Below, piece by piece: positions 1-64,000 of a DNA stretch of 64,000 nucleotides (positions are counted from its first letter, which is position 1; each line of letters starts with the position of its first letter). The translations under genes were made by a program, and so were the position numbers. The notes beneath the pieces are model-generated. The model searched no databases. It was not told where the DNA came from and saw only the letters and a program-made list of their open reading frames with translations. The DNA comes from Sialis fuliginosa (taxonomy: Eukaryota; Arthropoda; Insecta; Megaloptera; Sialidae): contig OY540811.1 of NCBI GenBank assembly GCA_961205875.1, positions 17,973,248-18,037,247 on the forward strand, given 5' to 3'.

Positions 1-719
1 TCCCATTGTACGAATACTTAAATTAATATTACTGTATTGAAAATGTGACAAATTTAACACCAAATTTTACTTTTTCAATATTATCTAAAAACATTTTTGA
101 ATTAAAATTGAAATATAACACTTTAAAATCACAATAATAAAGAAAATAATAAATACAATAATATAAGATTAGAAAGTGCAAATGTCAAATTTGGCCAAGT
201 TTCGAAGATAAATTTGTTTATCTTAACAAAGAATTTGCATTATAATCAAAAACAAAAAAATAACTGAATATTTAGAAAAATTATACCAAACACTAATGAC
301 AATGAAATCAACATCAACCAATTCCGAGTGAACATTTTCTGTAGCATCTAACTTCTGTACGAGAATTCGTTTTAGATTATATTATCAAACAATTAATTAA
401 TGAGTGCATTTTTTTTTAAGTAAAAAATAATTGCTCGGGTTAATAAATACTTATACATATACGATTGTTCTTATTAAATAAAATGTTTCATTAATAAAAA
501 TTGTATTTTGCATTAGACGTAGATTCGACTCGGATTCGTTGAGTTTAAAAAGACCGAGTGTTCTCAAACCCTAGTAGAACCCAAAATTATAAGCATGTTT
601 CGGAAATTTTTAAGGATCCTTAAATTTAATTGAATCTAAAGAATTATAAAACGTAGAAAATTTTTTTTAATAGTAAGCCAAAAAATGTTTTTCAAATACG
701 TATTACCTATATAACCTCA

Positions 720-835
720 CATAAAATATGTAGTTTATAATATTTTTCTCCAAACATGGATTTGTTGCGGGCCGCATACAAAGATGTACCTAGTGGGCCA
801 CATGTAGCCCGCAAGTCTTAGTTTGCCCATCCCTG
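720..835. mobile_element. Right end of a hAT-type element
   Basis: Read on the minus strand from 835, the sequence starts CAGGGATGGGCAAACT and continues into GC-rich text with paired GGCCC/GGGCC blocks. This is the layout of hAT (Charlie-like) non-autonomous ends. I could not find the left end or a matching 8-bp duplication of the downstream ACCTACTG, so this is a fragment whose left limit is a guess. Confidence 0.5.
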
Positions 836-2609
836 ACCTACTGTCATATTATTTTCTAACATATCAATGTCAATTGGAAATTGCTGGAACAATGCAATAA
901 TAGATTCAAGAACAATGCTGTATTTCATTTTTAATATATTCCATTCTTTATTATTTTAATTAAGACAAAATACAACTAGGTACAGATATATGTGTTAATG
1001 AAATTTCTAATAATAATGACTAAAGTAAATTTAAAAATTTTCTTCCACTTCCGGGACTCTTCGATTTATTGAACTTTCATGAAGTTCTTTTAGAAAATTT
1101 TGCATAATGGTTTGAAAATTTTACATATACGTTATTGATAATTTTCGTTTTAATAAAATTACAATAAATTATACAGGAAATGTCTCTAAAAACCAATTTG
1201 ATTAACGTTTAAAAAAATTAACAATTAAAAGGTGAGGGCTAAAAATGTTTTGCTTGTCAATCCAACACTGTACTCGGTTAGATTCCCACTTTCCCACGTC
1301 ATTTGCATTAAAATGTTTTATATTATTTTTAAATGCACTTTTATATTACCTAGTATAATTTAAAAAAATACTTTTCGTGTTTTAAATCGCGTATTAAGAT
1401 TTTGAAAAATCATATCGTGACGTAAGTTTAGTTAATTTATGTTTTGTTTTTTTTTGACTGGAATTCTGTATGTACGTATGTACTTTATAATATAACATAG
1501 TTTTTAAATATATTTGATAAAACAAATTGCAATGTTGTTTTCACAGTTATATATTATTGCAATTGAAAATAAAATAAAATGTAAACATTTTAAATCGAAC
1601 GTTGTAGGTGCATTATGTTTTGAATCATCCTGTTCATATAATTTATTATGATAGTAATGAATCATTGTTTTTTTTTGTCTTATATAACAACACAAATACA
1701 CTTCCATGGCATTGATACTATACTAATTAAAAGTTTTTATTATTAGTATTAAATTCAGACTATTTCAATTTCAATGCCTTGTCAATTAAAAAAATGTTAT
1801 ATAGGAAGTAGGAAATACATATGTTAATTATTTAATTCAAATGAATAAATATATATATTTGATTATGTATTTTTACACGAAAACAAATTATTTTTATATT
1901 TTCACTAAAACTAAAAAACATTTATTTTAGTTAAAAATATCACCCTTTTTCCACATTAAATTATAGATAGTTTTATTGTTATAGTTGTATTAATAGGACA
2001 TACAGCAAAAAAACGATGCATATTATTTGATTTAAATAACAAAATTCACCGAAACCGTAAACATACGTGATTGAAATAAGTAATTTTTTTGTATGCTGAA
2101 CATAAAATTTATATACAGAGACGAAGTGATGTCACATTTTTTTTCTGTGGGTGTACATTAAATATACATATACACTACTCACTACATATTTAATCCGAAT
2201 AAAAAATCAACAAAAACAACTCTTCCATTTATAATTATTTCACAATCAGTTTTATAAATAATAAAATATTAATATTTTATTTTAAAATAATAATTACAAC
2301 AAATAAAATGGTCTCTGAACAAGTCAAGGTACAACCACAGACATAAAAGCAGAGACCGCGCATTCTGTATTAACATAATGATGTAACATTTCTCCAAAAC
2401 AGTGAGATAAATACTTCCCCCACCCCAAATTTGGATCCTTTTTTTCTAGGGCGGGTTTGAAGCAACGAGCAATTATAAAAATCTGTTTTCTGTAATTATT
2501 TACTCTTAAAAATTCTTTATGTTTGTAAACTGATGTTACAGCACACGAACAAATTATAAATTTAACCATGAGTCTAATCAGAGACAAAGAAAAATAAAAA
2601 GTAAATACA

Positions 2610-2690
2610 ATGGAACCTTGTTAGTACGTTTTTAAAGGGACTGAGGAAAAATACGTTCTAACGAAATATTTTAACATGGAGTCTTATGGA
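2610..2690. mobile_element. Pogo/Tigger-like terminal fragment
   Basis: TA followed by CAATGGAACCTTGTTAGTACG-like text and a following TACGTTCTAACGAAAT segment resembles the ends of pogo-group Tc1/mariner elements, in which GGAACCTCG is followed by pairs of TAACG or TACG motifs. Only one end is visible and there is no transposase. This is a resemblance from memory of the family, not a proven assignment. Confidence 0.3.
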
Positions 2691-3757
2691 GGAATGTCGG
2701 GACCTAAAAAATGAAAAAAACATACTAACAGTGGCGTAGGAACGGTTTAACTACATCGGTTATAGTAAAACCGGAATAACGGCGCTGTGTAAACGTACTC
2801 TATGTCTATAGGTACAACAGTTTTTTACAGAGGCTAACTGGCCTACTTGTAAATATAAAGAAAAAGTTTATTGTTAATTTGTTATAAAAAATATTAGTAT
2901 AAAAAAAAAAAATTTATTTCTATACGAAAAGATAGAATCACAAAATCAAGTAACAAATTAAAATTTGACAAGATTTTTATGTTTGCTATAAGAAAAATTA
3001 ACATCAATTTTATAAATTCACTTAATACATATTAAATTTTTTTAAATGTTTCCGTGGTAACTATGGTTTAAGTCCGTCACTGCAAAATATATACACATAT
3101 ATAAATTGTTTACTTATTTGCTATGCTCTTGAATGTTTTTTCACTAATAACGTACCATTTTTTGCTATAATTCAATAAGACGAGTTTGTTAAAATTGTAA
3201 TGCGCAGTTTTTTAAATTTACTGTCTAATTACTTTTTTCATTTAGTAAAACTACGACATTTTTTAAAATACCATAATAAAAGTTATTTTTTGATTTTTTA
3301 AAATTATATACGAATTTGAATGTTTGCATATCGAAAAAAAATGTTTTTTTGCAATACCACGAAAACAAGAGCTGATTGATTGGATTCAGCGTGCCCAAAT
3401 TACCCTGGAAAAGTTGTAGTTTACCCTGCAGCAAACAGAAAATGTATTTTTGTCGACCAGTGTAATTTATCAAATAAAAAAATACTGAGTAATTTAAATA
3501 CAATCAAATTTGTTACTATATTAAACAAAGGTCGTTTCCAGGTGTATTGTTCCATTTCAACAAATTTCTTTGTTATCTTTTTTATTATTCATTGTTGTCT
3601 TTACGGATACCTTAATACCTTGAAGAAGTTATAATAATTAGCTGGAATAATGTAAAAAACAAACAAAAACATTTTCTTGTAATTGTATCGTACTTTCAGC
3701 AATCTAGTATGAAGACCACGTAAGCCAGTATCTTTTAAACGTATTAAATATAAAATA

Positions 3758-4247
3758 AGGTAACGGCATCAGTTTTAACCCCTCAATTTAATTACCAAAG
3801 TTCACAAATATAGTTTGTTTTTTAATTAAATTATAGCTTTTTGTTTTGTTTGTTTTGTCTCCAGTAATGGATAAAGTAAAATCAGTAATGGGTACCCAGT
3901 GATGAACAATTGCTAATTATTACAAAATGTTAAGTACTACGATATAAAAGTTATATAATAAAGAATATTAAAATTTGAAACAATTTAATGTAAAGCAAAT
4001 GCTATGATTATATAATAATTAATAATTAATAAATAGATTACACTAATAATTCGATTAAATATCCACCATTTTGACACCCATTGGCTGATTGTCATCAAAT
4101 TAAATTAAGTGTCTATAATCTATACAATATTATGAATATGATTCAGTAATGGTAGTAATCAAATATCAACAAATATGTCTAATTTAGTACATTTAATAAA
4201 ACAAGAATCCAACACTGGGGTATGATCCAAGACTGGAGCCAGTACCT
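3758..4247 (+). mobile_element. TA-flanked MITE, copy 1
   Basis: A 490-bp element whose ends are imperfect inverted repeats: AGGTAACGGCATCAG at the left and the reverse complement of AGGTACTGGCTCCAG at the right. TA flanks both sides. A second copy lies inverted at 27957-28525; the two share most of their interior, including the TCCAGTAATGGATAAAGTAAAA stretch (TCCATTACTGGAG on the other strand). The TA duplication suggests a Tc1/mariner-mobilised MITE. No coding potential is visible. Confidence 0.6.
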
Positions 4248-5263
4248 TATTCAATATTTTATCTCAAGAAAGACAATGCGAGACTGTTTGACATTGAGTG
4301 AAAAAACTATCAAAATGATTTTTCTGTCTCGTGGGAATTCTAATTATTTACATAAAATTATATTGTGTATATTGAAGTGGTAATTATTGACAATTCTTTA
4401 AACATGATTTCATTTTTATAGTTTCAATCTCATCTGCTCTAAGAGCTTTATCATAGATCGCATTTTACAAAGTGTTACTGGCCAATGAAAAGATATGAAA
4501 AGCACTTGGGAGTTACGTCAATGTTTATAATTGTTATCAAAACCTTCAAAACCCAAAAAAAAACATTTAAGGATTTGAAATTAGTCATTTTGTGAAATTG
4601 GTGTAATCTACAGAGAACATTTTCGAAGCTTTACCTGTATTTTATTCTTTTTTAAGCTACTTAAAATTTTAATAAGTTAACACTGAATATTTGTATGTAT
4701 ATCCAATTCATACACCAATTATATTTTTTGTAAAAAACGTGTTGTTATACTGTCCCAGTTTATATTAATTATTGATTTTAAAACGCTATAAAGATTTTAA
4801 GCACCATAACCTTTTAACTAAAATTACTACACTCAAGTGACGAAATATCAATATTTATTCAGTAGCTCACGATGACTTTTATTAAATTAAAACATACATT
4901 TTACCTAAAACAAACTAGAACAGCTGACATTTATATTATTTTGGGATGTTTTGGTCCATATTATCTCGATTTTCTACTGAATTTTTGTATTGATATATAA
5001 TTTCAAAATTAGAAAAGAATGAACGTAGAAAAGATTGTTACATACCACTACATTCTCCTATATTCCCCACTTTTCACTTATTTAAAAAAAATAAAATTAC
5101 TCTCAAATAAGTTTTCAACATTAAACACCAAATAGTTCTGCTATCAATACGGCATTCAATTAACTGCACTTTCCAATACCCACTGATACCAATCAAACAA
5201 AAACAAAATACATAATAACACAAATAGGTGGCTGTGGATAAGATGCGACATACACATTTCACT
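4248..5263. other. AT-rich spacer, nothing recognised
   Basis: No gene, repeat family or signal was recognised. The sequence becomes abruptly GC-richer at about 5225, entering the candidate promoter and exon described next. Confidence 0.5.
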
Positions 5264-5277
5264 GTTACCCCGGTAAC
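5264..5277. promoter_or_regulatory. Perfect RFX X-box palindrome (candidate)
   Basis: GTTACCCCGGTAAC is an exact inverted repeat of GTTACC/GGTAAC with a 2-bp spacer, matching the X-box bound by RFX factors (consensus GTNRCC, 0-3 bases, RGYNAC). It sits 15 bp upstream of the candidate start codon at 5293, in a GC-rich island of about 200 bp inside very AT-rich DNA. In animals, X-boxes close to start sites mark cilium genes, which in insects are expressed in sensory neurons. The match is visible; the function is inferred. Confidence 0.45.
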
Positions 5278-5292
5278 GTGCGTCCGTGGGTG

Positions 5293-5361
5293 ATGGCGTC
5301 GGATCGATCGGTGCGTCGTGACACCCCCCGCTTCACCCCTCGTACGCAGCGTCCACAGTGG
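5293..5361 (+). CDS. Candidate first coding exon of an unknown gene
   Basis: An ATG at 5293 opens 23 codons in frame, ending at a strong splice donor (TGG then GTGAGT). The encoded start is arginine-rich (MASDRSVRRDTPRFTP, then RTQRPQW). Codons are GC-rich, unlike the surroundings, as is common for promoter-proximal exons in AT-rich insect genomes. The exon ends in phase 0 and the frame hits a stop soon after the donor, so splicing would be required. No matching second exon was identified in the window. It could be chance in a GC-rich patch, and the minus-strand open frame over the same island is an alternative reading. Confidence 0.3.
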
Positions 5362-5569
5362 GTGAGTGCGACAGAGATGGGTGTATAGGAAACGTTGCGG
5401 ATATAAGAAAGAGGGTGGTAGTTTGGAGGATCATCAACGGTGAAATTGTTGGTGTAGGAAACATTTTCATTGAAGATATATGATGGCACCGATGACGTAA
5501 CTACTTTACTACAAGGATCAGTAACTGAAAAATACTTGATATTAGTATATTTGTAATTTTCACTTGTTT

Positions 5570-6308
5570 TGCTTCCTCGCAATATCGAATATACGAGAAG
5601 CTTTGTGATCGTTTTAGAATGAGACAAAAAGATTGTTCTTCGATTTCAAAATTTTAAATTGATCTTTCCGTTTCAGTTCAAGAAAAACACTTTTCGTTCC
5701 GTGTTTGTCTGTGTGTGTGTGTCTGTCCCCTGAATCTTTGTCACACGCATAACTCATAAACCACTGAATCGATATTAATAAAACTTGGTTGGTTGGTTAA
5801 GTCTAGCTTGAGGACGGTCCTATTTCAAAATCATCAAAATCGTGTGTAAGGGGAGGAATGACATCCCAAAATATTTATTTTTCAAGATATCTTAAAAATG
5901 ACACATGTTACGTGAAAATTTTATAGAATCTTTTTTGTAGGGTTTTCAATTTTCTATAATATAGGTCTACAACATTTGTTGTAAAATATTCCCTTACAAA
6001 GATTTATCTCAATTTGCTTTAATAATCGTCATTTGTTTTTTTTTTTAAATTGATATTTACTTTGACATATTAGATGTCATTTTGACGTTTGCATAAATTT
6101 AGATTTAGATTGAAATTGTCAAAAAATAAAAAATATACGAAAAAATAATCAGGTGCGTTTTAAGTAAAATTTCGAAGTAATATTTTTTAGTAAAATTTTA
6201 CAAAAATTAAATGGTTAACCAATGGCAGGCAATATATCTGAACACTTTATTTATTTTTTAAATTGTTCAATAATTCACTACCTTTAGTGAATTTAACACG
6301 AGGAAGCA
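5570..6308 (+). mobile_element. TIR element, TGCTTCCTCG family, copy A
   Basis: The 739-bp element has 10-bp perfect terminal inverted repeats (TGCTTCCTCG and CGAGGAAGCA). The near-end segment with GAAGCTTTGTGATCGTTTT and the far segment GGTGCGTTTTAAGTAAAATT recur inverted in the copy at 62594-63283, and pieces recur at 23560-24152. It contains a GACAGACA-type module shared with other repeats (see findings). There is no coding capacity. Family unknown; no clear target duplication. Confidence 0.55.
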
Positions 6309-9251
6309 CTGTGTATTTACTCGGAAGATGTTTTTTTACAATGCCTCCATCCTCCATATTTGTTGCGAGCGCTCTCGAAAATTGGATTCAGTTAAAATGA
6401 TTTTATTGTGTATTTATTCGTTTTATTGCTAATCAAATTCGGGACTCCTACAATGAAAATATTTTGACGCACACGCACAAAATAACCTTGAGGATGATCT
6501 ACGTAATTGAAATTGAATACTTCTGTTCCTCCAGGATATTTATTAATAAGCTTTATTTAATCACATGTCACATTGTCTCTCATTTAAATTATCCAAGCTG
6601 ATTTCCGAGTTTGAAAAAAAAGTTTCATTATATATAATATATTTCACCAAACGATATTAAAATTTATATAGGTTTTATGTTCAAATCAAATTAAATAATA
6701 TTATGTATGGGACATCGTATATTTTCAATAACAAAATATTATATGTAAAATAAGATTTCCTGGAAATGTTCATGTATGTTCAATAAAAAAACCTGTGCAT
6801 TACAAAATTTAAATTTAAATATTTATAACAACATTAGGTACAATAATCGGAACTATATATTATACATTCGAGCAGGTAAAATATATTATTGTTAATTTTT
6901 CTTATTAATAAAAAGGAATATACTTGTATTTTAACCCCTCACCCTTACAACAGAGTTGCGCTTATGATTATAATATATATGTATCAATTGTTTATTGAAA
7001 CACGTGACCATAGATAGAGTAAATACTTGGAAAAGTGAAATCACAATAGTTGTCATATTATAATAACAGCACGTTTTGTGTATTTTCTCTCTGTCACTCT
7101 TTTGTGATAACAAAAACAAATATTTACATTAATTTGATGACCGATGCATGTTTGAAAAATGCGAAAATTGAAACCTTTTTATAAGGAGTATTTTTGCAGA
7201 ATATCAACATTAAATACTTAGAAGCAAACAACATTCACTAATTTATAATTTATCATAATAATATCATATAAATAGATCACTTTAACGCTGTAACTTACAA
7301 AATATTTATATTTTCGTAAAATGCGTAGAATACTTTCTCCTTTTCTGTAACGAAATAAACAAGCTTTGGGTTGGGGTGAGACCCTTTAGGTCCACACAAT
7401 CAACTTCCCAACACGGTATGATTATAAATACTTGAATACTGATTATTTATTGTTTCCATATAGTTTATGTGAATATTTTTTTAATATGTATATGAATTTT
7501 TTTAATTTATAGGACTGGTATATATGGTATTCTTTTTCTCTTGATTGTAAGCAATTTTTTATATTAACAATAAATCCAGAGCTCCGCTGAACATTTTTAC
7601 TTTCTTATACTCATGCATATGAAATGTACATAATATGTACATATAGTAGATATAAGTAAGTATAGTGAAGTCGATTTTTTTCGAAATCCGGATTTTGATG
7701 GAATTATCCATTTTGACCTTCCCTGAATTGATTCTATTTTCACCAGTCTGTGTGTCTGTTTGTCGGCCTGTAAGCGCTGTAACTCAAATATGACAAATCG
7801 TACAAGTGTGAAATTTTATATTTATATTTTGTCTAGAAAGAAAACCTTCTATTTCTGAAAACGATCTTTCAATCAGTTACGGATGTTTACTTACGTCGAT
7901 TTTTGAATTTTTCAAATTACTCTGCAACAGAACGAATTATAGAAAAATGATCGAGTTAAAAATTGTAGGTAATACTATTATCTATAATTTATGTTCTATT
8001 CATTTAAAAAAAAAAAACAAAACAAAACAAAAACAAATTAAAACAAAATTAATTATAATTCAAATGGTTCATAACAGAGAAGAAATATCTACCATGAGTG
8101 TCATGAGACATTCTTATACGTATTATAGAGATTGAACAGTGTGCGTGTTTACCATAGGTACCACAGTATGGGTGATTCTAAATAATTATTTGAAAAAATT
8201 ATTTCTGACTAAATTATAAATATTGGAAAAAATGTATGGGGAATAAATTAAAGATAATAACATACTCGACATTTTTTATCTAAGACATTTTTTTCTTATT
8301 TCAAAAATAATTCGAAAAATCAAAAATTGACAAAAGTAAACATCCGTTTCCGGTTAAGTTATTACGTTCAAAATATCTAATATCTAAATTCTATCTTTTA
8401 TTAGTTTGTCAGAAATATGTTTTAATAAAATAAGAATCACGTACACTGTTCACTGTCAGGATTACATATAAGAAAGTTCCATGGCTCCCCAGGTAAATAT
8501 TTTTCTTCATCCACCAGTATAGTTAAATTTGTTTACCATTTTTTGTATAAATAAATTATAATATAATGATGTCATAGTAATATTTACTTTATTATAATAA
8601 AATTTTTAAAAACTTCATTTCTATTTTACGTTAAAATCGTTTAAAGAAAAACTAAATTGAAAAAGAAAATATTATTTCAACGAGTTTTTTATAGATAACG
8701 TAACGACTTCATCGGCACATTTCAGAAATGGTTCCTGTTTTTTTCTCGGAAAGGGGGAAAAGAAAACCGTTAACGACCTATTGAAGAGAATGTGCAAACA
8801 TTTTCCAATAATACAACTTGTTTTTCCATTTAACACAGTTGAGCTCATGACGCATAAATCTAATCAATAAACAAACATATAATATGGTTTATACAAAATT
8901 ATCATTTACTTAATTATTCCTATTTGAGATTATTTTGTTATCAATAATAATAATAATAATAAAAATAATACAAAGTTGGAGTTATTTTATTACTGATAAA
9001 TTGAAATAATAATAATATATTCATTGCAAATTTTGTAAAATTGATTGTACTGGACGTCAAATAAAAATTTTACTATGAAAATTAAGCTGCTTACAGAATA
9101 TCTTACAAGACCAAAGTTGCTTGTTATCAAGCTGGAGGGGGCAAAATCATGATATTTTTAATCTTTGGGTTTTTTTTTATTATTTATAACTTTTTTTAAT
9201 GATCTGATTACACATGAAACTATAAAAAAACTTTAACCGAAACATTTTTTA
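6309..9251. other. AT-rich intergenic DNA with an imperfect inverted repeat
   Basis: No gene was recognised. Segments at about 7880-7920 (GGATGTTTACTTACG) and 8305-8345 (its reverse complement with changes) form a decayed inverted repeat around some 400 bp, probably an old TIR element. A TAA trinucleotide run lies at about 8943-8960 and A-rich AAAAC runs at about 8010-8045. Confidence 0.5.
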
Positions 9252-9259
9252 ATCTAAGG

Positions 9260-9691
9260 CAGCGGTTCTTAAACTAAACTTTTACCGGAAGTCCGTGAAA
9301 CATGTTTGGCATAAATTAAAGTACTTTTACATTTCTATTTACCAATGATAATTACTATCTAACGACCTTCTTTGTTTTTCTGTCAGGCAGGCAGGGGTTA
9401 TTTTAGTGTGTAGTATTTCTGCAGTTGTAAATAGCTTATATGTGTAGTGCAAAAAATTGGAAAAATGTACGAAATGTAGAGCAAAAAACAGTAATTGCAA
9501 TTGTAAAAACAAAAAAATGTAAGAAATGTAATGCAAAAAACAAAGGTCATTTCAGTTGAAAAGCAAAAATTGTAAGTATGAACCAAAAAAAGGTTGTAAA
9601 ATTTTCTTAAAATAACCCCTGCAGGGAGGAGGTCCCTGAAAAAAATTGTTCAAAAGGGGGTCCCTAGACTACATAAGTTTAAAAACCGCTG
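9260..9691. mobile_element. Non-autonomous hAT element with perfect 8-bp TSD
   Basis: The terminal inverted repeats are CAGCGGTTCTTAAACT and AGTTTAAAAACCGCTG, flanked on both sides by ATCTAAGG (9252-9259 and 9692-9699). The end sequence matches the Charlie-type hAT signature CAGTGGTTCTCAAACT. Inside is a second inverted pair, GGGGTTATTTTA near 9394 and its complement near 9610, suggesting an insertion nested in this one. The nested part contains short reiterated GAAATGTARNGCAAAAA-type blocks. No transposase. Confidence 0.85.
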
Positions 9692-9699
9692 ATCTAAGG

Positions 9700-12324
9700 C
9701 GTTTATTTTTCCCTATTTTGTTTGAAATAAAAAGTTACCCAATTTGATGGTGGAGAAATATCTTATTTTTTTTAATCTGTGTGGCTATTTTTTTTAATTG
9801 TAAGTAAGGTTTCGATTCTACGTGAAAGAAAAAAAATGATCATTCTAAAATAACAATCTGTCCGTTGTTCTGTTTCTCTAAATTCGATTTTAAAAATAAT
9901 TATTTTAAAACATAGGTTCTCGTTTTAGTGAATTTTCCAAATAAGCTACTGTTAATCAGTATCACTCTTATAATGGAATATGTTACTCGAGAACACACAA
10001 TTACTTCTGAGCGATTGAAATTAAAATTAAAATTTTGAAATAAATAAGTGATTTTTAAATAAAAATTATATTATGTATAAACATAGTTATAAACAGCATT
10101 TTGTGGACACCAAGGATTAGTTTCTAGCACTCCCTAATCTAGAGGTAATAATAGATGTTCTTTAATCAGTAGCATGACTATAAGGTGATCAAATAAAAAA
10201 AACTAAATCTACCGAGGAATTAAATTATTACAATTACGTTTCATATGGTGTTATTTAGTGACTTGTTAAATTCTTTTAAAATGTATTGCTAATTAAATAT
10301 CTAAAAAATTTAACCATTCATGATTTTATATATGTATAACAATCCCAACTAACTAGTTAAAAAATGTTATTCAGTTTAATATTATGTAAACTGATATTTC
10401 ATTTTTCCCAACATCAAGAAGTAAAGATTTACCTATTTTTAACGAGTAAATGGATTCACCCTAGACAGACTATCTTCTTACGCCACTGTCGTGTATATTA
10501 CACATCTATGTAAGATATATACAAACTTACAATACAAATAAAATGTATTTTCCACGTAGAGAAAATATTTGGCTACTGATCATACATGACTACTTATAAC
10601 ATAGTTCTTTTTTTAATTTCTCATCCTAATTATACCACTAGTTATTTGGACTGTCTAAAGACCGTCTAAAATTGTAAAGCATTATAATTTATAATTAGAC
10701 CTATGTAATAAAACTGTTATTATACTTATTTATAATAAAATACGTAATATAAACTTATACTGCCCTTATTTTTATAGTAACATCGTGAAGGATAGAATTT
10801 TTACGCATGAACTCTAAAATATGTAAGAGTTCTGGATATAAAACTTTTTATTGTCCTTCAGATAAAATACTTATTAACTATGTACATTTGAATAATATTA
10901 TTTAAAAATCTACAAATCATATTCATATTTTCATAAATTACCCTATTCTCAAAAACACATAATCGGGCGAAGCTCTAGTTTTAATTAATTATAGGTATTG
11001 CCTATTATTCATTAATAAAACAAACATTATTCAAAATATAAAATTAATTATCAGTAGCAATTTTAAAAGCGAATAGAGATAAATCAATATGCATAATAAG
11101 ATTTCTTTACAAAAAGACCTTCAGCGTTCAAAGCCAGCAGCAGCGCACATGAAATTCTAAAAGAAAATGGATCTCGTTGATAGTGCAAGAAAAATATTAA
11201 GTATTACTAAACGATATATGCTTCACATTAACCTTTATCATTAATATTTCATATACAAGTAAACAATGAGCTGTCATTTCTCAACTATAGAGTATTGTTC
11301 TGTTATAACGGCACAATGACAACTGAAATGTCAAAGTTTTACAAAAAATAAATACTTGATTGCGTTACAGAATAAATTAATAATGCATAAACAATAAACA
11401 TAACAATAAATGCCCCTTTATTTTTTATTTAAAAAATATTATTATTATGTTATTTTCTAATACTCGAATATTTACTCTCATTTTGTATATGTATATACAT
11501 AGTTAAATATTATTTTCTTAGATGATTCGAAATCAACTAACAATTATCTGATAATTTCGAACCTTGCTTTTACACAAATATATATAAGCTGAAATTAGAA
11601 ATGTATAGGTAAAAGCCGTACAAAATCAGGTAAAATATTATAGGACTATAAAATTTAAGTAAAAAAAAACTAATGTTCGGTATTAAAAACAATTTGTTCG
11701 CAACCAAAACTAAACCAAATTCTTTCTACAAAGTACCTATTTCCGGTGCGATTGATATATATATGTTGTTATCTATGGAAATTAACAATTTAATTTATAT
11801 GTCAGTTGGGGGGGAACTATTTTGCATCATAAGGCACATATTTGATTAGTAAAAAAACTCAAGCCACACATAATAGGTAACTATATGTTCTACTACTCGT
11901 GAAAACTTTTCTATATTTATTACAATCTACTAGACTAGAACTAATAGTCCATCCTCGTGAAGAAAATAAAACAAAAAATAACATTTTTTAAATAAAAACA
12001 GACACTAAAGAATCCAATTAACAACTGATATTTTCATACAGGCTGTCCCAGGAGAAGGTATTAAAACTAATCAGCTGTCATTTTCAAACGGATGCTGTTA
12101 TTGAAGAAACAAAAATAGCGTTGAAAATAAGAAAGTCTGTAGTTTTTAATGGGTATAAATAAAATTTAATAAAGTGCATCAATTTATTTTATTGATTAAA
12201 ATATGCTAAAATTATTGATACTTAGTTCTGTTAAAAATAAAGCAAACAATTATTTCAATGCGGATATTACCCAAAAATGGAGTGACGTAACGTATTTAAG
12301 TTTAAATAAATAATGAGTTATAAC
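9700..12324. other. AT-rich intergenic DNA
   Basis: No gene seen. A lone hAT right end (CTTACGCCACTG) stops at 10488 without an identifiable partner. Elsewhere the sequence is A/T-rich with no repeat structure that I could follow. Confidence 0.5.
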
Positions 12325-12332
12325 CTTTTTAG

Positions 12333-12701
12333 CAGGACATCGAACCGTTATTTTTTTCGTTTCGGTTTTCGTTCCGATTCGAGTAAAAATATATATATCG
12401 GTTTGGATCCGGTTTTCGTTCCGAAAATAATAACAGTTTTTTCGGTTCAGCTCCGAGTGATTAATTACAAAAAAATTATTTGAATTAAATATTTATTTTC
12501 TACCATAATTTAGACCATTTTATGGTACTTGTATGATAGCCCTGAACAACTGAAGTGGAGAATAAGATCATGTTAACGTGCATATTTAAACATGTACCGA
12601 ACCGAAAAAACCGGTATTTTTTTCGGTTCGGTTCCGGTTTTTGTTCAAGCAAAAAATAACGGTTTTTCCGGTTTTCAGTTCAGTTCCGGTTCGAAACCCT
12701 G
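12333..12701. mobile_element. Non-autonomous hAT element with perfect 8-bp TSD
   Basis: The 369-bp element starts CAGGACATCGAACCG and ends with the complement of CAGGGTTTCGAACCG. The 8-bp duplication CTTTTTAG is at 12325-12332 and 12702-12709. The interior is built of many reiterated CGGTTYCGGTTTT blocks in both orientations, so the subterminal regions are themselves repetitive, as expected of transposase-binding subterminal repeats in hAT elements. No open frame. Confidence 0.85.
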
Positions 12702-12709
12702 CTTTTTAG

Positions 12710-14157
12710 TGTGGTTTCACTCATAACTTTATGTTTTCCAATACAAAACCCCCTACAAGAACTGCCATACACTTTTCCTCTCGAAAAGAAGCACTTTAAA
12801 TAAAATTGGAGACTCCCCTTTTTAACGCAATTTTTATTTTTTTCAATAACTGCATCCATTTTTTCAGAGAAACTTTATTCTACTAGTAATATTCTGGCAA
12901 CGGCCTAATTCAAACCATTTTATGAGTATAAATATAAAAATATATATTTTGTGTAGGTATGTGATATGCACAGTATATGTATGTACATTGCCTATTTACA
13001 TTTTCTTTCATATACATAGTCCCTGAATATTCTTCTTTCAGTTCCATAAAACTATGAGACATCGTGTAAACAAAATTTTGTAGCCTACCAAGTATACATA
13101 TAGTTAATATTAATGTAAAGATTCCTTTTTGATAAGTGTTATTATTATTTGTTTTTTATTCCATGCAATTTTACAACAATGATACATAGTTTTTTTACGC
13201 AACATTATTTAAAATAAATAAACATATTTTAATCTTCCGTGAAAATCATTAATTAGATAAGTATGTAGGTATAACCTTGGCCGTAATAATGACCGCAGTA
13301 TTAATTTTTATGTAATTATTTATTACTGCATTACTTGATCTAAATATTTTGATTACATTTTGGGCCATACTTAAGTGAAAAATTATTTGCAATCATATTG
13401 TTCATCCACGTGGAATTTGTATGTTTTATCTAATCAATCATTTCGGAATACAAAGTATCTTATGTTCCTCCTCAATATACAAGCTATCTCCCTGCCAAAT
13501 TTCATCAATATCAGTTAACCGGTTTAACAGTGAAAAGATAACAAACGGACAGACAGACAGCGGTAGCTATGTGTGTATAAAAAAGTTAATATATTTATAT
13601 TGTTTTGTATTTTTAAGTTCTCTACAACTCTGGTTTATACAAATAATAATTAAATATTTTCTATAAAAAAGTAATAAATATATTTTCGTATTTGTAATAT
13701 GATTAGTTCTCACCATGTTTAAACCTTGAAGGTTACAAATATTTCTAATATTTTAATGTATACTCGTTAAGAGAAAAATTGTAAAATATTTTCGTTTTGA
13801 ATAAAAAATTTAGCACAAATTTTATATTACACAAAATAAATAAAAAAATTACGGTTAAAAGGTCTTAATAAAAAATTTACCCTATCGCCACAGACCTATT
13901 GCAATGTACACACAGAATATAAAATATCTGCCAAGTGAAAAGTCGTCGTTTTTATCATATATTTTCTAGAACTTTTCTTACCGATGTATGTATGGCATCG
14001 AATCACATATGTCACAAAAGAAAATATACCACACCAGTGGATTCTAAAATGTGTACACAACATTTGTAATTTTGCTATAGCTTCCGAACAGCATGTGTTT
14101 ATAATGTGACGGTAATTATTAATAATTCTCAATTTATTACACTGGCCGTAACATATA
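12710..14157. other. AT-rich intergenic DNA
   Basis: No gene recognised. At 13488-13565 lies a module reading CCAAATTTCATCAATATCAG and ending in GACAGACAGACAG, of the type found in several unrelated repeats of this window. Confidence 0.5.
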
Positions 14158-15552
14158 CACTACCCTGCAAAAGTTTAGGACCACCCGAAAAAATGTCGTT
14201 TTTTGGACTTTTTGCTAATATTTTTGACCGGTTTATTCAATTCGTCTCACAAGGGGAAGCAACAGCACGGTCCATGAGAATTTCAATGATCTTGTGGTAT
14301 GTCAAACTAGAGCAAAAATAAAAAGACACGTGTCCAACAATTTGATCTCATAGGTCTTAATTACAAAGATAATTAACTTTGAAAATTTGTGTATTCAATA
14401 TAACCGTGTATTATGTTCACTCGAAATATAAGTGTGTTGGCCCTACGGTCAACGCGCTGGCGTCTCACCTGGTTTTAAGATTTTGATTTTAATTTTAATT
14501 TACAATTTTTTATTTTTTTGTACACATTACCTCTCCCACTTGTGTAAAAATCGATAAATTAGACATAAATAAAACATATATTATTATTGACAATGAAAAT
14601 ATTGATATATACGCCAGTACATAATTATTAATTTGTTTTAAAGTAAATTTAATTTATTATTGACACAACTCATTAGTTTTTAATTAATAAATTGAAAAGT
14701 TTTAATAAAAAACAAACTTGAAAAAAACCACAAACATCTATTGTCAATAATAATATATGTTTTATTTATGTCTAATTTATCGATTTTTATGCAAGTGGTA
14801 GAGGTAATGTGTACAAAAAAATAAAAAATAATTGTAAATAAAAATTAAAATCAAAATCTTAAAACCAGGCGAGACGCCAGCGCGTTGACCGTAGGGCCAA
14901 CACACTTATATTTCGAGCGAACATAATACACGGTTATATTGAATACACAAATTTTCAAAGTTAATTATCTTTGTAATTAAGGCCTATGAGATCAAATTGT
15001 TGGACACGTGTCTTTTTATTTTTGCTCTAGTTTGACATACCACAAGCTCATTGAAATTCTCATGGACCGTGCTGTTGCTTCCCCTTGTCAGTAATTTTTC
15101 GCTGTGAATGGCCCAATTTATTCAAAATGACTATTTGAGCTGGTTTTTTTTTCGAAATTTGCTGTGCTTTCCCTATTTTCGTGTTTTTTGTAAAAAAATA
15201 TTTCTTTGGGATCACACAACATTGCAGTTAGGTCATTTGAAATGTAAAAACACAATTGTCGGTGCAGAAAATCGAAACACAGGTATTGTAAATATAGAAT
15301 ATACTCACTAATTTTAGGGAAAAAGAAATTGTCACTATGGCAAAGCTGAGACAATTTGAATTGACACTTCGAAATACACGTGAGCGCCGGGTAACTATAT
15401 AACCGACCGTCCAGTTATTGGGCGAGGGACATATTTTATTACCGGTAAATACAAACAGGTTGAATATAGCGGTCAAAGATCGTGAAATATTTGCAAAAGT
15501 CCAAAAAAGGAAAACATTTCAGGTGATCTAAGTGGTTCTCGAGTGATAAGTG
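14158..15552. mobile_element. Tc1-like remnant interrupted by a palindromic insert
   Basis: The left end TA-CACTACCCTGCAAAAGTTTAG matches the common Tc1 end CACTACCG-TCAAAAGTTT. A decayed inverted counterpart, including TTTTTTGGACTTTTTGC and its complement TTGCAAAAGTCCAAAAAA, lies at about 15480-15552 and is followed by TA. No recognisable transposase remains between the ends. The 838-bp palindrome at 14250-15087 is inserted near the left end. Confidence 0.5.
14250..15087. repeat. 838-bp foldback element with 3-bp TSD
   Basis: Two arms of about 345 bp (14250-14592 and 14741-15087) are near-perfect inverted copies around a 148-bp AT-rich loop. The ends are CAAGGGGAAGC and its complement, flanked by the 3-bp duplication TCA; removing the element restores a continuous host sequence. 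Each arm contains a GC-rich segment (GGCCCTACGGTCAACGCG) resembling a tRNA D-arm followed by an ATTTTGATTTTAATTTTA tract, so the arms may be two inverted SINE-like pieces. The transposon superfamily is not identified. Confidence 0.7.
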
Positions 15553-15773
15553 TACTAACAGACAGAGAGACGTTGCGTTTTATAATATGTAAGGATAGAT
15601 TTTAAAACAATTACATTTTCAAATAGTTCCATGTTATTAAATGGTTAAATTAATAGCAATAAAATTAATTATTAATCAGAAATAATTCTCGATAAAAAAA
15701 TCAGCAGCTAGGTTGGCGCGATGGTGTACCTGGACAAAGTCAATTCTTTTCTTCTCGGTCACATAGTGTAGAC

Positions 15774-16043
15774 CAAGCTTGTCCAAGCCGCGGCCCGTGA
15801 AGATAATTTAAAATAATAATAATAATAATAATAATTTTATAATAATAAACCTGCATTGAAATTAGCAAGACTACGTTTGAATAGATATTTTCCATTATTT
15901 TGATATATACTCTATTTACATAGCTAATTGCACATGTAAATAAATGTTCTAATAAGATTCCAACAAGAATATTTTTCGTGCGGCCCTCCATGTTTAAAAA
16001 AAATTCGATTCGGCCCGTTTCTCGAAAAGTTTGGTGACCCTTG
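15774..16043. mobile_element. Non-autonomous hAT element with perfect 8-bp TSD
   Basis: The 270-bp element begins CAAGCTTGTCCAAGCCGCGG and ends with the complement of CAAGGGTCACCAAACTTTTC. GTGTAGAC is duplicated at 15766-15773 and 16044-16051. GCGGCCC blocks near both ends match the CGGCCC-containing hAT MITE type. An (AAT)n microsatellite at about 15812-15840 lies inside it. The terminal repeats are imperfect, but the duplication is exact. Confidence 0.8.
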
Positions 16044-16051
16044 GTGTAGAC

Positions 16052-18427
16052 AACAACTATACAAATTTTAATTTCATGGAAAAATATAAACTATACCCCG
16101 ATAGGAACTGTTACCTTCAGGTTAGAAACTTGAAGTTTTTAACCTGATTGTGAATTGAAGTTAGTTTCTGAAAACTTTTTAGCAAACACTGGTCCACGTA
16201 TCGTACACATAAATATTATGTATGTAGGTGGATGAGTACATGTATGTGTGTGTATACACCCATTAAAAAGCATTGCTAGTTTCAATAGATATGTAGTTGA
16301 AGCTTCAATAAATTACTTTGTACGATAGAAACTAAGTAATTTGTATCCGCATCTCGATTAGAACGATTCAGTAAAAAGTCCTTTGAAAATTAGTGTCGCA
16401 CGTTTCCGCAACTTGTATTGATTTTAAAACAAATTGATAAAGTTTATAATTGACAAATTTGTAGCTGTGCAGTAGTTTTATTATGAGCATATTTGTGTCC
16501 TATATAAAAATATACCCCCCCCCCCCTTCTTAAATAAGTATTCGCAAATGTTTATTTTTATTACCGATTTCATAAATTTATAAGCCAAAAGCAATTGATA
16601 TTTATTTAAACTGATATTGTACCTGTAGGTATTTTTATTTTTATATTTGAATATAGGTAACTACTATTTTTAAACCCATTTGTTTGGTTATAGATATGCA
16701 AACAAAATGCGTGTTGTTTAGTTGTGTTTCTATAAATCAATAAAAACAAACTAATATTTCGATATTATTGCAATATATCAAGTAAAAAATGTTTTTTTTA
16801 TAATTAATAGTTAATACCGAATATTCAAATACCATATTTATTTTTTGTAATACCATGTACAGATTACTATATTATATCAAACTGTTAAAGCCAATAATAA
16901 TATACAATCTATATTTATTTAAATATAATAATAGCTTGCAAAATGAGTTCCTTAAAATACTTAACAATTTTTCTCCAAGCAGGTTTTATACGTACTAAAA
17001 ATGTTGTACGTGGACAAATACATTTACATATTTTATATCTTTATTTTTCTTGGACAGAAACATAGCAAATGATTAAGTAAAAAAATTAAGTATATAGATG
17101 TTTGTTTATATTGTATATATATATTTTAAAGTGTATTGACCCTCAAGAATTAATTATTTTAATTACTATACTCATTACTACATTCACTTTATTACAGTTT
17201 TCCGTTTTGACACTGAATATTATAAGAAAAACAAATAAAATAATCATAAATTTAGACATTTTAAACATTACACACAAAATATATGACGATAAAGAACTTA
17301 AAAACTAGTTAAGGATCAAATAGAAAACAACATACCTATGTAAAAGAAATTGTTAACAATATTAACAAAAAAAACTCAAATTTCACATTCACATAAAACT
17401 GTATTTTAGTTAGTTACCGTCACTAAAACACGATTTCACTTTTACGTTGTCATTTTGTGAATAAGATAAGTATTTAAAATAATCATTTTAACTTTTAACA
17501 ACAAACACTTCACTATACATTAAATTAGATGTTACACAAAACAAGAAAACAAGTTGAAAATTAACGTCACACTGATTGTTGAAAATTTACTTAATTGTCG
17601 ATGAAAATTATTTCCCTTACATGGCGCGTTTTCACAAAACAGTTTTGTCCCAAATTTTGTCTGATACTTTTGGTGATATTCGAAAACATATGCCAACAAC
17701 ACACGTCTTAACACTGTGCATATGACTGAGCGTCCTCTGCAGCTATCTCAGTCTTGTTCATAAACACTCACACACACATGTACACTTTTATGTATGTGTC
17801 GTGAATGTTCCATTGATCATGTATTGATTGTATAGATATACCTATATATTTTTTTAATCATATTTTCATATGAAAGGTTATTTTAACAAAATTTTAGAAC
17901 TGCACAATTGCGGTAAAGCATACATTTTTTTGGATGTTTGATTAAAAAATATTTCTTAGATACAATTGAATCGCCATTTTTGCACTGCACAAACATGTAA
18001 CAACTGCATACTAAAATACTCCTGATACAAGAAAATAATTACAAAAAAATAACCCCTGGTATCAATATATATCGTGATTGTTAAGTTTAATAATGCATAT
18101 TGACAAATTCGGGAGGGAGGGTCTGGCCTCTACTTCCCCCCCTCCAAAGATGCGCCACTGTTCCAGACTTAGATGCATTATCCCTAAAATATTTCAGGAG
18201 TGTATATCTTTATAAAGTATATATAATATATACAAGTCATGTGTCCATACCTAATAAATAATTTACGTTTGCATTACTTTATTATCAAGATGTATATCGA
18301 TTTATTAATATATTTACCATTGGGTACATAAATACATACTTGAATATAATAATAATATAAATATTTATACACATTTTAGTTATATGTTTCCATCGATATG
18401 TTAAACAAAGCGCATGATTTTTTGTTA
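16052..18427. other. AT-rich intergenic DNA
   Basis: No gene was supported. A C run lies at about 16516-16528, and a lone hAT-type right end (GATGCGCCACTG) stops at 18160. A less AT-rich patch at about 17620-17760 contains CTCAGTC-like initiator text on the minus strand and a 60-codon open frame, but nothing in it resembles a known protein. Confidence 0.5.
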
Positions 18428-18435
18428 TTTTATAA

Positions 18436-19083
18436 CAGGGCTGGTCCACCTACGGCCCGCTGCGCTCTTTTGTGTAGCCCGCGGCCACATTCAAACAAAT
18501 TATCGGGTGTTTCAAAATGTCTGAAACTTGTTTCAATTTCTTTAAATTAACATTTTAACATAATAATATTTAATGTTCTGTGATTTTTATAATACAAAAT
18601 AAGGATTTGAAGAATTTTTGATCGAAAGGGACCATTCATTTACAACTCTTCATCTGTGACATGGAATGAAATATTAATTTTTTTTCCGTTATCTATTTAT
18701 TATACAAAATCGTAAATATCATGGATCCTATGCGAAATAAGAGGTAAACCACAAAATAAAAAATATATAATACATAGTACATAACATACGTATTGCTCTA
18801 CGATTATTAGTTTCGGAGATATAAGCTTTCAAAAGATGGCATATTTTCTTTGCATTCATACTCCCGAAGTTACCGCCAAGGAAAACGTAGTTCTACATCA
18901 AAAATGAAAGTGATTAGAAAAAAAATTCAATATTTAAATACGAAATTCATTGTAAAGCCAGATATCGAACAAATTATGAATACAAATTGTAAAATTATTT
19001 TTATTTGTGTGCGGCCCTCGAAAAAATGTAGGTAGTCGATGTGGCCCATCGGCCCATAGAACAATTTGGGTTGGTCAGGCCTG
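18436..19083. mobile_element. Non-autonomous hAT element with perfect 8-bp TSD
   Basis: The 648-bp element starts CAGGGCTGGTCCACCTACGG and ends with the complement of CAGGCCTGACCAACCC. TTTTATAA is repeated at 18428-18435 and 19084-19091. Paired GGCCCG/CGGCCC blocks near both ends fit the same hAT MITE style as the element at 15774. A 61-codon open frame inside shows no transposase resemblance, so the element appears non-autonomous. Confidence 0.85.
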
Positions 19084-19091
19084 TTTTATAA

Positions 19092-22000
19092 CAATGAAAA
19101 AAAATCGGTTTTCGAAATTGAATGAAATTCAAATTGAAATATATTTATTATAAAAAAATTACATTATTTAATTTATATCGTCGAGAAAGCTACAATATTT
19201 TAAAAATTAAAACCATGTCAACAACAACTTTACTAGAAATCTTAATAATTAAGTTTTTTTAATAAAAATGTAACAAATTGAGGACTATAAACATAATCTT
19301 GAAAAAATATGTAAATTTATTCAACCCTCCAGTTTTAATATGTGTCAAGAACACATACAACTAAATAACTGGCCTACATATTTTTAAATTAAATTCCTCA
19401 GCAGTCAGCATAAAAACTTTAATTATTCGCACAAAATATGCCATAGATAACAAATGATTTTAATTAAATCCAGGCTTTAATAAATAGTCTAATGTACTTG
19501 AAGTATATGCAATATGTCTACAACTCAAATATAACAGAGATGCATAATTGTATATAATACTGACCTAAGTGAGACAGACTATATGTGTATTGCATATGTG
19601 TATTAAAATAATTTTAGGGTGTTTGAGGCTTGAGGTACGCGTTTAATGCGGTAAACCAGGTGTCACGTTTAAACAATATGCGGGTGTTAGTTATCTGTGT
19701 ATTACGCGTTCAGAATTTGTCATATCTTACATTATATCTTAACTAAATAATATTAAATAAATTGTTTATACAAATGACTCAAAAATTATATTTACATTAT
19801 TATTTTATCGAGAATTAATATTCTTAACACATTCGTACACGACAAAACTCAACAATATTAATGAATAAATTGAATTCATTTCTTTTCGATAATTATATTA
19901 TTATCCACTATATAATATATTATATTTGTTATGTTCTGAATATTTATATATCTTAAATCTTGAACTTGCACAATGTTGCGAACTATCGTATTATTAAATT
20001 ATCATATGCTTTGTTTTGGTTAAAACAACAAAATAGTTCTAAATAATTTACTGGACAAGTTATTTATTCAAATATGCACCTGTTTGTATTTTTAAGATAA
20101 TTAAATTATTATTAATTAAAGTGGCTCGTGTAGAACATCCCTCCTATATATGCATTATCAGTACGTTATATCCTTGTGCCAAGGCCAAGTTTGACCACTC
20201 AACGGACATATGCAATGTTGCATTTTGATTCATACTAATATGAATATTAACAGGGTCCCTTGAAAGATTACTTTAAAATTTAAATATAAATTAACACATA
20301 ATAAAGCGACTTTTGGCCAACAATATTAAGTTTATGTCGCTTCCTCGTAATTTTTTAATAAAAGTTTCAAAAAAACATAATATTACGACAAAAAATAAAT
20401 TTAAATTCAAAATATAAGCAGTTATTAAAATTTTTGAAACTGGTACTAGCTCGCATATTAGAATTTCGAGATATTTATAATTTCAACCGTGGATCGTTTT
20501 AGCTTCTTATCAACAATATTATCATTTACGCACATTAAAAATAATTTTAATTTTTAAACTAATTTAAATAAACTCAAATAAACACTGTAAGTAGCCCCAG
20601 GTTGTTACTATACTATATGTACAGTAAATTTCCTGGAACTCAAACTACCTTGACTTCAAGGAGTTATCTTGCATTTATTAGAGGAAGTAATCTGTAAAGT
20701 GTACACAATAAGTATTCACATACTTCGTAGTTGTAAACGTTTAGTAGATAAAATTATTTACATATAAAGTTTATAAAGGTTTTATATATATACATGTTTA
20801 ACTGTAACAATCATTATTTATATTATAATTAATTAATTGCACCATGCACATATTGTACATGTCACTTAAGGGGATGTGTATTTTAATTGATGATATTAAT
20901 TAAAGTTTTTAATTCATGATATCGTCATTATGGCACGTTATTCTCTATATATTTTTACATATTTATAAAAAAGAAATTTTTTTGGGATGACACAGGAATA
21001 AAAAGGTAGTACAAAATGTAAAAAAAAAATTTGTTTATACGTTATTATCGTTACATAATGATAATTATTTGGGACGTGAGCATTGAATTTTGTGATGTGT
21101 ACGAGATTTTTTTTATCAATATACCGGCCTTGTCTTGTAAAAATTTAAATTACTATCCTAAAATTTCAGTTGAGAGATTAAATTTTTTAACTTTACTAAA
21201 AATAATGCAACAGTTTACAATTTTACGCTTTTCTTGAATTTTAATTTAAATTTAATGCTATAATTTCACAAAAAATAGATAATAATGAATTAGACACATG
21301 TACGTATGGATAGTCATAACAATACGTATTTTAATATTTTTTTAATTATTAACTGACTTCATAGATAGGTATAGTATATTTTAATATCAAATCGAGAAAG
21401 TTATTTTATTTGTACGTCATCAATTACTACCGTTATTTCAGAAATGACGTCAAAAAAAAGTCGATCTAGTTATAACAACTAAACAATCCATGGCAATGTG
21501 CGATGTGCAATGCACAATATTTACTGGGTTCTTGATCCGCACGTACAACATCCGCCGGAAACGATTACCCAACTAGACTCACGGGTTTATTTGAAAATTC
21601 TAAACATGAATGAAATGGAAGTATGGGTACTAATATAGAATGAGTCCATTAAAATAACAACATGACTTATTTTAAAGTACTGTTAATGTTATACGATAAT
21701 GGTTTATTTTCGCTTACTTGTTTTTGGATTATAATTAACGACATCTAGTTGCCCTTGCATTAACTATATGTATTTACAAATGTTATTTGAATTAACCAAT
21801 GAGGACAAAAGGACGTCGCACTCATCCAAAGCAATCTAGATGTGTTAGAAATAACAGTTATTTATTTATTTATTTAATATTTACATATTAATATTTATTT
21901 GTAAAACAAACATATATCTTACACCTTGTAACAATTTATCTTCAAAGAAAACTGAGAAAACTCTACAACATTGTAAAATTCATGGAAACATTCATTAAAA

Positions 22001-22195
22001 TTTATAACGATTTTAGAGAAGCGAGGAAAATATTGAGATTGACAGTGAAATGTTAAGAAATATATATTATAGTATTTTACAATTCAACTGAACTACGAAG
22101 GTTCTCTTAAATAATAGACATATTAGACATATATTTATTGCTTTCAGACAACAACTTTTTAGCGGATCTACTGATTTTTATTAGATCAAAACTTG
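19092..22195. other. AT-rich intergenic DNA
   Basis: No gene recognised. Around 21480-21655 there is a modest GC rise with a short open frame that could not be related to any family. The remainder is featureless A/T-rich sequence. Confidence 0.5.
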
Positions 22196-22203
22196 ATTTG
22201 AAT

Positions 22204-22336
22204 CAGGGGCGTAACTAGAGGCTCTGGGGCCTCGGGGCAGCAAGTAATCGTGGAGCCCTTTATCTACCCACTTTCGTGTGTTTGGTGGCCCCCTATACTG
22301 GGGAAGCTCAGCACTGCTTCGGCTGATACGGCCTTG
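22204..22336. mobile_element. Short hAT MITE with perfect 8-bp TSD
   Basis: Only 133 bp long. It begins CAGGGGCGTAACTAG and ends GATACGGCCTTG. ATTTGAAT is duplicated exactly at 22196-22203 and 22337-22344. The CAGGGGCGTAAC start is a typical hAT terminus. The right end is a weak inverted match (CAAGGCCGTA on the other strand), suggesting internal deletion close to that end. Confidence 0.75.
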
Positions 22337-22344
22337 ATTTGAAT

Positions 22345-23559
22345 ATTATTGAAAAATATTATGGGATTATGTATCTACCATTTAATTACTTTAGTTAATA
22401 AAAAAAGTTTTTTTTTTTCATTATTTTTTATTGAGTTAGTCCAGAGTAAAAAAATATATATTTGGTACTAATATCTCGCCTCAATCAAAACCTAAATTCC
22501 AAAGAGCTTTACATAGCCATTTGTAAATGTAATGGCGTGCTTACACCAAAACGACAAAACGCAACACAGTGTTTTTTTTTTTAATAAAATGGCAATAAAA
22601 CCTATACATTTATTTTGTTGTTGTTTTCACTTCTTGATGTAAACACGCCATAAACCCGTCTAAACTAGTAATTTTGTAAATTATTTTTTGCTTGGTGTGA
22701 ATATACCCTAACCAATTCCAAAATAAAATCAAAACATTTAAACTGTTTATTAAACATTTTTGTTAATATCAATATTTACTTAAAAATATGTTAACATTAA
22801 TTGAAAGTATCCTTTGAAAAATAAAATAACAATTTAATGGATCAATGTTTGTTAAAAATTAAAAAAAAATCCTCTAGCAGATGGTAGCAATATAGTAATG
22901 CCATAGCATAAATCTTTATACTTATATTTAACACATTATTTACACTAAACAGTATGCATTTTCCAAAAATAGAACGCGTAAACATATTTGCAGGATGTGC
23001 TATTTTGGAACTATATTTAACTTTCGAATATTGAATTCTTATTATTATTATTATCTAGTAAAAAAGTTAGTAACTACTGGTTGACGTTGTCAGTTATTTG
23101 AAATTCAAAACTCAATACTCAATAGTCAATATATACATATATTCTTAAATTGAACCAAATTTAGTTTATTTAATACGCTACTGATTAACATTTAAAAGTA
23201 AACAGTATTCTTATTATTACTTATTTTACATTAATATTAAGTGAACCAGTGTATATGATTTTCTTTGCATGATATATTTTAAATGACTTTAATTGGACCT
23301 AGGCTCAAACTCAAACCTTTTAAATTATTGAAGAGGAAAATTCTGACTCAATTACAAACATACTTAATAAACAAAATTAATAAAGTATATTTCTGTGTAT
23401 TTTGTTGCATATGGCGTTATAAAAGTTTCAAACATAGGAAAAAATTTGAAAACAAAAAAATATTGGATCAAAATCAAAGGCCCCACACTTCCTTGGTCGA
23501 TTAATCAATAGTCGATTAGTTCATATCACAATGAGTTCTGAAGAAATGGAATTAAAATT
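22345..23559. other. AT-rich intergenic DNA
   Basis: No gene or clear element. A short (ATT)n run lies near 23040-23055. The text near 23478-23520 (GGCCCCACACTTCC, then TCGATTAATCAATAGTCGATTA) could be a transposon end, but no partner was found. Confidence 0.45.
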
Positions 23560-24152
23560 AAAAATGACCTGAAACGGAAAGATCGTGTGAAAATTTTTAA
23601 ATTGAAGAATAACTTCTTTTTAAACGATCAGAAAGCTTCTCATATTTTCGATATTTATTGCTTCCAAATTGCTCCGATATATTCTCCACTTACGAGTACT
23701 TATTCGAAATTATTAATTTTGCTTCCTCGTTATATCGAAGAAACGAGTAGCTTTGTGACCGTTTTTTAAAGAGACAAAAAATCTACTAGAATTTAAGCTA
23801 AGTTTTTCTTCATATGGTCGTCCGCCGCCCCTTCTGAACTGGCACCCCGAACAGTCGCCCAGTCTCCCTCTCTAAAGCCGGTATTGATGTTATACATTAA
23901 CATGATAAGCAACAAATTTTAATAAATATAACAATTTCAAACATCAACCATTCTTTTTTCCAAAGCTTACATGACTTGAATTTAATATTGCGCTCGTATA
24001 GTTTTGGCTGACGCCTCGACTAACAAACATATTTTATAACATTTTGTTATAAGTTGTTTTATTATCGAAGATTTATGCAAGAAGTTTTTTAAAGAAAAAT
24101 TGTTCTCCGATTTCAAAATTTTCACTTGATCTTTCCGTTTCATAAAATTTCA
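23560..24152. mobile_element. Rearranged fragments of the TGCTTCCTCG family
   Basis: Three pieces match the family at 5570-6308. One at about 23570-23665 is inverted (GAAACGGAAAGATC, then AAAGCTTCTC). One at about 23718-23785 is direct (TTGCTTCCTCG, then AGCTTTGTGACCGTTTT). One at about 24095-24152 is direct (TTGTTCTCCGATTTCAAAAT, then CTTGATCTTTCCGTTTC). Between them, at 23815-23885, is GC-rich text like an inverted hAT end (CCGGCTTTAGAG on the minus strand). The order of pieces differs from the full copies, so this is a broken, probably nested, locus. Confidence 0.5.
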
Positions 24153-24154
24153 TA

Positions 24155-24260
24155 ATTGTATTACAATAGGTTCTCAAAATATTAAATAAATCTTTGGGGA
24201 TCTATAGCTCCCTCACGAAGAATTTCCGGACACATGTTTATACGAACTTTTTTTAAAATA
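24155..24260. repeat. Partial copy of the foldback family at 25367
   Basis: The segments GGTTCTCAAAATATTAAATA, GCTCCCTCACGAAGAATTT and CGGACACATGTTTATACGAA match, with substitutions, the right arm of the palindrome at about 26040-26150. Only one arm fragment is present here, showing that the family is dispersed rather than a one-off palindrome. Confidence 0.6.
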
Positions 24261-25366
24261 TTTTTCTCAATTAACCTGATATGACTCAATCCTACATATT
24301 ATAGATACATTAATAATAAATTAAGGATGTTACGAAGCTTTCGGATATCTGAAACTATATTCTGACCTCCTAAATCGAGACCGTATCTAAAATCACGGGC
24401 CGATCTCGGTACGGTCTCAATCCAATCAAATCTTATGGTTTTCACATAATTGCGCAAGTTTAGATCATGCTTTACTCGGTGATCAGTACTAAAATGATCG
24501 AAGACGAACTGAAGTTCCTATTTACACTATGGGTACAATTCATGCCAGGTTCGATCACGTTCCAGTAAAATATTCTTCGACTGGACTGATTGTGAGATCT
24601 GACTGATACCTATAGTGCGAATGATTTCATTGTTTATTTATTTGATCGACCCTTAATAGAACACAATTTCAAATTAAATATAAATTCTCAATATTTATAT
24701 TTAGAAATAATCGATACTTATACATTCTTATTTTTAGCCAAATGTGATATATCTAAAATTATGCATGCATGTTCATATTTCTGTATTCTATATAATGCTA
24801 ATTTAAAATTATAACGTAACAAAACAGAATTTTGTTTATTCTTAGAAATATCAAAATTTCTCAAAATGATATTTTCGTCTTATTTATAAAAAATATGTGT
24901 ACCTACATACACATATTGGGTATAAAAAGTAACGGACAACTAATAATCTAACATTTTTTAGACGCCAACATTAACACCCAAAATCCCAAATATGTGCATT
25001 TGTGTAATTTCATTTAAAATATGTTAAATTAGTTTTAATAAGAACATATTATTATAGTTAGAAAAAAACAATGCTGTTTCATTGTGGATACATTTTCAGT
25101 ATCTCCGGTATACAGATGATAATGAATAATGAATAGCAAGTATTGCCTTGAACTGTCTATAGATGTAAATAGGCGTATGCGTCACATAATGCTAATTTTT
25201 CTATCGCCACTTGATTTTCTTTAAACTCCACAAAAGGTAGAATATATTGTAAGGTTAATTGTTTGTGCAAATCTACTTATAAATGTACAGCATTTCGAAT
25301 TGTTCTCGTGGGTTCTTTTTGGGATTTATGAAATACATATTATTTAGGTTCTCTATCTATATATAT
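24261..25366. other. AT-rich DNA with a GTCTC/CGATC-rich patch
   Basis: No gene. From about 24360 to 24600 the sequence is less AT-rich and repeats words such as GAGACCGT, GGTCTCAATC and CGATC. A similar style occurs at about 42990-43250 (GTCTCGTCTC). These may be decayed ends of one transposon family, but I could not define limits. Confidence 0.4.
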
Positions 25367-26225
25367 ACAGGATGATTTACAACTAGTGTTAAAAAATTTA
25401 ACAGTAGATCGAGGATGTAATTCTAAGCAAAAAACTTTATGTGGACCTGTGTCCGAAAATTCTTCATGACAGAACTACAGCCTTGCCAAAAATTAGTATT
25501 TATTAAATATCTAGAGAATTCATTGTAGTACAATTATGAAATTTGACAACCGATTTATTATTAATATGTTTTATCGATTTCCAATATCAAATAATCATAA
25601 TTTAGACCAGGGGTGTATGGGGCCAGTGGGCCCGCCGATATTCGTCAGGTATTTTTTTGTACTTTAATTTTTTCCTGAGTTGGATACTTGTAGAAGATTA
25701 TATGACACAAAATACACAAAAAATATACTTTCATTAGTCATAAAATCAACCGTTTTCGAGAAATATCGAAAAAATAAAGTACCTCTTAATTTTACTTAAT
25801 ACGGATGCTTTTAAGTAAAATTTTGCAGTACTTTATTTTTTCGATATTTCTCGAAAACAGTTGATCTTATGATATAATCTTCTACAAGTACCCAACTCAG
25901 GAAAAAAATTAAAGAACAAAAAAATACTTGATAAAAATCGGCAGGCCTACTGACCCCATACACCCCTGGTCTAAATTATGATTGTTTGATATTGGAAATC
26001 GATAACACTTATTAATACTAAACCCTGTATCAAATCTTATAACTGTGTCACAATGGGTTCTCTAGATATTAAATAAACACTAATTTTTGGCAAAATTTTT
26101 GGAAGACCGTAGCTCCCTCACAAATAATTTTCGGACACAGGTTCACATGAAGTTTTTTGCTTACGTTAGAATTACATCCTCGATCTACTGTTCAATTTTT
26201 TTACATTAGTTGTAAATCAGCCTGT
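25367..26225. repeat. Long near-perfect palindrome (foldback element)
   Basis: The left and right halves of about 425 bp each are inverted copies meeting near 25798, with almost no spacer. The outer ends are ACAGGATGATTTACAAC and its complement; ATAT-rich flanks prevent a firm target-duplication call. Mismatches are few and scattered, so it is recent or maintained. The arms hold paired blocks such as CTTCTACAAGTACCCAACTC and GGGTGTATGGGG. There is no open frame. The superfamily is unknown; a terminal ACAGG end is shared with the element at 26869. Confidence 0.75.
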
Positions 26226-26868
26226 ATATTACTTCGGAATTTATCGAATTCTATTTATCTAATTTAAATAACAAATAATGGCGTTTATTTAATATAAAGA
26301 TGAGAAAAATCTTAAAAACGATTCTACATTTCTATAAAATAGAAGCAAAACCCATCTTTTATAAAAAAAATTATATGTTATATTAGGTTTATGTAAAAAA
26401 ATTTTATGCATATTTATAAATTGTAATCATTATGTTAAATTAATGTTTTCATTTTGATAATAAAATTAGAGGCAAAAATATAAAGAAGAGCTATTAGGTT
26501 TATTTAATATTAGCATATTTGCTACTGGCCAAAATATGAATTACCCGCGTCCGTCAGTAGGAAAATGATAAGTATTTGTTACGCCTCTGTGCGAAGGTTA
26601 TGTTAATTTAAGGTAATAATTAACATCATTAACAAATGGCGTTGAGTTATTTTAAACATTAATTCGATGACAAAACAACTGAAATATTTATTAATATGTA
26701 CACGAGTTTGATGAACTGTTCATTATTGCTGTTTAAATGAAATTTTCCTTATTTTTTATACATTAAGAAATATCTAAAACCATAGAACTTTTTTTTAAAT
26801 AACTAATCAATAAAAATATTTATTCAAAAATTGATGTTTTGGAAATAAATAATTATGAGTTCTACTAC

Positions 26869-27570
26869 ACAGGATATTTCATAATTGAATATCAATATTG
26901 AAGGAGGTTAATCTGTGCGTGATTTTAAGACAAATTTCATATAAACTTAGGTCCGATTTTCGCTTTATTTTTGATTTATAGGATGATCAAGATTTTTGTT
27001 ATTAATTTTTAACAATCAATTAAAATTATTAACTAATTTATTCAGAAATGGGTATTAGTTATCTAGTTGTTAAATAATTATTTCAATAAAAAGTATAAAG
27101 AGTACTTTAAGTCTAAAAATATTTTATTTTCACGTACATACAGGTAATTTGTTATTTATTTTTTACTGAAGAACAGTTTAAGATTCGAAAAAAAGTCAAG
27201 ATATCTTTTTTATCGCAAAATAAAGCACCATTCATAAAAATAATGTTTGTTTTTGATAAAAGCAGTGACGTATAATTTTTTCATTCAAAATAATTATGGT
27301 GACATTCATTGGGACGCTACTGTTGAAACTGAAAATTCGTTTTTTCACAAAAGATGCGTATCTACTACATCTCATTTACACCCACCAAATTTTATAAAAA
27401 TATATATATTGTTGTTTTTGAGTTATTAAAAGAAAAACATTTTTCAAAACATCATCTTGTTTATCAAAAATAAAACGAAAACGGACCTATGTTTATATGA
27501 ATTTTTTGTCTAAAAATCATGCACAGATTAACCCCCTTCAATATTGACATTCAATTATGAAACACTCTGT
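26869..27570. repeat. Long-TIR element, ACAG ends
   Basis: The 702-bp inverted-repeat element has ends ACAGGATATTTCATAATTGA and the complement of ACAGAGTGTTTCATAATTGA. The arms extend about 150 bp and include paired GAAGGAGGTTAATCTGTGC / GCACAGATTAACCCCCTTC and TAGGTCCGATTTTCG / CGAAAACGGACCTA. The interior is A/T-rich and non-coding. The end style resembles the element at 25367, so both may depend on one transposase. No convincing target duplication. Confidence 0.65.
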
Positions 27571-27956
27571 ATATCACTAAGCAGTAATAAACTGTATAGA
27601 AAAAATGTCTATTCCTGACATCTGGTGTATCAATTAACTTATTTATTATTCATTATTGATAATTATTCATTTATAACATAAATTAAATATTAATGTGAAA
27701 TTAATATTATCAAAGGTTAGTTACGTTACAATGTATTACATTTACTTATAAATATAGTTCGTATAATACTCCGTGGAATATCATAAGGCTGAAAATACTG
27801 GTGCCTATATACGGCGGCAAATTTTTAATGAATTTTTTTAATTTTTTTACGATTTTTTTCTCACAGAATTATTTATCATTCAAGCAGAAATCTTATGTAT
27901 TAATAATTGAAGTATATATAAGTACTAATAAAAAAGCTAGTGAAAAATGAATATAT

Positions 27957-28525
27957 AGGTACAGGCTCCAGTCTTGGATATGACCCCAGTAATGGCTATT
28001 TTTAAATTAAATGTACTGAATTAGAAATATTTGTTGATATTTGATTATTGCCATTTCTGAATATTAATCTATATACATTAAACTGTTTTACAGCGTGATT
28101 TGATGAGAATCGGTAGTAGTCAAAATGGTGGACATTTAAACTAATTATTAATATAATTTATTTATTAATTATTATATGTACAATTTATGAATTATTATTA
28201 TTAATTAATTATTATATTACATTTTTTATTTTATATCTTTTGTGTCGTAGTACTTATCATTTTGTAATCATTAGCAAGTGTCCATCACTGTGTGCTCATT
28301 GCTGGTTTTACTTTATCCATTACTGGAGAAAAAAACATATACAAAATAAAAAGCTATAATTTAAAAAACAAACTATATTTGCGGACTTTGGTGATTAATT
28401 GATTAAAAAACAGAGTTACTTGTTTTATTAGTAACATGAGTTCATGAGAATTACAAAAAGAAGCCCGTTAATCAGTAAAACAGTAAACTTTGCTCTTATA
28501 GCGGCCATAACTGATGCCAGTACCT
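27957..28525 (-). mobile_element. TA-flanked MITE, copy 2 (inverted relative to copy 1)
   Basis: Ends are AGGTACAGGCTCCAG and CTGATGCCAGTACCT, the reverse complement of the arrangement in copy 1 at 3758-4247. Matching interior blocks include CCAAGACTGGAG/CTCCAGTCTTGG, ATCAACAAATATTTCTAATT-like text and AAAATGGTGGACATTTAA/TATCCACCATTTTGACA. The copy is about 80 bp longer than copy 1, from AT-rich expansions in the middle. Confidence 0.6.
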
Positions 28526-29029
28526 TATATAGATATCTAATTTTTAAATTTTTAATGCATTTGACAGATATAATTTTCATTGATTTCCCACTACGTAAAC
28601 GGTAATATTATTTTTGCTTAATATCAAATAACTATGTGTAATAAAAGAGACCATACGAATTCTAGCCCTAAAGACACATATCCAATGTTCCTGAATGCAA
28701 AAAATAACATACTAAACAAAATTAGGGGGAGACAATAATTTCCAACCTGCAGGCGCCACTGTATTGAACTGAATACAACAATATCCATGCAAGTTACGAT
28801 TCTAAACTATAAAACAAACGATTTTGTTATCTAGTGCATTGTACTAGGAGGAGACGTTTCCAGAAAATAGATACGCCTATATTAAATATTGACGTTTTAA
28901 ATAACCATCTTCAACAACAGTCCGTAGAACTAATGGATAATGTTGTCTATTATACAAACATACAATGAAATTGCATTTTCGAAGAACATTTGATACTATT
29001 ATACTTAATCTACATGTACGTATACATTA

Positions 29030-29932
29030 GGGTGTTTTTTATATTTTTTTTTCAGTCCAGCAGGCCTATATGTTTTAATTTTGGATCAAAAGTTAATTGT
29101 CCCAAAATTTCAAACCTGTGGACGGCGCAAACCGAGTCTTTTTCCCATTTGATTAACATGGGAAAAATTACTTTTTTGCTTATGCGTGAATATCTCGTTG
29201 AAAAATTTATTTATTTTAATTTCTTACAGCAGCATATCATAGATCGAATATTTTAAAGATACCTATGTTCGTTTAAACATTATCATAAAAAGTAAAATCC
29301 AATTTTTATGATATTTTTTAAACAAACATTTCTTAAAATTTATTGGATTTATGAATTGAGCACTTATAGTACAGGCAATGAAGGGAAAAATTGCCCTGTT
29401 TTTGGAACAAATTCGGAGTGGAATGAAATTTGGTACCCATATAGTATACATAATAGTACGTCTGTACACAAAAGTCCCCATCCATAGGCCTTGTGGAAAA
29501 AAAATTACAGCCGTTTGAAATTTAATTTAGTTTTTATTGAATAACTTCAAGACAAATAAAGATACCGAGACGTGCCTTACATTAAAATTTTCAAAAATAT
29601 TTGCTTTACAACTTTATTTCAAAATTTTCTCCAACGTATCTACATAGATTGCTGAAAAATCGCCGTGAATCTGAAAACTAAGTGCGTTTAATCAAAAAAA
29701 TATGTTTAAATGGATTTTTAAGATCTTAAAACTGATAATCGAGACAAATGTCCTCTATAAAAGTTGTAGAGAATAAAATTTTACAATTTTTTTTGTAAGG
29801 TACAACATTCGATGTGTAAATTTTTGTTAGATATTTCTATTTTAAAAAGTCAAAAAAACAAATTTTAATTTATAAAATCGTATAAATAGCATGCTATGAA
29901 AATTAGCATTACATAAGAAAATAACATATTGG
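29030..29932 (+). repeat. Left inverted arm of the long-TIR element
   Basis: About 900 bp, inverted copy of 35538-36320. The inner limit is ACATATTGG, directly followed by the hAT start CAGGGCCGGCC. In the other arm the same inner edge reads CCAATATGTT, so the hAT inserted exactly at, or replaced, the arm boundary. Confidence 0.7.
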
Positions 29933-30640
29933 CAGGGCCGGCCGAACGGCCAGGCGACCCAGGCGACAGCCTGGGGCGCTAATTTCGTGGGGGCGCCAAT
30001 TATTTTAAACTTTTTTTCTATGTTCTGTTCTAGGGCGCCAAATTTAAGCTATATATATTTTTTGAATAATAGTTTTGATTTTTTCTGCAAAATAATTCAT
30101 TTTACTTAATAAAATGCTTAATATCAAAAATAAATTATTTATTAAACATTTTTTTACAAAACTTGAAAAGCACAGTGCCAAATCTGTGGGTGGCTTTGCT
30201 AATTCTTGTAACAATTCCGGTTAGTGTAGCTAGTGGTGAAAGAAGTTTTAGTAAATTAAAATAATTCATAAAAACTTATTTGCAATCGGCTATGATAGAA
30301 GATAGGTTGAATAATTTGGCTATTCTTTCAATTGAAAATAAGGTTGTAGCAAACCTCAATTTTGAGACAGCAATCGATAATTTTGCAGATATGAAAGCCA
30401 GGAAGAAATCTTTTATATAATTTTAGTTATATTATATATTATTTATCAATTATATGTTATATTATATTATTATATTAGACTAATGAATTAATAACAAGAT
30501 AATTTTCTCACGCTTTTTTTTTTTTTTGTGCGGATAATTTTTAATGATCGTCACTGTGGCGGTGGAAAGGGGGGGGGGGGGCGTCAAAAGAAATCTCGCC
30601 TGGGACGCCAGAATCGCAAAGGCTAAAAAATATTGTACAT
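29933..30640 (+). mobile_element. Broken hAT element with transposase C-terminus
   Basis: Starts CAGGGCCGGCCGAACGGCC. At 30181-30420, 80 codons encode the C-terminal dimerisation region of a hAT transposase of the ZMYM1-like group: NLWVALLILVTIPVSVASGE, then RSFSKLK, an in-frame stop (30262-30264), and after it SAMIEDRLNNLAILSIEN before a natural-looking end. The catalytic core is missing, so the element is internally deleted and dead. Its right end is unclear; text near 30590-30620 (CGCCTGGGACGCCAG) looks like a decayed inverted end. A G run precedes it at about 30568-30581. Confidence 0.75.
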
Positions 30641-30702
30641 TTTTGCTAATAGATACCTCTGAAAACATTGTTCACGAATGTTAACAAGATGCAATTAAGG
30701 GT

Positions 30703-33700
30703 TAAGAGCATCACGCACTTAAAGACCTTCGCGTGCTACTTCCCTTTTTAAAAACAAGTTAAAACTAAAAAAACAAATTAAAACTCATACGCTAACAAAG
30801 AAGTAAATTGAATAGTTAATATCTCAGCTTGGCGCGATCGAAGAGACTCCAGTTTTTTTTTTAAATGTAGCTTACACTATTATCTTTAAGAGCATCACGC
30901 ACTTAAAGACCTTCGCGTGCTCCTTCCCTTTTTAAAAACAAGTTAAAACTAAAAAAACAAATTAAAACTCATACGCTAACAAAGAAGTAAATTGAATAGT
31001 TAATATCTCAGCTTGGCGCGATCGAAGAGACTCCAGTTTTTTTTTAAAATGTAGCTTACACTATTATCTTTAAGAGCATCACGCACTTAAAGACCTTCGC
31101 GTGCTCCTTCCCTTTTTAAAAACAAGTTAAAACTAAAAAAACAAATTAAAACTCATACGCTAACAAAGAAGTAAATTGAATAGTTAATATCTCAGCTTGG
31201 CGCGATCGAAGAGACTCCAGTTTTTTTTTAAAATGTAGCTTACACTATTATCTTTAAGAGCATCACGCACTTAAAGACCTTCGCGTGCTCCTTCCCTTTT
31301 TAAAAACAAGTTAAAACTAAAAAAACAAATTAAAACTCATACGCTAACAAAGAAGTAAATTGAATAGTTAATATCTCAGCTTGGCGCGATCGAAGAGACT
31401 CCAGTTTTTTTTTAAAATGTAGCTTACACTATTATCTTTAAGAGCATCACGCACTTAAAGACCTTCGCGTGCTTCTTCCCTTTTTAAAAACAAGTTAAAA
31501 CTAAAAAAACAAATTAAAACTCATACGCTAACAAAGAAGTAAATTGAATAGTTAATATCTCAGCTTGGCTCGATCGAAGAGACTCCAGTTTTTTTTTTAA
31601 ATGTAACTTACACTATTATCTTTAAGAGCATCACGCACTTAAAGACCTTCGCGTGCTTCTTCCCTTTTTAAAAACAAGTTAAAACTAAAAAAACAAATTA
31701 AAACTCATACGCTAACAAAGAAGTAAATTGAATAGTTAATATCTCAGCTTGGCGCGATCGAAGAGACTCCAGTTTTTTTTTTAAATGTAGCTTACACTAT
31801 TATCTTTAAGAGCATCACGCACTTAAAGACCTTCGCGTGCTCCTTCCCTTTTTAAAAACAAGTTAAAACTAAAAAAACAAATTAAAACTCATACGCTAAC
31901 AAAGAAGTAAATTGAATAGTTAATATCTCAGCTTGGCGCGATCGAAGAGACTCCAGTTTTTTTTTAAATGTAGCTTACACTATTATCTTTAAGAGCATCA
32001 CGCACTTAAAGACCTTCGCGTGCTCCTTCCCTTTTTAAAAACAAGTTAAAACTAAAAAAACAAATTAAAACTCATACGCTAACAAAGAAGTAAATTGAAT
32101 AGTTAATATCTCAGCTTGGCGCAATCGAAGAGACTCCAGTTTTTTTTTAAAATGTAGCTTACACTATTATCTTTAAGAGCATCACGCACTTAAAGACCTT
32201 CGCGTGCTACTTCCCTTTTTAAAAACAAGTTAAAACTAAAAAAACAAATTAAAACTCATACGCTAACAAAGAAGTAAATTGAATAGTTAATATCTCAGCT
32301 TGGCGCGATCGAAGAGACTCCAGTTTTTTTTTTAAATGTAGCTTACACTATTATCTTTAAGAGCATCACGCACTTAAAGACCTTCGCGTGCTCCTTCCCT
32401 TTTTAAAAACAAGTTAAAACTAAAAAAACAAATTAAAACTCATACGCTAACAAAGAAGTAAATTGAATAGTTAATATCTCAGCTTGGCGCGATCGAAGAG
32501 ACTCCAGTTTTTTTTTAAAATGTAGCTTACACTATTATCTTTAAGAGCATCACGCACTTAAAGACCTTCGCGTGCTCCTTCCCTTTTTAAAAACAAGTTA
32601 AAACTAAAAAAACAAATTAAAACTCATACGCTAACAAAGAAGTAAATTGAATAGTTAATATCTCAGCTTGGCGCGATCGAAGAGACTCCAGTTTTTTTTT
32701 AAAATGTAGCTTACACTATTATCTTTAAGAGCATCACGCACTTAAAGACCTTCGCGTGCTTCTTCCCTTTTTAAAAACAAGTTAAAACTAAAAAAACAAA
32801 TTAAAACTCATACGCTAACAAAGAAGTAAATTGAATAGTTAATATCTCAGCTTGGCGCGATCGAAGAGACTCCAGTTTTTTTTTTAAATGTAACTTACAC
32901 TATTATCTTTAAGAGCATCACGCACTTAAAGACCTTCGCGTGCTTCTTCCCTTTTTAAAAACAAGTTAAAACTAAAAAAACAAATTAAAACTCATACGCT
33001 AACAAAGAAGTAAATTGAATAGTTAATATCTCAGCTTGGCGCGATCGAAGAGACTCCAGTTTTTTTTTTAAATGTAGCTTACACTATTATCTTTAAGAGC
33101 ATCACGCACTTAAAGACCTTCGCGTGCTCCTTCCCTTTTTAAAAACAAGTTAAAACTAAAAAAACAAATTAAAACTCATACGCTAACAAAGAAGTAAATT
33201 GAATAGTTAATATCTCAGCTTGGCGCGATCGAAGAGACTCCAGTTTTTTTTTAAATGTAGCTTACACTATTATCTTTAAGAGCATCACGCACTTAAAGAC
33301 CTTCGCGTGCTCCTTCCCTTTTTAAAAACAAGTTAAAACTAAAAAAACAAATTAAAACTCATACGCTAACAAAGAAGTAAATTGAATAGTTAATATCTCA
33401 GCTTGGCGCAATCGAAGAGACTCCAGTTTTTTTTTAAAATGTAGCTTACACTATTATCTTTAAGAGCATCACGCACTTAAAGACCTTCGCGTGCTCCTTC
33501 CCTTTTTAAAAACAAGTTAAAACTAAAAAAACAAATTAAAACTCATACGCTAACAAAGAAGTTAATTGAATAGTTAATATCTCAGCTTGGCGCGATCGAA
33601 GAGACTCCAGTTTTTTTTTAAAATGTAGCTTACACTATTATCTTTAAGAGCATCACGCACTTAAAGACCTTCGCGTGCTCCTTCCCTTTTTAAAAACAAG

Positions 33701-34650
33701 TTAAAACTAAAAAAACAAATTAAAACTCATACGCTAACAAAGAAGTAAATTGAATAGTTAATATCTCAGCTTGGCGCGATCGAAGAGACTCCAGTTTTTT
33801 TTTAAAATGTAGCTTACACTATTATCTTTAAGAGCATCACGCACTTAAAGACCTTCGCGTGCTCCTTCCCTTTTTAAAAACAAGTTAAAACTAAAAAAAC
33901 AAATTAAAACTCATACGCTAACAAAGAAGTAAATTGAATAGTTAATATCTCAGCTTGGCGCGATCGAAGAGACTCCAGTTTTTTTTTAAAATGTAGCTTA
34001 CACTATTATCTTTAAGAGCATCACGCACTTAAAGACCTTCGCGTGCTCCTTCCCTTTTTAAAAACAAGTTAAAACTAAAAAAACAAATTAAAACTCATAC
34101 GCTAACAAAGAAGTAAATTGAATAGTTAATATCTCAGCTTGGCGCGATCGAAGAGACTCGTTTTTTTTTTAAATGTAGCTTACACTATTATCTTTAAGAG
34201 CATCACGCACTTAAAGACCTTCGCGTGCTCCTTCCCTTTTTAAAAACAAGTTAAAACTAAAAAAACAAATTAAAACTCATACGCTAACAAAGAAGTAAAT
34301 TGAATAGTTAATATCTCAGCTTGGCGCGATCGAAGAGACTCCAGTTTTTTTTTTAAATGTAGCTTACACTATTATCTTTAAGAGCATCACGCACTTAAAG
34401 ACCTTCGCGTGCTCCTTCCCTTTTTTAAAACAAGTTAAAACTAAAAAAACAAATTAAAACTCATACGCTAACAAAGAAGTAAATTGAATAGTTAATATCT
34501 CAGCTTGGTGCGATCGAGGAGACTCCAGTTTTTTTTTTAAATGTAGCTTACACTATTATCTTTAAGAGCATCACGCACTTAAAGACCTTCGCGTGCTCCT
34601 TCCCTTTTTAAAAACAAGTTAAAACTAAAAAAACAAATTAAAACTCATAC
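30703..34650. repeat. Satellite array, 184-bp monomer, about 21.4 copies
   Basis: Monomers start at GAGCATCACGC, first at 30706 and then every 184 bp (three spacings of 182-183) to 34566, ending in a partial copy. Identity between units is very high. Each contains a T9-10 tract, TTGGCGCGATCGAAGAGACT, and a short imperfect hairpin (GAGCA-CGC opposite GCG-TGCTC around CTTAAAGACC). Variant bases show higher-order structure: eight units from 30706 and seven from 32177 share the same ordered series of variants. The penultimate unit (34382) carries GATCGAGGAGA, the form seen in the diverged units near 38.7-39.3 kb. There is no open frame. Confidence 0.95.
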
Positions 34651-35537
34651 ATCATATTTAAAAAAAAAACCTAAGAATATTTTATGGAGAGTCTCGATGG
34701 GAAATTTAAAAAAATGGTTACTACTTTCAATAAGAACGATAACATTGATCAAATAGGAATAAAATTCAGTTTCAATTTTTGAGAGAATCACCCATAATTA
34801 CATAATTTACATAATTTAACACATTACATAGATATATCAATTTACCACACCGTAATTATAAAACAGCTGTAACTTTTGTCCTATGGCTTCAATGTATGGA
34901 GACTTTTTCAGATGCACTCACTAATGTATCTACTACGCTTGTTTGAAAATCCCCATTAATTGATACCCCGAAAGAAATGTTATAAGCGTATCTGTAAACA
35001 GGTATAAATACATAACAAAATATACTTTTATAAAATCGAATTAAACAAATAAATTTATATCTTAACAACCGTTTGATTTAAAAATCAAAATTTTCTATCA
35101 AAATGATCATAATTCAATTGTTCATAATGTACATGCTATACAGAGATACACAATATGTAAATGTCCAAGTAAAAAACGGTTAATTATAAGTGAAAATATG
35201 ATACATAGTAATTTATCATATCAAAATTAAAACAGCTATAATTTTTTTTCCATATCCCCAATTTATGAGGACTTTTGCACATGTCTAATGTAATATAAGT
35301 ACTACATATGTGCAAATTTTTATGATACTCTGATTTTGTTCTTATCTAATATCCGTATTTTGAAGATAAAATAAAATGTCTTGAAGATTTATATTTAAAA
35401 CTATTAAAACATACAATAATATTAATTCTAGGGGCTACAAATTACACCTCAGTACATTGTTATCATAATATGTTATTAAAAGTCTTATTTGAAGTATTGG
35501 AATTATTAATTACTTTTATTTTCTATAATTTTCTATA
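34651..35537. other. AT-rich spacer with degenerate modules
   Basis: Two diverged modules start at about 34862 (AAACAGCTGTAACTTTTGTC, then TGGAGACTTTTTC) and 35233 (AACAGCTATAATTTTTTTTC, then ATGAGGACTTTTGC). A third, inside the right arm at about 35956, reads ACGGCTGTAATTTTTTTTCC, then ATGGGGACTTTTGTG. The spacer therefore seems to be part of the original long-TIR element, built of amplified subterminal modules. No gene. Confidence 0.5.
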
Positions 35538-36320
35538 CCAATATGTTATTTTCTTATGTAATGCTAATTTTCATAGCATGCTATTTATACGATTTTATAA
35601 ATTAAAATTTGTTTTTTTGACTTTTTAAAATAGAAATATCTAACAAAAATTTACACATCGAATGCTGTACCTTACAAAAAAAATTGTAAAATTTTATTCT
35701 CTACAACTTTTATAGAGGACATTTGTCTCGATTATCAGTTTTAAGATCTTAAAAATCCATTTAAACATATTTTTTTGATTAAACGCACTTAGTTTTCAGA
35801 TTCACGGCGATTTTTCAGCAATCTATGTAGATACGTTGGAGAAAATTTTGAAATAAAGTTGTAAAGCAAATATTTTTGAAAATTTTAATGTAAGGCACGT
35901 CTCGGTATCGTTATTTGTCTTGAAGTTATTCAATAAAAACTAAATTAAATTTCAAACGGCTGTAATTTTTTTTCCACAAGGCCTATGGATGGGGACTTTT
36001 GTGTACAGACGTACTATTATGTATATTATATGGGTACCAAATTTCATTCCACTCCGAATTTGTTCTATTTAAATCCCTTCGTTGCCTGTACTATTAATTC
36101 TCTACAAAATATTTTCCTGAGAAATAAAAAAAAATATTCACGCGTAAGTAAAAAAGTAATTTTTCCCATGTTAATCAAATGGGAAAAAGACTCGGTTTGC
36201 GCCGTTGACAGGTTTGATCTACGAGTCTGATATTTTGGGAAAGTTGACTTTTGATCCAAAGCTAAAACATAGGTCTGCTGGACCAAAAAAATAAAAAAAA
36301 TAAAAATAAAAAGAACACCC
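35538..36320 (-). repeat. Right inverted arm of the long-TIR element
   Basis: About 780 bp, the inverted copy of 29030-29932. It ends GAACACCC followed by TA. Relative to the left arm, about 130 bp is missing around 36090-36130. A CATA/TACA microsatellite (ACATACATACATACGAG) lies just outside at about 36335-36360. Confidence 0.7.
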
Positions 36321-36793
36321 TAATGTACAATAATGTACATACATACATACGAGTATCTACATATGTATCATATGTAGGTACTTTCGAGAGTAAACGTAAA
36401 CATTTCATTGTATTTTACTATTGTTGGTGTAAAACCATGGTTGGGCTGAATTAACGCCTACCAACAGGATTATACCACAAACATTTCTAGAGCTTATTAT
36501 TTATATCGTAACGTTATCTTTAATTACAATAAAAAAATTAGTGTGGAGACTGAAGGTTTAATCGAGCGCTGCGTAGATTGTAGAACAATGGTTTTTATAC
36601 TTCTTTAGGTGAAGACATTCTAATATGGGTACTATACAAAATTTCGTGGCACCATTGTACCCTAATTTGACATTTGTTCAATAGTTTTTTAATCAATAAA
36701 GATTTCAGCCCGGGATTATATATTAAAAATAAAAACACTAAATTCGCCAAAAAACAGTGCTGATAACAACTTAACTCTGTGTGAACTTCAGAA

Positions 36794-37095
36794 TTTATTG
36801 AAGATAAAATAAAATGCAAGCTTTCGAGTCACAGAATCATCGTCAGGCTAAAAATATAATAAATAACAATTAAATACAATCATAGATATAATGTAAAAAC
36901 ATTGATATTTTAAAATAAAAATATACCTTTTAGAAGGAATAAAAGAAAAGGTATATATCTGAATTTTTATTTTAAAATATCAATGTTTTTACATTTATTA
37001 TATCTATGATTATATTTAATTATTATTTATTATATTTTTAGCTTGTCGATGATTCTGTAAATCAAAAGCTTGTATTTTATTTTATCTTCAATAAA
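36794..37095. repeat. 302-bp palindrome with Penelope-like 3'-end arms
   Basis: Two arms of about 145 bp are inverted around 36945. Read outward, each arm resembles a retroelement 3' end: TTTTTAGCCTGACGATGATT, then CTGTGACTCGAAAGCTTGCA, T-rich text and CTTCAATAAA. The CTGACGA and CGAAA words with the gap between them are like the hammerhead-type motif found in Penelope-like elements, but helix II is weak (GATTC opposite GACTC with one mismatch and a stray T). The right arm is more decayed. The assignment is a resemblance only; it may be a foldback of unknown origin. Confidence 0.45.
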
Positions 37096-37543
37096 AATAT
37101 AAAATGATTATACTATGTAAAAAAGAAATCATTGTAGAAACTTTTAAATGTACAAAAATCTCAATTTTATTTTAACATTTTTGAATGTTAATGCGGTTCT
37201 AACTAGAGATACATAAAATAAGTAAAACATAGTCTTTCATATGTTCATAATAAATAAAAATATAAATTCATATAAAAAATGCTGAGAAAATGGTTGTCAA
37301 GTAGAAACTGTAAGGAAATAAATCATCTGAATTGCTCAAGAAAAAGAGATAATGTTTCGATTGGAAATGTCAAGAAATAAATCAAATGAACACTAATTTT
37401 AAGAAATAAAATACGAAAAGACGAAAATATTGTATGATATATAGACCATGAAATAATCATTAATAATTCCTTGACATCTCCATTTTTATGTATGAACTGA
37501 ACAAAAAATACTGCAAAAAAGTATAGTAGTTTATTTATATATT

Positions 37544-37696
37544 CAGTGGCGCAGCCAGGGGGTGGCGAAACCGGGGGTAGACCTAATAGGGACGTCGAGC
37601 CCTATATATGATGAGCAAAAACATATCCGCAGTAATGATAAGGAACGCTGATACAGGTCCTTGTTGGGAGCGCAGTGAAACCTAACTACACATCTG
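37544..37696. mobile_element. Short hAT MITE with perfect 8-bp TSD
   Basis: The 153-bp element begins CAGTGGCGCAGCCAGGGGG and ends TACACATCTG. TATATATT is present exactly at 37536-37543 and 37697-37704. Its interior phrase GCTGATACAGGTCCTTG resembles GCTGATACGGCCTTG at the right end of the element at 22204, so the two may be related. Because the duplication is A/T-only it carries less weight than the others. Confidence 0.6.
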
Positions 37697-38449
37697 TATA
37701 TATTGAACCGTTCAGAATAGGTATTAACTCCACATTAAAGTGAAGTTTTTTGCTTTGACATTTTCAAAGTACATTTAAAATAAATACGTATATTACATAA
37801 AATACTATTTGATTAGTTTCGACAACGATTATGTCCACTTTTAGTCGACATATCCAATTTTTTCTTTTGTTTCTTTAACACTTTCAATGCTAAAAAGAAA
37901 TTGTTATATTCTTTCGTATGAAAGTAAGTATTAACGATGTTCTGTTTAAACAAACAATTTTAAAATATATAATTTTGTTTATATACTTACCAACAAACAT
38001 TTTTGTAAACGGTACATTTTCTTGCAGGTCCCGTCTTTCCGACATTACGCTGAAGTTTAAACAGAAAACCTTCTCAGTAGGTCAGTGGCCTGAAACAAAA
38101 ATAAATGCATAAATAGTATGTTGCTGTTATTGCATTTAATTTATACAAATCAGTGCTGTGAATTGTTTACTACTTCCATTTATTATTACATTCATTTTAA
38201 GGAATTAATATTCATTGTTTTTCTTTTTAATTAATTACAAATATCATAAAATACCACTTTTAAAATGTTTGAATTGCAACAGATGATGTTTTAAATTAAA
38301 TTAATAAGAAATATATTTCTTAATTTATTTGACTATTTGAAAAGACCAAAAAACTGATTATCGTATAACTTACATTTCCAATAGATACAAAGTACAATCC
38401 AATACCTATATTGCATTTCTTATGATCTTTACGAATCCTAGGCTACAGG

Positions 38450-38696
38450 CAGTGGCGTAGTGAGGGGGGGGGGGGGCAAGGGGGTCTATCATGCCCCGGG
38501 CGCCAAATGGCCCTTAACCTTTTAAACCGCATAGCATAAACCTAATTTATAAAGAGCTGAAGACCTTTTTTTTTTTAGTTACACCATTTTCAACTCAGAT
38601 TTATTATAAAATTATTATTATTTTTTATTTTCTTATTTTTGGGGGCGCCAAAAAGATATCGTACCCCGGGCGCCAATTATGCTTGCTACGCCACTG
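38450..38696. mobile_element. hAT MITE, left copy of the composite
   Basis: 247 bp with ends CAGTGGCGTAGTGAGG and GCTTGCTACGCCACTG. Inner subterminal palindromic words GGGCGCC recur near both ends. A G run at about 38464-38476 follows the left terminus. Nearly identical to the right copy apart from that copy's extra internal segment. Confidence 0.85.
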
Positions 38697-39343
38697 CGAG
38701 GAGACTCCAGTTTTGTTTTAAAATATAGCTTACACCATTATCTTTAAGAGTATCTAATGCCCGAAGACCTTCGCATGTGCCTTCGGCTATTATTAAGAAA
38801 TTTAAATTGAAAATTTAACAAATAAGTTTTATAGTTAATATGTCAGCTTGGCGCGATCGAGGAGACTCCAGTTTTTTTTTTAAATATAGCTTACACCATT
38901 ATCTTTAAGACTATCTAATGCCCGAAGACCTTCGCATGTGTCTTCGGCTATTAAGAAATTTAAATTGAAAATTTAACAAATAAGTTGAATAGTTAATATG
39001 TCAGCTTGGCGCGATCGAGGAGACTCCAGTTTTTTTTTAAATATAGCTTACATTATTATCTTTAAGACTATCTAATGCCCGAAGACCTTCGTATGCTCCT
39101 TCGGCTATTATTAAGAAATTTAAATTGAAAATTTAACAAATAAGTTGAATAGTTAATATCTCAGCTTGGGGCGATCGAGGAGACTCCAGTTTTTTTTTAA
39201 ATATAGCTTACACCATTATCTTTAAGACTATCTAATGCCCGAAGACCTTCGTTTGTGCCTTCGGCTATTATTAAGAAATTTAAATTGAAAATTTGACAAA
39301 TAAGTTGAATAGTTAATATGTCAGCTTGGTGCGATCGAGGAGA
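38697..39343. repeat. Four diverged satellite units (about 160 bp)
   Basis: Units begin at CGAGGAGACTCCAG: 38697, 38858, 39016 and 39176, closing at 39336. They share with the 184-bp array the order GAGACTCCAG-T tract-TAGCTTACAC-ATTATCTTTAAGA-GAAGACCTTCG-GTTAATAT-TCAGCTTGGCGCGATCGA. They lack about 25 bp and differ in the hairpin segment, which here is GCCCGAAG opposite CTTCGGC. Homology is clear, but this is a distinct subfamily. Confidence 0.9.
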
Positions 39344-39660
39344 CAGTGGAGTAGCGAGGGTGGGGCAAGGGGGTCTATCATGCCCCGGGCGCCAAATGGC
39401 CCTTAACCTTTTAAACCGCATAGCATAAACCTAATTTATAAAGAGCTGAAGACCTTTTTTTTTTTTTTAGTCGTGGAAATGTAAAATGTATTTAATAAAT
39501 AAGATTAAATTAAATAAAAACTGAAGACCTTTTTTTTTTTAGTTACACCAATTTCAACTTAGATTTATTATAAAATTATTATTATTTTTTATTTTCTTAT
39601 TTTTGGGGACGCCAAAAAGATATCGTACCCCGGGCGCCAATTATGCTTGCTACGCCACTG
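39344..39660. mobile_element. hAT MITE, right copy of the composite
   Basis: 317 bp with ends CAGTGGAGTAGCGAGG and GCTTGCTACGCCACTG. It carries about 70 bp more than the left copy around 39470-39540, including a second CTGAAGACC-T tract, so a short internal duplication plus insertion is likely. The long stretch from GGGGTCTATCATGCCCCGGG onward is essentially identical to the left copy. Confidence 0.85.
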
Positions 39661-40025
39661 GCTACAGGAGTTTTATTTATAGTTTTACAATTAGTGACGG
39701 ATTGGCAGTTATTGGTCCAGCAAGTAAAAATACTCTTTGTTATAAAATAATTAACTTATACAATTTTTTATAAGTTCCACGTATGTGCATTACATTAATA
39801 TTACACATATATTAATTTATACACCGATACGATATTAAAAGGGAATCCCGAAATTATATTTTTGTCTCAGCTATTTAAAGCAAAATCTATTTAATAGTGT
39901 AATTTTGAAATAGTTTCGAATAGTAACTAAAATATAATATAAATACATAATATTTATATTTTATACAAAAGTAACTATTTTTTAGATTTACCGATTTATT
40001 ATCTAAGGTGAAAAAACGACTCTAG

Positions 40026-40319
40026 TGTCCGGTATCATAAAGGAGCTAGCAAAATTTGCTAGCTAGCAAGCACTCTCAAATGAGGTATCAATATGACAGT
40101 TCTTTTGTAGTTTTTGACAGATAGTTTCATGCATAGGAAGTAAAAACAAAGGTATATAAAGTATATTTACTAAAATGTATTTACTAACCTTCAGTAAAAT
40201 CGGTAAAAATCAACTTACTGCGCATGTTAAAGACTCAAAGAGAGCTGTCATATAAGTTTGATACCTCATTTAAGAGTGCTTGCTAGCTAGCAAAGCTAAT
40301 TTCTATATAATACCGGACA
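40026..40319. mobile_element. PIF/Harbinger-like MITE
   Basis: 294 bp with ends TGTCCGGTATCAT and its complement ATAATACCGGACA. The arms continue inward as inverted GCTAGCTAGCAAGCACTCT / AGAGTGCTTGCTAGCTAGC. The flanks are TAG and TAA, fitting a TWA-type 3-bp duplication with one later change. The ends match the MITE at 46688 (TACCCGGTATTATA). The superfamily call rests on the 3-bp duplication and the terminal style. Confidence 0.6.
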
Positions 40320-41014
40320 TAACTGTATTTATGCTAAACTTGCACCATTCAACTTTGAAATAGATGAAATAGTACAATTGTTATTACGTCTTGCGTGTAT
40401 TCAACAATCATTTATAATATTACTTCGTTACATAACTGCATGCAGATAAAATTTATAAAATATTCACCCCAAAATAAATATAACATTATGACTTATGATT
40501 ACATATTAAATCCTTCCCATTCTCCAGATATTAAAGTTGATATGTTTCTGATTATAACCGCCAAACATAAACAAATGATTTGAAGATATTTATGAAATTT
40601 CCCCCATAACAGATTAATTTTAAAAATTAATACGATTCTTCATAATTAACTGAAGACACGCATCTGTAATATTGTTTCTAATTTAAAGTCCAAGAAAATG
40701 TTTGCTTTATATGTATATGTAAATGTAATGAACTGAACGTTTGCCATTTGTTTTTAGTTTTTTTGTTATTCATGTGCGGTTTCGTGAGACAGAATTGAAT
40801 TCGGTGACACGTTTTGAAAACATGTAAACCACAGATCGAGAAAATATACTGCGTTTTATTTTATAATGTAGATTGTTTCATTAACCAAAGATCTTGAGAA
40901 CTAAAGGTGTCTTAAATGCTAATTGCTAGTTTGGGATTTTATCCTATATACTAGCGCATTGGACCCGGTGTTACCCGGATTAATATCCACAAAATCATAG
41001 TGATCTAAAATATT

Positions 41015-41079
41015 CAACATGCCCACCCAACATGCCCATCCAACATGCTTACCCAACATGCCACCCAACATGCCCACAA
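41015..41079. repeat. 13-bp minisatellite (CAACATGCCCACC)
   Basis: Five units start at 41015, 41028, 41041, 41054 and 41066, with a 12-13-bp period and variants CCC/CTT and CACC/CATCC. On the minus strand the array reads as GGTTGGGCATGTTG-type repeats inside a 76-codon open frame, but the frame has no other coding sign. Simple slippage is the likely origin. Confidence 0.8.
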
Positions 41080-42399
41080 CACACGGTTGACCACGAATTG
41101 TTTTTTCTGACTTCGTGAAATTTACACAAAATATCCACAAATTATACACCTAACCTAACCTGCCCATCAATGAAAACCGGAAGAAAATCCGTTCAGTTAT
41201 TGAGAAAATCATGTAAAATTATATTTTCAAACTCCGAGGAAAAATCAGGTCCCGTCTTAGAATCAATATATTTCAAAATATTTAATTGTCAGCATGTGTC
41301 AGAAATCATCTAATTATTCCACAAAATATTTTAAAGAGATGTGATCATAGTGACCTAAATTAATAAAATACTGAAACCGTAAATTATAGAATTCTTTATT
41401 CAATGATTACTGTGTTTTCAGTGGTTTTCAAAACATGACTTGATAAAAAATTTTTTAGTCTTTTGATGTTAAATCTTAGATTTTTTCATAAAATATGAAA
41501 AGTCACGATACTACACAGAAAAATTATTTAACTTATAAAATCGGTTCAGTGATTCCCGAGTCTATATAAGCCTCATACATTCATTATATATATAAAGACA
41601 TAATAATTTTAAAAACTATTCCCCTTAAAAATGATTTGCATTATTGTACCTTACAATTAGATTTATGTGAAATGTATAGTATCCACGTATTATACAATGC
41701 CTAATAACATATACCCGTGTATACTTACATTAGACCCATTTTTTTCATGCGAACTAACATAAACATCAAAAACTGAAACATAGATATTTTACCTATTTAC
41801 CAATAAAGAAAATGATTTTAAATATTAACATAATCTACTTTTTATCCAAAAAGGTTATATGTTTATTGTTTTCTTAATTATATTACCTGATACCTGACAT
41901 TTTGCATATAGTCCACATTATGAAATATGTGTATACTTAATTCATATATTGCATCTTCTGATGAAATTCTAATAAAAATTCACTTCTACAGTAATGGTAA
42001 TCTTATTTACTTAAATTGAATCAAGGATATTTTATTATTATTATTTTTTTATTATTATTATATTTTTTTTATTATATTATATTAATTATTATTTATATTA
42101 TATGAATTTTAGTTATTAATTTTGAACCAAGAACTCAGAAAATAATTTGAAGTACAATTGAAAACCAAGGATTTTACGAATTTATTTGTTTTTTGAAGGA
42201 AGCCCTTTTAAGTTACATTTAGGGATGGGTGGGTGGGGTAAATTTTGCAGCATTCGGTGATTTTAAATAAGTTAACATATTTATTATTGTTACATTTATT
42301 ATTTTGACAATATATTGTTATGTCAAGTTTATTTCATTTTACGGTTATATTAAGTTGAATTATTAGAAAATCCGGAGAAATTATAACTACACCCGGACC

Positions 42400-42486
42400 C
42401 CGGAGAGATGGTATTGAAACTCAGGATGATAACCTGAGACCTGGTCATCCTAACTGTATAACGCACTACCCACAGTAGCGTATTAT
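42400..42486 (-). repeat. tRNA-derived segment (SINE head or decayed tRNA)
   Basis: On the minus strand, TGGGTAGTGCG (42472-42462) fits a pol III A box and GTTTCAATACC (42420-42410) a degenerate B box, 41 bp apart, as in tRNA genes. Text between them (GACCAGGTCTCAGG) could form part of an anticodon and variable arm, but no clean cloverleaf can be drawn, so it is not called a functional tRNA. Confidence 0.35.
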
Positions 42487-44575
42487 TCTGTGCTAAGTAT
42501 GCACAGTAGACCGAAATATAAGAAAAGGAAATAAGAAATATTTTTTCATGACCTATAAATAAACATATCTAAGGACATATTAAAGTTTTTTTACTTCAAA
42601 ATAATAATTGAATTAATGAATTTGAATATACACTAGATTTGTTAGGCAACCAATGTCACTGAAGATCTGTGGACCAATTCTGGGAAAAACAATAATCTTT
42701 TATGGATAAACCCCGCTAAATGCGTGTTGGGTACACATATGATATGGTTCCGTAGCATTTATCACTAACATTCTCTTCAACTAACCTCACTATTTAATAA
42801 TACGTATCATGAGCTATTTCATCGAAATATATAATCTCTATAAAAGTGTACGTGTTCGTCTGATGATTTATAAAAAGAGTTATTTCTAAAATTTTCATAA
42901 ATTGTATTTGCTACATAGTGTTCATTATAATTTTCATTGAAAGTACTAATTAAAAGATACATACTACAAGACTTATATCGGTCTCGTCTCATGATAAATG
43001 AAGTCATCTCACCTCGGTTTCGCATCTTACACAAGACCGACAAAAGTTTCGGTCTCATGTGATTTTTTTCATAATATTTAAAAAAATATATAATTGATAT
43101 CAAACAGTTAATCTTTACCAATTTTTAAAACCGAAACTCTGGACGAGATTTATAAATTTTGATATCGTCTCGATTACGTCTCGTCAAAATTTCCGACGGC
43201 CTCGTCTCATTCGAATTTACGGCAATCTCGTCTCGGCGTGCAGTCCCATTTTTGACTGAAATAATCATAATTTTTTAGTTCTCGAACTGTGTTAGAGCGA
43301 AATTGTAATGTGGAAATGACTTGTCATACGGGGATTACCTGTATATTATACTTTAGTAATATAAATAATTTTATTCGATTAAATAATATTATTTTATACA
43401 GTTTAATTGATTACAGAACACTGATACCAAAATATCATAATAATGATTGAAAAAAAGGAATGAAAGATGCCTGCTTTACAGAAACTATATAGAGGAATAT
43501 GTAAGTGGGAACTATTTTATTGGCGACTGTTTTATTTATCCATACATTCGTGTTGTTTTGTATTCTATCGTGTCTCATGATGATTTTTAGACAACCTCGT
43601 AAATGTAGCGTCACGGATGAAAACTATTTACCAAAAAGTTGATATTGCTACTTTTTTACAATATTATAATTTAACAGTAAATAAAACGAGTTAATCAAAT
43701 TCGGAAATGCAAATCATATCAGGCGGACAGGGTAAATGAAAACTGCTACCATCCAAATTTCGTCATATTTTTCAGCGCAGTTTCTTTTTAACCTTCATTC
43801 GTGTTTTAAATTTTACTGCTATAATTCAGTAACCTTAAACTATATGCATGCTAATAAAATTAAATTTATTGATTTATAATATTGCTGCATTAATAAATAT
43901 TTTGCATGTATGTGTAGATCAATCTAGATTCTATTAAATCCATTAATATACTCGTATTAAAAATACAATATAAATATCTTAACGATTTCATGTAAATTTG
44001 AAAATGTTAACAATCAAATAAACGTCTACAAAATTAGAATTTTAACTGTTTAATTTAAATTACAAGTATGTACTCACTACGTTTCTGTTAATATAAATGT
44101 TTCTTTAATTACTCTTCTGTTTCTATAATATTTCACAACCTCTAGAGTTTAATTTAGAGTGAAATGAAATGTTTTATTCATTTGCATTATGATAAATATA
44201 ACGTACTTTACCATACACACTTATAATTGATTATTTCTTGTAATTTTATCTTTACTCTGCAAATTTAGTTAATTATTTCTTTTTAAATCTCGGTATTGTA
44301 TGTAATATGTAACTAATACTTACAAACATTACACTAATTATATTATAATTATATAATATATACATTTATTATAATTATTTTAAAAACTATACCTATAAAG
44401 ATCAAAATTATTGTTAAAATATGTATTTAAAACCAACCATCTACATAAGTTTTATACATATTCGTACTAAAAAAATCAATAATTTAATTCACACTGTGTA
44501 ATTAAACTTCTACCACAACCCAAAATGCAAAAAAAAACATAACTAAATCTGAAATCATTTACATGAAATACTTAC

Positions 44576-44837
44576 ATTTAACCACCACGATGTCATCCGT
44601 CAATTTGCGAAACCGATCGCAGTAGCACATGCAGTAATCTACACTTTCACGTGGTTTGTTATTATTATTATTAAAACAATTGCCGATTGTTTCACCCACA
44701 TCGCTGTCAAATCCCACCACTGAACAACAGCACTGTTGATTGTAACAAATGTGCATCCTTATACGCAATCGGAATACAACCAATAGTCTACGAGCAAAGG
44801 CTACTAGATCTAACCAGGTGACAGAGCCATAAGAAAC
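44576..44837 (-). CDS. Candidate internal exon, unknown cysteine-rich product
   Basis: A good acceptor (TATTCTCTGCAG) at the upstream side and a strong donor (GTAAGTATT) at the downstream side bound 262 bp that stay open in one frame for 87 codons. The product starts VSYGSVTWLDLVAFARR and contains HICYNQQCCC, a run of asparagines (NNNNN) and DYCMCYCDRFRKLTDD. The segment is less AT-rich than its surroundings. I do not recognise the family, and no partner exons were found nearby. An open frame of this length is unusual here but could still be chance. Confidence 0.3.
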
Positions 44838-45397
44838 CTGCAGAGAATATTTTATAACGTTTACTGTCTCACTTCAATTTGTGTTGTTCCCCATTGCAGG
44901 AGTTGTGTTAAGGGTGGATTTGCACCGAAAGCAGTCTAAAAGAATTTATATATGTGTATTTTACGCATTAACTCCAATGTCAGCAAATTTCAGTCATGTT
45001 TATTAAGGTATAAACTTCACTATCTACACAGCACGTTAAAATCACATTAATGTAGGAAACGTACATAGTTATAAAATTATCTTAAATGAATATTCAATTT
45101 GAAAATAAACATATATAAATCACAAAAGATTTTACAGCGTACATTAACATGTACAAAATGCAAAATAAACTGATGAATACAAAATTCGAAGGTTATACAC
45201 TTTATCTCTGGTCTCAGTCAGTTAAGTAAAAGGAAATTTTTCTTCTTTTGAAAATAGTGCTAACCAGATCAGTAAATTCATTTGTCATAGATATATTAAC
45301 TTAAAACACTTCTTGTAGATTGCAATCAAAAGTTTTTTAATTATATTAAAAACAAAATATGTTTCCAGTTTTGTATTTTGTATTTTATAAGGGATAG

Positions 45398-45940
45398 TAG
45401 AGTACGGTTTCCATATTTTTTTATGCAAAAATGGGATATTTTTAATATTTTGCTTAAAAACAGGAATATTTCATAAAAAACGGAATATATTCAAAATCAC
45501 ACTTTTTTTATTCAGTAAATAACAATATTCTTTAGAAATTCAAAAATAACTAAATGATAGATACCTTCAAGAAACAAACAATTTTTTTTTTTTTTTAAAT
45601 AATACAATAACCGGAGATTCCCTCCTTCCCCTACCTCTTTTTGCGCGGAAGTATATTCATCATAGATATATTCTTAAAATGGGTTTTAAAATTACTGAAG
45701 GTCTCACTGTTTCAATTTTGACTACATTTCGTTCGTCTGTCCATAACCTATTAAAGAAAAAACGCGTTCGATGACTGAATTTGATTCAGGCAGTGTAATG
45801 TAAACTAATCTAATGTAAAGTGTTGAGAAAATTGTGAAAAAGATGGAACATTTGGACAAAACTTGTGACACTGAGACAATTTATGAAAAAACGGGACTGT
45901 CCCGGGAAAAACGGTACGGATGGGATCCATTTAAGAGACA
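45398..45940 (-). mobile_element. Decayed hAT element with transposase C-terminal relic
   Basis: At 45600-45781, minus strand, a broken frame reads NSVIERVFSLIGYGQTNEM, then SKLKQ, and further on YDEYTSAQKEV. This matches the conserved ERVFS...TDER...L block of the hAT dimerisation domain. Several in-frame stops show that it is dead. Flanking text GGTTTCCATATTTTTTTATG on the left and CGGGACTGTCCCGGGAAAAA on the right looks like decayed element ends; no target duplication was found. Confidence 0.6.
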
Positions 45941-46687
45941 TATCACGGAGTACGGAACCAAAACTAATGATATCCGAAATTATTGACCCTGTTGTCCAGA
46001 CACAAACTGCAGGCACAAAATATCCTTATCCGTATCCAAAATGTAATATCCCTAAAAACCTTAATTTCCTTATCAAATTCCCCATCTACTTACTTTTACA
46101 ATAGGTAGTACCTAATTTACCCAAAGAATTTGCAGTATAAATAATATTAACTCAATCTTCATTGTAAGAATCAGTTAAATAAGGAACTATATATTCTTCA
46201 CTTTCAGTTCGTCCTAATAGAGAGGTGAGAATGATTCTTAACAGCAGGATCATTACGGGCCTCCTTTCTATACCTGCAGAGCATCATACGGAATATGGTT
46301 TCTTTTTCTCCTGCAGGCCGTTTGCTCGACTGAGACGTACATATTATGTATAGTATACTAATACACACATACTACAACAACAATAGTTGCAGGAAAAACT
46401 GTTTCCCTAAAAAGGATAACGCCATATGTCCCCGCTCGCTCCAATCACCGACGTACGTCCGGGTTATTTATTTTATGATAATGGAAAGAGATGCAGTTAT
46501 GGAAATCGTGTCGGTCAACATAGGCGGCTATGAGAATCAATAATGTCACGTGTTTGAGAATGGTTTATTCAGAACCGAGAACAGATTCAGGATAGAATTG
46601 ACGTATTAAAAATGTATCTAGAGATATGTACATCATGTAGTTCGCAAACGTCAGTGTGCTAAATATAATAAAAAATGCATAGTCTAA
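45941..46687. other. Intergenic DNA with a GC-richer patch
   Basis: From about 46190 to 46560 the sequence is clearly less AT-rich (for example TATCCCGTATGATGCT-like and CCCCGCTCGCTCCAATCACC words). I could not find an exon with matching splice sites or a recognised protein in either strand. It could be a regulatory island or old coding sequence. Confidence 0.4.
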
Positions 46688-47014
46688 TACCCGGTATTAT
46701 AAAAAAAAATTGCACGTCAATTTGCTTCCAGCTAACGCTATCTACTGGGAGTCAAATTGTTGTAAAATTGCTCGATATTTTAAAGCAGTGGTAATAAATG
46801 TATAATAATGTAAATGCTATGCAATTTATGAGGTACACTTGGCAGCACTTACATATTTTAAGTCGCTGATTTCTACTTAATACGCATGCGTCAAAGTACG
46901 ATTTCATTGGCTACATCGTGAGTAGTTATCATTTATATTTAATACCTAGCAAATAGCGTTAGCTGGGAGCTAATTTTAATTTGCACTCAAGCAAATTATT
47001 TATAATACCGGGCA
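46688..47014. mobile_element. PIF/Harbinger-like MITE with 3-bp TSD
   Basis: 327 bp with ends TACCCGGTATTATA and its complement TATAATACCGGGCA, flanked by TAA on both sides. Inner inverted blocks are AGCTAACGCTATCTACTGGG-like and AAATAGCGTTAGCTGGGAGC. It shares terminal CCGGTATTAT with the MITE at 40026 but has a different interior, so one transposase may have mobilised several MITE families. Confidence 0.7.
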
Positions 47015-47904
47015 TAAGTCATATAAATGGGAGAGCGCGGGCTGATAGATACAGATTCCAGTGTCTCATTGCTTCCACTATTCTCGTGCTATTCTCCAAT
47101 CTAAAAAACTCAGTTGTTTCCATGGTTACCAGTAGTTACCACCATATCGTTTGAATCCAATATTTTTTAATACTGAGGATTACTGAGAATTATGACCTGC
47201 CAGTTCACGCTGTCAGCTGCGGTACCTTGCCCTAGCTATTTCGCGGGGCTGGTTGTTAACATTAAGTTATCACTCCAGTAATATTATATCTCTATGGTTT
47301 AATTGTAAGCCTAGTCAATGTATTTTTGCTAGGACTTAATTAGTAGAGAAATTATTTTTGGTGGAATTTCGGATGGATGAGATTTCGATGTTTCGAAGTT
47401 ACTACAAAAAAATCAAAATTTTCCTTTTTCGTCGATTTATCATGAAAACAGGTGATTATACGAGTAACAGAGAAGGTGATCAACATATAGCTGTTCATAA
47501 AATTTACAACAAATTCAAGTCACATTTTTATCTATGAAAATACTTCTGATATCATACAATGGGTGATGCAAAGCCTTAACCCTTTAACTACCGAATTATT
47601 TTTTCTCAAATAAGTTATTTTACCAATCAGACCGAAGGGAATATATATCCCGATCGTGAAGAAAATCTGTGTAGGTGATTTTTAATCAGTTCGTGAGACG
47701 TATTATCCCGGTGGGACTCAAATGGTTAAATAAAAATTATTTTTTCGAACGTTCTAGATGTGTAGCTTAAAACTATTAACCATACATAAAAATGTTTCTT
47801 TATTTTTTTATTTAATAAACTATAATACTGATTACCACCCTGTTATAATTTGGAAAGTTTGTGTTTTAAACCTAACATAATACGGAGTTCTAACATTACA
47901 TTCT
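47015..47904. other. GC-richer intergenic DNA, possible promoter
   Basis: Directly beyond the MITE, TATAAAT (47022-47028) is followed by GC-richer sequence to about 47290. GTTTCCATGGTTACC at 47116-47130 is an imperfect X-box-like palindrome. No exon with a recognisable product follows. The second half (47300-47904) is ordinary A/T-rich DNA. Confidence 0.35.
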
Positions 47905-48298
47905 GTGTTCATACTAAGATTAGTTATAAATATACATATTAAACAAACATTATTAACAACCCGTTCAGATATTCACAATTACAATTTTAAAACAAAAAAT
48001 AAATTCACCGTGCCTAAATTTAGGCTTAACACAGATATAAATTCAAATATTGGTTTAATTTACTACAACAAGCTACCAGACAAATGGAAAAAAGAAAAAT
48101 TCAAAATATTTAAAAATACTGTAAAAAGTTTCCTTAAAACGGAGGTTTTTTATAGCCAGGAAGAATTTTTAAATTACATATTTTAATTATTTTTATTTTA
48201 TTTTGTATTAGTTACCATTTTTTTATTGTAATTAGCTACCTTTTTGTAACTTTTCTGTAACTTCAGAATAATAAATTTTGATTTGATTTGATTTGATA
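47905..48298 (+). mobile_element. 5'-truncated non-LTR retrotransposon (LINE) 3' end
   Basis: The 93-codon frame 47905-48186 matches the very C-terminus of Jockey/CR1-type LINE reverse transcriptases: HNYNFKTKNKF, then RLNTDINSNIGLIYYNKLPD, FKIFKNTVKSFL and VFYSQEEFL. A short 3' UTR has AATAAA at 48270 and ends in a reiterated TTTGA tail (about 48277-48297), typical of LINE tails. Upstream in the same frame there are stops and no reverse-transcriptase core, so the insertion is 5'-truncated. The listed start is only the first open codon, not a true start. Confidence 0.8.
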
Positions 48299-49902
48299 AT
48301 ATTGGGAGGTTATTGAAGATTTCAAAAACTATTTCTCCAATAATTTTCTAAATCAGTAAATAAATTATCTATAGAAAGATGTTTAAAATGTATGCCGGAT
48401 CATTCGTCTTCATATTTTGTATAGCTCAACAAAGTAGTTAATAAATTTAAAACAAGAATTCGGAAACGGTATCCATGTGTAATTACCATTTATAAAAGTT
48501 GGAGTTTTTCCAAATTATTTATACTAGGATGACAGTAGGTCACAAAAATAAATAGACAAGGTTAATTTTCTTGTAATTTTGACTATTTTTTACTTCACGC
48601 ACATTTTAATAGACCAAGAATTTGTATGTATGTACTAAACTACTATTACTATTTACTTATTAATATACCTATTGATATTTAACAGTCGATTAGGCAAGGG
48701 TAAATACGAGTAATACTTCTCTCATTTGATATATAATTGTTATGTAAATAATTGTTGAAATAAAATCTAACTTGATTATTTAATTGAACAATATAAATAA
48801 CATCTTTTTTACATACTCGTAAAATCAAAAGCGTTAGAAATAAGAATCTTCTTCAACTTCAGTTGGCATAATTTCGACAAAAGTAGTAGAAGCTAGTCTT
48901 TACTTTCGTCAGATATCCGATTCAATTTGCAGAATTGTCAAAATGGGAAACATACATATAGTTTTAACTCATGGTGGTTTTAACTATCAAATAACTTGAT
49001 AGTAAAATCCTGGCCTGTGCAAAAGCGCAGACATATTGGCGCCTTGGTTAAAGTAATTTGAGCATACGGATGTATATATTTATATATGCAATGTATTTTT
49101 ATACATACAAATTGATCATATTTTACCTAATACTAAATATTTTTAAAATATTTTCTTGAAACTAAACTATTTTGATTTTAATAGGTACTATCAAATCTCT
49201 TTTAAAAGCAGTCATAAAGATAATATTACTTTTAAGAAAATATTGAGCATTTATGAAATCAATTGTTAAAATTGTGATAGAAGTATATAGGACAAACGAT
49301 CTATTAATATTTTTTTATTCTCGAATTTAATTTATTCTGACATGGCCACTTTTGTAGACATTATTACATGTCATATATACAATTCAATATATATATTATA
49401 TACATTATACATACGTATTATGTATGTATCTGTGACGTCATATGACGTATTGATCAAAGATTAGAAAAACGGAAAATTTCAGGGTCAAACCTAGCAGCTG
49501 ATATGGTTACACCTCCTCATTTGGCAAAAGATCAATTGAAAATAGTGAGTACAATACCAGACTAAAATCATAATACCGGTATTACGGTATTTTTTATGTT
49601 CAAAACCGGGATACCGATATTTCTCGTATTTTTTCACTAAAGTTCGATTTTATACTTACTATTTCATGCGTTTGCATTTTTTGAATTAATAAAATTAAAA
49701 ATAATAACAATAATAATGAATTAATACCTACTGTACAAAATATTTAAAAACAAACAAAAAATATTTTAGTGACTTAGTTTATGTTTAAGTAAGTACTTAC
49801 GAAATTACGCATAGGTTACACACAGTTGAATTTAAATATTATTAAAACTATCTCTATATATAATAATTCGGTCAAGATATACTCGGGTGTATGCCATAAG
49901 CC
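48299..49902. other. AT-rich intergenic DNA
   Basis: No gene. At about 49575-49640 reiterated ATACCGGTATTACGGTA words look like a decayed hAT-type end, but there is no partner or target duplication. Confidence 0.5.
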
Positions 49903-51084
49903 ATAAGGGTTCCGAAGTACCTACATACTACGTGGACTGTTTGGAGCCACAGATGCAATTTTGAGTTAAAAAATAATATCACCTCACATGCCTAGATAAA
50001 AAAAATTCTATGACACACCTCTCTATTTCTCCAAAATTTGAAATGATATTGTTGACTTTAATATTTGTCGTTGGTAATCCCACCAAAGCCTCATAACCAA
50101 AATTTTTTCAGATTTTTTGAGCCAGTAGTTAACGAGTTAGAGGGGGGTTGAACAAAATCAATTACAGCTTTGAGCCCCCTACAGGCGCCATTTTTGAGTT
50201 AGAAAAACAAATATGGTCATATTCTACTAATTGAGATCTACATTTCGACACCCCACATGCCTAGATATGAAAATAAAAATAAAAAATTCTGACACCCCTC
50301 GCTATTATTCCAAAATTTAAAATGATATTGTTGACTTTAGTATTTGTCGTTGTCAATTAGAAAATAATATAAAAATAGGGTCATATTCTAATTGAGATCT
50401 ACATTTTGACACCCCACATGCCTGGATATGAAAATAAAAATAAAAAATTCTGACACCCCTCGCTATTATTCCAAAATTTAAAATGATATTGTTGACTTTA
50501 GTATTTGTCGTTGTCAATTAGAAAATAATATAAAAATAGGGTCATATTCTAATTGAGATCTACATTTTGACACCCCACATGCCTGGATATGAAAATAAAA
50601 AATTCTATGACACCCCTCCCTATTAATTCAAAATTTAAAACTATATTGTTGACTTTAGTATTTGGTCAGATTTTTTTAACCAGTAGTTACCGAGTTAGAA
50701 ACGGGGAAGACAAAATAAAATACTGCTTTTAACCCTCGACTGGCGCCATTTTCTACTACTGATTGAGATCTACATTTTGATATCCCACATGGTATATAAT
50801 TTTTTTGTTTTTTGAATTTGCTTTGAAGCAAGCTAAGAGGTTCAAATTCCACTGGTTTGGTTAAACATTTTGACGTGTCACATGCCTTGGTACAAAAAAA
50901 TATATATTTTGCCAAGCTTTACCTCCTTAGCACCACCCTTTAAAATTATTACGTACATCTTTTACTAGAGGGCTTCACTTTACATATTCAGCTTATATAG
51001 TTCACGAGATATTTTGCTTTGACTGAAAAGGACACGCGGACGGACGACAAAGTGAGATTAATAGGGTTTCTTCAGAACCCTTAT
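49903..51084. mobile_element. TIR element with internal tandem modules
   Basis: Inverted ends ATAAGGGTTCCGAAG and CTTCAGAACCCTTAT bound 1182 bp. Inside, a module with GATCTACATTTTGACACCCC, ACATGCCTGGATATGAAAAT and ATATTGTTGACTTTAGTATT occurs about five times; three copies near 50217, 50381 and 50542 are spaced 164 and 161 bp with near identity. Before the right end is ACGAGATATTTTGCTTTGAC, then GGACGGACGACAAAGTGA, a GACGGACGG motif common next to AAGGGTTCCG ends in insect repeats. Non-coding; superfamily unknown. Confidence 0.6.
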
Positions 51085-53880
51085 AATGCATTTAAAAGAG
51101 TATATCTTGTAATGTGAACTCTAGCTCAGACCACCTAAAATGTAATTTTTAGGATATGTGCTGTTTAGTTTATTTATTTTTATTGTCCAATTACTTATCT
51201 ATTCTGCTTAAAGTAGGAATATTTTGTATACTTTATGAAAAATTTCTCATTTCAATACATAATCTGAAAGATGTTAATCTAATTGTAAGCTTAATTTTTT
51301 TCTGTACCACCAAAACTACTCCGGTTATGTTAATTTGAATAATTGATTCTTGATTTTCACTAAAACTATGATACCTTTACGAATTTTTGTCTTTGAATCT
51401 GCCTGACGTTTTGCTCAATCAGGAGCGCAGTAGTATTGATTGTTATGTATCCAGTCTTTCCTAATCTAAGGGTAGGACTATTAATTTTTTTGTTTTGAAC
51501 GGATTAAATAAAAAACAAATTTAAATGTTTTCATAATTGATTATGGTATTTATTTTACATTTTTCAACATGAAAAAGAATTATTTACATGATTTTTACAC
51601 TAAAACAAAATATAATCACAATCATTTCAAATTAACATAAAAAAATATTATATAATAAATATACTTATGAATTTAGATGATAACTTCAATAATTGCTTAA
51701 TTATAAAAAGTTTTGATAGAACATTTTTGGCAGATCTGTACATATAGAATTGTTACTATTAATTAAATTATGTGTTACACTAAAACATACTTTTCATAAA
51801 AATGTGTAGCATTTAGCTATTAATGCGAGGAGTGAGCACAGGAGGAATACTTGTGACATTATTGGACAACTAATGTTATTTAGAACTATCAAAACTATCT
51901 GTAAGCCTTGACAAATAAGATAGCGCTGTAATGTTGTCTCGTCTACCTTGAAAATTCAAACTGTAATTGAATCAGGCTAGCATTTTAGCCAATATGAAAA
52001 CACAATGCTGGCTAATTAATAGTATTATTATTGCATTACATTTACAAACATTTCCTGGCTGTGGAAAATGAGTCTCTGTTTTTTAATCTAAAATAAGAAA
52101 TACAAATTTAATAACCCCTCAATTTTGCCACTGGAAATTGGGTATTAGTGTGGAATCAACAAAATTTACACCGGAAGGGAACATTAAAATTCCAGGGCAA
52201 AGAAAACTTTGGATAAAAAATTGAACTTAATTTTTGTGAACTTCTCGATCACCCCATGGAGTCAACACTGTTGGGTGTAGCAGATATTGATCAAAATTCG
52301 ATTAACTGAGATGTCACTAGTGACATAATAATATATACAAAATGATTATAAAGTCATGTCTCTTTTATAAGACTTAAGTACCCCGCTTGCCCCACTTTGT
52401 GGACACCCATCCTCTAAAGTACAGATATGTATAAGAGGGTGTTAATAATTGAGCTAATAAGATGCCATTGAATTAATTCCTTTATGAATGTATTAAGAAT
52501 TTTAAAATTCAATTGTACATTCCCAACCTTCATGTAATCTACATAATTTATATAACATGAATTAATACAATATCTTCCTCTTTTGTTCTATTAGAATTAA
52601 TGTAATCAAAATAATTAGAAAACGTTCAGAGAAGAATCATAAACTTTAATTTTTATATTTAGTAGGCATGTTACTTTATAATCATATTGCACAAAAATAA
52701 GTCAAAATATATAACTTTTTATTCAATAACATTTTCAAGAAATTAAATGTTTCATAATAATTAATATCATTCTGAAAATTTTGCTTTCTTTGAAAATAAT
52801 TTCACGTACTTAGAAAAAGAAAAAATTATTTTACAATCAAATTTTAATAAATTACAATTCAGCAGGATAAAAATAATTACAACTAATTTGAAATACATAT
52901 CAACGTAACCTCCAAACAACAAGATTATTAGAATGATCTCATTAAGATATCTTTTTTTGATATAAAGCAAAAATATCTTTGATACTACTCTGAAAAACTT
53001 TGCTGTTTAGGATATTGTTCAACTTAGTAATGTATACTTTTCTACAGGTTTAATTATATAATTAAATAAAACTGATCATACATATTCTATATACATATAT
53101 ATTATATATATAACCACCATTAATCTAATTCACTTGGTCACCAATACTAAAAAAAATTTGTAAAGCAGAAGTATTTATTAACTTCTCGAACCATGTACTT
53201 AAATATACATACAGATGAGAAAAAAAGATCAAGCCTGAAATAAATAAAAGAACAAAAATATTTTATTAGATCAAAATACAGATTTTTTGTTCTTTATAAT
53301 TTTTCTCTTAAAATGGTGGTTTCTGAGTTAAAAAATCTTTAATTATTTTTTTAAAAGTCAGTCAAAAAACTATTCCAGACAAGTTTTTTTTGTAAATTGA
53401 TACCATAATAAAAAATAGTTGTCCTTGACGAAGCCTTTCAAAGTCATCCCTAATAGTTTTTAAAACCCTAGAACTAAATAAATATTTTTCTCTGAAACTT
53501 GATTCCTTTGATTTATTTCAAGGTCTGATCTTTTTCCTCACCCCAAATAAACAATTGCAGTGATAAACGTTTGCTGCTTAATGTACCTGAAATTAACACT
53601 TTCTTATAGTGATTAATTAAAGTGTTTAGGCCCCATTACTTTCATTTTTAACTGTACTATTTCAACTCAAATGAATGACTTATAAAATGGGTTCAATTTT
53701 TTAAAATTTTATCAGAGCATCTGATAATGAAATATTAATAAAAATAATTCACATTTAATACAAAATAATTTAAACTAAAATAAAATACAGTCTCTTTCAC
53801 TCAAAATAATTAATATGTTCATTTAAATCATTACTTACAATTAAACCAACATTCAATAATTCATATTACATTTAAAAAAT
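51085..53880. other. 3' flank of the wde gene
   Basis: A/T-rich DNA downstream of the wde stop codon (minus-strand direction). It may include the 3' UTR, as several AATAAA words occur on the minus strand, but none can be chosen without transcripts. A TTTTATTTTAG acceptor-like site at about 53775 (minus) could serve a further short exon. No other gene recognised. Confidence 0.45.
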
Positions 53881-54374
53881 TTATTTATTCTTACCTAAGG
53901 AGATTTTCTGTGGTAAACTAAACAAACTAAACCTAGAATGTATATCTAAAGCCCGCACAGCAAAATAATAATTATATCCTTTTTGAAAACTATTAAGCGT
54001 GCACGCCATCGGCAGTGGAAGAGCTTTAACATCGCCAACTTTCCTCCAGTTGTCCGTATTTGGTGGGCCGGGAAATTCTTGGTACGCAAATATCTGATAA
54101 CTCGCTATATCTGCATGTTGTGTATTGAGATCAGGCATAGACCACGATAACTGAAATCCACCAGGTCTTTCTGTTATTTTTAAGTGCGGCTGAGGTGGGA
54201 TTTGTTTCCAGCCCCTGAGATGTTGTTGTAATGTCGGAGCATTGGGCGGAGGTGCAGGATGTGTTTGAGGCATTCTTATCCGTCGTGCTGGAATCACTGC
54301 CGCTTGCGTCGATGTCTGACCATTTGTAATGATTATGTTTGATCGTGGTAGGTTCTGGGTGGAATACTGAGTAG
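53881..54374 (-). CDS. wde: wde coding exon 4 (fibronectin III domain)
   Basis: 494 bp, residues 938-1101. After a Pro-rich linker (MPQTHPAPPPNAP) comes the fibronectin III fold: PPQPHLKITER, FQLSWSMPDL, IASYQIFAYQEF, WRKVGDVKALPLPMACTL and YYFAVRALDIHSRFSLFS. In the family this domain binds MBD1-type partners. A 62-bp intron precedes it. The last codons read LGKNK then stop; a strong donor-like AGGTAAGAAT overlaps them, so a further exon in some transcripts is possible. Confidence 0.9.
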
Positions 54375-57300
54375 CTAAAATGTGTGAGAAAATATTTAAG
54401 AATAATTTGTAACAATTTTTACTAGTCTGTAGTTACCTGTTGTAGGAATAAGTGTAGTTCCATTTTTAAACAATAAAGCATGTTGAACAACTCCAGTTGG
54501 AGGGCGTATAAACACAGGACGAGTTCCAGGCGCAGCCTGCGGAACGACCAATCTTAATGGAGTACCTGCCATTGTATTCAATGGCATTGCCGTTGTCGTT
54601 ATACCCAATTGTTGTGTACCAACAACATGAATAGTAGGATTTACCGTTTGTACTTTCAAAGTGGCAGATGGTTTAGGTGCGTTGTTTGACTTGTTATCAT
54701 CCTCATCTGTTAAATCTATTACCGGTTTTTCGCTTGCTGGATTCGGTGATGTTGAAATCGACTTGCGGGTTGTAGGACTGGTGGAATTTTGTTTAACATG
54801 TTTACCTTGAATCGCTTTACTTAAAATTGGTGAACTTGTTTGAACAACAGTTTGTGTATTCGTTTGAATTGTAGCTGCCGTACTTGGTTTATTTACATTA
54901 TTATTCGTTATTTGTTCAATATTTGTGTTCGGTTTAGGTACTTTTCTTTTAGTGTTATCTGCCTGACTTAAGTTTGATGAACGTCTCGGTACGAAAGGAG
55001 GTAATGTTACTTGTAAACCGACACTCCGAGTAATCTTAACAGGAGCTACAGGATGGTCTTTCATCTTCATATCTTGCTGTAATCTTTCAAAGACAACTTC
55101 GATATCACGCAACTGTTTTGTTAAATGGTTATTTTTTTGCCGGAATTGTTCACATAATGCGACTTGTGTTTCTAGGTTTTCTTTTAACTTGCTTAACTCT
55201 ATTTTTTGAGTAAATGCTTCAATCATTTTTGTTACAATGTAATCTTCAACGTCCATAGTATCACTATCAACTTTACCATTTTCTAGGAACATTGAGAGTA
55301 ATTTTAATTTTAGTACTTTCGGTTCGACTTTTTTTATATCAAATTTGAATTCGTTTTTTTCATTTCTTAATTCATCTTCTAAATCCAATTTTTTATGACG
55401 TTTAGATTTATGTATTTTGTCGAAATCTTCCATTGGCCTTTTCTTGTCATTTCCTAAAAATTAATTTAAATTAATTAACAAAATTTAAAGGAGTAAGCAG
55501 TTGTATTAACCAAAACTCAGAAACAAAAGTAAATACAACTTTCATTTTTACAGAGGAGGCATATAGTATATATAGCATATAGTAGGCATATAGTGTTCAA
55601 CCGAAGGTTATTTTTTGGTCAAAGATGAATTTTGGTTTTTTGTTACCATAAAGCCTAAGAAATTGTATAAGAAAAAACATTTATTTTTGCTGAACACATT
55701 TGCTATTAAGCTGAGACAGTATGTTAAAAATATATTATAATGACCTTGAAACATAAAAATATGTTGAAATTTTTTATTTCAATTTTCGTACCACTTACAA
55801 TAAGTTCCTGTTGAGAAGTTAATAATCAATATAAGTAGACATTTATTTATTTGTTATTATTTCTGGCAAAACCTTCAGCCTGAATTTGGCTAAAGCTATT
55901 TATTGAAGCCGAATGTTCGGTGGAACACTATAATTATAGTAATTTAAAGTGAGTAATTGGCAAGATTTTCTTAGGTGTACTAAATACCCCTTTCTATTCT
56001 TGAGTTTACCCTTCTCTAGTTTAAAATATTAAGTGTAGAATATTTACCAGTATTTATTAATAAAGTATCATTGTCGACATTTTCTATATTTTCATCTGAA
56101 GATTTAGGTTCATCATCAAATAACTGTTTTTTATTATTTTCAGTATCTATATTACTGACAGATGATGATTCATTTTCATCTAACAAAGGCTTTTTAATAT
56201 TCTCAGTTCTATCTGTTTCTACATTAAGCAATAATAATTCAGTTCTATCCTCATCCAATGAACGTTTTCTCTTATTTTCTGTAATAACTACCGATGACGA
56301 CGGTTCTAATTTTTGACTATTTAATAATTCATTTTCTTTTTTGAAACTTAAATTATCTTTAAGTACATCATCTGGATTAAAATTGTCAGTGATATCTAAT
56401 TCAACATCACCATAATTCATATCACTATCTTCATTTAAATTTTCGTCATCGCTCATTACTTCATCTTTATTGAAAATTTCATCATTGCAAATATCATCTG
56501 CTGTCTCATTATCTTTAATTAAATTTTCTTCCTCGTCAACAACATCATCTTTATCTATGATTAAATTTTCTTCCTCACAAAAATCATCAACTGTCTCTTT
56601 ACCTTTAATTACATTTTCTTCCTCACAAATAGCATCATCTACTGTATCTTTATCATTTCCTTCTTCACAAATAGAATCATCTACTATATCTTCATCTTTA
56701 ATTATATTTTCTTTTTCACAAATAGAATCATCTACTATATTTTTATTTTTAATTATATTTCCTTCTTCGCAAATAGAATCATCAACTGTATCTATACCTT
56801 TAATTAAATTTTCTTCCTTGCCAATATCATCTACTGTATCTTTATCATAAGTTACACTTTCTTTCTCACAAATAACATTAACTACTGCATTTTTATCTTT
56901 AGTTAAATTATTTTTTTCGAAAATAACATCGTCTGCTATTTGTTTATCTTTATTTAAATTCTTTTCATCAACTGAGTTTGCTACATTTAAAATTTTAGAT
57001 ACAAAAGGTTCTGTTTCTTCAAAAGTTTTTTTTTTATCTTCACAGCTCTCATTCAATATTTCATCTATATTTGATATAATATCATGAACAGATTTCTCTT
57101 TTGAAAACTTATTTCTATTTAAATTATTTTCTTCTGTACTTTCTTTTTGATTTTTTTCATCTACTGTATTTGAACTTAAATCTTCTAATTTATCAGATTC
57201 AGCAATATTATTGTTTACTGCTTTTTCATTATTTTCAGAGCTAATAGAATTATTAGAAATGTTAGATTTTAAATTGTTTTCTGAAACTTGTATTTCAATA

Positions 57301-60300
57301 TTCACAAAATTTGAAGAATTTTTATCATTTTTTTCTAGTCCAGAATTATTTTCTAAATTCAAAATGTTTTCTATATTTTCTAAACTTGAATTTACTTTAG
57401 AAATGCTTGTTTTTGATAATTTATTTTCCTTAGTTGTAATATTATTCACATTTTCTAAGATTAATAGTTTCTCATCATTATTTGATACATCATTTGTTAA
57501 ATTTGACTTTGAGTTAGATTCCACTGAAAGAAAGAAATTCATGTATTTAATACATACTTATATATTTAAATGCTTACAATAGGTTAATAACAAAATAAAT
57601 TATTAAAAAGTATCTATATGTTAAAAAAACAATTAAGGATTAAACATATTTAAATAAATAGATAAACTTCAATCTATTTATGTTGAAACTTAATTTGTAT
57701 AAGATATATTAATACCTGGCAAGACCTAATTGTAGAATTCACTACATTCAATTCAAATATAACAATTAAAAATATAAACGCAACTCTCTACAGCTTCAAC
57801 TTGTTCACCTGTTTAAAAATAATTATCTAACAAGTAATTTGTAATAGAACATGTTTCATTTATGATTCCTATTCATAACAAAAATGCAATAGTAATATGT
57901 ATTTTTTTTTCTATTTTTTTAAATCGACTAGTGAGGTGTAATGTAGAATACAAAAGAAAGTGAAATTACTATTGTTGAATCTCTGTTGAAAACATACGAC
58001 AAAATGCACAATATCGCGCATGCGTACATTTCTTACATTGGGTGTGTTCCGTATAGCATTTATTTTGTTTAATAAGGTTAGTAGGAGCCACAGAATAAAG
58101 ATACTGTAGGAGCACGCATACGGTTTTTTACTTTTTTGTTCCACAACATTCATCAGCTATGTCATACAAGAGAAATGTCACAGATAATTGTAAAAAGTTT
58201 TTATTTTAATTGAATTAAATTTGATAGATTAAATAATTTTAAAAATTAATTATAGAAATGAAATGTCTATTTTTATAGACATCTTTGTTTCTTCATGAAA
58301 TAAAATGATATTTTCTTTTTCCATTGTGTCCATTAGATCATATATTAATCTACTACTAGATTAATATATAGTAGATTAATATATGATTAGATCTATGATA
58401 ACGGCTAATAATTTCAACAATAACTTCCTTGTTTTGTTTGTTGCGCGCGCTTCTACCAACCTTATTAAACAAAATAAATGCTATACGGAACACACCCATT
58501 TAGATAACAGAGCGCATGCGCATACAAAATCCTTATTTTAATGATCACCACCTACAATATTTATTTAATTTAAAAATATGTTTACTTTGTGGCAATCCTT
58601 TTCTACAGTTACAGATTTTACTAGATGTCATTACTGTCAATTAAAAATATTACATTGGTCACGTTCACGACTGATCAAAAATAGTGAACAACGAACTTTG
58701 ATTGGTTGATTTATGGAATTTCTGGTGGATTGTACCAGAAATTTAAAGAATGTCATTTTTTAAGTGTGTAAGGAAGTGAGACAGAAGTAATCATAAAGAG
58801 ATAGAAACTAGTGTTCTGACAGAAACGCTCAACATGAAGTGAACATAAAAGTTCTTTGGTTAGTCTGGTCACTAGTTTCTATCTCTTTCTAGTTACTTCT
58901 TTATCACTTCCTTACAAGCTTAAAAATGACATTCTTTAAATTTCTGGTACATTCCATCAGAAATTCCATGAATCAACTAATCAAAGCTTGTTATTCACTG
59001 TTTTTGGTCAGACATGAACGTGACCATTATTATTATAATTAAATAACGAAAGGAATAGAACGCGATCTATTAAATTAAAATAACTTTGTATTTTATTTTA
59101 TACCTAGCCACCAGAATCAGATTATTTAAAATAAAACTAAAAAAATACTAGTGTCTCTGAAAGGGGTGTATGGAGCGAACCTCCCACATAGATAATAAAC
59201 ACAACATTCTAATGAAACTATAGGTTGTTAAATTGGGTGTTGTCACTCACATTAGTCATAATTAATTCGAAATATACTAGTAGTCAGTACTAATACAATC
59301 TAATAAAACTATTATTTTTTTAGCGAATTGAAAGCAGCTGGAACCTTTGTTTTAGATCTAATACAAATTTTCGTTTATTGGGGGAAGGTGGGCTTATTCT
59401 ACATTATAATTAATATACCGTTTTTAGGGGGATGAAGGGGGACAGAGCACCGATCCATAAAATATAATTATTACAACATTCCAAGATATCTAACTAGTGA
59501 CCGTGAAAGTAACTACTGGAATTTAAAGGGAGTGCATTATATCTTTATTACATTCCAAGATATCTAACTACTACCCGTGAAAGAGGGCGCAGTGAGTCGG
59601 AGTCTCCCGCATTTAATCTTAATATATAAAAACGTTGGTTCGTATTATGTAAGTGATCTCGTCAGGCCCAAGCCACTGGACGTATTATTTTTTTTTACCC
59701 GGTGCTGGCTCATATTCAGAATATATGTTAGTTACGTGGAAATAAATATTTTTACAAAAAATGGACACGAGATATTTACGTAATATGATCTGGTATTTAT
59801 GATCTGATTTTGAAACAAATTATTTTTGGCCAAAACAACGTTTGCCGAGTCAGCTGAAACAACAATTACAACCCTCCATACGTAACAGGTGGGTACGATG
59901 CGTGATTATCACGCAGGCGCCAATCACCGAAGGCGGCTAAATTCGAATAAAATGCGTGAGAATAACATTATCAGGATTAAGTAAAAAGTGATATGAGGAG
60001 CAATGAGGAGTAGAAAAAACGAAAGAGAGTGCAAAAGTAAATTTAAGGGGTGGCAAAATCGTAATGACAACAAAAAAATAGCAGGGACGCAAAAGTGTGG
60101 AAAAAAAGGCGGCAATATGAATTTTTCACACAGCATCTGAATCTCTAGCACCGGTCTTGAGGGAGTGAAATATTAACTTCCGTGCGAAGTTGAAACGGGT
60201 CCGCTAGACTAATATAAAATGCAAAAGTAACTACTGGCATTTAAAGGAGGTGTAGGGGGTGGGGCCCTTGCATTAAATCTAATACAAATTTGAAAGTAAC

Positions 60301-61870
60301 TACTAGCATTTAAAGGGAATACAGAAGGTAGAGCTCCCGCATTAGATCTAATATGGAATTTCTTTACATAAATAAAATTAAATAGTTAGTAGCATTGATA
60401 TTATATACCAATTAGAGATCAGTAGGCACTGATAAACAATGAAAAGTAAATACATTTAATTTTAAATACAGTTTATTTTTTCAACAATAAAGGACGGAAA
60501 GCAATATTTAATTTAATTTTTTTACAATTAAGTTTGCTATGAGGAAAATATGAAATTTTGAGTTTACGAAAAGTTAAAAAAGTTCTTTCATTATTATACT
60601 ACCCTAACTTCGATTATTTGTGTAAGCCTATTTTTTACAAACTGCTCATTCCCCTTTGAACATTTTTGCCTACTCTTCCCCACTCCCCTTCACGATGTTG
60701 ATGATTTTTATATAGGACCATCTACTAACCAGACCCAAGTAACATACCAAGTTTAATTAAAATAGCCTTAGTGGTTCATGAGTTGTGTGTGTAACAAGGA
60801 CTCAGGAGACATACAAACACACATTCAAACAGACAGATATGAAGTTTCGTAATCGGAGCAGCAGCTAAGGTTCCTTGCACCCACTATTTTTCAGCCTCCC
60901 TTGAGTCAACCCCTAGTTACGTCTCTGAATCAGAGACAAAAATTGCTTTAAGGAATGATCCTAGAAATCAATTCTGATCTTCCATCTATCTAAAAGGTTT
61001 CAATTCTCACTATCTTTGAAAACTTCTTGATTAATTTTGTCAATGCATACTTTTTATTCCTGATGTCACATATAGAGTGCTAGAGCCGCTAGAGCTTTCG
61101 ATTGATGCATGAAAAAATGGTACTATATAGCGGTTGTACCTCTTACCCCCCCCCCCCCCCCACCTGAATTGATCAACTTAATATCCCGTTGTTATCCATT
61201 GCCCTATTTTTTGTTTTTATTTAAAATGCCAAAAAGCAGCTTCGCGTTTGAAAACCTAACCTATAAACATGATTAGGTATATATTTTATATTGAACAATA
61301 ATAACACAGATAGTGGATCTTGAAGCTAGGGAACAAGACTGAATAATCGATTTTTTTAAATCGTCTCAACAAATTCCATGCCAAGATCCACTCATTTCAC
61401 GACTACTCATAATTCAAAACAATACCTAAAATGTTTTGGAGACAACTCATTGGCAATCGTCGATACGTAATATGTTGCCAATATCAATAATAAATATATA
61501 TATATATATTTACAATTTTTACTTACTATATATTTCACTTCTGATACTTACTTTTGTCTATTTCTACTGTTGTTGCAGTGTTTTCATCATCTTCGTCATC
61601 TGACAATCTCAACCTTATCTCATCCATATCTGAAACTGAACCAGCTTCGGAAACATTTTCAGTAGAAATTTGGGAATCTACTATTGAGCTTCCATTGAAT
61701 AAATCGCACTCGCCATTTTGCAGTTGTTTTGTTACTACCGAGATCTCAGTATCTACTATGTCTTTCATTTTGAATTCATTTGTTTTTATTATTATTGTTT
61801 TGTTTATTTTTTTAACCGGCGATGAATGCAAAATAACCGATTGATTATCTTCGTTTACAAATAATTTCAT
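53881..61870 (-). CDS. ATF7IP/MCAF1 homologue (windei), SETDB1 partner
   Basis: Four coding exons, 61870-61552, 57523-56048, 55453-54437 and 54374-53881, join with consistent phase (each junction splits a codon after base 1) into 1101 residues. Family members bind and stabilise the H3K9 methyltransferase SETDB1 in the nucleus and support heterochromatin silencing. Visible features are an acidic first third with repeats, a basic KKRP...KSKRHKK segment (about residues 602-620), a coiled coil (about 674-730), a SUMO-interacting motif VIDLTDEDD (about 843-851), a long Thr/Gln/Pro-rich linker and a C-terminal fibronectin III domain (about 998-1097) with the family-typical KALPLPMACTL. Length is near that of human ATF7IP. 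The start ATG at 61868-61870 follows an acceptor 37 bp upstream. The low-complexity first half is the least certain for homology. Confidence 0.9.
54437..55453 (-). CDS. wde: wde coding exon 3 (coiled coil and SIM)
   Basis: 1017 bp, residues 599-938, between TTTTTAG and GTAACT. It holds the basic segment, a conserved-looking helix (VLKLKLLSMFLENG), the coiled coil (MIEAFTQKIELSKLKENLET, then QVALCEQFRQKNNHLTKQLR), and the motif PVIDLTDEDD, the SUMO-interacting motif characteristic of this family. In human ATF7IP the corresponding central region carries SETDB1 binding. The end is rich in Pro/Thr/Val. Confidence 0.9.
56048..57523 (-). CDS. wde: wde coding exon 2 (acidic repeat region)
   Basis: 1476 bp, residues 107-599. 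The acceptor is TTTCTTTCTTTCAG and the donor GTAAAT. The product is rich in Asn, Glu, Asp and Lys. About ten degenerate copies of a 16-17-residue unit (ENIIKDKDTVDDSICEE) run from about 56960 to 56470, each with VDD and often ICEE. The frame stays open for 492 codons in very AT-rich DNA, which with the matching splice phases supports real coding. The region is probably disordered. Antisense open frames at 56071-56850 and 57211-57582 are shadows of it. Confidence 0.85.
58039..58498. mobile_element. TIR element inside wde intron 1
   Basis: 460 bp with long inverted ends, TGGGTGTGTTCCGTATAGCA continuing into TTTATTTTGTTTAATAAGGT. The flanks read ATT outside GGGTGTG on both sides, a candidate 3-bp duplication. 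An inner palindrome of ATTAATATA words lies at about 58337-58400, and GCGCATGCG words lie just outside both ends. Non-coding; possibly Harbinger-like from the 3-bp duplication. Confidence 0.65.
58657..59025. mobile_element. Palindromic MITE inside wde intron 1
   Basis: 369 bp, ends GGTCACGTTCACGACTG and CAGACATGAACGTGACC, again with ATT on both flanks. The arms are inverted almost to the centre (TTAAAGAATGTCATTTTT / AAAAATGACATTCTTTAA; AGATAGAAACTAGTG / CACTAGTTTCTATCT). Short non-coding foldback MITE; its family differs from its neighbour 160 bp away. Confidence 0.7.
59150..60380. repeat. Degenerate short repeats in wde intron 1
   Basis: The words GAAAGTAACTACTGG and CATTTAAAGG recur near 59505, 60220 and 60287; CCCGCATTAGATCTAATA-like words recur near 59345, 59605, 60265 and 60340; and CCAAGATATCTAACTA occurs twice (about 59481 and 59553). 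The pattern is of a decayed tandem repeat with a unit of about 70-80 bp interrupted by other DNA. Confidence 0.5.
61552..61870 (-). CDS. wde: wde coding exon 1
   Basis: 319 bp encoding residues 1-106 plus the first base of codon 107. It starts MKLFVNEDNQSVILHSSPVK and ends in an acidic stretch (RLSDDEDDEN) before the donor GTAAGT. The first 30 residues are the most conserved-looking part of the N-terminus; no domain is recognised. Open plus-strand frames over this exon are shadows. Confidence 0.8.
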
Positions 61871-61907
61871 TGTATGTATACACAGGCATGAGCAGACGTA
61901 TTACTAT
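61871..61907 (-). other. wde: wde 5' UTR segment after an upstream intron
   Basis: A strong acceptor (CTCCTTCTTTCAG) at 61908-61920 on the minus strand lies 37 bp before the start codon. This implies an untranslated first exon further upstream (coordinates above 61920). Its position was not determined; the promoter therefore lies elsewhere, possibly near 62.2-62.5 kb where GC-richer patches occur. Confidence 0.5.
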
Positions 61908-62593
61908 CTGAAAGAAGGAGTTAAGTTCAGAAGTTTTTCTAATTTTAACTGCAAATGTAATATACAGATACTTATTATATATATTATTCTATACTACAAG
62001 AAGCATCAACTCAAATCGAAACTCTAGCAAGGTATGTAATTCCTTTTGGAAGAACTTTTTTTATAGAGATCTCTCTCTCGCTCAGTTGCAAAATAAAAAC
62101 AAATTACGAGATTAAACAAAATATTTCACTCTTATGTTTATTTATCACTGGTAACCAATGTTGCTGAATCCGAGAAAGTACCGGGCGAGAACTTTCTCCC
62201 CCTGTGAAGAACCCCCTCTCACTCGACCAAAATATAATAATTTTAATAATGTTATTTTCTACATTATTAAAATTATTATATTTATTATTATTAAATATTT
62301 TTATATTATTAGAATTAAGAATCAACAATAATGTTATCAGAAAATCACAAGAATTGTTGAATCCATGGAGGTGATTAAAAAAAATAACACTGCTAAGTTT
62401 TATTCGAAAATATACACATAATTTTAAAATATTTTATTAATGCCCCTTGTCCTCATTCAGATTCTAATTTTTTTATCTAAAAACCCCTTATCCAGAGTTT
62501 TAATTCCTTATTGCCTCGGCGCGGTACGAGCTGTGGATTCAAAATAATAAATACTTTTGTTAATAAAAAAATATCTGCCAAGTAAATGCACAG
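61908..62593. other. Putative upstream region of wde
   Basis: Mostly A/T-rich, with two GC-richer patches at about 62155-62230 and 62510-62540 (GCCTCGGCGCGGTACGAGCT) that could mark the promoter or first exon of wde. No core promoter element was convincing. Confidence 0.35.
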
Positions 62594-63283
62594 TGCTTCC
62601 TAGTGCTAAATTCAGATAATTAGTTAAATAAAATTTAAATAAAAACCGATGCTCAGATAAATTACTTAGAATTGGTTAAACATTTAATTTTTATACAATT
62701 TTACTAAAAAATATTGGTTCAAAATTTTTCTTAAGACGCACCTGATTATTTTTTCATATATTTAAAATTTTTTTACAATTTCAATCTAAATCTACATTTA
62801 TGCAAACGTCAAAATGACAGTTAATATATCAAAGTAAATATAAATTTAAAAAACAAAACACGAATTTTTAAAATAAATTGAGATATATCTTTGTAAGTGA
62901 ATATTTTACAACAAACTTTGTAGACCCATATTATAGAAAATTTAATGCTCTACAAAAAATATTCTATAAAATTTTCACGTAACATGCGTCGTTCTTGAGA
63001 TATCTTAAAAAAATAAATATTTTGGGATGTCACCCCTCCTCCTTACACATAATTTTGATGATTTTGAAATGGGACCGTCCGACCAAGTTTCAATAATACC
63101 GGTTCAGTGGTTCATGAGTTATGTGTGATTCAGGTGACAGACGGACAGATACGGAACAAAAAGTGTTTGTCTTGACGTGAAACGGAAAGATCAATTTAAA
63201 ATTTTGAAATCGGAGAACATTTTTTTTGTCTCAATCTAAAACGATCACAAAGCTTCTCGTATCTTCAATATTGTGAGGAAGCA
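62594..63283 (-). mobile_element. TIR element, TGCTTCCTCG family, copy B
   Basis: 690 bp, ends TGCTTCCTAG and GAGGAAGCA, inverted relative to copy A at 5570-6308. It shares AAAGCTTCTCGTATCTTC, GAAACGGAAAGATCAATTTA, ATTTTGGGATGTCA and AAGACGCACCTGATTATTTT. Like copy A it carries the GACAGACGGACAG module (about 63080-63165). Non-coding. Confidence 0.55.
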
Positions 63284-64000
63284 AAACACGAGTAGATCAA
63301 ACTACATATTAGAAATTATGAACCCTTAAAATATTAACTATACGAATGTTTTTTTTATTAGTCGTTAAAATATTTTTTTAAATTATTAATTTTAAGAAAG
63401 TTCTCGTATATTTGTATACATACTTTAAGAAAATTTTAATGAATCAAATTTTTGAATGGAAAACAAAGAATAGCAAAAAAATGATAAAATTTTATCGATC
63501 ATGAAAACTTAACCTTGAAACGGTATAATGTATAACGCCATACATATATACAGTACATAATGTAGATATTTTGTATTCCAAATCAATAGTTGGTAAACGA
63601 GAAAAAACTTATTCAATTGAAAAATATTGATTATTTGAAAAAATGGTGGTTTCACACCAAACAGACAAAACTCAAAAATTGTCATTAAAACAAAATCTAT
63701 ACATTTCTAAATAAGAATCGTTTGTGTTTTGTTTGTATGGTCTAAAACCATTAGAACCACGATACTTTATTATGTAATACTAATATTCAGGGCTTTTTTA
63801 AAAAAAGGCTCCGGAACTAATGTCTTGTCAAGCTTTTTACTATAGAAAATTGTATTCAAACATCAATTAAATGAAATTTAAAGTAGCTTTTCCTATGCCA
63901 CGAAAAAAAGGTGCTGGAACGCCGGTCCAACGCGTTACATTACAAAAAAAGTTTTTCTAACACTAATTATAAAATTGATATATTTGGAGGTTATGTGTAC
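63284..64000. other. AT-rich intergenic DNA with a hAT-like end
   Basis: No gene. CAGGGCTTTTTTAAAAAAAG at 63788, followed by GGCTCCGGAAC, and near 63910 GGTGCTGGAACGCCGGTCC, resemble the two ends of a hAT MITE whose right terminus is degraded or lost. Confidence 0.4.

Follow-up and report, generated by a model that had tools for sequence, protein, structure and literature searches.

How does a satellite array come to lie between two hAT MITEs, with one 8-bp word repeated at their inner edges and a different one repeated at their outer edges? The arrival of satellites at new chromosomal sites is an old question, for which transposition and circles have been invoked, mostly without readable scars. 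The window analysed here, a stretch of 64,000 nucleotides from the Sialis fuliginosa genome (C3:17973248-18037247), contains at positions 38442-39668 a block, hereafter W, whose order can be read directly: GCTACAGG, MITE1, CGAGGAGA with four satellite units, CGAGGAGA, MITE2, GCTACAGG (Table 1). This nested arrangement of 8-bp duplications is confirmed. The first-pass annotation had reported the identical word at both inner junctions and the different duplication flanking the whole block; both are there, the left and right outer copies agreeing at 8 of 8 bases. It had also described two near-identical hAT MITEs bracketing four satellite units. The bracketing holds, but 'near-identical' does not: the two MITEs, which lie in direct orientation with ends CAGTGG[C/A]GTAG...CTACGCCACTG, are 94-97% alike over their aligned parts, MITE2 is longer by a segment of about 70 bp that MITE1 is without, and the two differ further by scattered private substitutions. 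A 17-bp stretch kept by most sampled relatives is missing from both.

Table 1. Features of block W in window coordinates, and the six composite loci with their outer duplications
Feature	Location	Strand	Details
Outer 8-bp target-site duplication, left copy, W	38442..38449	.	GCTACAGG
Left hAT MITE (MITE1), W	38450..38696	+	247 bp; 5' end forms the composite's outer left end
Inner junction word after left MITE, W	38697..38704	+	CGAGGAGA; start of satellite unit 1
Four satellite units, W	38697..39335	+	161/158/160/160 bp, starting at 38697, 38858, 39016 and 39176; unit 1 with rare TTTTGTTTTAAAATATAG variant
Inner junction word before right MITE, W	39336..39343	+	CGAGGAGA
Right hAT MITE (MITE2), W	39344..39660	+	317 bp, long form; 3' end forms the composite's outer right end
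Outer 8-bp target-site duplication, right copy, W	39661..39668	.	GCTACAGG
Composite W	window		outer duplication GCTACAGG
Composite C8	C8:14.92 Mb		outer duplication CCATGGTA (block's orientation)
Composite C7	C7:21.06 Mb		
Composite C3b	C3:17.45 Mb		outer duplication AGTAGAAG
Composite C3c	C3:1.15 Mb		outer duplication ATTCCGTA
Composite C3d	C3:9.07 Mb		

The MITE obeys the 8-bp duplication rule of hAT elements. A pattern of its 26-nt 3' end matches 577 sites at up to two mismatches in the searched genome (392 Mb, 20 contigs). We read the first 50 loci listed, all with an exact 3' end and all on contigs C1 and C2, and dropped seven without a full end pair; the 43 remaining solo copies are therefore not a random draw. 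Their duplications are perfect in 33 cases, with one mismatch in 5, two in 4 and six in 1, whereas among 1,806 cross pairs of left and right flanks from different copies 0 agree at seven or more of the 8 positions, so the matched flanks do not arise by chance. The terminal inverted repeats are short and start with CAG (CAGTGGCGTAG / CTACGCCACTG), as is typical of hAT elements, and on duplications and ends together the MITE belongs to the hAT superfamily. The repeat of about 160 bp is satellite DNA, forming tandem arrays at many loci independently of the MITE: a 30-nt motif of its unit occurs at 716 sites genome-wide at up to two mismatches, and of 19 array loci examined, 16 end without any real match to the MITE (at L024 and L038 the matches are of chance size only). 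A fixed-end satellite transposon, first suggested by BLAST end positions, was dropped, as the true array ends vary.

W might instead be a single longer hAT element with a satellite interior, in which long subterminal repeats happen to look like inner ends. Reviews do describe MITEs that contain tandem repeats, but the repeats of W are flanked by two complete MITEs with their own termini, each carrying both terminal repeats, in direct and not inverted order. The MITE also occurs alone with perfect duplications (33/43), the satellite occurs in arrays without the MITE (16/19 loci), and we regard a single element as highly improbable.

MITE-satellite junctions at CGAGGAGA are found at six loci, W and five more in the genome, on three chromosome-scale contigs. 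With three mismatches allowed, a satellite-to-MITE junction pattern returned 20 candidates, six of them true satellite junctions, and a MITE-to-satellite pattern returned four, three of them true; reversed-pattern controls for both searches gave 0 matches. CGAGGAGA is read at 9 of 9 true junctions, a count that is partly by construction because both patterns include this word and detect no other. All six composite loci are present in a separate, CGAGGAGA-free MITE search too. A junction-like match at C8:337006/336644 (L042, L057) proved to be a solo MITE flanked by a CGATAAGA duplication, not satellite, and C2:772039 (L046), though similar in its ends, holds no satellite. Among the array loci read, the sole MITE-linked exception to the CGAGGAGA junction is the array at C7:12.19 Mb (C7:12186989, L031), which has truncated MITE pieces at both ends and junctions other than CGAGGAGA; we count it against the reading of one founding composite.

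The loci differ in what they retain. All four junctions are kept only at W and C8, and a direct-orientation MITE pair around non-element DNA is complete at these two and present at C7 with truncated outer ends. In the C8 composite a 1.2-kb insertion interrupts the left MITE, and the array includes about 0.7 kb of other DNA; C7 has lost both outer MITE ends; C3b has its left MITE fused to the satellite at a T-run; C3c has intact outer duplications, between which the left MITE is precisely missing along with CGAGGAGA; and in C3d the right MITE alone remains. The insertion in the C8 left MITE (L041, about 1614-2822) is an inverted-repeat element of about 1.2 kb that begins with CAAGGGGAGATT and is flanked by TGA; by eye, each of its arms includes a tRNA-like stretch.

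The outer duplications bear on what was inserted as a unit. At all four loci with both boundaries (W, C8, C3b and C3c) the outer 8-mers match at 8 of 8 bases, and the duplication surrounds the whole composite and not each MITE (4/4). Other hAT-satellite-hAT blocks with outer duplications of their own, which the first-pass annotation had looked to for support, thus exist in C8, C3b and C3c, the last with its left MITE lost; the outer duplication is absent from C7, where both outer ends are lost, and from C3d, where the left end is. By contrast with the perfect duplications of most solo copies, the flanks of six composite MITEs read with both ends (W left, W right, C8 right, C3b right, C3c right and C3d right) are unequal, with 4-7 of 8 mismatches, the inner flank being CGAGGAGA and the outer flank another word. 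The two MITEs of W are therefore not independent insertions each with its own pair of duplications, the case that the annotation had set against its own interpretation, and the best reading is that the composite moved as one unit with its outermost ends.

An empty paralogous site can be seen for one locus. The C3c target is a dispersed repeat, whose flanks joined by one ATTCCGTA occur at 14 sites at up to three mismatches; the best empty site of this type, C8:8449299, is paralogous and has a single ATTCCGTA with 1 mismatch in 29, so the second ATTCCGTA and everything between the two copies most likely came by insertion. The empty-site search for the C8 composite gave 0 matches in the genome, and the flanks of W around GCTACAGG have no other copy in this genome. 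Repeats are prone to assembly artefacts and to segmental duplication, but these six loci lie on three chromosome-scale contigs and the four with both boundaries differ in their outer 8-mers. Nor are their flanks lined up: similarities between the flanks of different composites are few and are not aligned at both insertion points, the C8 left flank having been compared over 31 bases. We find artefact or segmental duplication barely credible as a source of the six blocks.

If blocks moved, did they descend from one founder? The composite MITEs share a 3'-half haplotype, TTACACCA[A/T]TTTCAACT, which is carried by 8 of 8 composite MITEs that retain the stretch, among them 5 of 5 halves at the outer right end, against 0 of 43 sampled solos; fragments too short to score (the C8 left 3' piece, C7 right, C3b left and both L031 pieces) are left out of this count. 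A 5'-half haplotype is found in 3 of 3 outer left halves against 1 of 43 sampled solos. The 3' haplotype is not confined to composites, since it also occurs in two of seven further solo MITEs, L002 and L005, which were fetched as close relatives or junction look-alikes and have perfect duplications (CCTACGTG and CCATGCCA, respectively). We rely on these counts in place of half-MITE trees, which are weak (support 0.10 and 0.79, with solo copies within the clade), the alignment of the 5' half being disturbed by homopolymer runs and by the 70-bp segment. The cargo carries a shared variant as well. The unit adjoining the left junction has TTTTGTTTTAAAATATAG in W, C8 and C3c, that is, in three of four surviving first units (the C7 first unit is without it); among 54 units from other satellite arrays, 0 have it. 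Among the matches listed of the 716 unit-motif sites, TTTTGTTTTAAAATATAGC occurs in W, in C8, in a plain array on C10 and in a bare array on C9.

Other variants are private to single loci. The 17-bp deletion common to both W MITEs is absent from the other composite MITEs, and both C8 MITEs are without an A before GTTACACC, a variant that the other composite MITEs do not have. The 70-bp segment is absent from W left, C8 left, C8 right and C3d right and present in W right, C7 left, both MITEs of C3b and C3c right (shortened). The locus-private variants of W and C8 mean that a single jumping founder needs later conversion between its MITEs; local duplication at each locus would account for them as well. 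They also fit a local capture, in which both ends of a freshly replicated resident MITE would insert into a satellite circle or array by alternative transposition, independently at each locus. Such a process predicts whole satellite units, duplication of the inner target word, an old outer duplication and left and right MITEs copied from one resident, and it has a precedent in the alternative transposition of maize Ac ends with 8-bp duplications, as described in parts of PMC4270019 and PMC9910405. It would, however, have to hit the identical 8 bp of a unit of about 160 bp at each event. The target preference of the MITE family, estimated from 39 duplications, is weak and places CGAGGAGA only at rank 11 among the 158 8-mers of the satellite unit, which makes repeated independent insertion at this word unlikely. 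As local capture also predicts neither the first-unit variant common to W, C8 and C3c nor the shared rare MITE haplotype, we judge it improbable.

A second way to dispense with block transposition is recombination with circles. Satellite circles bearing a MITE could recombine with resident solo copies from that MITE's subfamily, turning X-MITE-X into X-MITE-satellite-MITE-X; the anatomy would be the same, with shared inner junction and cargo and locus-specific outer duplications, and the subfamily does include solo members flanked by perfect duplications, L002 and L005. The outer halves would then be drawn from residents, yet the outer halves that can be tested have haplotypes found in 0 of 43 (3') or 1 of 43 (5') sampled solos, unless recombination required near-identity. 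At W, the resident and the circle would both need the 17-bp deletion unseen in other composite MITEs, and no circle or donor has been seen. We consider this route unlikely, though it deserves somewhat more weight than local capture.

Junction, cargo and a rare MITE haplotype are thus shared while the outer duplications are specific to each locus, and because of this combination one founder moved by hAT transposase is the simplest account. We conclude that W is probably a natural hAT composite, or macrotransposon, one of several descendants of a founding hAT-satellite-hAT unit spread by hAT transposition; the composite interpretation of the first-pass annotation is in this sense supported. The mobile unit would be bounded by the two outermost MITE ends (5' of the left copy, 3' of the right copy), with the satellite as its cargo. 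The founder, presumably formed once, may have arisen in either of two ways. A MITE may have entered the satellite, after which MITE and units were duplicated; this is the founding step that the annotation had proposed. It had expected other hAT copies inserted at CGAGGAGA within satellite units, and the genome junction searches found no hAT MITE with satellite on both sides at this word. Alternatively, both ends of a replicated MITE may have inserted into a satellite circle at CGAGGAGA in one step, leaving X-MITE-CGAGGAGA-satellite-CGAGGAGA-MITE-X, in which X is the old duplication of the MITE; this route would explain why the units are whole and why no satellite-MITE-satellite donor is seen. 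The whole unit would then have been carried to new sites by transposase, the likely source of which is an autonomous hAT elsewhere with predicted CAGTGGCGTAGC ends; Dimer_Tnp_hAT matches are common in the genome (150 scored of 613 candidates). Gene conversion between paired MITEs may homogenise them, and after landing, single terminal MITEs may be lost by excision or deletion while the satellite stays behind.

Such losses raise the possibility, which we advance tentatively, that the composite is a self-erasing satellite vector: macrotransposons would plant arrays and then lose their MITE ends, and some bare arrays would be former cargo. The bare array on C9, of about 14 units, starts at CGAGACTCC, the junction word shortened by 3 bp, has the same rare first-unit variant and ends exactly at CGAGGAGA, with CCTTGA on both sides and one extra base on the right. 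This is what excision of both terminal MITEs could leave, as judged post hoc from one array. A search for CGAGGAGA array ends without a MITE, using a pattern whose fixed first and last letters make it blind to MITE junctions and to the C9 end, gave 19 matches, of which 18 look like mutated units and one is an array end: at C5:1463088-1463117 (- strand) the array stops exactly at CGAGGAGA and is followed by non-satellite TATTGTAT (one end read).

The satellites of this genome have further associations. The arrays at L010, L023 and L024 (C10, C6 and C3) adjoin an identical sequence, CCTATCCTAGTCCCATTTCA..., a second recurrent satellite boundary. Elsewhere in the window, a large element spans positions 29023-36327; its long inverted arms (29405-29932 and 35538-36065, 99% complementary) are accompanied by further arm pieces. 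Within it lie 21.5 units of a 184-bp satellite (30702-34650), a relative of the 160-bp satellite, and a Dimer_Tnp_hAT fragment at 30148-30339. On C1 and C2, 13 clusters of the 184-type motif (..AAAATGTAGC) are listed, and inspection by eye places 10 of them no more than 5 kb from a listed Dimer_Tnp_hAT fragment; this proximity among the matches listed suggests that a high-copy element carries the 184-type satellite in its interior.

Searches of the open-licence literature listed no title or start of an abstract in which a satellite is the cargo of a composite hAT element. As far as the available parts of the sources go, what is already known is composite hAT transposition in maize and MITEs with internal tandem repeats in animals; what appears new, within the open-licence literature searched, is a satellite cargo between two MITEs at several natural loci with nested duplications. 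At several loci these 8-bp duplications preserve both the inner junction of the founder and the site at which the outer ends landed, and they make the transposition route directly testable. Extrachromosomal circles, as presented in sections of PMC5615363 and PMC13192020, are the standard proposal for satellite dispersal, but circles alone would give neither matching 8-bp duplications nor transposon ends around an array, and W has both.

Closer to the composite are MITEs with internal tandem repeats, of which reviews, in their accessible portions, list Xenopus miDNA4 and Xstir, clam MITEs and lepidopteran (GTCY)n MITEs. Like these, the block in the window consists of tandem repeats carried by a non-autonomous DNA transposon; there, however, the repeats lie inside the termini of one element, whereas the satellite here is independent and lies between two complete MITEs. 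At inversion breakpoints of Atlantic cod, tandem hAT MITEs are associated with tandem repeats of about 167 bp, according to part of PMC12368964, but those repeats belong to the inverted arms of the MITE, and the available text of that report does not describe a composite bearing target duplications both at its inner junctions and around it.

The nearest parallel is in maize, where, in the portions of PMC9910405 and PMC4270019 available, Ac/Ds macrotransposons and Composite Insertions show the hAT ends of two neighbouring elements working as one unit, and where excision by closely linked Ac ends leaves a modified 8-bp footprint before reinsertion (PMC9910405, which cites Huang and Dooner 2008; PMC4270019). 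The composites described here resemble these macrotransposons in their paired hAT ends acting as a unit and in the 8-bp duplications that bound the inserted block. As far as those portions go, the maize cargo is DNA around the p1 locus in genetic stocks, whereas here it is satellite between two MITEs, at several loci of a reference genome, and, unlike in the maize macrotransposons, junction word and cargo are common to several loci. If our reading is true, paired MITEs offer satellite repeats a direct route to new places in the chromosomes, and hAT macrotransposition, known from maize genetics, extends to the natural evolution of genomes, with satellite DNA as cargo.
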